Source: a virus. Taken from it: a DNA stretch of 40,585 nucleotides. The position numbers were made by a program, and so were the translations under genes. The stretch is from IMG/VR virus record IMGVR_UViG_3300005860_000029, positions 1-40,585 of that record, one strand, 5' to 3'. Shown one piece after another: positions 1 through 40,585 of the stretch. Below the pieces are notes generated by a model, which made no database searches, was not told the origin of the DNA, and saw nothing but the letters and a program-made list of their open reading frames with translations. The stretch's first letter is position 1; each line of letters starts with the position of its first letter.

Positions 1-40
1 CTCTTTCCTCTTGAAACCTTTGCCATTGCTCGGGCAACCA
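1..40. repeat. Terminal overlap with 40546-40585
   Basis: These 40 bases recur at 40546-40585 with one mismatch (G at position 22 here, T in the right copy). An unrelated repeat would not be expected to continue a gene in frame, yet the leftward gene that starts at 76 continues in frame into 40585-40340. The simplest reading is a circular or circularly permuted genome whose assembly ends were not trimmed, giving a unit of about 40,545 bp. The mismatch changes Gln to Lys and may be strain variation or a read error. A true short direct terminal repeat is the alternative. Confidence 0.85.
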
Positions 41-76
41 CATCCATTCATTGTTTAACCCTTCTAATACCTTCAT
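1..76 (-). CDS. Small hypothetical protein, N-terminal part (continues at 40585)
   Basis: Leftward ORF with ATG at 76-74, running off the window edge. It begins MKVLEGLNNEWMWLPEQW. An AAGGAGGGAT ribosome site lies at 81-90, inside the stop region of the upstream gene. When the 40-base end overlap is merged the frame joins 40545-40340 and gives a 93-residue protein ending EDAERG. I recognise no family; the sequence is acidic and mostly helical in character. Its start is better supported here than the TTG codon that would otherwise have to be used at the right end. It belongs to the leftward early operon. Confidence 0.7.
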   Translation of the reverse strand, partial: MKVLEGLNNEWMWLPEQWQRFQEER

Positions 77-78
77 TT

Positions 79-510
79 TTATCCCTCCTTTCTTCTTTCT
101 AAATAGTCCTCAATCATTTCTAACCAAGCTTCTGCACTGCTTATATCAGCTACTATATCCTCCTTAATAATTGTAGCTGCCCGTTCCAAAGCATTCACAG
201 CTTTTTCCATAATATGCTCTTCTCTTAACTGCTTCTTTACTTCCTCAACCTTTTGAAGCAGTAAAGTTGCCTCTTCTTTCAGCTTTCTTATTGCTTCTAA
301 TTCCTTCATCTTTATCTCACCTCCTTTCTTCATTTTTTCTCTCAATTCATTGATGATTGACCTTGCCTCCTCTATCTCCTCCCCAATATATCGATACAAC
401 TCTATCTCACCTTCTATCTCTGCTTCCCCCTTTGTGATATAAACAACACAATTCCCTCCCATCAGGTCAATCAATTCTTCGAGCCTGTCAAGTTTGGCAA
501 CTTCATTCAT
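79..510 (-). CDS. Hypothetical charged helical protein (possible two-gene fusion)
   Basis: The 143-residue product is rich in Glu, Lys and Leu and probably forms coiled coils. I chose ATG 510 (MNEVAKLDRL) because a strong AAGGAGGAG site lies just upstream; the frame is open to 561 but that extension only translates the ribosome site. A second ribosome site (AAAGGAGG, about 319-331) and an ATG at 309 occur inside the frame and are read as KKGGEIKM. The protein may therefore be a fusion of two formerly separate small genes, or a second 76-residue product (79-309) may be made from the internal start. No function recognised. Confidence 0.7.
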   Translation of the reverse strand: MNEVAKLDRLEELIDLMGGNCVVYITKGEAEIEGEIELYRYIGEEIEEARSIINELREKMKKGGEIKMKELEAIRKLKEEATLLLQKVEEVKKQLREEHIMEKAVNALERAATIIKEDIVADISSAEAWLEMIEDYLERRKEG

Positions 511-541
511 TTTTTCTCCTCCTTTCTTGTTTTTCTTTCTT

Positions 542-769
542 TCAAAAATCAAACTCATCATCTAAATCAGGACTATCACTCCAAAAATCATCACCTCTCC
601 ACCTCTCCATTCTCTCTTTTATTTCCCTTACCTCATAGTCTATCCCCTCTTCTCTTAATCTGAAACAAAATTCTTCTAAACTTGCTTCACTATACCCCAC
701 TATGCCCTTCCCTAATCCTAATGCCACCCACCCACCATCTGCATACTTTAAAACTAATACTCTTTTCAC
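542..769 (-). CDS. Small hypothetical protein with acidic tail
   Basis: The 75-residue product starts at a GTG (769) preceded by GAGGAGGTGGAGAA. The N-terminal half (MKRVLVLKYADGGWVALGLG) looks like two beta strands; the middle is charged and helical, and the C terminus is very acidic (SDSPDLDDEFDF). It resembles small phage proteins that bind a host target or single-stranded DNA, but I recognise no family and claim no function. It lies in the tightly packed leftward operon between genes ending at 802 and starting at 510. Confidence 0.65.
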   Translation of the reverse strand: MKRVLVLKYADGGWVALGLGKGIVGYSEASLEEFCFRLREEGIDYEVREIKERMERWRGDDFWSDSPDLDDEFDF

Positions 770-801
770 TTCTCCACCTCCTCAATTTCTACTTCTTCAT
801 T

Positions 802-927
802 CTACTCCCCAAAATTCCCCATACCACTTCCCCAAAACTTATAGAATGTTGCACCCCACCTATCATTATTTGCCCCAACACAATACTTCTCTAATTGTTT
901 TCGGAACCCTTCTTTCCAGCGTTTCAT
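802..927 (-). CDS. Hypothetical 41-residue peptide
   Basis: Short ORF starting at ATG 927 behind an AAGAAAGGAGGAGA ribosome site, the standard leader of this operon. The frame is open further upstream, but only by reading through that ribosome site. The peptide is basic and aromatic at first (MKRWKEGFRKQLEKY) and then Gly/Trp-rich (WGATFYKFWGSGMGNFGE). It has one cysteine and no predicted membrane segment. The clean ribosome site and tight spacing are the only support that it is real. Confidence 0.5.
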   Translation of the reverse strand: MKRWKEGFRKQLEKYCVGANNDRWGATFYKFWGSGMGNFGE

Positions 928-961
928 TTTCTCTCCTCCTTTCTTAACTATTTGTGATTGT

Positions 962-1123
962 TTATCTCTTTCCTTCCATAACAATTTTCCCCTCTTTTTG
1001 CATTTCCTCCAACACTTCCATAACATCGCTTCTTTTTACCCTTACTCTTTTCCTTGCCCCCTCCACATCCACAAAACCATACTGTCTCAATTGTCTTTCA
1101 ATCTCTTCTCTTATTTTGTTCAC
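962..1123 (-). CDS. Hypothetical 53-residue protein
   Basis: ORF from GTG 1123 to TAA 962-964, behind AAGAAAGGAGGTTTGAAA. The product begins MNKIREEIERQLRQYGFVD and ends MQKEGKIVMEGKR. The alternation of basic and acidic residues and the pattern 'KRSDVMEVLEEMQKEGKI' resemble a small winged-helix or helix-turn-helix unit, which is inference. A strong GC-rich hairpin (1157-1185) sits between it and the upstream gene, so expression may depend on read-through or processing there. Confidence 0.6.
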   Translation of the reverse strand: MNKIREEIERQLRQYGFVDVEGARKRVRVKRSDVMEVLEEMQKEGKIVMEGKR

Positions 1124-1156
1124 TTTCAAACCTCCTTTCTTTTTTTATTTAAGTAG

Positions 1157-1185
1157 GGAGACGGCGCCGTTACGGCGCCGTCTCC
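1157..1185 (-). terminator. GC-rich perfect hairpin without U-tract
   Basis: Perfect inverted repeat with 13-bp arms (GGAGACGGCGCCG and its complement) and a 3-base loop, in otherwise very AT-rich DNA. It lies between the stop at 1199 and the ribosome site of the next leftward gene. Neither side has a T-run directly after the stem, so it does not look like a standard intrinsic terminator. It could be an RNA processing or stability element, or a leaky attenuator. A flanking GGGAG/CTCCC pair could form a competing outer stem. Confidence 0.6.
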
Positions 1186-1198
1186 AGCGAAGCTCCCA

Positions 1199-1534
1199 TT
1201 ACTTTCTCCTTCTTACTTCAAACCCATCATCTTCAAGCTGCGCTTTCACACTTTTTTTAAGAGCAGCTTCGAAGACCCAATAATCTTTTTTCTTTTCATT
1301 ATATCCTCCATAATGTCTCCCATCCCATATATACTTTGCTAATACTCCTAATTGATACCAGCTTGTTGTTACACCCCATACAAATTTTTCTGTATCAAAC
1401 ATATATGAAAACAACTTGCAATTAATTTTCCCTCCATCCGTTATTGCATAGATAAACCATTCATCATTTATTCCTTCAATAACCCCACTTATGCCTTCTG
1501 CAAGGTAATCACTTTTTAAATATTTTTTCTTCAT
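1199..1534 (-). CDS. Hypothetical 111-residue protein
   Basis: ORF from ATG 1534 behind the operon's usual AAGAAAGGAGGAGAG site. The N terminus is basic (MKKKYLKSDYLAEG), followed by a region rich in Gly and aromatic residues (WFIYAITDGGKINCKLF; FVWGVTTSWYQLG) that looks like beta structure, then a basic helix ending in VRRRK. No membrane segment or known motif. The strand-rich core with a basic tail would suit a small nucleic-acid- or protein-binding inhibitor, but that is speculation. Confidence 0.65.
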   Translation of the reverse strand: MKKKYLKSDYLAEGISGVIEGINDEWFIYAITDGGKINCKLFSYMFDTEKFVWGVTTSWYQLGVLAKYIWDGRHYGGYNEKKKDYWVFEAALKKSVKAQLEDDGFEVRRRK

Positions 1535-1550
1535 TTTCTCTCCTCCTTTC

Positions 1551-1778
1551 TTATATTCTCAATTTGATTTTTTCTATCTCATTAACAGCCTCGTTTAAAT
1601 GTCTTATAATCTCCCTCATTCTTGCATCCCATAGGTCTCTTTCTCTCTCTTCGATCTTGTCAACGAAGTTATATCGTATCTGCTCAAATGTTATGGCAAT
1701 CTTCTCTATCTTTTCCCCTTGTCTTTTTATCTCCCTTCTTATCTCTTCTTCATTTTGTAAAAACTTTAATTGCTTCAT
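1551..1778 (-). CDS. Small coiled-coil protein
   Basis: The 75-residue product (MKQLKFLQNEEEIRREIKRQ...) starts at ATG 1778 behind AAAGGAGGGAATAAA. Nearly the whole chain has heptad-like spacing of Ile/Leu with Glu, Arg and Lys, so a long dimeric helix is likely. The C-terminal part (LNEAVNEIEKIKLRI) continues the heptads. No catalytic or DNA-binding motif is visible. It sits in the leftward early operon with short spacers on both sides. Confidence 0.65.
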   Translation of the reverse strand: MKQLKFLQNEEEIRREIKRQGEKIEKIAITFEQIRYNFVDKIEERERDLWDARMREIIRHLNEAVNEIEKIKLRI

Positions 1779-1797
1779 TTTATTCCCTCCTTTCCTT

Positions 1798-2154
1798 TTA
1801 ATCCCCAGTGAGAAAGATATTTAATTCTCTTAACTCCCTTTCATATTTGCGATTGAGATACTCATCTAATTTTGCTATCCCCATATACTTCCCCTCATCT
1901 TCGAACTCCTTGCAGGTCGCTATCCAAAATACCATCCCAGTGCTTCCTGCATACTTCCAACTACCATAAAACCAGTAGTAATCAAATACTCTGATAACCG
2001 CTTCTCTTTTCCTTACTTCTTCATCCTCCATTATCTTTTTATAGAGCTCAAGTATTCTTTTCTTTCTCTTTCTATCTTTTTCCTTCCCATCTAAGATATA
2101 AAGGTTCTCCTGTGCTTCCTTGAAAAGTTCTTTAACTACTTCCTCATACTTCAT
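1798..2154 (-). CDS. Hypothetical 118-residue protein
   Basis: ORF from ATG 2154 (MKYEEVVKELFKEAQENLY) behind an AAAGGAGGTAAGAAAAA site. The N-terminal half is highly charged helix (KEKDRKRKKRILELYKKI); the centre carries an aromatic and Gly patch (FDYYWFYGSWKYAGSTGMVF), and the rest is helical again. It is the first gene after the extended -10 promoter at 2191-2199 and the palindromic terminator at 2214-2245, so it probably heads its own transcript as well as being read from upstream. No family recognised. Confidence 0.65.
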   Translation of the reverse strand: MKYEEVVKELFKEAQENLYILDGKEKDRKRKKRILELYKKIMEDEEVRKREAVIRVFDYYWFYGSWKYAGSTGMVFWIATCKEFEDEGKYMGIAKLDEYLNRKYERELRELNIFLTGD

Positions 2155-2190
2155 TTTTTCTTACCTCCTTTATTTTTGTTCTCCATTTAT

Positions 2191-2199
2191 ATTATATCA
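2191..2199 (-). promoter_or_regulatory. Leftward extended -10 promoter
   Basis: On the minus strand a perfect TATAAT (2196-2191) is preceded by TGA (2199-2197), an extended -10 element. The -35 region at 17-18 bases falls on the edge of the terminator palindrome and is poor. It lies just downstream of the terminator at 2214-2245 and upstream of the gene starting at 2154, where a restart promoter would be expected. Confidence 0.55.
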
Positions 2200-2213
2200 C
2201 ATTTTTTAACCAG

Positions 2214-2245
2214 AAAAGGATGGCGCCATATGGCGCCATCCTTTT
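2214..2245. terminator. 32-bp perfect palindrome, likely bidirectional terminator
   Basis: A perfect 32-base palindrome: AAAAGGATGGCGCC, ATAT, then the complement ending CCATCCTTTT. Both strands end in a short T-run, and further T-rich sequence follows on the right. It sits between the leftward genes ending at 2265 and starting at 2154. It shares the GGCGCC core of the hairpin at 1157-1185. It probably cuts or attenuates the leftward transcript so that the promoter at 2191 restarts it. Confidence 0.7.
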
Positions 2246-2264
2246 CCCTTTTATTCTTATACTC

Positions 2265-2507
2265 TTATACTCCAGCAGCTAATCGCTTAGCAGTGTCTTT
2301 TAGCTTCTTAACAATATGTCCAAATATTACCCCTTCTTTTTTTGTTAACTTTTCTTCATTGAGAAACTTAAACAATATTCTTTCTTGCTCCTCATCTAAA
2401 TTTGCCGCATTTATAACTTGCCAGAGCTTTAAAATATCCTCAACCCTTTCCGCTTCTTCTATTTCTTGTTCCTCAATTCTTTTATCTATACTTACACATT
2501 CAAACAT
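2265..2507 (-). CDS. Hypothetical 80-residue protein
   Basis: ORF from ATG 2507 behind AAGAAAGGAGGAGA. The product has an acidic N-terminal helix (RIEEQEIEEAERVEDILKL) and a C-terminal half (EEQERILFKFLNEEKLTKKE) that ends KDTAKRLAAGV. All-helical in character, with no membrane segment. It is the second gene of the leftward early operon. The layout of an acidic helix followed by a small helical bundle is common among phage regulators and host-takeover proteins, but I cannot assign a family. Confidence 0.65.
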   Translation of the reverse strand: MFECVSIDKRIEEQEIEEAERVEDILKLWQVINAANLDEEQERILFKFLNEEKLTKKEGVIFGHIVKKLKDTAKRLAAGV

Positions 2508-2522
2508 TTTCTCTCCTCCTTT

Positions 2523-2726
2523 CTATATGATGTTTAATTTCTTTAATAACTTCTCAAAATCTTTATAGTTCTTAATTCCTATCTCTTCTAAGCTCCCAAT
2601 CCTTATCCCATTCATCATGCAATATCCCATTAGCTTGCTCCACATTAGCCTTGCGTTCCCTACATTTGCATTCTGCATTATCCATCTCTCTAATTCCTCT
2701 CTCTCTATCTTTCTAAATCTTTCCAT
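2523..2726 (-). CDS. First gene of the leftward operon, hypothetical
   Basis: The 67-residue product (MERFRKIEREELERWIMQNA...) starts at ATG 2726 behind AAGAAAGGAGGAGATTTAG. The C-terminal half (IGSLEEIGIKNYKDFEKLLK) looks like a small helical domain. As the promoter-proximal gene directly below a promoter with an overlapping dyad operator (2753-2792), it is a reasonable candidate for an immediate-early regulator. No helix-turn-helix is clear, and that role is inferred only from position. Confidence 0.65.
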   Translation of the reverse strand: MERFRKIEREELERWIMQNANVGNARLMWSKLMGYCMMNGIRIGSLEEIGIKNYKDFEKLLKKLNII

Positions 2727-2752
2727 CTAAATCTCCTCCTTTCTTTATTTAG

Positions 2753-2792
2753 TTTTGACTATAGTCTAAAATACTACTACCAGCCTTGTCAA
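2753..2792 (-). promoter_or_regulatory. Leftward early promoter with overlapping dyad operator
   Basis: On the minus strand a perfect -35 TTGACA (2792-2787) is followed after 18 bases by TAGACT (2768-2763). A 10-bp perfect palindrome, GACTATAGTC (2757-2766), flanked by near-symmetric TTT/AAA, covers the -10 region. A bound dimeric repressor would block this promoter. It lies 27-66 bases upstream of the first leftward gene, whose ribosome site follows directly. The genome's HTH_17 proteins are possible binders, but which one is unknown. Confidence 0.6.
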
Positions 2793-2971
2793 GTTTCCAA
2801 ATCTTTCCAAATTTCTTCATATTCTCTGAAAATTGAATTTGTCTTTTCCATTCTTTCTTTCCCACATCTTTTCTCTTTCTTTCTCATTCTTTCTCATTTC
2901 TGCAGTTTCTACATTTGTTATCAATTCTTTTTAAAACTGTCAAGTATAGCAGTAACTTCTTCTACTAAAAA

Positions 2972-3000
2972 GTTAACACAAAATTCAATTTTATGTTAAC
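2972..3000. repeat. Inverted repeat, operator or origin element
   Basis: Two 14-base arms around a single central C: GTTAACACAAAATT (2972-2985) and AATTTTATGTTAAC (2987-3000), with one mismatch between arms. The GTTAAC ends and the short centre suit a dimeric protein-binding site better than a terminator, because the stem is AT-rich and no gene ends here. Confidence 0.5.
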
Positions 3001-3060
3001 TTCCACAAAAAGACATTGTCATTCTCCTGCAAGTTTTGTCTCATTTTTGCAAGATTTTGC

Positions 3061-3260
3061 AAGCAAATTGAGATAATTTGCAGAGATTGACAAGCAATTT
3101 GAGGCAAATAGAAGCAAATAGAAGCAAATAGAAGCAATTGACAAGCAAATTGCTTGTCAATTTGAGGCAATTGGAGGCAATTTGAAGCAATAGCAATTAG
3201 CAAGCAATAGCAATTAGCAAGATTTGACAAGCATTTTGAAACAATTTGAAACAATTAGCA
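3061..3260. repeat. Iteron-like repeat cluster
   Basis: Four tandem 10-base units of the form GARGCAAATA occupy 3101-3140, so they recur once per helical turn. TTGACAAGCA occurs at 3087-3096, 3138-3147 and 3224-3233, with an inverted copy at 3151-3160. The pair at 3138 and 3151 forms an 11-bp inverted repeat (3136-3162, 5-base loop). A 14-base repeat, TAGCAATTAGCAAG, occurs at 3191-3204 and 3208-3221. The density, helical phasing and mixed orientation resemble initiator-binding iterons. There are no unique spacers, so it is not a CRISPR array. Confidence 0.6.
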
Positions 3261-3358
3261 GGCAAACAATAGCAACTTGACAATCCTTTTGCAATTTCTC
3301 GTTTTGCCCCCATATGCCAAGGCGGGACATATCCCTATAGAGAGAAAAAGTGTCAAGT

Positions 3359-3382
3359 GGGTGGGGGTAGGGGGGTAGTGGG
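3359..3382 (+). other. G-quadruplex-capable tract
   Basis: Four G-runs of 3, 5, 6 and 3 are separated by 1, 2 and 4 bases (G-runs at 3359-3361, 3363-3367, 3370-3375, 3380-3382). This fits the usual G3+N1-7 rule for an intramolecular quadruplex. It is unusual in such AT-rich DNA and lies beside the iteron-like repeats, where it could affect strand opening or transcription. Structure formation has not been shown. Confidence 0.55.
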
Positions 3383-3499
3383 AAGTGTGAGAATGTGTGA
3401 AAAGTGTCAAGCAATGAAAAGATGCAAGCAAGTGCAAGCAAGTGCTAAAAGTGTAAAACTTGCTAAAAGTGTCAAGTAATGAAGGCAGAAAGAACATAT

Positions 3500-3521
3500 A
3501 AAGAGAGCTAGAGCTCTCTTT
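3500..3521. terminator. Perfect hairpin in the control region
   Basis: Arms of 10 bases (AAAGAGAGCT and its complement) with a 2-base loop form a 22-base palindrome ending in TTT on both strands. It lies between the repeat cluster and the rightward promoters. It could insulate the origin from transcription or end a short untranslated RNA from the repeat region. The following sequence is pyrimidine-rich rather than a pure T-run. Confidence 0.4.
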
Positions 3522-3640
3522 ACTCTCTTTCCTCTACATCACTCTCTATTACTCCAAATACTCTCTCTTTCTTTGCTAAAATAATTATTTTTTATTGATT
3601 TCTCTTTTCTTTTCAGCATTTTTTATTTTAATTTTTGTTT

Positions 3641-3670
3641 TTGTTAAAGGATGGTGCTGATTACTATATA
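3641..3670 (+). promoter_or_regulatory. Candidate rightward promoter
   Basis: TTGTTA (3641-3646) and TATATA (3665-3670) are separated by 18 bases. Both hexamers are one to two bases from consensus. The nearest downstream gene starts at 3818, so it would give a leader of about 140 bases and act in tandem with the promoter at 3749-3777. Confidence 0.4.
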
Positions 3671-3748
3671 TAGGAGAGTATTAGGGGGAAAAGAAGTGAT
3701 AGAGAGTTCTACAGAATTGTCAAGCAGGCTAAAAGACTGGCAATGCAT

Positions 3749-3777
3749 TTGATTTTTTGCAAGTGCGAACATATAAT
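3749..3777 (+). promoter_or_regulatory. Rightward early promoter
   Basis: TTGATT (3749-3754), a 17-base spacer, then a perfect TATAAT (3772-3777). It lies 40 bases upstream of the HTH gene at 3818, whose ribosome site GAGGTGA is at 3802-3808. This is the likely host-sigma promoter for the first rightward early gene. Confidence 0.6.
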
Positions 3778-3817
3778 AAATAAAGAACAAACAATAAAAT
3801 TGAGGTGAATATTTAAA

Positions 3818-4255
3818 ATGAAAAAGTATTATCAGAGTCCAGTGATGCCAGAGTATTTGACATTAAAAGAAGCAAGTGAATATGTAGGATGTTCAAGCAA
3901 GGTGTTAAGGTTGTTAGCAAAGGCTGGCAAGATAAGAGCTGCAAGGTTATTTGGTCAATGGGTATTCAAGGCGAGCTGGTTGAACAGAGAAGAGATAGAC
4001 AGATTGATAGAAGAATTAGCAGATGAGACAGCGAGAGAAAGAGAAAGAGTATTATATGAAAGACTGGTAAATCTATTAGCAAAGACGCCAGATGGATTGG
4101 CAAAATCAGATATTGAAAGAGCATTAAAAGTGCCAGGAGAACTTATTGACAAATTTATTACAAAAGGAGAGGTAGAAGGCATATTTGTAGTGGAGAGATA
4201 TGAATACAGAGGCAGGCAAGCAACAAGAGTAAGGCTTAAAGCAGAGAAACACTAA
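3818..4255 (+). CDS. HTH_17 (excisionase-like) DNA-binding protein with C-terminal winged-helix module
   Basis: The 145-residue protein has an N-terminal MerR/excisionase-type helix-turn-helix (about residues 9-60: [19 protein letters not shown], then [15 protein letters not shown]). A charged linker leads to a C-terminal domain (about 85-142) ending [16 protein letters not shown]. That C-terminal pattern recurs in the proteins at 5474 and 10099, so it is a phage-specific winged-helix-like module. As first gene right of the control region it may regulate early promoters or take part in origin binding. Its end overlaps the convergent methyltransferase remnant by 20 bases. Confidence 0.75.
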
Positions 4256-5173
4256 CACTTGCTAATCTCTTTTCAGCAATTTCACAATATTCTTTAACAA
4301 TATCAATTCCTATGTAATGCCTGCCAAGTTGCTTTGCAGCTAGCAAAGTTGTTCCTGAACCAGAGAAAGGGTCAAGAACTATACCACATTTAAATGGCTT
4401 TGTTGAGATAGACCATACATCACCTGGATTAGTCTTAAAATCCTTTGGGTTCCATTCACCAGGTTCAGGAGGCAACCTTAAATTTTTAAATCCTTCTCTT
4501 TCTATTCCCAATTTCTTTCTCATCCTTGACACATATTTGTGCCAATTAGATATATTCAAACCTGCATAGCAATCTTTACTTGTAAAATTATCATAGAAAA
4601 TTCTTTTAATAGTTGTTGTTTTCATTGGCACTTTCACAGCATCTAAATTGAAATAGTATCTTTGGCTCTTTGTGAAAAAGAAAATTACTTCATATTTATT
4701 GCTAAATCTATCTTTTACACTTTGTGGTAAGGCATTTGGTTTGTGCCATACTATTATGTTCCTCAAAATCCATCCCTTGTCTACCATAGCAAGTGCTATT
4801 CTATAGGGAAGTAATGATAAACTCTTTTCAGGATATATGCTATTTGATTGAGGTCTCCCAAGTTGTAATTGAAACCATTTTGTATTATTTTCATATGAAG
4901 ACGAAGATATGCCACCATAGATTGAACCACTTTTACGCCTTCCCAAATATGTGTCTCCTATATTCAACCATAATGTTCCTTCTTAACTTTTATCTCTTGC
5001 CACAGATGTTCGCAATTTCTATCTCCACCCCAAATTGTTTCAGCACCTGGTTAATACCGAAGTTCCCAATATGGTGGAGATGTTATCACACAATCAATAC
5101 TATTCTCTGGCAATTCTCTTAACACTGCTAAAGCATTGCCACAGATGATTTTATCAATATACTCATTCAGCAT
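4236..5173 (-). pseudogene. Decayed beta-class DNA methyltransferase
   Basis: The leftward reading frame 4236-4967 encodes the C-terminal two thirds of an N4/N6 site-specific DNA methyltransferase, including [23 protein letters not shown] and the SAM-binding DPFSGSGTT motif. Upstream, a segment starting at ATG 5173 encodes the N terminus with catalytic TSPPYW, but it stops at a TAA two codons after LR. Past that stop the same frame still reads family-like residues (AETIWGGDRNCEHLW) before a frame change and an apparent loss of some tens of residues ahead of [11 protein letters not shown]. So there is an early stop plus a frameshift or deletion, and a functional enzyme is unlikely. It is the only leftward gene within the rightward early arm, which suggests a separate acquisition. 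Confidence 0.8.
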
Positions 5174-5231
5174 TCCAATAATGATATTAAAATTTTTCTC
5201 TGCTCCCAGCAACAAAATTTTACTTTTTTAT

Positions 5232-5259
5232 TTGACTTTCTTTGACTTTTTGTTATAAT
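5232..5259 (+). promoter_or_regulatory. Rightward early promoter with extended -10
   Basis: TTGACT (5232-5237), a 16-base spacer and a perfect TATAAT (5254-5259) preceded by TGT, an extended -10. A second TTTGAC lies 10 bases further on. The promoter is 25 bases upstream of the small HTH gene and restarts rightward transcription after the opposite-strand methyltransferase remnant. Confidence 0.7.
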
Positions 5260-5283
5260 ACTTTTTGAAAGGAGTTGATGAGA

Positions 5284-5460
5284 ATGAAAGATTTAGAGAA
5301 GCATTACACAGTCAAAGAAGTTGCTAAACTTTTAAGATGTGATGAGTATACAATTTATAGAAAGTTGAAGCAAGGCAAAATCAAGGGCAAAAAGGTTCTG
5401 GACAAGAACTGGCTTATTAGTGAAAGCGAGGTAAGAAGACTTCTTAAAAATGAGAAATGA
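5284..5460 (+). CDS. Small HTH_17 excisionase-like protein
   Basis: The 58-residue protein consists almost only of an excisionase/MerR-type helix-turn-helix: HYTVKEVAKLLRCDEYTIYR, then KLKQGKIKGKKVLDKNWLI and a closing helix SESEVRRLLKN. I prefer ATG 5284 because AAAGGAG (5268-5274) is 9 bases upstream; ATG 5278 is possible but very close. In integrating phages this family serves as Xis, but no integrase was found here, so a role as transcription or replication regulator is more likely. It overlaps the next gene's ribosome site. Confidence 0.75.
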   Translation: MKDLEKHYTVKEVAKLLRCDEYTIYRKLKQGKIKGKKVLDKNWLISESEVRRLLKNEK

Positions 5461-5473
5461 AGGAGGAGAGAAA

Positions 5474-5995
5474 ATGAAGCAAGAATTTTATGATAGCAAA
5501 CAGATAAAAGAAGTGTTGAGAGATTACTGGGATGAAGACATTTACATTCTCTTTGGAGATGACAGAGTATTCAAGCCCGTAATAGAGAACAACATTGCTT
5601 ACTTTCCCAAATCTCAAGTTGATACTTTCAAGCTCTGGCTTGACAAGTTGAGGGAGAAATTGCAGGGAGAAAATAAAAAGTTAAGCATTACAAAAGAAGA
5701 CTATGACAAGGCCTTAGAAGTGCTGAAGATAGCAAAAGAGATAGTAGCAAGTGTTTCAAAGAATAAAGAAGATAGCAAGGCTAAAAGTGAAGAGTGGAAA
5801 GAGAAAAAGAAGAGAAAGATATTGCAAATGTTAGCAGAGAGAAAAGAAGCAACAAAAGGAACATTGCAGACATATTGTGCTGTAAGCAGTGCAGAGCTTG
5901 ACACACTTTTAGAAGAATTGCAGAGTGAAAATCTAATAGAAATTGAAGAGTATGAGTGGCTTGGCAGGAAGGCAACAAAAGTAAAATTATTATAA
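5474..5995 (+). CDS. Hypothetical protein with C-terminal winged-helix module
   Basis: The 173-residue product starts at ATG 5474 behind AAGGAGGAGAGAAA. The frame is open back to 5450 but that only reads the ribosome site. The N-terminal half (FYDSKQIKEVLRDYWDEDIY...) resembles a small globular or HTH-like domain. The middle (about 60-110) is a Lys/Glu coiled coil. The C-terminal 60 residues (ILQMLAERKEATKGTLQTYC to EYEWLGRKATKVKLL) match the pattern of the end of the proteins at 3818 and 10099. A DNA-binding role is likely by inference. Confidence 0.7.
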   Translation: MKQEFYDSKQIKEVLRDYWDEDIYILFGDDRVFKPVIENNIAYFPKSQVDTFKLWLDKLREKLQGENKKLSITKEDYDKALEVLKIAKEIVASVSKNKEDSKAKSEEWKEKKKRKILQMLAERKEATKGTLQTYCAVSSAELDTLLEELQSENLIEIEEYEWLGRKATKVKLL

Positions 5996-6010
5996 AGGAG
6001 GAATAAAAAA

Positions 6011-6191
6011 ATGAAAGATAAGGAGGACAAGAATAAAAGAAAGGAAAAGTGCCAGAGAAAAAGCTTGGAAAGAAATTCAGGAAAAAGTTGACAAAGGGGA
6101 AATTGAGATAGAAGAGAGAGAAATTGATGGTATTAAATTTATATCTTTTGTGCATAGAGAATGTAAAGAAGAATTAGAAAAAGGAGGATGA
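6011..6191 (+). pseudogene. Small gene with frame break or missing start codon
   Basis: ATG 6011 has a good ribosome site (AAAGGAGGAATAAAAA) but its frame stops after 26 residues. From about 6033 the next frame over encodes a plausible charged protein (KAWKEIQEKVDKGEIEIEER, ending FVHRECKEELEKGG) that stops at 6191 in the usual overlap with the next gene, but it has no ATG, GTG or TTG start. A single-base change in the A/G-rich stretch 6030-6050, or use of ATA 6033 behind AAGGAGG, would restore it. It is either a real mutation, a sequence error or an unusual start. Confidence 0.45.
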
Positions 6192-6196
6192 GTGAA

Positions 6197-6436
6197 ATGA
6201 AGAAAATCACATTGACTTACAAATATGATGACAAGACAATTCTCTACATTACAGAGCACTTTGCTTGGGAAGAGACAAGCAAAGAAGAAGCAGATGTGTT
6301 CATAATTGCTAATAAGAATAAGATACCAGCAAGAAGTTTGTCAGCAAGTGATATAGGATGGATGATTATGCAAGAAGATTTAGAAAAGATAGAAGTTGAA
6401 AATATGCCAGAAGCAAAAGTGGGAAAGGAGAGATGA
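6197..6436 (+). CDS. Hypothetical 79-residue protein
   Basis: MKKITLTYKYDDKTILYITE... with a strand-rich N terminus and a helical C terminus ending EKIEVENMPEAKVGKER. I chose ATG 6197 because AAAGGAGG (6180-6187) is correctly spaced from it; ATG 6188 touches the ribosome site. No motif recognised. It sits in a run of small early genes, each with its own ribosome site. Confidence 0.65.
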   Translation: MKKITLTYKYDDKTILYITEHFAWEETSKEEADVFIIANKNKIPARSLSASDIGWMIMQEDLEKIEVENMPEAKVGKER

Positions 6437-6442
6437 AGAGAA

Positions 6443-6610
6443 ATGAATGTGAGAATTAGATTTACAAAAGATGCAGATATATGGGGTATAATATTCAAAA
6501 AGGGAGAAGTGAGAGAATGCCCTAGGTGGGTAGCAGATTACATTATAAAATATTGGAATTGTGCAGAGATAATAGAAGAGAAGGAGGAACGAAAATGCCA
6601 CTGGAGGTAG
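6443..6610 (+). CDS. Hypothetical 55-residue protein
   Basis: MNVRIRFTKDADIWGIIFKK... then ECPRWVADYIIKYWNCAEII and a charged end. Two cysteines and several tryptophans suggest a compact beta-rich fold. An AAAGGAG site lies about 12 bases upstream, rather far. It overlaps the next gene by 16 bases, typical of coupled small phage genes. No family recognised. Confidence 0.55.
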   Translation: MNVRIRFTKDADIWGIIFKKGEVRECPRWVADYIIKYWNCAEIIEEKEERKCHWR

Positions 6611-6867
6611 ATGAAGTATTCAAAAAGAAAGTGAATGAATTTTTGGAAACAATAATGGAAAAAGTTGAAAATTTAAATATTGAAATTAAGAAGATAGAAG
6701 ATAATATTGATATAGCAAATCGGATTTTAGAGGGTCAAGATAAAGGTAAATATGATGAAATTATTATTAGATTGTATAGGGTAAGGCTCCTATTGAATAA
6801 TGCTAAAAGGGTCTTAAAAGAAAGTATTGTTTTTCTTAATACATATACAAAAGAGAAGGAGGAATAA
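6595..6867 (+). CDS. Small coiled-coil protein
   Basis: The 90-residue product starts at ATG 6595 (MPLEVDEVFKKKVNEFLETI) behind AAGGAGGAACGAAA. The frame is open back to 6526, but that part overlaps the previous gene and has no ribosome site. Long helices with heptad-spaced Ile/Leu/Val (EKVENLNIEIKKIEDNIDIA; RLYRVRLLLNNAKRVLKESI) suggest a helical hairpin or bundle. No catalytic motif. Confidence 0.6.
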   Translation: MPLEVDEVFKKKVNEFLETIMEKVENLNIEIKKIEDNIDIANRILEGQDKGKYDEIIIRLYRVRLLLNNAKRVLKESIVFLNTYTKEKEE

Positions 6868-6869
6868 AA

Positions 6870-7044
6870 ATGGATAAGTTCAAAAGAGTTGCAAATATTT
6901 CAGTATTAGTTGATAGAGCTCTTCAGGAGTGTAAGTTTGAAGCATTAAGTAGGGGGTGGAGAATTATGGAATGTAGAAGAAGTATCAAATCAAGCAGCAA
7001 ATAAACTTGAAGACATATTAGAAAATGGGGAAAAATATTATTAG
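6870..7044 (+). pseudogene. Small gene interrupted by a frameshift at a G5 run
   Basis: ATG 6870 sits behind AGAAGGAGGAATAAAA. The first frame gives MDKFKRVANISVLVDRALQE... and runs out of sense after GGGGG at 6952-6956, stopping after 44 residues. With one G removed the reading continues as GELWNVEEVSNQAANKLEDI, ending LENGEKYY at 7044 just before the next gene's ribosome site. That restored product of about 57 residues looks far more natural. A homopolymer sequencing error, a real mutation or phase variation could explain it. Confidence 0.55.
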
Positions 7045-7059
7045 AAGGAGGGAATAAGA

Positions 7060-7350
7060 ATGCAGAGAGAAGAAATTCTTACTAAGTATGGAGATAGTAT
7101 GATGGATGCATTGGATGAATGGATAGCCGAGAATGAGATATCAACTGATGATTTTGATGAGTGGGGAAACAATCCTCCTTTTAAAGGTATAGCGTTAATT
7201 TGCGACGATGAAGGTATAGTGTGGGCACTTCCCGTTTTGAGAGAGGGAGTTAGAGGGTATAAGTATGAACCTTTTATGATTGGGATAGCAGAAGAAGGAA
7301 ATTGGGAAGAGGAATTTGACATAGATGAAATATTGGAGCTATATAGATAA
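7060..7350 (+). CDS. Hypothetical acidic 96-residue protein
   Basis: MQREEILTKYGDSMMDALDE..., followed by DDFDEWGNNPPFKGIALICD and a strongly acidic end (EEFDIDEILELYR). The central GIALICDDEGIVWALPVL looks like two beta strands in a small alpha/beta fold. Strong net negative charge is common in DNA-mimic and anti-host proteins, but nothing more specific supports that. Ribosome site AAGGAGGGAATAAGA. Confidence 0.65.
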   Translation: MQREEILTKYGDSMMDALDEWIAENEISTDDFDEWGNNPPFKGIALICDDEGIVWALPVLREGVRGYKYEPFMIGIAEEGNWEEEFDIDEILELYR

Positions 7351-7371
7351 ACAATTAAAGGAGGGATAGAA

Positions 7372-7608
7372 ATGTCAAGCAAGTATGAAAGCAGGTATGA
7401 TAAGTTGTATAGTGATTGGACTGATGAAGAGATTAGAAGAATTAAATTTGTTGATGAAGCAATGGGCAAGTTGCCAGCAATTGAGGAAGAGCTGGCAGTG
7501 TTAAAGGTGAAAGTAGCAAGATTAGAGGAAGGAATGAGAGAGATTTATAGCAGACTTGAGCTTGCTTTGAAAGAATTGAAACTTTTGGGGGAGAGGATGG
7601 AGAAATGA
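7372..7608 (+). CDS. Small coiled-coil protein
   Basis: The 78-residue product (MSSKYESRYDKLYSDWTDEE...) has a long C-terminal coiled coil (IEEELAVLKVKVARLEEGMR to LELALKELKLLGERMEK). Ribosome site AAAGGAGGGATAGAA. Its stop overlaps the start of the sigma-like gene by 4 bases, so the two are probably co-translated; an accessory or anti-sigma-like role is possible but is inferred only from this coupling. Confidence 0.65.
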   Translation: MSSKYESRYDKLYSDWTDEEIRRIKFVDEAMGKLPAIEEELAVLKVKVARLEEGMREIYSRLELALKELKLLGERMEK

Positions 7609-8141
7609 ATTTAACAGAAGAAGAAAAAGAGAAAATGCTGAATGAACACAAGGGTTTGCTTCACAAATTTGCAAAAAGATATTTTCAAGCAGGCAAGAAA
7701 GTTGGATATGAATATGATGACTTACTGATGATTGCAGCTCAAGGCTTGTTGAGAGCATTGAAAGAATATGATGAAACTAAAAGCAATAAGTCTACTTATA
7801 TATCAATATGGATAGTATCATATTTACAAAAAGCAATAGGGAAGGCAAGGCAAAATGATTTCATTCCCTTCTCATCTTTGGAAAGTGATGAAGATGATGA
7901 ATTCTCTAATTCTTTAATAGACCATCTTCATTTCATTGATGATGAAGATGTGATGGATGAATTTGAGGATGCACTTGCAAGAGCAGATATCCCTGATAGA
8001 GTGAAGAAAATGTTGAGAATGTATTATGTAGAGAAGATGACATTGAGAGAGATAGCAAGGGAATTGGGCATATCAAGAGAGGCAATCAGAGCTAATATGA
8101 AAAAATATGTTCACAAACTCTACAAAATTTTGAATGGTTAG
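7605..8141 (+). CDS. Sigma-70-family-like transcription factor
   Basis: The 178-residue protein has the two-domain layout of small sigma factors. Region 2 lies at about residues 15-85 (GYEYDDLLMIAAQGLLRALK, then STYISIWIVSYLQKAIGKAR) and region 4 at about 125-175 with the helix-turn-helix TLREIARELGISREAIRANM. An acidic linker (DEDDEFSNSLIDHLHFIDDE) joins them. It would redirect RNA polymerase to phage promoters, probably middle or late ones. Placement at the end of the early arm, before the replication and structural genes, fits a temporal switch. Homing-type nickases are excluded because no nuclease motif is present. Confidence 0.85.
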   Translation: MNLTEEEKEKMLNEHKGLLHKFAKRYFQAGKKVGYEYDDLLMIAAQGLLRALKEYDETKSNKSTYISIWIVSYLQKAIGKARQNDFIPFSSLESDEDDEFSNSLIDHLHFIDDEDVMDEFEDALARADIPDRVKKMLRMYYVEKMTLREIARELGISREAIRANMKKYVHKLYKILNG

Positions 8142-8150
8142 GAGGTGAAT

Positions 8151-8411
8151 ATGATGGGTCGTGGCAGAAAGCCCCAGCCACCTGAAGAGTTAGAAAATGT
8201 AGAGAAGCCAGAGGAGGAATTAAAAAAGAAGATTGGCAAGTTATACAAGACTTCAGAGCTTGCGAGGGTTTTGAGAGTTTCAAATGCTACTATTCTCAGC
8301 TACATAAAGGAGGGCTTGCTAAAAGCAACAAAGATAAGAGATACAAGCACTTACTTAATCAAGGAGAAAGATTTAGATGAATTTCTTGAAAAAATCTTTG
8401 GAGATGGATAA
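8151..8411 (+). CDS. HTH_17 excisionase-like regulator
   Basis: The 86-residue protein has a proline/glutamate-rich N-terminal tail (about 1-27), then an excisionase-type helix-turn-helix: LYKTSELARVLRVSNATILS, YIKEGLLKATKIRD, STYLIKEKDLDEFLEKIF. Start chosen at ATG 8151 behind GGAGGTGA (8141-8148); ATG 8154 is equally possible. It directly follows the sigma-like gene and is the third of four such HTH proteins in a genome without a visible integrase. Confidence 0.75.
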   Translation: MMGRGRKPQPPEELENVEKPEEELKKKIGKLYKTSELARVLRVSNATILSYIKEGLLKATKIRDTSTYLIKEKDLDEFLEKIFGDG

Positions 8412-8446
8412 AATACTATTAATACACAATTGGAGGTGAATTACAA

Positions 8447-9235
8447 ATGCCTAACACACCTAACGATTTTAGTTATTGGGAATTAGGAGGAAAAGCAGTT
8501 GGCTTTCCTTCTCAAAAAGTAATAGATACAATAATTTCCATCCCAGCATCAACAACTTGGTATTCAGATGTGATTGACCTTGACCAGTATGGAGCGCTAG
8601 GGGTGATAGCAAGGTCAAGCAGAATAAGTGCTCCCGCTATCGGCTACCTTTATATTCAGTTTAGTGATGACCCCAATTTCTCAGAATATCTCGCAACAAG
8701 TCCTTGGGGTCTCTTCCAAGAGGTGGCGATGGTTCCACGGGCAGGTCGCTATATGCGTATTGCGTGGCAGTCATACTCTACCACTGGAACATATCAGTAT
8801 AAGATTTCCGCAGTCGTTGTTCCTTTCCCCGTCTATCCATTTGCAGGTTCCTCATCAAGTTTGTCCTTTGTTCCCGTTGTAATTCGTGGTGATGGAGTTG
8901 CTCTCGCGAAGAGCACTGACATTCCCGTTCCCTATCGCTTTGCTCAAACCTATTCAGTTGCCGCTGGCGGGAACATAGGAAGGATTAGCATAGACTTAAG
9001 TAACTATAAAGAGTGTTCTATCCTCATTTTCCAAGACCAAAATACAACTGTTCTCATTGAGGGTTCAAGAGATAATTCTACTTGGAAGACGATTGCAAGT
9101 GAAAGCGGAACAGCAGGAACTCCCTATCAGAAAACTATTTCTCCATTTCCCCCTCGCTATTTAGGGCTTACTATAACAAACAATGGCACAGCTCCTGCGA
9201 ATATTGATGTATTTGTAATAGCAAGCAAATTTTAG
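8447..9235 (+). CDS. Two-domain beta-sandwich protein, virion-like
   Basis: The 262-residue protein is almost all beta-type sequence and seems to contain two related halves. Half one has VIDLDQYGALGVIARS, then YLYIQFSDDPNFSEY and AGRYMRIAWQS; half two has SIDLSNYKECSILIFQ, then TVLIEGSRDNSTWKTIAS and PRYLGLTITNNG. This pattern is typical of galactose-binding-like (discoidin) sandwiches found in fibres and virion decorations. Codon choice is richer in C and G (CGC, CCC, GCG) than the early neighbours, and the gene sits far from the other structural genes, which suggests later acquisition. A host-surface or capsid-surface binding role is inferred. Confidence 0.65.
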   Translation: MPNTPNDFSYWELGGKAVGFPSQKVIDTIISIPASTTWYSDVIDLDQYGALGVIARSSRISAPAIGYLYIQFSDDPNFSEYLATSPWGLFQEVAMVPRAGRYMRIAWQSYSTTGTYQYKISAVVVPFPVYPFAGSSSSLSFVPVVIRGDGVALAKSTDIPVPYRFAQTYSVAAGGNIGRISIDLSNYKECSILIFQDQNTTVLIEGSRDNSTWKTIASESGTAGTPYQKTISPFPPRYLGLTITNNGTAPANIDVFVIASKF

Positions 9236-9246
9236 GAGGTGAAAAA

Positions 9247-9423
9247 ATGACCTGCAAGATATGTGGAAAAGAAATAGGAACAGTGTCTCATTTGGAATTT
9301 TGGGATGGAAGTGGTGTTCATTGTGAATGCTGGGCAAAATTGAGCGAGAAGGAGCAGCAAGATTTTCTTGCTCAATTGCCACCACCCCCAGAATTACCAA
9401 CATCACCTGGGGAAATTTCTTAA
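9247..9423 (+). CDS. Small zinc-ribbon-like protein
   Basis: The 58-residue ORF (MTCKICGKEIGTVSHLEFWD...) starts at ATG 9247 behind AGGAGGTGAAAAA. Cys3 and Cys6 form a CxxC knuckle, and His25, Cys26 and Cys28 could supply the remaining zinc ligands. The C-terminal half is Pro-rich (LPPPPELPTSPGEIS). Such mini zinc ribbons are common in phages as nucleic-acid- or protein-binding adaptors. It follows the beta-sandwich gene by 11 bases and may have come in with it. Confidence 0.65.
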   Translation: MTCKICGKEIGTVSHLEFWDGSGVHCECWAKLSEKEQQDFLAQLPPPPELPTSPGEIS

Positions 9424-9476
9424 TCAACAACAATTAAAAATTAAAGTAGTATAGTTTCAAGAAAGGAGGAAGAGAA

Positions 9477-10124
9477 ATGGAAGACCTCTTTAAGAGGGGA
9501 GCTAAAACATTAAGTGATTATTTTATGGAGTATTTAGGGACTTGCTGGAGTTTTGGAGTGAGGATGTTGCCGACGGGAGAGTGGGAAACATTGGATGGAG
9601 TAAAGTTCGCACCATTAGAATTGCAAGATATATCCCACATAGATGGTAAATTGAGACAGGCTTATTACAAAACAATGAAAATGATAGAACAATACAACCA
9701 GATTAAATTTGTTAATGTGCAACCAATTGAAGTAGAATTGAACAAATCAAGAGAAGAGAAGGTGTTAATAGAAACTGAACCTATTGATTTATATTATGAA
9801 TTGACAGATGTTATGACACCTGAAGCAATTTTCACAATCTATCAATCAGGGATAACAAGCGTATATCTACCCTGGTATGTAGCGTTCATAAAATTTTTGA
9901 ACTCCTCAATAGAATACTATAAACATTTACTGCAGAACTATGAAAATTTTCAACAAGAGATATTACTAATGCCAAGAAGAAAAAATGTAGAAGAGATATT
10001 TTACAACACAAGCAAAGAAGTGCAAGATAGTTATGAGAGGTTTTTAAGAACAAAAGAAGAAGTCAAGAGACTTACCCTCAAATACAAAAGAATGATGAAT
10101 GGAAGTGAGAGCCTTGCTAAATAA
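9477..10124 (+). CDS. Hypothetical protein upstream of the replication ATPase
   Basis: The 215-residue product starts at ATG 9477 behind AAGAAAGGAGGAAGAGAA. The N-terminal part (FMEYLGTCWSFGVRMLPTGE) is mixed; the middle has acidic stretches (IETEPIDLYYELTDVMTPEA); the last 70 residues form long charged helices (YERFLRTKEEVKRLTLKYKR). No family recognised. Its 3' end overlaps the ATPase gene by 26 bases, so the two are likely translated together, and a loader or partner role for the ATPase is a reasonable inference. Confidence 0.65.
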   Translation: MEDLFKRGAKTLSDYFMEYLGTCWSFGVRMLPTGEWETLDGVKFAPLELQDISHIDGKLRQAYYKTMKMIEQYNQIKFVNVQPIEVELNKSREEKVLIETEPIDLYYELTDVMTPEAIFTIYQSGITSVYLPWYVAFIKFLNSSIEYYKHLLQNYENFQQEILLMPRRKNVEEIFYNTSKEVQDSYERFLRTKEEVKRLTLKYKRMMNGSESLAK

Positions 10125-11439
10125 GAAATGGAGAGAATTCATACATAGTAAATCACCTGATATAGAAGACAGAGTATGTGATTTATCACTATGTATGTTT
10201 TTAGCTTCATTATTAGCAGGTCATTTTGAATTAGAATTATTGTGGGGAGAGGGGCAAAATAATTATCCCAATCTATGGTTTCTCATAATAGGGGAGCCAG
10301 CAAGTTTCAAGAGTGCATTGATAAAAAGGACAGTCAAGCCATTAGTAATGATAGAAGATATGGGAGAGAATAATGAAGATGGGGAAACAGGAAGTGATAT
10401 ACCAGTGGCAAATTTAAGGGGGTCGTTTGAAGGTTTTTTCTCATTACTACAGAGTTGGGATGGCAAGACAATACTACTATATCAAGATGAAGCAGGTCCA
10501 ATACTTTCGGCAAGTGAAGTAAGTTATAAGTTTGAATTAGTGAAAGAATTGCCAGCATTCTATGAACCACACCAAAGATTTGTTAGAAGATTGAAAAAGA
10601 ATTCTTTTTTTATTAGAGATGTAACACTGAACTTATTTTTAGCAGTGCAACCAGTATACATAGAAGAATTGACAACAAAGATGATAAGAACAGGATTTCT
10701 ACCAAGATTTTTTCCCATAGAAATGCCAAAGAAAGAAAATAGGAGAATAGTGAGGTTATCAACAGAAGAGAATGGAGTTATAGAAGATAGAGATACATTA
10801 AAATATTGGATTGGTTGGAAGAATGCTTTAAAAAGAGAATTGAGAAAGATGGAATTAGAGAATGAATGGTGGGTCAATCAGAAGTTAATGGGATTGCCAC
10901 CATACTTGCCAGTATTTTGGGAGAATGATGAGACAGCATTGCTATTTGAACAAATAGTTAAAAAACTTGGTAAGGACATATTAGATGAAGACATAAGATT
11001 GTGGTATGAAAGATTTATAGATTACTTGCCGAAGTTTGCATTCTACATAATGATACAAGAAGAGGTGCTTAAACAAGAATGGTATCTTCAGACAAGATTT
11101 ACAATCAAGAGAGAACATTTAGAGAAAGCATTTGAATTGTGGTATCCATCATTTGAATACATAAAACAATTTGTGGGCAAGATAGGGGAAAGTGCTGTTG
11201 GTAGATATGTAAACAAACTTGTCAATTACTTAAAGAAGATGGATGGGCATAGAATATCAAAAGGTGATGCTATGAAGGTTTTGAAAGTTGATGCTGATAT
11301 GATGAACAAAATAATAATGACAGGAGAGGGTAGAGGATATTTCAGAGTTTACCGCTATATGTATAAAGGTAGACCAGCAATGAGCATAGAATTAGACGAG
11401 TTAGCGTTGGAGGAAGAAAATGAAGAAGGAATTAGTTGA
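10099..11439 (+). CDS. DUF3987-like P-loop ATPase (putative replicative helicase) with winged-helix tail
   Basis: The 446-residue protein has Walker A at residues 65-72 (GEPASFKS), Walker B near 126-131 (LLYQDE) and a later block (LNLFLAVQPVYIEELTTKM, then GFLPRFFPI, about 178-207). That block is characteristic of the DUF3987-type ATPases found fused or next to phage and plasmid primases. The C terminus (about 375-435) carries the winged-helix-like module also seen at 3818 and 5474, ending YMYKGRPAMSIEL. It probably unwinds or remodels phage DNA at replication. No primase or DNA polymerase was recognised nearby. Confidence 0.7.
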   Translation: MEVRALLNKKWREFIHSKSPDIEDRVCDLSLCMFLASLLAGHFELELLWGEGQNNYPNLWFLIIGEPASFKSALIKRTVKPLVMIEDMGENNEDGETGSDIPVANLRGSFEGFFSLLQSWDGKTILLYQDEAGPILSASEVSYKFELVKELPAFYEPHQRFVRRLKKNSFFIRDVTLNLFLAVQPVYIEELTTKMIRTGFLPRFFPIEMPKKENRRIVRLSTEENGVIEDRDTLKYWIGWKNALKRELRKMELENEWWVNQKLMGLPPYLPVFWENDETALLFEQIVKKLGKDILDEDIRLWYERFIDYLPKFAFYIMIQEEVLKQEWYLQTRFTIKREHLEKAFELWYPSFEYIKQFVGKIGESAVGRYVNKLVNYLKKMDGHRISKGDAMKVLKVDADMMNKIIMTGEGRGYFRVYRYMYKGRPAMSIELDELALEEENEEGIS

Positions 11440-11749
11440 AGAGTTATTATTAGAAGAGTTATACAGAATTCACCTGGGGGTGAAGAGGAACTACTACTTC
11501 GCTGAAGAGGTAGCAGCTATTTTAGGCATAGACACAAAGACAATTGACAAATTGGCGAAGAAACAAGAGATACCAGCAGTGAAAATTGGGCATTGGCATT
11601 TAATTCCAAGCAACTGGCTTGATGAGATATTTGAGAGAATGGAGAAAATAATGAATGACAACAACACAGACGAGATATTAAAGAAACTCATCTCATACAT
11701 ATTCCGTGAAAAAGTAAGAAAATATATAGGAAAGGAGAGAAGGAAGTGA
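11420..11749 (+). CDS. HTH_17 excisionase-like protein of the replication block
   Basis: The 109-residue protein has an N-terminal helical stretch (MKKELVEELLLEELYRIHLG), then an excisionase-type helix-turn-helix (YYFAEEVAAILGIDTKTIDK, QEIPAVKIGHWHLIPSNWLD) and a basic C terminus (REKVRKYIGKERRK). It overlaps the ATPase gene by 20 bases and the nuclease gene by 4. Its place between replication and recombination genes suggests origin binding or loading rather than Xis function. Ribosome site GGAGGAA inside the ATPase gene. Confidence 0.7.
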   Translation: MKKELVEELLLEELYRIHLGVKRNYYFAEEVAAILGIDTKTIDKLAKKQEIPAVKIGHWHLIPSNWLDEIFERMEKIMNDNNTDEILKKLISYIFREKVRKYIGKERRK

Positions 11750-12465
11750 CAGAAGTTATCAAAACAGCAGTAAAGAAAAGAGTTATAAGAGCCTCACAAT
11801 TAGGGCATTGCAAAAGAGAATTGATACTGAACTTACTTGGTATAGTAGCAGTTGACCCGCAATCATTTGAGGCTTCATTTGGAACATTGATACACAATAT
11901 AATACAAGCAGAACTTAAAAACAAAGGCTATCCAGTAGAAGTATCACATTACAGAGAAGATTTGAGACTGGAAGGGACAATAGATGCCATAATTGATGAT
12001 AAGATAATAGAATTCAAGACAACATCTTTTGCAAATGGATTTTTCAATCAATCAAGCAGGCAATGGCATAACTTGAAATATCAATTAGGGGCATATAGCC
12101 TGTTGACAAATTTATCGAGAGCAGAAGTATATGTCATAGATGTCTCATCAATCAGAAAAAATGCTTTAGAATTCTCTGTTAAAGGTGTAAATCTATTGCT
12201 ATTGAGAAATGGAGAGATGCCAATCAGAAAAATGGAGATAGAGATAACAGACCATTGGCGTGAAGTTATAGAGATAAGGATAAGAGAGATATGGGAAGGT
12301 GTAGAGAAAAAAGAATTGCCACCACCGCCGCAAAACAAGGATTTCTGGTGTAAGTTTTGTAGCTTCAAAGGCATATGTGAAGATGAAGAATTGCTTAAGA
12401 AATTAGAGCTTACAGAAACAGAAAGAATTGAACAATTTAAGAATAGCGATATAATAAAATTATGA
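11746..12465 (+). CDS. Cas4/RecB-like PD-(D/E)XK exonuclease with probable Fe-S cluster
   Basis: The 239-residue protein starts at a GTG overlapping the previous stop. It shows the full motif set: Cys22 near the N terminus (ASQLGHCKREL), His50 (GTLIH), Asp80 (GTIDAII), Glu89 and Lys91 (IEFKTTS), and Gln113/Tyr117 (QLGAY). Cys202, Cys205 and Cys211 (WCKFCSFKGIC) with Cys22 would form the 4Fe-4S cluster of the Cas4/AddB type. Phage members process DNA ends for recombination or replication. No CRISPR array or other cas gene is present, so a CRISPR role is unlikely. Confidence 0.85.
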   Translation: MTEVIKTAVKKRVIRASQLGHCKRELILNLLGIVAVDPQSFEASFGTLIHNIIQAELKNKGYPVEVSHYREDLRLEGTIDAIIDDKIIEFKTTSFANGFFNQSSRQWHNLKYQLGAYSLLTNLSRAEVYVIDVSSIRKNALEFSVKGVNLLLLRNGEMPIRKMEIEITDHWREVIEIRIREIWEGVEKKELPPPPQNKDFWCKFCSFKGICEDEELLKKLELTETERIEQFKNSDIIKL

Positions 12466-12479
12466 AAGGAGATGAGATA

Positions 12480-12620
12480 ATGGAAGCAACATTAGGGATT
12501 TTATTTCTTTTTATCTATGGCTTGGTTTGTTGGATAGGAGGATTTGCGGGAGGTATTTTGTTTGTTTTAGGGTTGCAGAAAGGATATAAGAAATGTAAGA
12601 GGGAGGAGAGAGAAGAATGA
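12480..12620 (+). CDS. Small single-span membrane protein
   Basis: The 46-residue ORF (MEATLGILFLFIYGLVCWIG...) starts at ATG 12480 behind AAAGGAGATGAGATA. Residues 4-32 form one long hydrophobic segment with Gly motifs (GGFAGGILFVLG), followed by a basic/acidic tail (KKCKREEREE). That fits a single-pass inner-membrane peptide with cytoplasmic C terminus. It overlaps the next small membrane gene by 4 bases (ATGA). Function unknown; superinfection exclusion or membrane anchoring of the replication complex are possibilities. Confidence 0.65.
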   Translation: MEATLGILFLFIYGLVCWIGGFAGGILFVLGLQKGYKKCKREEREE

Positions 12621-12736
12621 GGAGAATAACATTTAGAATAGCAGACTTGATAGTTTGCGGTGCTCTATTCCTGCTATATGAAGTTGTGCATTTGGTGGCT
12701 CGGCTATTTGGCAAGGAGGATGAATATCTTGTCTGA
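12617..12736 (+). CDS. Small single-span membrane protein
   Basis: The 39-residue ORF (MRRITFRIADLIVCGALFLL...) starts in an ATGA overlap with the previous small membrane gene. A basic N terminus is followed by one hydrophobic segment (about residues 9-30) and a short acidic tail (GKEDEYLV). Ribosome site GAGGAGAG lies in the previous gene. It overlaps the resolvase gene. The pair of tiny coupled membrane proteins may act together. Confidence 0.6.
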   Translation: MRRITFRIADLIVCGALFLLYEVVHLVARLFGKEDEYLV

Positions 12737-13019
12737 AACAAATTATCAAAAAGGTAGAAGATTAGAATACAGAGTTAAGAAACACTTTGAAGACAAAGGA
12801 TATTTAGTCATAAGGTCAGCAGGTAGCCATAGTCCAATTGACCTGATAGCAATTTCTCCATTTGAAGTTGTCTTTATCCAAGTTAAATCAAGTTATGAAG
12901 CAGTTAAAAGAGTTAAAAGAGAATTTCCATTACCAGCAAATTGTTCATTCTTTGCTTGCTATCCCATTAAGAGGGGTAAGAAATCAGAGATACAATGTCA
13001 ACTTATCAGTATGATGTGA
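12720..13019 (+). CDS. Hjc-like Holliday junction resolvase
   Basis: The protein of about 99 residues has the archaeal-type Hjc layout: KGRRLEYRVKKHFEDKGYLV with Glu15, a Ser/Arg patch (RSAGSHSPIDLIAI) with Asp41, and FIQVKSS with Lys56. The usual Glu of the ExK motif is Gln54 here, which occurs in some viral relatives but should be noted. It would cut four-way junctions before packaging. AAGGAGG (12714-12720) is too close to ATG 12720, so TTG 12729 (MSETNYQKGRR) may be the real start. It overlaps the end of the small membrane gene. Confidence 0.8.
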   Translation: MNILSETNYQKGRRLEYRVKKHFEDKGYLVIRSAGSHSPIDLIAISPFEVVFIQVKSSYEAVKRVKREFPLPANCSFFACYPIKRGKKSEIQCQLISMM

Positions 13020-13044
13020 AAATCAAAGCAAAGGAAGATGTTTA

Positions 13045-13458
13045 TTGCTAACAGAAGAAGATAAGATATACCTTGCAGGCTTGATAGATGGAGAAGGAAG
13101 TATAGAATTAATGAAGCCAAATCGTCATTATGTTGCGAGAGTGCGTATAGTGATGTTATATAATGATGTGCTTTTAGAGTTATACAACAAGATAGGGATA
13201 GGGAGGTTGCGAGTAATTGGTCAAAATGGCAAAAAGTTTTTACATTGGGAAGCAGATTGCAAGCAAGCAACTAAATTGTTAGAGTTAGTATTGCCATATT
13301 TAAGATTAAAAAAGAAAGAAGCAGAGTTGATACTACTCTTTCAGAAGCATAAAAATAAACACAGGAGCAGACCATTAACAGAAGAAGAGAAGCAGTGGAG
13401 AGAAGACATCAAAAAGCAATTTGACAATTTAAAAAATCAGAGATTGCAGAATTTATGA
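13045..13458 (+). CDS. LAGLIDADG homing endonuclease, single-motif
   Basis: The 137-residue protein starts at TTG 13045 with AAAGGA upstream. It has one clear LAGLIDADG helix (YLAGLIDGEGSIELM, about residues 7-21), so it probably acts as a homodimer. The rest matches the alpha-beta layout of the LAGLIDADG fold (RLRVIGQNGKKFLHWEADCK, then ATKLLELVLPYLRLKKKEAE). It is free-standing between the resolvase and terminase genes, a common place for a selfish endonuclease. No intron boundary was seen in the flanking genes. Confidence 0.85.
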   Translation: MLTEEDKIYLAGLIDGEGSIELMKPNRHYVARVRIVMLYNDVLLELYNKIGIGRLRVIGQNGKKFLHWEADCKQATKLLELVLPYLRLKKKEAELILLFQKHKNKHRSRPLTEEEKQWREDIKKQFDNLKNQRLQNL

Positions 13459-13488
13459 AGTAGTTCCATTTCTCTCCTCCTTTCTTTG

Positions 13489-13518
13489 GGGTTGCTGGGG
13501 GGTAACCCCCAGCAACCC
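13489..13518. terminator. Strong hairpin before terminase
   Basis: Perfect 13-bp arms (GGGTTGCTGGGGG and its complement) with a GTAA loop, followed on the plus strand by TTATT. It probably ends the early/replication transcript just before the terminase promoter at 13522. On its left side the minus strand carries AAAGAAAGGAGGAGAGAAATG, identical in style to the ribosome sites of the far leftward operon, so the cassette may have been copied from there. Confidence 0.65.
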
Positions 13519-13521
13519 TTA

Positions 13522-13550
13522 TTGACATTTTCAAAATTTTGTTATACAAT
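13522..13550 (+). promoter_or_regulatory. Sigma-70-type promoter for terminase
   Basis: Perfect TTGACA (13522-13527), a 17-base spacer and TACAAT (13545-13550). The expected transcription start is near 13557-13558, only about 3-4 bases before the terminase ATG at 13561. This predicts a leaderless or nearly leaderless message. Confidence 0.65.
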
Positions 13551-13560
13551 TCTTTTAGAT

Positions 13561-14943
13561 ATGGAAAGACAAGTTGTAAAAATTCAATTCCCAGCATTTT
13601 TACCCAAGCAAGAAGCAGTGAGGCGGAAGATACTCTATGATGAAAAAATCAAAGTAGCAGGATTTATTGGAGGTAGATATAGTGGAAAGACTTGGGCTGG
13701 TGCTCATATAGCTGTTGAATATGCTCTGATATACCCTAAAAGTTTAATATTAGTTATTGCCCCCACTATGCAACAGACGGAAGTTGCTCGCTCCAAGATA
13801 GATGAAGTATTGAGTTATATACAAACAGAATATTTCCCTCATTCCAAAATATATAGAAGTTACAGAAGAGTCCCAAGAGAATATCATTTATTCAATGGCT
13901 CAAAATTTGTCTTCTTTACAGGTGCCAATCCTCAACACTTGCGGGGTTTCCATCCACAAATGAGTTGGTTGGATGAGGCTTCTTATCTCTCTGAACATAC
14001 TTTTGAGACTATATACTTGGGGACAGTGCTTGCAGGTGGCAAGATATTATTTACAACAACTCCAAGAGGGAAGAACCATTGGCTTTATAGAGTATTGAAA
14101 GAAAATCCAGAGACAACATATTATGTAAATGTGTCAAGCTGGGAAAATCCATTTGCACCTAAAGAAGCAGTAGAAGAAGCAGAGAAGATTTCCAGAGCAA
14201 CAGGCAATTACATTCAAGAGATAGAAGGAAGATTTACAGAGATTGCCAGCACATTGCCCGAATTTGATGATGACAACATAGTTGACATAAATAAAGAAGA
14301 AGTATTAGAATATGAAGAGAGATTTAGCAATTTCGTAATAGGGATAGACTGGGGATGGACAGCACCAACAGCTATGCTTGTAGTATGCAAGGAGAAAATC
14401 AAAACAAAAGATGGAGAAGACAAAGAAAGAATTGTTGTATTAGAAGAGATATATCAATCTCAAATGCTATTAGACGAGATAGCCAAATGGTTAGAAGAGA
14501 AGATAGATGAGTATCCAATAGAGAGCATAATAGCAGATAGTTCAGGGTCAATTTACATAAATGAATTACAATACAAATATGGCATTCCTATAATAGCAAG
14601 CAAAAGAAGTGAAAAAGAAGAGAGTTTGGTAAAATTAAGAACATTGATAGGGCATAAGACACTTGTAATAAACAGAAGCTGTGTCAATCTAATAAGTGAA
14701 TTAGAAGGGTTTGAGATTGACCCCCAGACAAGCAGACTAAAAGATGAAAGAGAATATCATTGTGTTGACGCATTGAGATATGCATTACAAGCTTATTCAG
14801 CAGAAGAATTGACACTTTTAGGAAGCAGTAAAAGTTTGAGAAAAGCATATAGTATAGGAAGCTATATGGTATCATTAGGTGGGTCAAGTGAAGAATATGC
14901 AAGGAATGAAGTAGAAAAACTTTTTGAGGAGGAAGAAGAATGA
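13561..14943 (+). CDS. terL: Terminase large subunit
   Basis: The 460-residue packaging motor has an N-terminal ATPase with Walker A GGRYSGKT (37-44, Lys43), Walker B MSWLDEA (134-140, Asp138/Glu139) and coupling motif TTTPRGK (165-171). The C-terminal RNase H-like nuclease has acidic residues Asp263 (IGIDWGW), Asp326 (IIADSSG) and Asp403 (CVDALRYA). It cuts and pumps phage DNA into the prohead through the portal. ATG 13561 has no Shine-Dalgarno site, and a promoter lies just upstream, so translation may be leaderless. The frame is open back to 13486, but that part crosses the terminator hairpin. No small subunit was recognised. Confidence 0.95.
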   Translation: MERQVVKIQFPAFLPKQEAVRRKILYDEKIKVAGFIGGRYSGKTWAGAHIAVEYALIYPKSLILVIAPTMQQTEVARSKIDEVLSYIQTEYFPHSKIYRSYRRVPREYHLFNGSKFVFFTGANPQHLRGFHPQMSWLDEASYLSEHTFETIYLGTVLAGGKILFTTTPRGKNHWLYRVLKENPETTYYVNVSSWENPFAPKEAVEEAEKISRATGNYIQEIEGRFTEIASTLPEFDDDNIVDINKEEVLEYEERFSNFVIGIDWGWTAPTAMLVVCKEKIKTKDGEDKERIVVLEEIYQSQMLLDEIAKWLEEKIDEYPIESIIADSSGSIYINELQYKYGIPIIASKRSEKEESLVKLRTLIGHKTLVINRSCVNLISELEGFEIDPQTSRLKDEREYHCVDALRYALQAYSAEELTLLGSSKSLRKAYSIGSYMVSLGGSSEEYARNEVEKLFEEEEE

Positions 14944-16829
14944 TAGAATTTCAGCCACAACCTTTTCCACCCATAGAAGGCACTGATATGCCTCAAAGAT
15001 TAATCAGGCTTTCTCGTAAAAAACGAGATGAAATATTGAGAGTAGTAACAGACCTAATGCTTTACAGCTATAATTGGTTAAGCTCACATATCTATCCAGA
15101 AGTAAAAGTAGCAAGGGCAATTTACAACTTGAAGGATGACCCAGATTGGGATGAAAAATTTAAAATTGAGCAGAAGATAAAAACAGGGCTTGTCAGAAGT
15201 TACATTGATACAATTGTCAATTCGCTTGCTGGCAGTGTTTTCCCTCAATCGCCATTCTTTTATTGCAGACCTGTTGAAGCTGTCAATCAAAAAGCAGAGG
15301 AAGCTTCAGATAGAGTTGAAAGATTTATTGACATATTGTTGAGAGAAAAAGACATAGAGACAATAGGATATGAAGCATTGAGATTGGCAGCTATAGATGG
15401 AACAGCATTTATCAGGACAACCTATGATGATAGAGCTAATAATGGCAAAGGAGACATAAACATAGACTTAAAAGATATATTTGAAGTAATGATAATAAGA
15501 CCAGATGCGACATCGTGGGGGAAAGTTTGGGGGATAGGGGTTAAAAGATGGGTAACTTGGAACACCCTAAAAGATGAGTTCAGGAAAGGCTGGTATTACA
15601 AAGACATAGAAGAGGAAGTGTTAAACACAATAGTTTCAATACCACATTTAGATGATGTATTGCAAGAACAAACATCTACAAGGATTTATCCATTATGGGA
15701 AATAGAGGCTAAATATGATTACAATGATGATGGGATAGATGAACCCGTAGACATAGTATTGATATTTGGCGAGGGCTATGAGACATCAGGGAATTACTTG
15801 CTTGGGGTATATGAACGCAAATATAAAGAGTTAGAGAGAACAATAACAATTGTTAAATTAGAAGAGCATTTAAATAGATGTCTATATGGCAGAAGTCTGG
15901 TGGCAAATCTTCAAGAATTGGGCAGGTGGGTAGATTACTATGCGAATTGCGCAGCATTGAGAACAGCATTTGATATATTGCCACCATTCCAAGTTTCTCC
16001 CCAGATAAAAGAAATATTGTCGGGAAGATTAGAACCTGGTATGCTTATCCCTGTAACTCCCAATAGCCTTATCCAAGCAATTCCTTTTCCTACACCACTA
16101 AATGTCATTGTCCCTATGATGCAGATGGCAGAGCAGAGAGCACAGCAATTAAGTGGTATACCATTGCTTCAGATGGGAATGTTGCCACCTGCAAAGACAA
16201 GTGCCACTGCAGCTTCAATAGCCTCAAGGAGTGCAATGCAGAGAGGATATGTGAGATTGAGAGCAGTATACAAACAATTTGAATATATACCGCATCAAAT
16301 TGTAAAGATACTGAAACAATTTTTGAGACAGACAGAGATTAAGAGAAGGATAGAAGCAAGGGGGGGATTAGTAAAAGAAGAAAAAGTAATGCTATCACCA
16401 GAGGATTTACAATATGAATATCAATTCTTTATACAAGGCAGTGTAGCAGCACCAGATTTAGAGAAACATTTACAATACTTGCTATTAGTAGCAAGAACAT
16501 TCCCAGACCTCTTCCAAGACCCTAAAAAGAAATATTCTTTTCTCAGAACTCTATTCCGTGTAATGGGATTACAAGACTATGAAGAGATACTTGGCACAGA
16601 AGATGAACTAAATCAACAGATAGCAGCTCAGCAACAAGCAATGCAACAGCAAGCTGCTCAGCAACAAGGTGGAGAGCAAGCGGCAGGTTTGTCTCCTGAA
16701 TTATTAACACAATTGGCACAATTAGGTGGTATGACACTGCCAACAGGTGAAGAGATGGGCGGAGAGATGGGTGGTTCAGCGGAAATGCCAGAAGGGGGAA
16801 TTCCAGAAGAGGGAATTGCAGAAGAGTGA
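14940..16829 (+). CDS. Portal protein
   Basis: The 629-residue protein directly follows terminase with a 4-base overlap, the standard place for the portal. It has long helices (RVERFIDILLREKDIETIGY), a typical portal central region (IYPLWEIEAKYDYNDDGIDE) and a stem/crown-like helical segment with AQQLSGIPLLQMGMLPPAKT near residue 405. The size fits podovirus-type (P22-like) portals. The last 70 residues are Gln-rich then Gly/Glu-rich (QQQAMQQQAAQQQGGEQAAG), a low-complexity barrel or crown extension. It forms the dodecameric DNA channel and head-tail joint. Confidence 0.85.
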   Translation: MIEFQPQPFPPIEGTDMPQRLIRLSRKKRDEILRVVTDLMLYSYNWLSSHIYPEVKVARAIYNLKDDPDWDEKFKIEQKIKTGLVRSYIDTIVNSLAGSVFPQSPFFYCRPVEAVNQKAEEASDRVERFIDILLREKDIETIGYEALRLAAIDGTAFIRTTYDDRANNGKGDINIDLKDIFEVMIIRPDATSWGKVWGIGVKRWVTWNTLKDEFRKGWYYKDIEEEVLNTIVSIPHLDDVLQEQTSTRIYPLWEIEAKYDYNDDGIDEPVDIVLIFGEGYETSGNYLLGVYERKYKELERTITIVKLEEHLNRCLYGRSLVANLQELGRWVDYYANCAALRTAFDILPPFQVSPQIKEILSGRLEPGMLIPVTPNSLIQAIPFPTPLNVIVPMMQMAEQRAQQLSGIPLLQMGMLPPAKTSATAASIASRSAMQRGYVRLRAVYKQFEYIPHQIVKILKQFLRQTEIKRRIEARGGLVKEEKVMLSPEDLQYEYQFFIQGSVAAPDLEKHLQYLLLVARTFPDLFQDPKKKYSFLRTLFRVMGLQDYEEILGTEDELNQQIAAQQQAMQQQAAQQQGGEQAAGLSPELLTQLAQLGGMTLPTGEEMGGEMGGSAEMPEGGIPEEGIAEE

Positions 16830-16844
16830 GGAGGTTGAAGAGTG

Positions 16845-17102
16845 ATGTTGGAAGAGCAAGAGATAGCAAGAATATTAATTGAAACAAAGTTTTGGACAAG
16901 ACTAAAAGAAAGTGTTATGAATATGTTAATGAACGATATAGCAACAAAAAAGAAAGTGATGATAAACAAGATGTTGGATGTCAACACAAATGAGAAGATT
17001 GACATTGACAAAATTTTGATATATACAGAAGGATACACTAATGGCATTGAAGATGTTATAATATACATTGAGACAAAGTTAAGAGAATTGATGGGAGCTT
17101 GA
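16845..17102 (+). CDS. Hypothetical 85-residue protein after portal
   Basis: MLEEQEIARILIETKFWTRL... is helical throughout, with a Lys-rich centre and a C-terminal IEDVIIYIETKLRELMGA. ATG 16845 and GTG 16842 are both possible behind GAGGAGGTTG (16829-16835). The position between portal and scaffold suggests a head-assembly accessory protein, but no family is recognised. Confidence 0.6.
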   Translation: MLEEQEIARILIETKFWTRLKESVMNMLMNDIATKKKVMINKMLDVNTNEKIDIDKILIYTEGYTNGIEDVIIYIETKLRELMGA

Positions 17103-17142
17103 CTTATTTGTTGTTAAACAATAAAATATTCTTTGGAACAAA

Positions 17143-17171
17143 TTGACATTTTAATCAGTCTAACATATAAT
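17143..17171 (+). promoter_or_regulatory. Perfect-consensus sigma-70 promoter before the capsid genes
   Basis: TTGACA (17143-17148), exactly 17 bases, then TATAAT (17166-17171): both hexamers are perfect. It lies in the 161-base gap before the scaffold gene, and the transcript would start near 17178 with a leader of about 85 bases. A strong host-sigma promoter here could supply extra message for scaffold and capsid. Confidence 0.8.
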
Positions 17172-17209
17172 GTAAGTAAGTAATGAAGTGATGACATCTT
17201 AATGACACA

Positions 17210-17237
17210 TTGACACTTTTGAGTTTTACTTTATGAA
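17210..17237 (+). promoter_or_regulatory. Second promoter and TGACA direct repeats
   Basis: TTGACA (17210-17215) with a 16-base spacer and TATGAA (17232-17237) could be a weaker tandem promoter. ATGACA occurs twice just upstream (17191-17206 region), so three TGACA motifs line up within 25 bases. They may be an activator or repressor site between the strong promoter and the scaffold gene, or remnants of promoter duplication. Confidence 0.4.
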
Positions 17238-17263
17238 GTGAAATCCCCTGTAGGAGGTCTATT

Positions 17264-18073
17264 ATGATTGATAAGGAGTTATCCCTTGATGCCTTGTTAG
17301 GAGAAGAGGGAAAGCCAGAAGAGACACAAGAACCAGAAGAGATAGCAGAAGAAGGAGAAGCAGAGGAGGAAGCTACTACTCCCACAGCTCCTCCTTCTCC
17401 CACTACTGGTTTGTCTCCAGAAGAGGAACAATGGCTAAATGTATTCAGAGATCCGACACAAAGACAGATGATTTATGCAGCTATCAATACCTACCTTAAT
17501 AGTCTTGCTAATGCTCAAACACAGGCTGCACCACAGCAAGAAGAGAAAGAAGAAGAGATAGATATAAACCAGTTATACACAAATCCACAGGAAGTTGTAA
17601 AGAAGATTGAAGAGAAGACTACAAAGAAAGTTCAAGAAGTTGTTCAAGAAGCAGTGATACCTATTTTGAGACAACAAGCAATAGATAATTTACAGAAAGG
17701 ATTGACAAGTAGGTATCAGCAATTAGTTGCAAAAGCAGGAAAAGCTATAGCAGATGAAGCTTACAGACAAGCGGCTGCTGTAGCTTCCAATTTGGATTTA
17801 GGGTTGTTTTTAGATGAAAGAAACATTGACACATTGTGGAAATATGCAGTAGGGGAGGCTTTACACAGAAACCCTCCAAAGAGCTCAACATCATCAGAGG
17901 AAGTGATAAATCCTACAAGTATACCTGCAACAGCTAAAAGTATTGATTATGATGCAGCTTTAGCTGAAGCAGAGATAATGGAAGGATTGGGGTATGACCC
18001 TAAAGAGATAGGGAAAGTTATACAATCAAAGTATGGGGTGAGTTATAGTGCCCTTAAAAAGAGGAAGCAGTAG
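17264..18073 (+). CDS. Scaffolding-like capsid assembly protein
   Basis: The 269-residue protein has a very acidic, low-complexity first third (EETQEPEEIAEEGEAEEEAT) and a Pro/Thr hinge (TPTAPPSPTTG). The helical middle (VVKKIEEKTTKKVQEVVQEA) leads to a basic C terminus (SYSALKKRKQ). Acidic disordered N terminus, helical core and basic tail before the capsid genes are classic for scaffolds that bind coat protein through the C terminus. Ribosome site AGGAGG at 17253-17258. It overlaps the next gene by 26 bases. Confidence 0.7.
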   Translation: MIDKELSLDALLGEEGKPEETQEPEEIAEEGEAEEEATTPTAPPSPTTGLSPEEEQWLNVFRDPTQRQMIYAAINTYLNSLANAQTQAAPQQEEKEEEIDINQLYTNPQEVVKKIEEKTTKKVQEVVQEAVIPILRQQAIDNLQKGLTSRYQQLVAKAGKAIADEAYRQAAAVASNLDLGLFLDERNIDTLWKYAVGEALHRNPPKSSTSSEEVINPTSIPATAKSIDYDAALAEAEIMEGLGYDPKEIGKVIQSKYGVSYSALKKRKQ

Positions 18074-18245
18074 AGAAGTCATAAGTGAAAACATAAAGGA
18101 GATTGTAGATAAATGGAAAAGAACTGGTCGCATTGGTAATAGTCGTCCAAAGACAAAGAAAGAAGCAGTAAGGCAAGCAGTAGCGATAGCATTGTCAACA
18201 GCAAGAAAATACAAAAACAATAGAAAAAGGAGGCGAAAGCAATGA
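18048..18245 (+). CDS. Small basic phage protein of the 'PLKRGSS' type
   Basis: The 65-residue protein starts at GTG 18048 behind GGGGTGAG. It reads MPLKRGSSREVISENIKEIV, then KEAVRQAVAIALSTARKY and a very basic tail (KNNRKRRRKQ). The 'PLK+GSS...ISENI...QAVAIAL..A' pattern is common in small proteins of many environmental phages, usually near head genes, and I believe it matches the DUF6496-like group. It may bind DNA or be packaged in the head. It overlaps both neighbours, so it is strongly coupled to scaffold translation. Confidence 0.7.
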   Translation: MPLKRGSSREVISENIKEIVDKWKRTGRIGNSRPKTKKEAVRQAVAIALSTARKYKNNRKRRRKQ

Positions 18246-18694
18246 GCAATGAGAAGAGAGAATTAATAGAATACATCAAGAAGGGAAACTTGCTTGAAGT
18301 GGAGAGCAAAGACCCGAATGTTGTTTATAGGTGGATAGACCCGACACAGGGGCACGGAGGGATAGAGATAAAGAGAGGGGATTATGAGATGGTGCCTTGG
18401 AGCGATGTTGAAAGTGGCAAGATAAAAGTTCCACAGGCTGTTAAAAGTCCTGAGGGAGGAGTGGCGGTAAATGAATTGAGATTGTTTAGGACATCGGCAG
18501 AGAAACATAAACAAAGACTGGAGCTGGCTGATAGGATTTGGGGGCTTCGTTCCCAGAGAGCAGCTGCGAGAGAGGGAAACATAGAATTGAGAGAAGAGAT
18601 AGGGGAAGCTGAAAAACAAGAAGTTCAAATCCCATTAGGTAAAACAAGTATGGTAGTGAATGAAGATATAAAGAAAATTTTAGAGAAAAAATAG
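18242..18694 (+). CDS. Hypothetical head-region protein
   Basis: The 150-residue protein has a beta-rich N-terminal half (LLEVESKDPNVVYRWIDPTQ, then GHGGIEIKRGDYEMVPWSDV) and a charged helical C-terminal half (LADRIWGLRSQRAAAREGNI). It overlaps the previous gene by 4 bases and precedes the decoration-like protein by 13 bases. Similar small proteins between scaffold and capsid occur in environmental podoviruses, function unknown. It is likely a minor head or assembly component. Confidence 0.6.
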   Translation: MSNEKRELIEYIKKGNLLEVESKDPNVVYRWIDPTQGHGGIEIKRGDYEMVPWSDVESGKIKVPQAVKSPEGGVAVNELRLFRTSAEKHKQRLELADRIWGLRSQRAAAREGNIELREEIGEAEKQEVQIPLGKTSMVVNEDIKKILEKK

Positions 18695-18707
18695 GAGGTG
18701 ATTGTAA

Positions 18708-19205
18708 ATGGCAACTTATCCTATAAGACCGCCGAGAATAGCTTCACCATCTTATGACAATTGGAGACAAGGACCCGCTTCAGGAACTTTTAATAAAGGA
18801 GCGTTGGTGTATTGGGATACGACCAACAAAGTGTTTACTGAGTGTAGTGCAAACCCTACACTGATAGCAGGCATAGCTCTTATGGGTAGCGGTGATGTGT
18901 TAGATGGAGGAGGTGCTGGTCCTCAGTTAGTGAACTATAATGTGTCTGTTGCTCCTATTACTTCCTCCACTGAAATAGTGATGACATTGGGAGGGACTTA
19001 CGCAGCTAGCGATATAGGAGCAAGTTATGGCATAGCGAAGGATAGCACGACTGGTAATTGGTATGTTAATAAAGCTGACACTACCAATACCAGAGTGAGG
19101 GTATTGAGACTTGTGAATAACCCTGAAGAGCAATATCAAGTTGGAGATACCAATGTGAGAGTTATAGTGCAAGTGCTACCGAGCTATGTGCAAACTGGGT
19201 ATTGA
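18708..19205 (+). CDS. Probable capsid decoration or stabilising protein
   Basis: The 165-residue beta-rich protein (GTFNKGALVYWDTTNKVFTE, PTLIAGIALMGSGDV, RVRVLRLVNNPEEQYQVGDT, NVRVIVQVLPSYVQ) sits directly before the major capsid gene. The pattern of a value being loaded, read as an 'intrinsic' property and repeated short strands resembles DUF2190-like and other decoration proteins encoded next to the coat gene. Ribosome site AGGAGGTGATTGTAA. No membrane or catalytic motif. A minor capsid role other than decoration is possible. Confidence 0.6.
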   Translation: MATYPIRPPRIASPSYDNWRQGPASGTFNKGALVYWDTTNKVFTECSANPTLIAGIALMGSGDVLDGGGAGPQLVNYNVSVAPITSSTEIVMTLGGTYAASDIGASYGIAKDSTTGNWYVNKADTTNTRVRVLRLVNNPEEQYQVGDTNVRVIVQVLPSYVQTGY

Positions 19206-19245
19206 TGATGGAGAAAAACAAACAATAGGAGGTGCAATTTAAACA

Positions 19246-20148
19246 ATGGCAATAACTCCAAATCAGTTTCTGCAAATATTCAAAGAGAAATTTGATAAGA
19301 TAATCTATGACCAGTATAAGAGATTAGAGCCGATATATCCACAGATATACAACACAATAACAGCAGAAGGGAAGTTGCTTTACAGGGCTATTATTTATGA
19401 ACCTTTGGTGAGTTTTTCCGAAGTAGGTATGGGCGAGAAGCCATCTGCGGAAGTAGACATCACCAAAGTAAGGCAATTTGACATTGTTAGGAGAAAGTAT
19501 GGAACGACCGTTGTGTATCCCGCTGAATGGGACTTAATCAAAGGAGAGATAGAGGTATTCAAGAATATTGCCTCAAAGATAGCTGATAGAGCAAGATTGG
19601 TAGAGGAGAAAATGGCAGCTGATATATTTGTCAAAGCATTCACAAGCAACCCTTACAATCCCAACGGCGAGCCTCTTTGTGGCACCCACACACTGGTGAT
19701 AGCTGGGACTACTTACAGCAACCTTGTCAGTGGCTCACTTTCTCCCACTACCCTCAATCAGGCAATTACTATTATGAGCCTTACTCCCAATGAGCAGGGA
19801 GATATAGTCTCCGATTTTTCAGCTCAATACTTAGTGGTCCCGCCTTCACTTGAATTCGCAGCTCGTCAGATACTACAATCGGAGCACTTACCCTGGACAG
19901 CCAATCTCGGCATTAACCCCTTGCAGAACAAGCTTCAGCTAATTGTTTGGAAATTCCTCCCTGATGATGGCAGATGGTTTGTGTTGGCTGAAAAGGGGAG
20001 CCATACATTAACCTTTGTAAACTTTGGCAGCTTAAGAGCAGCTGAGCCTATACATATGCCTGGTGATAAATTCCTTGCTGAATACTATATGAATATTGGT
20101 GCTGGTTTCTATGATTGGCGTGGTGTTGTGGGTAGCACGGGAGCGTGA
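19246..20148 (+). CDS. Major capsid protein (HK97-fold, Mu gpT-like)
   Basis: The 300-residue protein has an N-arm (ITPNQFLQIFKEKFDKIIYD), an E-loop-like region (SFSEVGMGEKPSAEVDITKV), and a spine helix (EVFKNIASKIADRARLVEEK). The stretch GEPLCGTHTL with LSPTTLNQAITIM follows the pattern of Mu gpT-type coat proteins, and the P-domain contains YLVVPPSLEFAARQILQSEH. It ends in a beta strand (YMNIGAGFYDWRGVVGS). It makes the icosahedral shell. It starts at ATG 19246 behind AGGAGGTGCAATTTAAAC, a strong site suited to high expression. Confidence 0.85.
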   Translation: MAITPNQFLQIFKEKFDKIIYDQYKRLEPIYPQIYNTITAEGKLLYRAIIYEPLVSFSEVGMGEKPSAEVDITKVRQFDIVRRKYGTTVVYPAEWDLIKGEIEVFKNIASKIADRARLVEEKMAADIFVKAFTSNPYNPNGEPLCGTHTLVIAGTTYSNLVSGSLSPTTLNQAITIMSLTPNEQGDIVSDFSAQYLVVPPSLEFAARQILQSEHLPWTANLGINPLQNKLQLIVWKFLPDDGRWFVLAEKGSHTLTFVNFGSLRAAEPIHMPGDKFLAEYYMNIGAGFYDWRGVVGSTGA

Positions 20149-20154
20149 TGAGAA

Positions 20155-20484
20155 ATGTCAAAGACCCAAATAAGTTCCTTACAAATTGAGCCTAAATCTG
20201 GGCAAGAAGATACTTTTATTTTGCGTGGATTAGATGTTAATGGAAATGAAGTATTCCAAATTGATTTAAGCGGTATTATGAAGAAAGGTGGGTTTAAAGT
20301 GTTATCAAATGTATCAGTGGGGACAACCCAAACCGCTATTGCTCACGGATTAGGATACAGGCCAAGCAAGGTGATTATATTGCCGAGGGCAAATGCTGTA
20401 ATTTGGCAGAGTGCTGTTCCTGACGCTACCAACATTTATCTAACTGCCTCTGCAGCTGCTACTTGTGACATATATGTAGCATAA
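20155..20484 (+). CDS. Small beta-domain virion protein
   Basis: The 109-residue protein has an N-terminal strand region (DTFILRGLDVNGNEVFQIDL) and a C-terminal module (GTTQTAIAHGLGYRPSKVII, then DATNIYLTASAAATCDIYVA). The C-terminal pattern (xTxIxHxLxRPxxV ... YLTxSxxxxxDIY) recurs in the protein at 23869, so it is a phage-internal domain family seen in fibre and decoration ends. Weak ribosome site (GATGAGAA). It lies between coat and adaptor genes, so a head-surface or fibre part is likely. Confidence 0.6.
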   Translation: MSKTQISSLQIEPKSGQEDTFILRGLDVNGNEVFQIDLSGIMKKGGFKVLSNVSVGTTQTAIAHGLGYRPSKVIILPRANAVIWQSAVPDATNIYLTASAAATCDIYVA

Positions 20485-20508
20485 AAAGAGGAAATGAGGT
20501 GAAAACAA

Positions 20509-21138
20509 ATGACCTTTGCTGACCTTCAGCAAAGGCTCATCTATGAAATTAGAGAAGATACATACAACAGATATAGTTTAGCAGAGAGAAAAGCAGCTCT
20601 CAATGAAGCATATCAAACTTTAAATTTAGATGCATATATATCAAAGAAGACATTATATGTTAATGTTCCCCCAACAAAGGGAGCATACTTCACCTACACA
20701 CTGCCAAGTGATTGCATACAAGTATTGAATGTAGTAGTGCTTGGCACACTATCGGATGGTTTAACAGAAGAAGTATTGACATATAGAAGAAAGAATAAAG
20801 CAGAATGGAATGAAGCACATCTCCCTGATATATACTACTATGACATAGTATTAGAAAACAATGCATACACACTTTATGCACAAGTGCCAGGCTCATACAC
20901 ACAAATAGCAATAAAATATTTAGCAAAAGTAGATGATATGGTAAATGACACAGATGTTCCATTCAATGGCTTGCTGGCACCATTCCATTACCTCATAGCA
21001 GTCTATGCAGCTTATTTGTTATTGAGATATGATGACCCCCAGATGGCTTCAATGAAACTGAAAGAATATCAAGATGGACTAATGAGATTGTGGAGCTATC
21101 AATATGGCAAAGAGGAGTATACCCTGCAATGGCAGTAG
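20509..21138 (+). CDS. Head-tail adaptor protein
   Basis: The 209-residue protein (MTFADLQQRLIYEIREDTYN...RYSLAERKAALNEAYQTLNL) has the helical N terminus and the YTLPSDCIQVLNVVV/IAIKYLAKVDDM layout of podoviral adaptor proteins of the DUF6682/gp6-like group. The C-terminal helices (APFHYLIAVYAAYLLLRYDD, QMASMKLKEYQDGLMRLWSY) would bind the portal. It comes just before the tail nozzle gene and overlaps it by 10 bases. It joins portal and tail nozzle. Confidence 0.7.
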   Translation: MTFADLQQRLIYEIREDTYNRYSLAERKAALNEAYQTLNLDAYISKKTLYVNVPPTKGAYFTYTLPSDCIQVLNVVVLGTLSDGLTEEVLTYRRKNKAEWNEAHLPDIYYYDIVLENNAYTLYAQVPGSYTQIAIKYLAKVDDMVNDTDVPFNGLLAPFHYLIAVYAAYLLLRYDDPQMASMKLKEYQDGLMRLWSYQYGKEEYTLQWQ

Positions 21139-22976
21139 AGATACAAGCACTACAACTATTTGATTTTTCAGGAGGCATAAATGTCTTTGACCCTCCACAC
21201 CTCATCAAAGATAATGAGGCAGTGGAGCTAAGAGATGTGATACTGACAAGACAAACAGGATTACAAGCAAGAGAGGGCTATAGCAAGTATACAACACAAA
21301 ACCTTTATGGCAAAGCAATCAACCTTTGGAGATACTATGCAACTTCACCTTGCTTTCTTTTAGCTTGGCAAACTTATGATTATACCAATCCTTCAAATCC
21401 TGTTCCCAAAGATGTAGTATTATACAAAACTACTGGTGACACTTGGACAGCAATAAATACTTGGACATCAACACAAAGAAATCTATTTATAGGCAAACAA
21501 GTAGAAGTTCCCAATGCAAACTTTCTCTTTCTTTCTGATGGTCAAACAGATGTGTGGAAATTTGATGGCTCAAATCTATACTTAGCTGGCATAGATGCTC
21601 CAACATCAGCACCAACACTTGCTTACAACTCAACAGGTCAAATCCCAGCTGGCACTTATTATTACAGAATAACATTTATGGGGCTTAACAAGACTTGTGA
21701 AAGCTCACCAGGACCACAGGTTTCAATCACAACAACATCAACAGGTTCAATAGATTTAAGCAACATACCTGTATCATCAGACCCTCAATGCTCTTACAAG
21801 AGAATTTACAGAAGCAGAGTAAATGACCCATCAGCATTTTACTTTGTAGCAGAGATACCCAATTCACAGACAACATACAATGACAACACATTAGATAGTG
21901 ATTTAGGCACAGAGATGGAGTGGGAGAGGAATAGACCTCAACCTTGCAAAGCAATGGAGTGGCACAAAGGCAGGTTGTGGTATAGCAAAGGAGACAATAG
22001 AATATATTGGAGCAAAGCGTGGCAACCGCAAGAATTTGGGAGTTTATCATACATAGACTTAACATTAGACCCAGAAGATTACATAGTAGGGCTTGTAAGT
22101 TATGCAAACAATTTAATAGTGTTGTGCAGATATTCATTGTGGCAAATTGTAGGTGATGAGCCATCACAATTCACAGCAATGAAAATACCTTTCCCTATAG
22201 GATGTGTAGGCTATCAAGCTTGGACACTTACACCATTTGGAGTAGTTTTCCTATCAGACGAAGGCATATACATCTACGATGGACAATTGAGAGACATTGG
22301 CAGAAACATATCACCATACATTCAGAAACTATATCCTGACAAAACATATTTAAGACTTTATTACTTTCCACATCCATATTATCCTTGTATTCTATTCCCT
22401 TACAATAGCAAACTACAGCAGAGAACGCTTTCAACACTTGTCTACTTCATAGCACTTAACAGCTGGGTAGAGTGGAGCATACAAGAGCCAACATTTGTAG
22501 TAGATGAAAGCAACAATCTCTACTTCATAAGAGATGACATCTATCAAGATGGGGTAGGGTATATGTTCAAGTATGGAGGAGCTACAGATGATGGCAAGCC
22601 GTTAGGAATACATTGCTTGACAAAAATAGTTGCACCAGTTGATGGATTATATGACGCAAAGGGGATAAGGATACATTTAACAGGTAGGATGACAAGGGGG
22701 GATTACTTTGTGGGGATAATAACAGATGAGACAAATTATTCACAATTATCATTTTCAACAGATTATGTTCCAGCATATTTTGATGAGAGCAATTTTGATG
22801 AAACACACTTTGGAGAGCAGGGGCCTTGGAACTTCAATGTTGCAGTGCCAACAATAACAGGCAGAATGTTTCAATTCCTATTGCAGGCTATCAGCAGTTA
22901 TAAGAATTGCTCAATTGACAAACTGATATTCCTTTATAGACCAATACCCAGAAGAATGGAGGTTGTGAAAAGGTAA
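21129..22976 (+). CDS. Tail nozzle (tail tubular B-like) protein
   Basis: The 615-residue protein starts at ATG 21129 (MAVEIQALQLFDFSGGINVF). The frame is open to 21090 but that lies inside the adaptor gene. The opening 'FSGGINVFDPPHLIKDNEAV ELRDVI' is typical of podoviral nozzle and stabilisation proteins. The body shows beta-propeller-like repeats (GRLWYSKGDNRIYWSKAW; NNLIVLCRYSLWQIVGD; FGVVFLSDEGIYIYDG). A fibronectin-like insert is likely at about 185-260 (GQIPAGTYYYRITFMG). It forms the tail tube end and closes the portal. Confidence 0.75.
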   Translation: MAVEIQALQLFDFSGGINVFDPPHLIKDNEAVELRDVILTRQTGLQAREGYSKYTTQNLYGKAINLWRYYATSPCFLLAWQTYDYTNPSNPVPKDVVLYKTTGDTWTAINTWTSTQRNLFIGKQVEVPNANFLFLSDGQTDVWKFDGSNLYLAGIDAPTSAPTLAYNSTGQIPAGTYYYRITFMGLNKTCESSPGPQVSITTTSTGSIDLSNIPVSSDPQCSYKRIYRSRVNDPSAFYFVAEIPNSQTTYNDNTLDSDLGTEMEWERNRPQPCKAMEWHKGRLWYSKGDNRIYWSKAWQPQEFGSLSYIDLTLDPEDYIVGLVSYANNLIVLCRYSLWQIVGDEPSQFTAMKIPFPIGCVGYQAWTLTPFGVVFLSDEGIYIYDGQLRDIGRNISPYIQKLYPDKTYLRLYYFPHPYYPCILFPYNSKLQQRTLSTLVYFIALNSWVEWSIQEPTFVVDESNNLYFIRDDIYQDGVGYMFKYGGATDDGKPLGIHCLTKIVAPVDGLYDAKGIRIHLTGRMTRGDYFVGIITDETNYSQLSFSTDYVPAYFDESNFDETHFGEQGPWNFNVAVPTITGRMFQFLLQAISSYKNCSIDKLIFLYRPIPRRMEVVKR

Positions 22977-23869
22977 TGGCTCTAACACATTGGCAAGTTA
23001 AATTCCTTTACAATACAGGAGACTTAATATCAGCTTGGAAATTCAATCAAGAACATCAGCAAATATATGATGCTTTAAACTTTTTAGAAGATAACAAGCT
23101 TCATTTAGATGGCTCACAAGCAATGACAGGCAATCTAATGATTGCTAAAGCACTTGCAGGTATATTGTTTAAAAATGCTGACAATGACATTTGTAGAATT
23201 ATTGTTGGTTCACAAGAGATAAATCTCACAGCAAATGCTGACACTTCTGATGGCACAACTTGGAATAGAGATGATGCAAATAAGCCAGCATTTAGATTGA
23301 GACTATTTTATAAAGATGGCACAACACAAACAGCACTGATATTCTATTCTGCTGCAGCAGCTGCAAATCCAATCACTTGGACAGAGAATTGGAGAATATT
23401 GCAAGATGGAAGTATTAAAACATCAAATATACAAATCAATAATGATGGAAGTATTGTAACACCTAATTGGATAATAAATTCTGATGGAACAACAAATATA
23501 AAGTTAATAGGTGAAACAGCATTAGAAAGTTATGATGATTCAACAAGAACAGTTCCTACTAATTCTTCATTAACAGTAGCAACCCTCAACCTTACAGTTC
23601 CTCCAGGTCCAAACAGGAGGTATTTAATAGAAGGTTTTGTGAATGCAAGTTGGAATGGTGGAGGAGGAATAAGAATAAATGAAATGTCAACAACAATTAT
23701 ATCTCAAGGAACAGGTATAATTGGTAGATTGAATTTAGGGGGGTCAAGAATTAGAACGCTGAGCCCTGGAACTTATACATATACTCTGGTGGTAGGTAAT
23801 TCAAGTATTTCAAGCACAATACCAATTTATGAAAGCAATCTCATCATAATAGGAGGTCAACCAGTCTGA
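22976..23869 (+). CDS. Tail fibre or appendage protein
   Basis: The 297-residue protein begins with a helical virion-attachment region (KFNQEHQQIYDALNFLEDNK) and the fibre hallmark DGSQAMTGNLMIAKALAGI. It continues with repeated short 'DGS/T' turns (QDGSIKTSNIQINNDGSIVT; NSDGTTNIKL) and a C-terminal beta domain (RRYLIEGFVNASWNGGGGIR; SPGTYTYTLVVGNSSISS). It starts in a 1-base overlap with the nozzle gene. It is likely a trimeric fibre that recognises the host, or an adaptor for one. No enzyme motif is visible. Confidence 0.7.
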   Translation: MALTHWQVKFLYNTGDLISAWKFNQEHQQIYDALNFLEDNKLHLDGSQAMTGNLMIAKALAGILFKNADNDICRIIVGSQEINLTANADTSDGTTWNRDDANKPAFRLRLFYKDGTTQTALIFYSAAAAANPITWTENWRILQDGSIKTSNIQINNDGSIVTPNWIINSDGTTNIKLIGETALESYDDSTRTVPTNSSLTVATLNLTVPPGPNRRYLIEGFVNASWNGGGGIRINEMSTTIISQGTGIIGRLNLGGSRIRTLSPGTYTYTLVVGNSSISSTIPIYESNLIIIGGQPV

Positions 23870-24186
23870 TGAAAGCAAATAAGATTTACACACATCAAGA
23901 TAGAAAGATAGATACAGAATTTCAGAATTTGTATAACAATATAGGATTAGGAAGTCCTTTAAATGATATAAAAGTTGGCAATCTGAATGCTGTGTATGTT
24001 TATGTAGTGTTGTCTGCTAACGCACAAACAAAGATAAAGCATCAATTGAATAGAAAGCCAGTGGGTGCTATACCTGTTGTGTCTTTAAGTGACACATTAG
24101 TGCCATTCACAATAACACAGATGGATGAAAATTATATAACATTGACAAGTAGCCAAACAGGAAGATTTTACATAATATTATTCTAA
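23869..24186 (+). CDS. Small fibre-tip-like protein
   Basis: The 105-residue protein ends in the module NAQTKIKHQLNRKPVGAIPV, then ENYITLTSSQTGRFYIILF, which matches the C-terminal pattern of the protein at 20155. The N-terminal part (IYTHQDRKIDTEFQNLYNNI) is a short helix suited to docking on the preceding fibre. It overlaps the fibre gene by 1 base. A fibre tip, adaptor or chaperone is the likely role. Confidence 0.6.
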   Translation: MKANKIYTHQDRKIDTEFQNLYNNIGLGSPLNDIKVGNLNAVYVYVVLSANAQTKIKHQLNRKPVGAIPVVSLSDTLVPFTITQMDENYITLTSSQTGRFYIILF

Positions 24187-24201
24187 AGGAGGTAATGCAA
24201 A

Positions 24202-24378
24202 ATGGCAAGAAAAAAGAAAACAGCAAGTGTGCCAAGAAGGAAAGGTGCAAAGCTTGGCTTGGCAAGAATGATAGCAACGCAAATACTTGGCACAGCACCA
24301 GACCAAGTAGAAGAAGCATTAGCAAGTGCTACACAGACTACAAAGAAGAGGAGGAGAAAAGGTGGCAAGAAGAAGTAG
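24202..24378 (+). CDS. Tiny very basic protein A
   Basis: The 58-residue protein starts at ATG 24202 behind AAAGGAGGTAATGCAAA. It has a basic head (MARKKKTASVPRRKGAKLG), a middle helix (ARMIATQILGTAPDQVEEAL) and a basic tail (TTKKRRRKGGKKK). Lys/Arg at both ends suits DNA condensation or binding inside the head. It overlaps the next basic gene by 17 bases. The competing frame starting at 24195 lacks a sensible ribosome site and is a shadow. Confidence 0.65.
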   Translation: MARKKKTASVPRRKGAKLGLARMIATQILGTAPDQVEEALASATQTTKKRRRKGGKKK

Positions 24379-24529
24379 CAAGAAGATACTAATAAGACCA
24401 ATAAAGATTAGAAAGATAAGAGGTGTAAGAATTTCATCAGGTAGAAGATTTAGACCAAGATTGAAGCAGATTAAATTAGGAACAAGACCTAAGGGAAGAC
24501 CCAGAAAGAATTATTTCCAATTGATATGA
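24362..24529 (+). CDS. Tiny very basic protein B
   Basis: The 55-residue protein starts at GTG 24362 behind AAGAGGAGGAG (24345-24356). It is basic throughout (RRSSKKILIRPIKIRKIRGV, RRFRPRLKQIKLGTRPKGRP, ending RKNYFQLI), with strand-like alternation. It resembles a protamine or a ribosomal-protein-like nucleic acid binder. It is nested against proteins A and C, so three such small basic proteins are encoded in a row. Confidence 0.6.
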   Translation: MARRSSKKILIRPIKIRKIRGVRISSGRRFRPRLKQIKLGTRPKGRPRKNYFQLI

Positions 24530-24559
24530 TGTAAAAAATTGTCAACAGGAGGTCAGAAG

Positions 24560-24772
24560 ATGGCAAAAAAGAAAACCAAGAAGTGGATACAAAAAGCCAT
24601 CAAGAGACCTGGGGCATTGAGAGCGAAAGCTGCAAGAGAAGGTGCTCTCCATAATGGCATTGATATTAACTGGTTGAAAAGAAAAGCTGCAGAAGGGAAC
24701 ACTACCACAGCTCGCCAAGCTCGTTTAGCATTGACATTGAGGAAGTTAAGGAAACGCAAAAAGAAAGGATGA
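24560..24772 (+). CDS. Tiny basic protein C of the 'WIQKAIKRPGALR' type
   Basis: The 70-residue protein starts at ATG 24560 behind AGGAGGTCAGA; the frame is open from TTG 24539 but that only reads the ribosome site. It has KKTKKWIQKAIKRPGALRAK, an INWLKRKAAEGNTTTARQAR segment and a basic end (RKLRKRKKKG). The KWIQKAIKRPGALR pattern recurs in small proteins of many environmental phages, and its function is undefined. It is probably a DNA-binding virion or head-maturation protein. Confidence 0.7.
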   Translation: MAKKKTKKWIQKAIKRPGALRAKAAREGALHNGIDINWLKRKAAEGNTTTARQARLALTLRKLRKRKKKG

Positions 24773-24777
24773 TGTAA

Positions 24778-25536
24778 ATGAGCTGGCTCAGCAAGTTAAC
24801 TGGTGTTGATGTTAAAATAGGCAAGGACGGTATCCACGCCAAAGTAGATTGGAAGAAAGTAGGGCAAAATCTACTTTTGGGTGCAGCTGCTCCAGCTTTG
24901 GGACTGGGCAATATACCTCTATTTAGCCAAGCTGCAGAAAAGATAGGTTTGACAAATCTTTTGGGCAAAACAGGATTGACAAATCTATTAAAGAGCACAG
25001 CAAAAGACATAAACAAATTCTATCAAAGTCTGGGCAAGGTTGGAGCGTGGGGGAAATTGCCTGGCATAGGGCAGGCTTTGAATTTGGGCGGAATGAGTGG
25101 TATTGTTGGAGGAGGAATGACAAATCCTTTAGGATTATTAGGGATGGTAACAGGAAACCCTGCTCTGATGGCATTAGGAACTTTGGGTGGATTGTTTGGA
25201 GGTTTAGGTGGTGGAGGGCAAACCGCAGCTAATGTTGCTGGCATTCCTACTGGTGGTGCTGGTGGTGGTATGACAGGAGCTCCTGATATCAATCAAGCAA
25301 TAATGAGCATATTAGGGCAAGGTATGGACTTGAGACCACTGGTATGGACAACACTACTTGGAGGATTGTTGGCGAGACCTTATATCAGTGAAGCAGGAAG
25401 CCAAATTGGAGGTATGGGAGCAGTTTCAGATGTGATAGGACAATTGTTTAGCAGAATGCAACAGCAATTGCCAGAAATAGAACAAGGAAGGCAAAGAGTA
25501 TACAATCTACTGATGGGAGCGCTTCCGAGAATGTAG
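24778..25536 (+). CDS. Gly-rich hydrophobic internal virion protein
   Basis: The 252-residue protein has a short globular N terminus (WLSKLTGVDVKIGKDGIHAK) and then long glycine-rich hydrophobic stretches (GGMSGIVGGGMTNPLGLLGM; LGTLGGLFGGLGGGGQTAAN). Such segments are typical of podoviral ejection proteins that insert into the host membrane to extend the tail channel. The C terminus is amphipathic (VIGQLFSRMQQQLPEIEQGR). It lies at the start of the block of internal proteins. Confidence 0.6.
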   Translation: MSWLSKLTGVDVKIGKDGIHAKVDWKKVGQNLLLGAAAPALGLGNIPLFSQAAEKIGLTNLLGKTGLTNLLKSTAKDINKFYQSLGKVGAWGKLPGIGQALNLGGMSGIVGGGMTNPLGLLGMVTGNPALMALGTLGGLFGGLGGGGQTAANVAGIPTGGAGGGMTGAPDINQAIMSILGQGMDLRPLVWTTLLGGLLARPYISEAGSQIGGMGAVSDVIGQLFSRMQQQLPEIEQGRQRVYNLLMGALPRM

Positions 25537-25548
25537 GAGATGATATAA

Positions 25549-26085
25549 ATGGTAAATTTTACAAGAACACCTAATCAATTGGGAAATTTATTGGGACCTC
25601 AGATAAGGCAACCCTATCTACCAGGTGCTAATGTCCCTTCACCAAGTCCTTGGTGGAGTTCTCCTTTTATTTCAGGTGTTCCTAACCCTGGTAGTAGACA
25701 GCCAAGACCATTACCAACTCTACCTAATATAGCCCCTGTCCCTGGGATGCATTTTATCCCAGGTGTGCCAAGTCCTGCATATAGACAATCTACTGCAAGA
25801 TTTCCTTCAGGGAAAGCGGGTGGATTTATTCCCTTCAGACCATCAACACATATTTTACCTACACCTGGTGGGCAACCAGCAACAAATTATCCTTCTCCTG
25901 CTACTCACTTCACACCCTCAGCCACACCTTCTTACACACCTCCAACTTTTCAAATACAACAGCAATTGCAAAACTTTATGCCACAATTACAGCAATTTAT
26001 GACTATGTTGCCACAGCTACAGCAAATTATTAGCATATTGCCACAATTGATGAATTTACTAAATCTTTTGGGTGGTGGTAGATAG
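25549..26085 (+). CDS. Pro-rich hypothetical virion protein
   Basis: The 178-residue protein is extremely rich in Pro, Gly, Ser and Gln. It contains repeats such as PGANVPSPSPWWSSPFISGV and PGVPSPAYRQS, and a Gln/Leu tail with period (QQLQNFMPQLQQFMTMLPQL) suggesting helical repeats. It is probably an extended internal or connector protein. The stop overlaps the next GTG start by 1 base. Confidence 0.55.
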   Translation: MVNFTRTPNQLGNLLGPQIRQPYLPGANVPSPSPWWSSPFISGVPNPGSRQPRPLPTLPNIAPVPGMHFIPGVPSPAYRQSTARFPSGKAGGFIPFRPSTHILPTPGGQPATNYPSPATHFTPSATPSYTPPTFQIQQQLQNFMPQLQQFMTMLPQLQQIISILPQLMNLLNLLGGGR

Positions 26086-27227
26086 TGAGCTTGTTAGGCA
26101 AGCTTATAGGAATTAAAAAAAGAGCAGCGCCCGCTTCCCAGCAAGGAAGAAAAAAAGCTACTCCCCCCCTTAGTCCCTGGACACGGAAACCTGGGGAAAC
26201 TCCTCGGCATCTAGGCACAGTTTCTTATCCTTATGACCCCTCTGCGGTTCATACTCCTACACCATTTTCTACTCCTACACCATTTCCTACTCCTACACAA
26301 CCTTTTAGACTTGCAGGTATGTTTCAAGACCCACTTGGGCAGATGATAGCACAGATTACACAGCAATACTCACAATTTATGACTTCAAAACCTTATACAA
26401 CAGAACAAGAGCAAGCAATATTAGCTCAGCAAGATAGAGCAGTAGAAGAGAGATACAAAAGAGCAAGAGAAGATTTAATGAATAGATTAGCAGCTATGGG
26501 AATATCACCCACATCTGGTGAAGCATTATCAATGCTACAGCAATTAGCAACACAAGAAGCAGCAGAGAAAGCAAGCTTTAGAAGACAATTAGGGATAAGT
26601 GAAATACAAGAATTACAGCAGAGACCATTGCAAGCATTACAGACTTTAATGAATTTAGAGCAATTGAGAAGTGGTAGAATAGCACAGATGTTAGGCTTTA
26701 CGGGACCACCTCCAACAGAGACAACAGCATTGCAAACACTGATGGCACAATTGCAAGCACAACAAGCTGCAGGCACAATGGCTGAACAAATGGCACAGCA
26801 GATAATGGGAACATTAGGAGGATTAGGAGGAGCATATGTGCAAGCTCAAATGCAACAGCAACAAATGTTGCCTTTGACATTGCTTATGATGCAGCTTGCT
26901 AATCAGCCCTATATGATACCTTATATGCTTGGAGGAATGCCTATGAGTTTTGGAGGTGGTGGAGCTGTTGAGGGTGGAACACCAACAGATAGCAGTGGAA
27001 TGGGCATAACACCTGAACAATTTATGCAAGCAATACAGCAAATAACATCAGCTCAGACACCACAGCAGGTTTTCCCTGAAATCTTTAGCGGCTCTCAATA
27101 TGCTAATATGCAACAATATCCATCTATAGCTCAGCAATATCAAGATATGATTAATGCTATAGGACAAGGAATAGGTGTAAGTGCGACACCACAGACACCA
27201 CGACTTCATTCTTATCCCTATCTTTAA
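26085..27227 (+). CDS. Gln-rich internal virion protein
   Basis: The 380-residue protein starts at GTG 26085 (MSLLGKLIGIKKRAAPASQQ). An N-terminal basic/Pro region contains three 18-base tandem repeats translated TPTPFSTPTPFPTPTQPF. The main part is Gln/Ala/Met-rich helix (EQEQAILAQQDRAVEERYKR; MLQQLATQEAAEKASFRRQL) with a Gly-rich membrane-like segment (LGGLGGAYVQAQ and LLMMQLANQPYMIPYMLGG). This composition fits an ejected internal protein. No enzyme motif. Confidence 0.6.
   Translation: MSLLGKLIGIKKRAAPASQQGRKKATPPLSPWTRKPGETPRHLGTVSYPYDPSAVHTPTPFSTPTPFPTPTQPFRLAGMFQDPLGQMIAQITQQYSQFMTSKPYTTEQEQAILAQQDRAVEERYKRAREDLMNRLAAMGISPTSGEALSMLQQLATQEAAEKASFRRQLGISEIQELQQRPLQALQTLMNLEQLRSGRIAQMLGFTGPPPTETTALQTLMAQLQAQQAAGTMAEQMAQQIMGTLGGLGGAYVQAQMQQQQMLPLTLLMMQLANQPYMIPYMLGGMPMSFGGGGAVEGGTPTDSSGMGITPEQFMQAIQQITSAQTPQQVFPEIFSGSQYANMQQYPSIAQQYQDMINAIGQGIGVSATPQTPRLHSYPYL
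26253..26306 (+). repeat. Three 18-base tandem repeats in coding sequence
   Basis: Units beginning ACTCCTACACCATTTTCT run 26253-26270, 26271-26288 and a degenerate third copy 26289-26306. They encode TPTPF(S/P)TPTPF-type Pro/Thr repeats. The copy number keeps frame, so slippage could vary hinge length without destroying the protein. Confidence 0.7.
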
Positions 27228-27239
27228 AGAGGTGATGAT

Positions 27240-28436
27240 ATGACTGATTTTCTTAAAAGTCTTGCAGAAGGATTAGCAGGAACACTAACACCAGAAGCAC
27301 AAAGCTTCTTGGCAAGCAGGGAGCAAGTGCTTCAGCAGTTGCAAAATATTGCTAATCTTTTAGCACAGCAAAGAGTTAATCAAGCAATGTTGCAAATGCA
27401 AGCTGCACAACTTGCTGAGCAAGAAGCAATGAAAAGAATGACATTAGAAGAGCAAGCAAGAAATCAAGCATTGACAAGACTTACAACAGCTCAATCTGGG
27501 CTTAATAATAGAATTGCAAATATAAGACAAATGGTTAACAATATTCAAAGGGAAATAATATCAAAGGGGATACCTGATGAAGAGAAGAAAATAAAAGAAA
27601 TAGAAAATAGTATTGATATGGCTGTTGAACAGGCTGTAGCTCCCTATAATGCTGTAGTAGATATAATAGCTCCTTTATTAAAATTGCCTGAAGAACAAAA
27701 GGAATATTTAAAAGTTGACCCTAAAAATTTTGCTCAACTTTTAAAAGATGAATTGCAAATACCAACCTTGACACAATTGACAATTCAACAAAAAGAATTA
27801 CAGAATGTTCACAATCAAATAGCACCACAATTGTTTAATTACATAGATAAAATAAGAAGTATTTGGAATACAGCAGGAGCAGGGCTTGATGAGAAAACAA
27901 TTAATGCTCTGGCAAAGCACTATAATTATCTCAAGCAAACTATCAAAGATATGGAACAACAATATGCTGGCAAACCCCATATTCTTAATTATCTCAAATT
28001 AGCAGAACATACATTAGATATAGACACAGATTTACTTCCAGTTTTTAAGAAGCCAACAGAAATTACAAATTATAGGAAAAAACTGCTGGAGTATAGAGCT
28101 CAGCAAGTAGCACAAGGTTGGACAAGATTGGATTTGATGAGGCAACATTTGGCTTTAAGCCAGCAAGCTTTACAGGATTTAAGCAGTTATAGAAATATCA
28201 AAGGCATACAAGGTTGGCTTAGTCTAATACCAAACTTGAGACTTTCACCTACACCTCAAACACAAGCATTGGCGGATATAATAGAAGGATATATAACTCC
28301 TGAACTCCGAGCTCTATTAGAAAGCTATTCTCAAGAAGAAAGGGGTGGTGTGCCCCAACAAGGGGCACCCTTTCGGAGCTGGGGGGATACTTCAGCAACC
28401 GAACCTCCCTCCGACACCATTTGGGCAACAGAGTAG
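27240..28436 (+). CDS. Helical Gln-rich internal virion protein
   Basis: The 398-residue protein is almost wholly helical, with heptad-like stretches (VLQQLQNIANLLAQQRVNQA; IRQMVNNIQREIISKGIPDE; LKQTIKDMEQQYAGKPH). It ends in a low-complexity tail (RGGVPQQGAPFRSWGDTSAT). Ribosome site AAAGAGGTGATGAT. Its last 92 bases overlap the giant gene in another frame. Coiled-coil ejection proteins such as T7 gp15 are the likely functional analogues, without claimed homology. Confidence 0.6.
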   Translation: MTDFLKSLAEGLAGTLTPEAQSFLASREQVLQQLQNIANLLAQQRVNQAMLQMQAAQLAEQEAMKRMTLEEQARNQALTRLTTAQSGLNNRIANIRQMVNNIQREIISKGIPDEEKKIKEIENSIDMAVEQAVAPYNAVVDIIAPLLKLPEEQKEYLKVDPKNFAQLLKDELQIPTLTQLTIQQKELQNVHNQIAPQLFNYIDKIRSIWNTAGAGLDEKTINALAKHYNYLKQTIKDMEQQYAGKPHILNYLKLAEHTLDIDTDLLPVFKKPTEITNYRKKLLEYRAQQVAQGWTRLDLMRQHLALSQQALQDLSSYRNIKGIQGWLSLIPNLRLSPTPQTQALADIIEGYITPELRALLESYSQEERGGVPQQGAPFRSWGDTSATEPPSDTIWATE

Positions 28437-31400
28437 CCCCTCTACTTTTGACCCTAATAAAGCTACTAATCCTCCCAATTATCAGCACTACTCTGGTAGT
28501 GGCATAGGAGCACCCAATTCTCATCCCCATACTTTTGTTCCTCTAAAACCTCCTGATGATTGCCCACTACCCCCCGACGCTGATAAGAGCACATTTATGT
28601 ATGACCAAGCCACAGGTGATTTCCGTGTGTTATCTAAAAATAGACAATTTGCATATGAGGGCAATTACCATCAAAAATCTGTTGCAGGCATAAGAATAGC
28701 ACCAAGCACTGCTCAGCTACCTCATCCTGCTCATACACACACTCAAAACTTTGTCAATAAGGTTAATTCTTCCCAACCTGTAGACATCTTCAATCTGCCT
28801 ATCACATCTGCTAATTGGAAAATAGACAGAAACACTATACAGCAATTAATGAAAGAATATCCTCAAGCCCAGAAGCAATTGCAAGAATTCATCAACAAAT
28901 TACAATGGGGGCAACCAGCATTCACTTCTATTAGAGCATTAGGAATAGTGCAAATTCCTTTCTCACTATCACTAATGGAGAAAGTTTACAATGAATTCAA
29001 AAATGCTAAATATTCTATGAAGTATAGGGGTAGAGTTGTCAATGGTGTTCACTATGAAGATTGCTCTTCAGCGGGTTCAAAGATACTCAATGCCATTTTG
29101 GAAATGAAAGGGATTAAAGCAAACTTGCCAACTTACACTACATACACTCTCTCAAAAGATACAGCTCATTTTGTGCAAATATGGCCATTCCCTGATAGAG
29201 GATACAAGAATACTACTTTAACAATAGGAGATGTAATCATACTTGGTAGAGTTCCTCCCAAGCAAACGAAAGAAAGTATTCCAACACGAGCAATAGATTT
29301 GACTGTGCCCTCTAATGCTCATATGGGAGTGGTAGTAGGTTATGTTCCCATAAAGAAAGGCAAGAAGACCGTCTGGGATTATGTTGTAGCAGAAATGGGT
29401 AGGGGTGGTTTACGCTTCACTACAGTTGAGGGATTTATTTCAAGGGATACACACATACCAGTGGGGATTTATAGATATGTTCCCTTAAAGAGGGGAATTA
29501 TAGAAAGATGGTTATCAAGTAGAATAACAGATAGATTTCCCCTTAAATACTGGGAAGACCCTGCTGTAAAAGAAAGGTTAAACAACTTAATAAAAAATCC
29601 TCCCAAAGACCAAGAATTGATGTATGCCTTACAACCATTCATACTTACTAAAGAGCAAGCTGAAACTCTATATCGGCAAGAAGTAATGAAAGATAAAATA
29701 CTTCCCATCTTGGCTCGTAGAATAGCGTTCAGTTTTGAGAATAGCGCTGACGCATTTGGCGCAAGAAATCGGCTTATTACACTTTTTGGTGGTATACCTT
29801 ATGAGAAACATTCAGAATGGATAAAAGAAACAAACTATATTTTCAATTTATTTATGCAACCTGGACAGCCATTATATCCTCTTTATCGTGATTATGGTAT
29901 TACTCCTCTTGACCTTACAAGGGCATTGTATTCTGTATTCACAAATCCTGATGAGGTGAAAAAAGTTCCCTGGTGGCAAAAGAAGAAGTTAGAAGCAGAG
30001 CTTAAGCAACTTGATAGCCAACTTGCACAATACAAGATACCACAACAAGCAATAAACACACTTTGGTCTGTTGTCAATAATCAGATATATACAAGCTTGG
30101 GGCATACTCAATTAGTAAACAAAAATGGTTATCTATATTGGGCACCTCTTTCAAAATTTCAGCAATTCAAGAACAGACTTGTAATGTTGCCAATTAAAAT
30201 GTATGACACAGGGAAAGGTCTTGTGGGGGGGATTATATCATTCTTTATCTCCCCCTTGTTAGAAGCTGCGCAAGCTGCGGCAAGCAATAAAGGGGATTGG
30301 AGAGAGAAATTCTCAACTGCTTTGCAAGCTGGAGGTTCATCTTTCGCAAAACAATTAACAGATATGGGGGAATATTTCCTACAATACCTTGACCCTCATA
30401 TACTTGAAACAAGAGTTGCTTATAATCTTCCACAATTCGTTGCTGATGTGTTGATAGGAAAATCCATACTAAAAGGTGCAATTGGCAAGGGAGTTGAGGT
30501 AGCCTCCAAGATACCAGTAATAGGTAGTAGAATATTGCCCGAAGCTATAAAGGATGCTTGGGTAATGAGAACAGCAAGGGCAAAGGGCATACCAATGGCA
30601 GAGAAGACAATAGGAGACTTGCATTTTGAAGTATTTCAAAAAACTGTGCCTCTAACAGAAGAGCAGAGAGCTTTTGTCAATTCACTTGTTGAAAAGCATT
30701 ACAAAGGATTGAGCTTGACACCCGAAGAAGCTGCAAGACTTGCACAAGAAGTAGAGAGCAATAGTGCTGTTTTGCCATACCTGAAGTTAGCACAGAGAGC
30801 TTATACTGAAAAACTCTATGGCAAATTGTCAACTTTAGATGAGATTAGAGAAGCAGTGAGACAGCAAATGCCTGATACACATCCAGAGATAAGAGAAAAG
30901 ATAGCCCAGGGCATTTATGACTCAGAGCATTATACAGCTGTAGATGCAATGACGGATTACTATGCTAACACAATTTTGAGAGCATATCATAGAGCTGGAG
31001 AAGTATTGAACAACATAATGACACAGAAAGCACCATTGAATTATCCTGTTATAGCTTCTACTTTCTTACTCAGAATGACATCAAATCTTAAAAACTTATT
31101 CTTGAAGACATCTCAAAAGTGGGCGCCAGCATTTCAGGAATATACACCAACATTCTATAAAGCAGCTAAGAGCACAGCAGAAACACTTCATAATGTAGTT
31201 GAGAGAATGATTATGGACTACAAAGCTGCATTCGCAAGAGCTATGATGAGAGCACAGGCTGACAAAATATTAGAGCCTATTTACACATTTATGAGAGAGA
31301 AATGGCCGCAATCGGAGAATGCATTTAGAGAATTGGAGACATCAATAGTTAACATAATGTTTGAGAGAGCAAGGCAGAAGTATCCCACAGGCGCAGTAGA

Positions 31401-34400
31401 AGAGGTGAAAGGCATACCAGTAATAAGAGGAATTACTGAAGACAATAGACCAGTAATAGATTGGGGTGAATTACATAAAATTGTGAATAATCTCCTATCA
31501 AGTGATAGACCCACAATGATGAGAATATTAGAAAACTATCAGATACCATCAGAAAAAGTGCCGACGTTGGATATAGCAAGGGCTACTTTAAGAGAATTCA
31601 ATGATTTAGTGCAAGATGTGTTATACAAAGAATTAGCAGGTAGAATGTTGCTAACACCTGAAGAGATGGCAGCTAGAAAGATGATGGAGACAATAATGAT
31701 AAATACAGGCTTGCCAGCTCACGCTGTTATCCCCCTTACAGGTGCCAGTATGACAGCTGCTCTTTACTCTTCTTTAATGAAAGCAATAGAAGATAGATTT
31801 GCAGGCAAGCCAGAATTTGCAAAGCAAGTTGACATATTCAAAGAATTATTAACTCAAGATATGTATCAAGCACTTAGAGGTTTTATGCCTGATATAACTT
31901 TCAAGCAAGCAAAAGAATTGCTTGGTGCTGTAGACATTGTAGATAGACTCGAAAAGATGAGAACACCAATAGTAGACATTCAAAGTGCTTTGAGATACCT
32001 TGAAATTCCCCTTTTGGAAGAATTGGAAAAAAGAACTGAAGATAGTTTGAAGAACATTAAACCAGGCAAACACTTCTTTGAACAATTTTCAGAAGCATTT
32101 AATAAGCATTTAATAGATGTAGCTGAGACACATTTGAATTTAACAATACCTGAAGGATTGGAATCTGAGGAAGCAGTTTATGAACTCATAGCAGATGGAT
32201 TGAGGAATATCTATTCACAAAGATTGAAACAAGAATTGAAAGCCATAAGAAGAGAAAGAGCTGAATTAAGAAAAATGGGGATGGACATAGATGTATCTGA
32301 TTTAGGGTTGCCAGACATCAAGCCAACAGAGATAACACCTGAAGCAGTAGGAGAAGAGATACAAAGAATTAGAGAAAGAGTATTCACCAAAGGAATAGTA
32401 AATTCTTATCAAAAGATTGCTTCTAATCCATTAGTAGTTGAGCCATTAGTGAACAGCTTTATGGAATTGGCTAAATCAATTGACCCTAAAATGTCTGAAA
32501 GAGAAATTATGGAGAGAATGAGACCATTTATGGAAGAATACTTGCCAACTTACATATCAAGAATGAAGCCACAGACAGTGGAAAGAATAAATCAACGAGG
32601 ACTGGAACTTATGAGAAAATTAGCAGAGAGAGAGCAAGAAGCTTTAAGGCAATTAGGAGAGAGGGCTAAAAGAGGACCTGAAGAAGCAGAAGAACAAACA
32701 GGAACAGAAGTAGAAGAAAGTGAAGATAAGGCCTTAGGGAGAAGTGTAAGTGATTTGTTGGGAGAAGCAAGAATGACAAGAGAAGAATTGAGAAGACTTT
32801 TCTTCAAGCCTGGGCAATTCAAAAAGATGGCATATGGAATTGAACCAAAAGCTGCAACAGAGCAATACATAGCATTGACCGTCAATTCAGTTAGACAGGC
32901 TATGATGAAGATGGCTTTGTTTGATTTCATAGAAAATGAAATTGGAGAAAGAGTGCCAACAAGAGAATTAGCTGATTATGTTAGAAAGCTTAACATTGAT
33001 TTAGATGATGCTGATGCTTTGAGAACTGCTGTTGCTTCCTACTTACAGCAGAAAGGATGGGAAAGGAATGCTTTTATGGTGGTTGATAGTAAGTGGACTT
33101 CTCTTACACAGGATGAAATCAATGCTTTAAGAAGACAACCTATTGGACCTGCCCACCAAGTATTCAGGGATAGTGTGGTAGGATTAAGTGGGATGGTGGA
33201 TATGTCTACTTTCCCTCTTTTAAACCTTAATGTGATAAATGAATTGCTTAAAAGAAGCACAGCCGTGCAAACATTGTTTAATGAAGCTAAGAATGCTGGG
33301 GTAAGAGGTGCACTTGCTGAAATACCTTCTGAAGTCATAAGAGATATGATAGAAAATCCTGAACGCTATAGAATTATCAGCATACCGATAGAAACTTATT
33401 TCAAATTCTTTACACATTTAGCCAAGCAAATGCGATACTTCCAAAACCTTTATAGTGCTATCAGAACACCCTGGAAAGAGATAGCTTCATTCAAGAGCGC
33501 GGGAGATGCTCTGAATAAATTTGCTACTTATGTAAACAGGTTTTGGTATCAAACTATTTTGGGATGGCCGCCAAGGGCATTGGGTTGGATTATGGGGAAT
33601 GTTTACTCTAATGCTCTATTCACATTGTTGCACGGGCTTAATCCATTAGATGGGTTCAAAGTATTGTTCAAGCCAGCACTTAAAAAGAATTTAAGAGAAT
33701 TTGTTCCTATCGTTGACCAAGCATTTGTTTCCTCTATTGACCAAATAGGACTTCAAACACCTTCTATAATATGGAGAGCTGCCAGCGGTTTAAAGAATGT
33801 TATTACTTTTATACCACGATTGGTATACGACGCTAATCAGAAAGCTGAGACATTCGCTCGCAGAGGTATAGTTTGGAGCCTGCTCAAGAAGATATTGAGG
33901 GATAATCCTGATGTCCGCAGGACTTTGATAACTGAAATGCTCAAAAGCCCTGCTGGCATTTCTTGGCTTTCTAATATCACAGATTTGAATAATTACACTG
34001 CACTTGCTGAGAATTTCTTGCAAAGTCCAAGAACTGCTTTCCACCCTCAAGTTGCTCACTTCCTTAGTGAGCAACTTGGTCGTATCATCAATAATTACTC
34101 TGTCACTACTCCTGCTGAACAAGTGATAACTATGTATGCTATCCCATTCTGGAAATTCTATAGATTAATGATTTCTTACTTCACGGCATATCCTTTCACG
34201 CATACTGAAGCTGCTGTCATTGCCTTTGGCTTGGGTAATATGCTTGAAAGAAGACACGAACAAATATTCAATAAATTGCTACTAAATGTAAGCAAGGCAA
34301 GAGAATTGCAAGCACAGCTAATAGTAGGTAGTCCCTACCCAGAGGATAAATTGCCTATTAGAACTACTCCCATAACCCTTGAAGACCTCAACTGGTGGGT

Positions 34401-35085
34401 GAGAAACTTCGCTGTTCCCATTTCTTATAAGAAAGGAGAAGACAAATTAATATTCTTTAGCACAACTCAAATATTCCCTGCTATTCCTTTCCCTACTTTG
34501 TATGTCTGGGAACCCAGAGGGTTAATCAGCAGTCCCTGGATAACTATTACTGAAAGATTGCTAGGCGTGCAAGTGCCCTTCGGTTCCCAAGCAAGATTGC
34601 TATCTGGGAAAAATTTTGATATATTCCATTGGCGAGGGAACTGGTATCTAATTGACCCAACAAATAAACGACCTCCCATAAGACTTAATCAACCCTGGGA
34701 TATTACATATCTACAAAATGTAGATACACTCAGTAGAAGAATGCTACACGCTACTATTCAAACTTTCTTTTCTCCTGCTGTGATATGGGCAAGAGCTTGG
34801 GCTGACTATATGCAAAAAACTGGCAAACCTATCCCCAAGTGGATAACTTACTTTTGCATACCGCCACGATTAACAGAACATCTGGCAAGCAAGTATGGTA
34901 AACACGCACCAGCAGCTGAGGCTTTCCCTGGTTTGATAGTAAATCTTTTAGGCTTGGATATTAATACAGATGATATGGATACCCTGTTACGAGAGAAACA
35001 AGCAACACAATTAACTCCCAGAGAGACCGTTGAAGTTATGCGAGCATATTATAGAGCCCTTTTTTCTCGGCGAATACAACCCTAA
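28345..35085 (+). CDS. Giant multidomain virion protein with NlpC/P60-like peptidase
   Basis: The 2246-residue protein has a Pro-rich N terminus (about 1-110). A cysteine peptidase-like domain follows at about 220-380: catalytic Cys240 in YEDCSSAGSKIL, GDVIILG, and His326 in NAHMGVVVGYV. Beyond it are a membrane-prone segment near 625 (GGIISFFISPLLEAAQAAAS) and long helical regions to the end. The domain should cut peptidoglycan during DNA entry; such large internal proteins are ejected by podoviruses. GTG 28345 or 28348 has only a weak ribosome site and a hairpin on top of it, and the frame overlaps the previous gene by 92 bases, so coupling or +1 frameshifting is possible. Confidence 0.8.
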   Translation: MVCPNKGHPFGAGGILQQPNLPPTPFGQQSSPSTFDPNKATNPPNYQHYSGSGIGAPNSHPHTFVPLKPPDDCPLPPDADKSTFMYDQATGDFRVLSKNRQFAYEGNYHQKSVAGIRIAPSTAQLPHPAHTHTQNFVNKVNSSQPVDIFNLPITSANWKIDRNTIQQLMKEYPQAQKQLQEFINKLQWGQPAFTSIRALGIVQIPFSLSLMEKVYNEFKNAKYSMKYRGRVVNGVHYEDCSSAGSKILNAILEMKGIKANLPTYTTYTLSKDTAHFVQIWPFPDRGYKNTTLTIGDVIILGRVPPKQTKESIPTRAIDLTVPSNAHMGVVVGYVPIKKGKKTVWDYVVAEMGRGGLRFTTVEGFISRDTHIPVGIYRYVPLKRGIIERWLSSRITDRFPLKYWEDPAVKERLNNLIKNPPKDQELMYALQPFILTKEQAETLYRQEVMKDKILPILARRIAFSFENSADAFGARNRLITLFGGIPYEKHSEWIKETNYIFNLFMQPGQPLYPLYRDYGITPLDLTRALYSVFTNPDEVKKVPWWQKKKLEAELKQLDSQLAQYKIPQQAINTLWSVVNNQIYTSLGHTQLVNKNGYLYWAPLSKFQQFKNRLVMLPIKMYDTGKGLVGGIISFFISPLLEAAQAAASNKGDWREKFSTALQAGGSSFAKQLTDMGEYFLQYLDPHILETRVAYNLPQFVADVLIGKSILKGAIGKGVEVASKIPVIGSRILPEAIKDAWVMRTARAKGIPMAEKTIGDLHFEVFQKTVPLTEEQRAFVNSLVEKHYKGLSLTPEEAARLAQEVESNSAVLPYLKLAQRAYTEKLYGKLSTLDEIREAVRQQMPDTHPEIREKIAQGIYDSEHYTAVDAMTDYYANTILRAYHRAGEVLNNIMTQKAPLNYPVIASTFLLRMTSNLKNLFLKTSQKWAPAFQEYTPTFYKAAKSTAETLHNVVERMIMDYKAAFARAMMRAQADKILEPIYTFMREKWPQSENAFRELETSIVNIMFERARQKYPTGAVEEVKGIPVIRGITEDNRPVIDWGELHKIVNNLLSSDRPTMMRILENYQIPSEKVPTLDIARATLREFNDLVQDVLYKELAGRMLLTPEEMAARKMMETIMINTGLPAHAVIPLTGASMTAALYSSLMKAIEDRFAGKPEFAKQVDIFKELLTQDMYQALRGFMPDITFKQAKELLGAVDIVDRLEKMRTPIVDIQSALRYLEIPLLEELEKRTEDSLKNIKPGKHFFEQFSEAFNKHLIDVAETHLNLTIPEGLESEEAVYELIADGLRNIYSQRLKQELKAIRRERAELRKMGMDIDVSDLGLPDIKPTEITPEAVGEEIQRIRERVFTKGIVNSYQKIASNPLVVEPLVNSFMELAKSIDPKMSEREIMERMRPFMEEYLPTYISRMKPQTVERINQRGLELMRKLAEREQEALRQLGERAKRGPEEAEEQTGTEVEESEDKALGRSVSDLLGEARMTREELRRLFFKPGQFKKMAYGIEPKAATEQYIALTVNSVRQAMMKMALFDFIENEIGERVPTRELADYVRKLNIDLDDADALRTAVASYLQQKGWERNAFMVVDSKWTSLTQDEINALRRQPIGPAHQVFRDSVVGLSGMVDMSTFPLLNLNVINELLKRSTAVQTLFNEAKNAGVRGALAEIPSEVIRDMIENPERYRIISIPIETYFKFFTHLAKQMRYFQNLYSAIRTPWKEIASFKSAGDALNKFATYVNRFWYQTILGWPPRALGWIMGNVYSNALFTLLHGLNPLDGFKVLFKPALKKNLREFVPIVDQAFVSSIDQIGLQTPSIIWRAASGLKNVITFIPRLVYDANQKAETFARRGIVWSLLKKILRDNPDVRRTLITEMLKSPAGISWLSNITDLNNYTALAENFLQSPRTAFHPQVAHFLSEQLGRIINNYSVTTPAEQVITMYAIPFWKFYRLMISYFTAYPFTHTEAAVIAFGLGNMLERRHEQIFNKLLLNVSKARELQAQLIVGSPYPEDKLPIRTTPITLEDLNWWVRNFAVPISYKKGEDKLIFFSTTQIFPAIPFPTLYVWEPRGLISSPWITITERLLGVQVPFGSQARLLSGKNFDIFHWRGNWYLIDPTNKRPPIRLNQPWDITYLQNVDTLSRRMLHATIQTFFSPAVIWARAWADYMQKTGKPIPKWITYFCIPPRLTEHLASKYGKHAPAAEAFPGLIVNLLGLDINTDDMDTLLREKQATQLTPRETVEVMRAYYRALFSRRIQP
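28350..28368 (+). promoter_or_regulatory. Hairpin over the giant gene's start
   Basis: Perfect 7-bp arms GTGCCCC / GGGGCAC with AACAA loop begin right after GTG 28345-28350. It would occlude the start codons of the giant gene unless ribosomes finishing the upstream gene melt it. It may also stall ribosomes and favour frame change in the purine run AAGAAAGGGG just upstream. Confidence 0.45.
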
Positions 35086-35102
35086 AAGGAGGTGAATAGA
35101 AA

Positions 35103-35438
35103 TTGCATCAATTCTGGTTATATCAAGCAACAAGCAAAGAAATAGCAATGATTATAATTGCCTCATTTCTTGGAGGCCTGATAAGAGAGATATTGCTTGA
35201 CAATACTATAATTTTGCCATATTATAATAAAGAAATGAGAGCTTTACATTTAGGAATTTTAGGTTCTATTATCATAGGAACAACTGTGGGTTTTCTTATT
35301 GACAATTCTCCTTTGACAGCATTCGCAGCTTCAGTTGGTGCTCCTGTGATAATAGAAGGGCTGGTAAAGAAAGTAGAAAAACTTGTAATAGGAGGTGATG
35401 ACAATGGGAATAGAATTGGAAAGCAAAGACAAGACTAA
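35103..35438 (+). CDS. Membrane protein, possible holin-like
   Basis: The 111-residue protein starts at TTG 35103 behind AAAGGAGGTGAATAGAA. It has three hydrophobic segments, at about 14-30 (EIAMIIIASFLGGLIREI), 49-67 (LGILGSIIIGTTVGFLI) and 72-90 (PLTAFAASVGAPVIIEGLV), then a charged tail. Size and topology fit holins or DUF4257-like small membrane proteins. A separate LLH-type holin is encoded at 37592, so this one may be an antiholin or a different membrane function. Its end overlaps the next gene by 35 bases. Confidence 0.6.
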   Translation: MHQFWLYQATSKEIAMIIIASFLGGLIREILLDNTIILPYYNKEMRALHLGILGSIIIGTTVGFLIDNSPLTAFAASVGAPVIIEGLVKKVEKLVIGGDDNGNRIGKQRQD

Positions 35439-35772
35439 ATTTGTTGTGCAGAGAATACAGATATTCCCTTACAAGGAGATTAAAAACCCCCAAAAGATTG
35501 CTACAGCTGATACTGATATAATCATTGGGAATGTGTTTGTTTCTATCACCAATTGGAAGGTTGGCTATGATATAGACAAGGATAAATTCACAGCAACAGC
35601 ACCATATTATGTTGACAAGAAAGGCAACAAGATATACTACATAAGATTTACACCTTACTATCACGAACTAAAAGAGAAGATAATAGAAGAAGCTGCAAAA
35701 AATGAGAAAGTGCAAGCAGCTGTGAAAGCATTCAAATCTTCAAAGAAACAAGAGAAGAAAGAGGATAAATGA
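35404..35772 (+). CDS. Hypothetical protein coupled to ATP-grasp gene
   Basis: The 122-residue protein starts at ATG 35404, spaced correctly from AGGAGGTGAT at 35390-35398. GTG 35395 lies inside the ribosome site and is rejected. It is beta-rich (DTDIIIGNVFVSITNWKVGY; KFTATAPYYVDKKGNKIYYI) with a basic/acidic helical tail (KAFKSSKKQEKKEDK). The stop overlaps the start of the ATP-grasp gene by 4 bases, a strong sign of joint function. It could be a substrate or partner of the ligase; no family recognised. Confidence 0.6.
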   Translation: MGIELESKDKTKFVVQRIQIFPYKEIKNPQKIATADTDIIIGNVFVSITNWKVGYDIDKDKFTATAPYYVDKKGNKIYYIRFTPYYHELKEKIIEEAAKNEKVQAAVKAFKSSKKQEKKEDK

Positions 35773-37016
35773 GTAGAATACTTGTATTAGACTATGGCAA
35801 TTTTTTACAGCAGTCAATATTTCTTGCTGAAGCAGGGCACGAAGTTTTGTATTACACTGCGTGGGAGGAAGCATTTCCAAAGTTTCAGAGATACTTAATT
35901 GGGCAAGGATTAGAAAATGAGAATTTCAAGAAAGTGATGTATCCATTCTTTGAGATTGACAATGTAGATTATATTGTCAACTGGGATTGTGTTGGGCAAG
36001 ACATCATAGAGTATTTAAGGAACAAGGGCTATAAATGTTTTGGGGCAGGCAAGGCAGCTCTATTGGAAAATCACAGAGAGATGGGAAAATTATTTTTACA
36101 AAAACTTGGACTTCCTGTAATGCCCTGGGTAATGATTAAAGGTTTGACAGCATTGAAAGAATATTTAAAACAGCATAGAAACAAAGTTGTGAAAATAGAC
36201 ACTTTTAGAGGAGACATTGATAGTTTCAAAGCAAAAGATTATCAATCAGTTGCACCATTATTAGAGCAAAGAATTCCTCAAGTGCTTGGAGCAGCTGCAG
36301 AAGATATAAACTTCATAGTTGAAAGTGATGTAAGCACTGATGATAGTGTTGAGATTGGCAGTGATGTGTTCTTTAATGGAACAAAATTCTTGACACCATA
36401 TTGTCAAGGTTATGAGATAGACAAAGCTTTCTACATAGGTAGATTTGTAGACAAATTGCCAGCTGTTACTCAAAATACACTTGATAAACTGACACCTGCA
36501 TTTCAAAAGTTGAATTATAGAGGTGCTTTCTCAACAGAGGAAATTGTTGTGTCTAAAAATAAATCTTACCTAATTGATTTTTGCACAAGATTGGCAGCTC
36601 CCTTATCAGTTGCTTATCCTATAGTGATACAAAATTTTGATGAAGTTGTGTTAGGTTGTGCTGAAGGTGAAGATGTGGAGATTGAGCCTATTGCAGAGTA
36701 TTGGGGTGTCTTGCCACTTGAAAGCTCAGCCGCACGAGAATTATACTTGTCAATTGACATACCTGATGAATACAAATACAATATTGTTCCTTATATCTAC
36801 CTAAAAAGAAACAACACAATATACAGTGTCCCTCCTATAGAAACCATTGTTGTATTGATTGCTTGGGGTTCAAGTGTCAAAGAGGTATTTAAGAAGCTGC
36901 AACAGCTAATAGACATTCCGAGAGCCTATGGATTGGAAACTTCAGTTCTGGGCTACTTCCGTAAGGCGGAAGAGGAAATCAAAAGAGGAGAGAAATTTGG
37001 AATATTTTTCAGATAA
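35769..37016 (+). CDS. ATP-grasp ligase, PurD (GARS)-like
   Basis: The 415-residue protein begins with a Rossmann-like domain (ILVLDYGNFLQQSIFLAEAG, HEVLYYTAWEEAF). It continues with GKCF-type features of the glycinamide ribonucleotide synthetase fold (YKCFGAGKAALLENHREMGK, KLGLPVMPWVMIKG). The ATP-binding part includes VVKIDTFRGDIDSF, an acidic EIGSDVFFNGTKF segment and YRGAFSTEEIVV...YLIDFCTRLAAP, where ATP-grasp metal ligands sit. Similar genes are often annotated PurD-like in environmental phages. Known ATP-grasp enzymes join a carboxylate to an amine; the substrate here is unknown, and no other purine gene is present, so purine synthesis is unlikely. Confidence 0.75.
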   Translation: MSRILVLDYGNFLQQSIFLAEAGHEVLYYTAWEEAFPKFQRYLIGQGLENENFKKVMYPFFEIDNVDYIVNWDCVGQDIIEYLRNKGYKCFGAGKAALLENHREMGKLFLQKLGLPVMPWVMIKGLTALKEYLKQHRNKVVKIDTFRGDIDSFKAKDYQSVAPLLEQRIPQVLGAAAEDINFIVESDVSTDDSVEIGSDVFFNGTKFLTPYCQGYEIDKAFYIGRFVDKLPAVTQNTLDKLTPAFQKLNYRGAFSTEEIVVSKNKSYLIDFCTRLAAPLSVAYPIVIQNFDEVVLGCAEGEDVEIEPIAEYWGVLPLESSAARELYLSIDIPDEYKYNIVPYIYLKRNNTIYSVPPIETIVVLIAWGSSVKEVFKKLQQLIDIPRAYGLETSVLGYFRKAEEEIKRGEKFGIFFR

Positions 37017-37029
37017 GGAGGTGTTTTAA

Positions 37030-37590
37030 ATGAATAAAATAGTGGTGTGCGACCCTGGACACGGAGGTTCAGATCCTGGAGCGGTTGCAGGCAATGTGAA
37101 AGAAAAAGACATAAATTTTCAGTATGCTCTTACTCTGAAATACTTGCTTGAGAAAGAAGGTTTCAAGGTATTTTTGACAAGGTATGCAGATACCTATATC
37201 CCTCTTGCCCAAAGGGCGTATATGGCCTTAGGGAAAAAGGGAATTTTTATCTCTCTTCATTGCAACTCAGGACCTAACCCTGCTCGTGGCTATGAGGTCT
37301 GGTATCACGATGACAATCCAACAAGCAAGATACTTGCTATTGCTATCAACAATGCTATGCAACAGCAGAAATTCATACCTACCAGAGGCATAAAAAGAGA
37401 TACAGATAGATACAAGAGTGGCTTTTGTGTGTTGAGAATATGCTCACATCATAACATACCAGCAGTGTTGATAGAACTTGGCTTTATAACAGACCCAGCA
37501 GATAGAGCAGCTTTGCTTATGAGAGACATAAGAATAGCAATTTGCCAAAAGATTATAGAAGGCATAAAATCTTTTATGGAGGTGAAATAA
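37030..37590 (+). CDS. Endolysin, N-acetylmuramoyl-L-alanine amidase (Amidase_3)
   Basis: The 186-residue single-domain enzyme shows the Amidase_3 signature: His11 in DPGHGGSDPGA, Glu25 in NVKEKDINF, His77 in SLHCNSG as zinc ligands, and catalytic Glu149 in VLIELGFIT. It cuts the amide bond between muramic acid and L-Ala of the stem peptide. There is no signal peptide or cell-wall-binding domain. Ribosome site AAGGAGGTGTTTTAA. The holin gene follows after one base, so this is the lysis cassette. Confidence 0.93.
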   Translation: MNKIVVCDPGHGGSDPGAVAGNVKEKDINFQYALTLKYLLEKEGFKVFLTRYADTYIPLAQRAYMALGKKGIFISLHCNSGPNPARGYEVWYHDDNPTSKILAIAINNAMQQQKFIPTRGIKRDTDRYKSGFCVLRICSHHNIPAVLIELGFITDPADRAALLMRDIRIAICQKIIEGIKSFMEVK

Positions 37591-37591
37591 A

Positions 37592-37963
37592 GTGCACAAC
37601 ATTATCACAAGCATTATAAGTGGTATTGCAGCTGTTTTATTAGCTGCAATAGGATACTTATTGAGAAAGGTAGGTGTTAGCCAGGAGATGTCAGCATTGG
37701 TTTTAAAGAGTTTAGAGCAAATGTTATTGCAAAAAGCAATTCTCTATGCAGAGAACTGGGCAGAGAAGAAAGCAAAAGAGACAGCGCAAAAGATTGCTGG
37801 TTCAGAGAAGATGCAGAAGGCTATAGAGGAAGCGAAGAATATACTTGCTGAATTGAAGAGCCTTGGCTTGCTTGTAAATGTTGAATTTGATGACAATGCA
37901 TTGAAGCAAAAGATACAAGCAGAATTTGACAAGATAGCTGACAAAATAAATCAGCCAAAATAA
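37592..37963 (+). CDS. LLH-type phage holin
   Basis: The 123-residue protein starts at GTG 37592. One N-terminal membrane segment (IITSIISGIAAVLLAAIGYL, about 3-24) is followed by an amphipathic helical body with LEQMLLQKAILYAENWAEKK and KEAKNILAELKSL. The closing region (VNVEFDDNALKQKIQAEFDK) is typical of the LLH holin family (phage_holin_6_1) of Gram-positive phages. It would permeabilise the membrane to release the amidase encoded immediately upstream. Confidence 0.8.
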   Translation: MHNIITSIISGIAAVLLAAIGYLLRKVGVSQEMSALVLKSLEQMLLQKAILYAENWAEKKAKETAQKIAGSEKMQKAIEEAKNILAELKSLGLLVNVEFDDNALKQKIQAEFDKIADKINQPK

Positions 37964-37973
37964 TCTCTAAACA

Positions 37974-38288
37974 ATGCCTAACGAGATAAAGAAGGTTGAA
38001 AGAAACCTCCCCTTTTCCCTTCTCCCCCCTATGGCTCAACAGGTATTTGAGATAGGAGAAGACCTGTTGAAAATAGGGATAGATGAGATACAGAAGTATA
38101 AAAACAATGAGCAATCAACAAAGCAAACACTTGAGAGCCTGTTGAAGATTTCTCAAATCTTAAAGAATTTGGGTATCTCTCTACCCACTGTTATAATGTC
38201 ATATAGTGTTAAACAGCAATCAGAGTTGACAATTATTCCACAACACAATGTAATAGAAATCAAAAATGAAGGGGATGAGGATGCTTAA
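37974..38288 (+). CDS. Hypothetical protein at the end of the rightward block
   Basis: The 104-residue protein (MPNEIKKVERNLPFSLLPPM...) has helical central part (FEIGEDLLKIGIDEIQKYKN) and ends IKNEGDEDA. No clear ribosome site precedes ATG 37974. Its last codons form one arm of the palindrome at 38265-38308, so the peptide NEGDEDA mirrors NEGDEEA at the end of the convergent gene. Possible lysis accessory or spanin-like function is not supported by a signal peptide. Function unknown. Confidence 0.55.
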   Translation: MPNEIKKVERNLPFSLLPPMAQQVFEIGEDLLKIGIDEIQKYKNNEQSTKQTLESLLKISQILKNLGISLPTVIMSYSVKQQSELTIIPQHNVIEIKNEGDEDA

Positions 38289-38308
38289 GCCTCCTCATCC
38301 CCTTCATT
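38265..38308. terminator. Bidirectional terminator palindrome spanning both stop codons
   Basis: Arms of 17 perfectly complementary bases (38265-38281 and 38292-38308, beginning AATGAAGGGGATGAGGA) flank a centre TGCTTAAGCC that itself has a GCTTAAGC palindrome. The rightward TAA (38286-38288) and leftward TAA (38287-38285) overlap in the centre. The stem therefore ends both convergent transcription units and codes for the last residues of both proteins. Confidence 0.75.
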
Positions 38309-38614
38309 ATCTTCTTGTGCCATTGTTTCTATTATTTCCCATAACATTACATCAATCATCTCTGCAATCTCTTCTGCTATTAACCTTGCTATCTTCTTCA
38401 TCAAATTACCCATAAATTCATCCCAAGCTATATGAGCAACCCTCTCTACTTTTTCAAATCTTTCGTTTATCTCTCTCTGTGTAGAGTGTTCTATCATCTC
38501 CCTTATCGCTTCCCTAATCATTTTGCGGGAATTCTTATCTTTTGTTAACTTTACTTGCTTAAGGATTTCTCTAAACGCAACCTTCCATAATTCTTTCATC
38601 ACTTTTTCCTCCAT
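38285..38614 (-). CDS. Hypothetical helical protein, last of the leftward operon
   Basis: The 109-residue protein (MEEKVMKELWKVAFREILKQ...) is helical and charged, with repeated Ile/Glu patterns (KKIARLIAEEIAEMIDVMLW). It ends EDNEGDEEA, nearly the same as the convergent gene's NEGDEDA. AAGGGAG supports ATG 38614; GGAGG inside codons 1-3 could instead serve ATG 38599. No known motif. It sits at the far end of the leftward early transcript. Confidence 0.6.
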   Translation of the reverse strand: MEEKVMKELWKVAFREILKQVKLTKDKNSRKMIREAIREMIEHSTQREINERFEKVERVAHIAWDEFMGNLMKKIARLIAEEIAEMIDVMLWEIIETMAQEDNEGDEEA

Positions 38615-38629
38615 TTACATCATCTCCCT

Positions 38630-39307
38630 TCATTTTTCAAACAATTCTTTCTCTGATTGAGACAAGTAATCTTCTATATCTATATCCCCTTCCTCTTTTC
38701 CCTCTTCAACCTCTTGTGGCAATTCTACGTCTGGCAACTCTGTCCCTTGCCACTCTCTCAGCTCCTTTAATGTCAAGGGAACAATAACACTCAATCTATA
38801 TCCCCTTGTCGTTCTCCTCAAACTTATCTCAACGGGAATGGTGTTCAGCTTATACTTCATCTTAATGCTGTTGAGATATTCACAACTCTGAATGAAGCTT
38901 CTTTGTGATGACCTTAACACCCACCATCCAACCCCTGGCAATTCAGGAATGATTAACTGCAATGACACTTGCTCTTTACACTTATCTCTCTCTTGACATT
39001 CACTACATTTTACTTCTACAAATTCTGCTCCCTCTTCTTTTTCAATTCTTCTCCTTCCTTTTATTCCATCTGAACTACTACATATCAATCCCCTTGCACT
39101 CCATCTCTGATACCTCTTCTGAATTGAGAAGACCTCAGCCTTGAATGATGTTGGTTGCTCTCCATATAATTCAGCAAATTTCTTCTCTACTTCTTTAGCA
39201 AATCCTCCAGCACTTGCTGGGACAATCTTGAAATGCCCCAGCTGGCTGGGATAAGAACTTCCCTTACTACTTCTCCTTTCTCCCATATTAATAGTTCCTA
39301 AAAACAT
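38630..39307 (-). CDS. Gp3-like (recombination directionality factor family-like) zinc-binding protein
   Basis: The 225-residue protein starts at ATG 39307 (MFLGTINMGERRSSKGSSYP) behind AAGGAGG (39316-39322); the frame is open to GTG 39325. Its layout matches the family that includes phiC31 gp3: LGHFKIVPASAGGFAKEVEK, ELYGEQPTSFKAEVFS, a CSECQERDKC cysteine cluster, IPELPGVGWWVLRSSQRSFI and a closing IPVEISLRRTTRGYRLSVIV. The C-terminal tail is acidic. Family members act with serine integrases, but none was found here, so an ancestral or different nucleic acid-binding role is possible. Confidence 0.6.
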   Translation of the reverse strand: MFLGTINMGERRSSKGSSYPSQLGHFKIVPASAGGFAKEVEKKFAELYGEQPTSFKAEVFSIQKRYQRWSARGLICSSSDGIKGRRRIEKEEGAEFVEVKCSECQERDKCKEQVSLQLIIPELPGVGWWVLRSSQRSFIQSCEYLNSIKMKYKLNTIPVEISLRRTTRGYRLSVIVPLTLKELREWQGTELPDVELPQEVEEGKEEGDIDIEDYLSQSEKELFEK

Positions 39308-39321
39308 TATCTCATCCTCCT

Positions 39322-39648
39322 TCACTTTATGATAATATGCTTTACTCTTGGAGAATTCAGTTTACATAATATCCTGTATACCCTCCACCCCGCATACTTA
39401 TATATGTTTTCTTCTAACCAAGCTTCTCTTTCATCATCATACACCCCCACCACTGCCAACTCCTCTTTATTCTTATCAACTGCTAATGACAAGTATACTC
39501 TTCTTATTCTTGTCAATCTTGCTTGCCCTATAATTACCATCAAAAGTCCCACAACTCCAAACCAAGTTTGATAAACCAAAAAAGAGCACAATACTATTGT
39601 TGCTCCTGCTAAGAAGATTAGTTGGTTTAACAATCTTTTTATGTTCAT
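39322..39648 (-). CDS. Two-span membrane protein
   Basis: The 108-residue protein has two adjoining hydrophobic segments (LIFLAGATIVLCSFLVYQTW and FGVVGLLMVIIGQA, about 9-42) and a cytoplasmic-looking charged domain (RIRRVYLSLAVDKNKEELAV; YDDEREAWLEENIYKYAGWR). Ribosome site AAAGGAGGGAAGAGAA. It is coupled to the tiny membrane gene upstream by 4-base overlap. Possible superinfection exclusion or membrane-takeover role; no family recognised. Confidence 0.65.
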   Translation of the reverse strand: MNIKRLLNQLIFLAGATIVLCSFLVYQTWFGVVGLLMVIIGQARLTRIRRVYLSLAVDKNKEELAVVGVYDDEREAWLEENIYKYAGWRVYRILCKLNSPRVKHIIIK

Positions 39649-39797
39649 TTCTCTTCCCTCCTTTCAAACATTTTATCCCAATTAGGGTAAGAAATAAACA
39701 TTAAAATTAAACCTGCTACTGCTACCTTTTCATTGTTTCCCGCCATCGCACCAAAACAACATATAACGCCCAGCATATACATTATGAAGGAAATCAT
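39645..39797 (-). CDS. Small membrane protein
   Basis: The 50-residue ORF starts at ATG 39797 behind AAGAAAGGAGCAAGAA: MISFIMYMLGVICCFGAMAG, then NNEKVAVAGLILMFISYPNW and a charged tail. Two hydrophobic stretches suggest two short spans. It overlaps both neighbours by 4 bases (ATGA), so it is translated together with them. Function unknown. Confidence 0.6.
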   Translation of the reverse strand: MISFIMYMLGVICCFGAMAGNNEKVAVAGLILMFISYPNWDKMFERREEK

Positions 39798-40231
39798 TTC
39801 TTGCTCCTTTCTTCTCTTTCAAAATATTTAACCATAAAGTTCCACATTATTTTTTGAATTTCAAATTCAAATTTACGCCCCAATTTAACAACTTTTTGTA
39901 TCTCTTCTTCTGCTTTGTTGTCTTCATCTGACTCATCGTCTAAATCAATGAGGAGCTGGTCTTCTAAATTCTCCACTATAGAAAACCAGTGATAATATGC
40001 TGTGAAGGGGAAAATTTTAAACCAATATAATACTTCACACAAGAAGCTGAATGTTTTCTTCCATTCCCATTTTTCCTCATCGTTTAGTTCTTCATATGCA
40101 ACATTTAAACATCCCACTTCTTTTATTATATTTTTTAGTTCTCTTCCCATTCGTTGATTTACCCTATACACCCTAGTATGTAATTCCCTTAACTTTTCCC
40201 CTAACTCCTTAATCTTCATTTTTTCAATCAT
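39794..40231 (-). CDS. Hypothetical 145-residue protein downstream of the tRNA-like element
   Basis: ATG 40231 (MIEKMKIKELGEKLRELHTR) follows GAAAGGAGAGATAAAA; the frame is open to 40249 but that reads only the ribosome site. The protein is helical, with an aromatic patch (FLCEVLYWFKIFPFTAYYHW) and a very acidic loop (LIDLDDESDEDNKAEEEIQK). It is the first gene after the tRNA-like element on the leftward transcript, so cleavage of that element would leave it with a new 5' end. No family recognised. Confidence 0.65.
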   Translation of the reverse strand: MIEKMKIKELGEKLRELHTRVYRVNQRMGRELKNIIKEVGCLNVAYEELNDEEKWEWKKTFSFLCEVLYWFKIFPFTAYYHWFSIVENLEDQLLIDLDDESDEDNKAEEEIQKVVKLGRKFEFEIQKIMWNFMVKYFEREERSKK

Positions 40232-40260
40232 TTTTATCTCTCCTTTCATTTTTATAAACC

Positions 40261-40347
40261 TGGTGGAGGTGGAGGGAATTGAACCCTCGTATTGTGTGTG
40301 GGGGACGGTTCAGCCGTCCCCCACACACAATCAATCCTTTCACCCCC
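40261..40347 (-). ncRNA. tRNA-like element resembling a tmRNA tRNA-domain without the message part
   Basis: Read on the minus strand, 87 nt fold as follows. A 7-bp acceptor stem pairs GGGGGTG (40347-40341) with CACCTCC, with the third pair G-U, the main alanine identity signal. It is followed by ACCA (discriminator A and encoded CCA, 40264-40261). The T-arm is GAGGG/TTCAATT/CCCTC with the conserved TTCxA. A D-like loop AAAGGATTG carries GG, as in tmRNA GGAUUCGAC, without a D stem. In place of an anticodon arm there is an 18-bp hairpin (ATTGTGTGTGGGGGACGG, loop CTGAA), located like tmRNA helix P2. It has no anticodon and no tag reading frame. The 5' acceptor overlaps the stop codon of the upstream gene. 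An attP copy of a host tmRNA end is the alternative, but that would not include the 5' acceptor strand. Confidence 0.65.
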
Positions 40348-40585
40348 TCTCTGCGTCTTCTTTCAAATAATTATACAACCTTATATAACCTTCAAGCAAC
40401 ATTCTAACAACCTTTGCTAACTCAACACAACCATAAACAGGGTGGATATATGCTCGGTCAAAAGCAATCTCTGTATCTGTTAATAAACTTTCTAATACAG
40501 CGTCATTTCCATCCTCTACTACTTCTAACACATCCATTATCTTGCCTCTTTCCTCTTGAAACCTTTTCCATTGCTCGGGCAACCA
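40340..40585 (-). CDS. Small hypothetical protein, C-terminal part (starts at 76)
   Basis: Leftward frame running off the right edge and continuing from 1-76 once the 40-base overlap is merged. The visible part reads PEQWKRFQEERGKIMDVLEV..., then TDTEIAFDRAYIHPVYGCVE and GYIRLYNYLKEDAERG. The full product is 93 residues and helical. Its final codons and TGA (GGG TGA) coincide with the 5' acceptor strand of the tRNA-like element, so 5' processing of that RNA would cut this message at its stop codon. The TTG at 40582 is not the true start. Confidence 0.7.
   Translation of the reverse strand, partial: WLPEQWKRFQEERGKIMDVLEVVEDGNDAVLESLLTDTEIAFDRAYIHPVYGCVELAKVVRMLLEGYIRLYNYLKEDAERG
40546..40585. 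repeat. Terminal overlap with 1-40
   Basis: Right copy of the 40-base end repeat, with T where the left copy has G at position 22. It codes for Lys instead of Gln in the gene crossing the joint. It supports a closed or permuted genome of about 40,545 bp. Confidence 0.85.

Follow-up and report, generated by a model that had tools for sequence, protein, structure and literature searches.

Judged from its sequence, an 87-nt RNA encoded in the window (the whole 40,585-nt stretch of viral DNA analyzed here) is a tmRNA-type tRNA-like domain (TLD) in which a hairpin replaces the message. This mini-tmRNA belongs to a large, apparently undescribed family. With doubtful cases removed, it numbers at least 254 loci (201 distinct sequences, 66–95 nt long), nearly all of them on IMG/VR phage contigs. 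The structure, the family, its covariation, the alanine identity elements, the absence of a tag, the absence of SmpB from the carrier records and the strong viral bias are observed. The function is inferred: most likely the mini-tmRNAs are decoys, charged with alanine, that block trans-translation by engaging stalled ribosomes together with the SmpB and EF-Tu of the host, a reading to which we assign a probability of about 0.5.

The mini-tmRNA of the window

From position 40347 down to 40261 the RNA reads GGGGGUG AAAGGAUUG AUUGUGUGUGGGGGACGG CUGAA CCGUCCCCCACACACAAU AC GAGGG UUCAAUU CCCUC CACCUCC ACCA (Table 1). Its minimum free energy fold is exactly the one proposed (−55.4 kcal/mol; z = −7.3 versus shuffled sequences, 0 of 200 of which were as stable). 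The fold has a 7-bp acceptor stem that includes G3-U70 and lacks a D stem and an anticodon arm. Only the hairpin lies between the two halves of the TLD, and neither a resume codon nor a tag reading frame is present there. An earlier note on this DNA had listed a G3-U70 acceptor, a GG-bearing D-like loop, an 18-bp hairpin, a T-arm and CCA, without D stem or anticodon arm, and all of these are found in the sequence and the fold. When about 300 nt of flanking transcript are folded in, the hairpin persists and the acceptor region competes with neighboring pairs.

Table 1. Positions of the mini-tmRNA, its parts and the adjoining reading frames in the window.
Feature	Position	Strand	Description	Basis
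Mini-tmRNA	40261..40347	−	Whole tRNA-like RNA, 87 nt; 5' end at 40347, CCA end at 40261	Rfam, model R1, fold
Acceptor stem, 5' strand	40341..40347	−	GGGGGUG; G3 pairs with U70	Fold; acceptor 100% paired, covarying at pairs 4–6 in relatives
D-like loop	40332..40340	−	AAAGGAUUG, 9 nt, with conserved GG	Alignment to R1 and RF00023
Hairpin	40291..40331	−	18-bp perfect stem, CUGAA loop; located where tmRNA has P2, message and pseudoknots	Fold; P2 covarying in relatives
T-arm	40272..40288	−	5-bp stem GAGGG/CCCUC, UUCAAUU loop	Fold and alignments
Acceptor stem, 3' strand	40265..40271	−	CACCUCC, with U70	Fold and alignment
3' end	40261..40264	−	A73 and encoded CCA	Sequence
Upstream co-directional ORF	40340..40582	−	At least 80 aa, no family match; UGA stop is nt 6–8 of the mini-tmRNA	
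Downstream co-directional ORF	39794..40249	−	151 aa, unknown; internal ATG near 40231 after AAAGGAGAG, a ribosome-binding-like site	

The Rfam tmRNA model RF00023 matches the element with 57.4 bits (curated cut-off 47; E = 4e-20). The alignment spans model positions 1–374 with the message deleted and 280 central consensus positions skipped, and the tmRNA pseudoknots are not present. Covariance model R1, built from 33 other phage elements with the window left out, gives 54.6 bits (E = 2e-10), which places the element among the lower-scoring members; for ordinary tRNAs in phage loci, the scores of the same model stayed at or below about 22–25 bits in one test and rose to about 31.5 bits in a second. 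Searches with both kinds of model had been suggested in the earlier note, and its reading of the element as a tmRNA-style tRNA domain with a hairpin in the place of the message is upheld by Rfam, by the independent model and by covariation over the 201 distinct relatives.

The window RNA has the G3-U70 acceptor, A73, T-arm and CCA of the tRNA-like domain of tmRNA, and like the TLD-only tmRNA reported from mycobacteriophage DS6A it is a TLD without message in a phage. It does not fit tRNA-Ala, since the fold has neither D stem nor anticodon arm and ARAGORN, which reports no tRNA and no tmRNA in the window, calls none. An attachment-site copy of ssrA would be expected to hold only the 3' end beside an integrase gene; both ends of the TLD are present in the window, and no integrase was found among the window proteins scanned.

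The 18-bp stem is the longest perfect hairpin anywhere in the window. Other perfect hairpins of 13–15 bp, some of them G+C-rich, occur at 2213-2246, 1157-1185, 13489-13518 and 34048-34078, and such hairpins exceed chance expectation in this phage of 37% G+C. The stem of the mini-tmRNA might have grown, or been replaced, by the same process.

A family of mini-tmRNAs in phages

The first search pattern fixed the 5' acceptor strand, GG.TT.GA and the T-arm, and left the 3' acceptor strand and the hairpin open. It matched 59 viral contigs in IMG/VR; in 84,980 GTDB genomes (257 Gb) it matched three stretches, all on MAG contigs. This imbalance argues that the elements are neither decayed host tmRNAs nor attachment-site copies, the latter being an outcome that the earlier note would have taken as a refutation. 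One of the three GTDB matches (L061, 150-230) is in a MAG labeled as an archaeon and is probably a binned phage contig. Apart from L046, which consists of overlapping tRNAs and was rejected as a mini-tmRNA, every first-pattern sequence inspected was a TLD-only RNA whose P2 is short and capped.

Two relaxed patterns, both of which fixed U70 and one of which left the D-loop and P2 free, each matched at least 120 contigs, and the true number is higher. Model R1 confirms the relatives found by pattern. The family counts exclude loci L193, L225, L246, L155, L159, L235, L174, L177, L236 and L168; the contig of L193 carries a full tmRNA, and L235 is a tRNA. Many matches in INPHARED were not mini-tmRNAs but full or permuted tmRNAs. 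The mini-tmRNA of the window is among the most divergent members of the family and has its longest perfect stem. One phage contig (L194) has two matches 2 kb apart, at 1298 and 3208 (79.6 and 41.8 bits), the second of which may be a divergent second copy. ARAGORN calls almost none of the mini-tmRNAs.

Covariation and conserved nucleotides

Pairing reaches 92% of cells across 33 independent sequences (69% in shuffles), with a covariation score of 0.58, versus about 0.13 in shuffles and no more than 0.11 when the partners are slid. Model-based alignments, which lean to the model structure, give 94–96% paired and scores of 0.60–0.72. Changes on both sides occur at all eight P2 pairs, at acceptor pairs 4–6 and at the outer T-stem pairs, with G3-U70 fixed. 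Compensatory change in the acceptor and the long stem was what the earlier note had named as support for the fold; relatives with only the 3' T-arm/CCA part, or with uncompensated acceptor changes, would have refuted it, and the relatives keep both acceptor strands. The note's doubt, that the 5' match covers only seven bases, is met by the family as a whole.

The third acceptor pair is G-U in 49 of 49 distinct sequences of set A3, whose search patterns left U70 free. Among the matches listed, G3-U70 is present in 200 of 201 sequences across 31 different acceptor stems (a figure that partly reflects the search, U70 being fixed in both relaxed patterns) and A73 likewise in 200 of 201, with CCA encoded in only 63 of 201. 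The matches listed from the search with the D-loop free retain GG in 83 of 84 relatives, and about half of these keep a tmRNA D-loop of the UCGA/UUGA type (UUCGA-type); others have, for example, GGUAAGC. The UUCGA-type D-loop and the tmRNA 3' GAC co-occur (Fisher p = 6e-5, again among the matches listed). Compared with the tmRNA motif GG(U/A)UUCGAC, the D-loop of the window is shortened: GG is kept and GGAUUGAUU is present (GGAUUG/GGAUUGA). UAC stands where tmRNA has 3' GGAC. With these two departures, binding of SmpB by the window RNA may be weak.

The interior of the hairpin varies from a simple loop (66 nt) through an AAAGCC internal loop with a small hairpin (about 81 nt) to longer forms (91–95 nt) and the perfect 18 bp of the window. 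GG, G3-U70 and A73 are kept while the interior varies, and therefore it is the L-shaped upper half that is conserved and not the interior; its charging is inferred. The forms of about 81 nt, such as L010 9735-9815, have AAAGCC or AARRCC as an internal loop beneath a small terminal hairpin and occur in many lineages. By eye only, a D-loop GGUUU could pair with the AAAGCC motif.

Carriers and genomic setting

The virus of the window is a tailed bacteriophage encoding TerL, portal, sigma-70, endolysin and RDF-like proteins, the last a Gp3-like recombination directionality protein. An archaeal host, suggested by the best TerL match (a Methanofastidiosa virus, 26%), was rejected in view of the sigma-70 factor and the endolysin. 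The phage is a near-singleton: collections hold no close relatives, no IMG/VR relatives of the flanking genes were confirmed, and the terminase matched one distant contig.

Mini-tmRNAs are also present, within tRNA arrays and unannotated as RNA genes, in the Streptomyces phage isolates LuckySocke, GiJojo, pSt2308, Shaeky and Alone3. Those of LuckySocke and GiJojo are identical over 80 of 80 nt within flanks that are about 30% identical, a pattern that shows strong selection or else movement of the element as one unit. In the pSt2308 copy P2 is rewritten, and the acceptor shows a compensated change from U4-A69 to G4-C69. In Alone3 (L273, 1487-1565) the flanks match those of LuckySocke, and mismatches in P2 and the T-stem make the copy look decaying or rewritten. 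GiJojo gene 44 (L271, 1494-1736), annotated as a hypothetical protein, spans the mini-tmRNA and is probably a false gene call.

Large sets of tRNAs occur in several carriers; about three-quarters of the first 150 loci have no tRNA nearby. SmpB is encoded in none of 50 carrier records (one of them, L193, proved to hold a full tmRNA only), and a full tmRNA and a mini-tmRNA occur together in just one, the contig of L209. The absence of SmpB and the single full tmRNA imply that host factors would be used. That one contig (G045) is a 340-kb, jumbo-size phage record with the full tmRNA at 309390-309751 and the mini-tmRNA at 117191-117270. The neighbors are assorted phage genes (exonuclease, DnaB, RecE-like, methylase, NlpC/P60), among which no constant protein partner emerged.

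As the earlier note had observed, the element overlaps a stop codon, the UGA of the upstream ORF (Table 1). Counting co-directional ORFs of at least 60 codons where enough upstream sequence was available, 30 of 186 distinct mini-tmRNAs overlap a stop in this way, as do 10 of 213 tRNAs; the overlap is thus recurrent and not general. In such cases maturation would sever the upstream mRNA either ahead of its stop codon or inside it. In L010 (9735) and in the unrelated lineages L052, L072, L114, L118, L173, L162 and L188, the UAG of the upstream gene straddles nt 1, and exact 5' maturation would therefore cut inside the stop codon and leave a non-stop mRNA.

Comparison with known systems

The earlier note knew of no mini-tmRNA of this form. 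That claim does not hold, since a TLD-only tmRNA has been reported once from a phage, mycobacteriophage DS6A (tmRNA Website; Mao et al. 2009, cited in both PMC4131195 and PMC11915505). PMC11915505 (2025) repeats that report and adds CDS-less plastid forms. DS6A remains a single case; the present family is far larger and more diverse, and its window member has an 18-bp capped hairpin. The literature found describes only DS6A and full-length phage tmRNAs, with no account of a widespread mini-tmRNA family, although subscription journals and preprints were mostly not covered.

Bacterial tmRNA (ssrA, RF00023) shares with the mini-tmRNAs the G3-U70 acceptor, GG in the D-loop, T-arm and CCA, and with many relatives also UGGUUUCGAC and GGAC. 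It differs in having a resume codon, a tag frame and pseudoknots, in its length (about 350–400 nt versus 66–95) and in its location on the host chromosome rather than a phage genome. The third acceptor pair of tmRNA, G-U, is completely conserved, and its deformed D-arm contacts SmpB (PMC3985003). The CDS-less tmRNAs of Mallomonadaceae plastids (about 65 bp; PMC11915505) have likewise lost the message and kept the tRNA-like domain; these are organellar and known from two reported sequences, whereas the mini-tmRNAs occur in tailed phages of bacteria. SmpB has been crystallized with an artificial TLD fragment closed by a UUCG loop (2CZJ; Bessho 2007, as described in PMC3985003). That construct lacks the CCA end and, like the mini-tmRNAs, joins the 5' and 3' ends of tmRNA by a capped helix, so that the mini-tmRNAs are its natural counterpart. 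Phage tRNA-Ala genes share the G3-U70 acceptor, T-arm and CCA and have the D stem, anticodon arm and anticodon that the mini-tmRNAs lack. Full-length and permuted tmRNAs of phages (Bixzunavirus, cyanophages, Samunavirus and others) are also phage-borne, but they include a message, and their scores are those of complete or permuted tmRNAs. In one phage with a permuted tmRNA, Tunturiibacter phage Tunturi_4 (L274), a gene annotated as an RF-1 domain release factor (possibly ArfB-like) lies directly upstream (1121-1882), and two ribosome-rescue functions adjoin. Moorella phage MCACPph1 (L283) has a 3' part of tmRNA at the end of its record (1-200), beside an integrase gene; this is a typical tmRNA attachment-site copy, unlike the mini-tmRNAs.

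Possible function

Expression, processing, charging, binding and inhibition are all inferred. The mini-tmRNA of the window would be transcribed leftward with the neighboring genes. To judge from its tRNA-like ends, RNase P would cut the 5' end and the 3' end would be trimmed, and the near-absolute conservation of G3-U70 and A73 suggests that host AlaRS would charge it with alanine. Host SmpB and EF-Tu could then bind it, and the complex would compete with tmRNA-SmpB for SmpB and stalled ribosomes. Lacking a message, it would bring trans-translation to a halt without a tag, and host tmRNA rescue would be inhibited or diverted during infection. Competition with host tmRNA is inferred because the architecture is that of the SmpB-bound TLD and because a molecule similar to the DS6A TLD strongly inhibits tmRNA in E. 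coli, perhaps through titration of SmpB (PMC4131195, citing Mao 2009; PMC11915505). According to PMC4131195, that molecule worked whether chargeable or not, so pure SmpB titration leaves the conservation of alanine identity unexplained, which counts against the decoy reading. Since G3-U70 is near-absolute and charging therefore appears to matter, a charged complex on stalled ribosomes is favored over simple titration. Two further points count against the decoy reading: the UUCGA motif is missing from about half of the relatives recovered with an unconstrained D-loop, and the absence of a constant gene partner means that no pathway is indicated.

The main rival to a charged decoy is rescue without a tag, in which the alanylated RNA and host SmpB take over the nascent chain in a stalled ribosome and another factor releases it with one alanine, so that ribosomes are recycled and phage proteins are spared the proteolysis tag. 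Near-absolute alanine identity fits a charged RNA used on the ribosome better than pure titration, and the placement in tRNA arrays of the isolates fits a role in translation; even so we regard it as unlikely, given that the earlier TLD-like molecule inhibited tmRNA (PMC4131195 and PMC11915505) and that the release partner is neither encoded beside the mini-tmRNA nor found as a constant neighbor. Alternatively, the RNAs could work independently of SmpB, drawing off a host defense nuclease or toxin that acts on the acceptor, T-arm or CCA end of tRNA-like RNAs. In favor of this, when the search left the D-loop free, only about half of the relatives had the UUCGA type that SmpB binding would lead one to expect. 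The large tRNA sets of several carriers and the freely varying hairpin interior would also fit; G3-U70 and A73, however, need not be kept for this purpose, about three-quarters of the first 150 loci have no nearby tRNA, and the coupling of D-loop and 3' GAC points to tmRNA-like folding, which makes such a decoy distinctly improbable.

The conserved G3-U70, A73, acceptor and T-arm are used by both AlaRS and EF-Tu, and the RNA could sequester one of these or supply Ala-RNA to a non-ribosomal enzyme. A short minihelix would suffice for either task, leaving the conserved GG D-loop, P2 helix and elbow unnecessary, and titration of the abundant EF-Tu by one RNA is implausible; we give this explanation little weight. 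The stop-codon overlap, seen at nt 6–8 in the window, commoner in mini-tmRNAs than in tRNAs and recurring as a UAG across nt 1 in several unrelated lineages, would suit an element acting only in cis, as a cleavage site in the leftward transcript for RNase P or some other tRNA enzyme, and so shaping early mRNA, including removal of the upstream stop. We find this no easier to credit as a general function, with 156 of 186 mini-tmRNAs free of overlap and a fixed G3-U70 that a cis signal does not need. Phages do integrate into tmRNA genes, the window encodes its Gp3-like directionality protein and the Alone3 copy looks partly decayed; yet a non-functional relic or a copy of a host attachment site is refuted for the family and barely conceivable otherwise, because both acceptor strands, the D-loop and the hairpin are kept with strong covariation and the first pattern found 59 viral contigs against three stretches in 257 Gb of GTDB genomes. 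DS6A, moreover, integrates at tRNA-Lys and not at tmRNA (PMC10865867).

Implications

Trans-translation is nearly universal in bacteria, but what part it plays against phages is unclear. A virus-biased family that keeps the whole alanine and elbow signature and drops the message implies that many phages gain from engaging trans-translation without tagging. We propose, tentatively and with somewhat less assurance than the decoy reading itself, that phages commonly take over ribosome rescue by means of a diverse set of mini-tmRNAs that can be charged with alanine and have no message, the alanylated RNA entering stalled ribosomes with host SmpB and ending trans-translation untagged. The DS6A observation, obscure until now, is the tip of a large group, a class of RNA that standard annotation with ARAGORN has missed. 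The question is testable in culturable Streptomyces phages that bear unannotated copies. If the proposal is true, trans-translation would have in these RNAs its first widespread RNA-based antagonist or re-director. The relatives in hundreds of environmental phage sequences suggest that phages commonly interfere with bacterial ribosome rescue.
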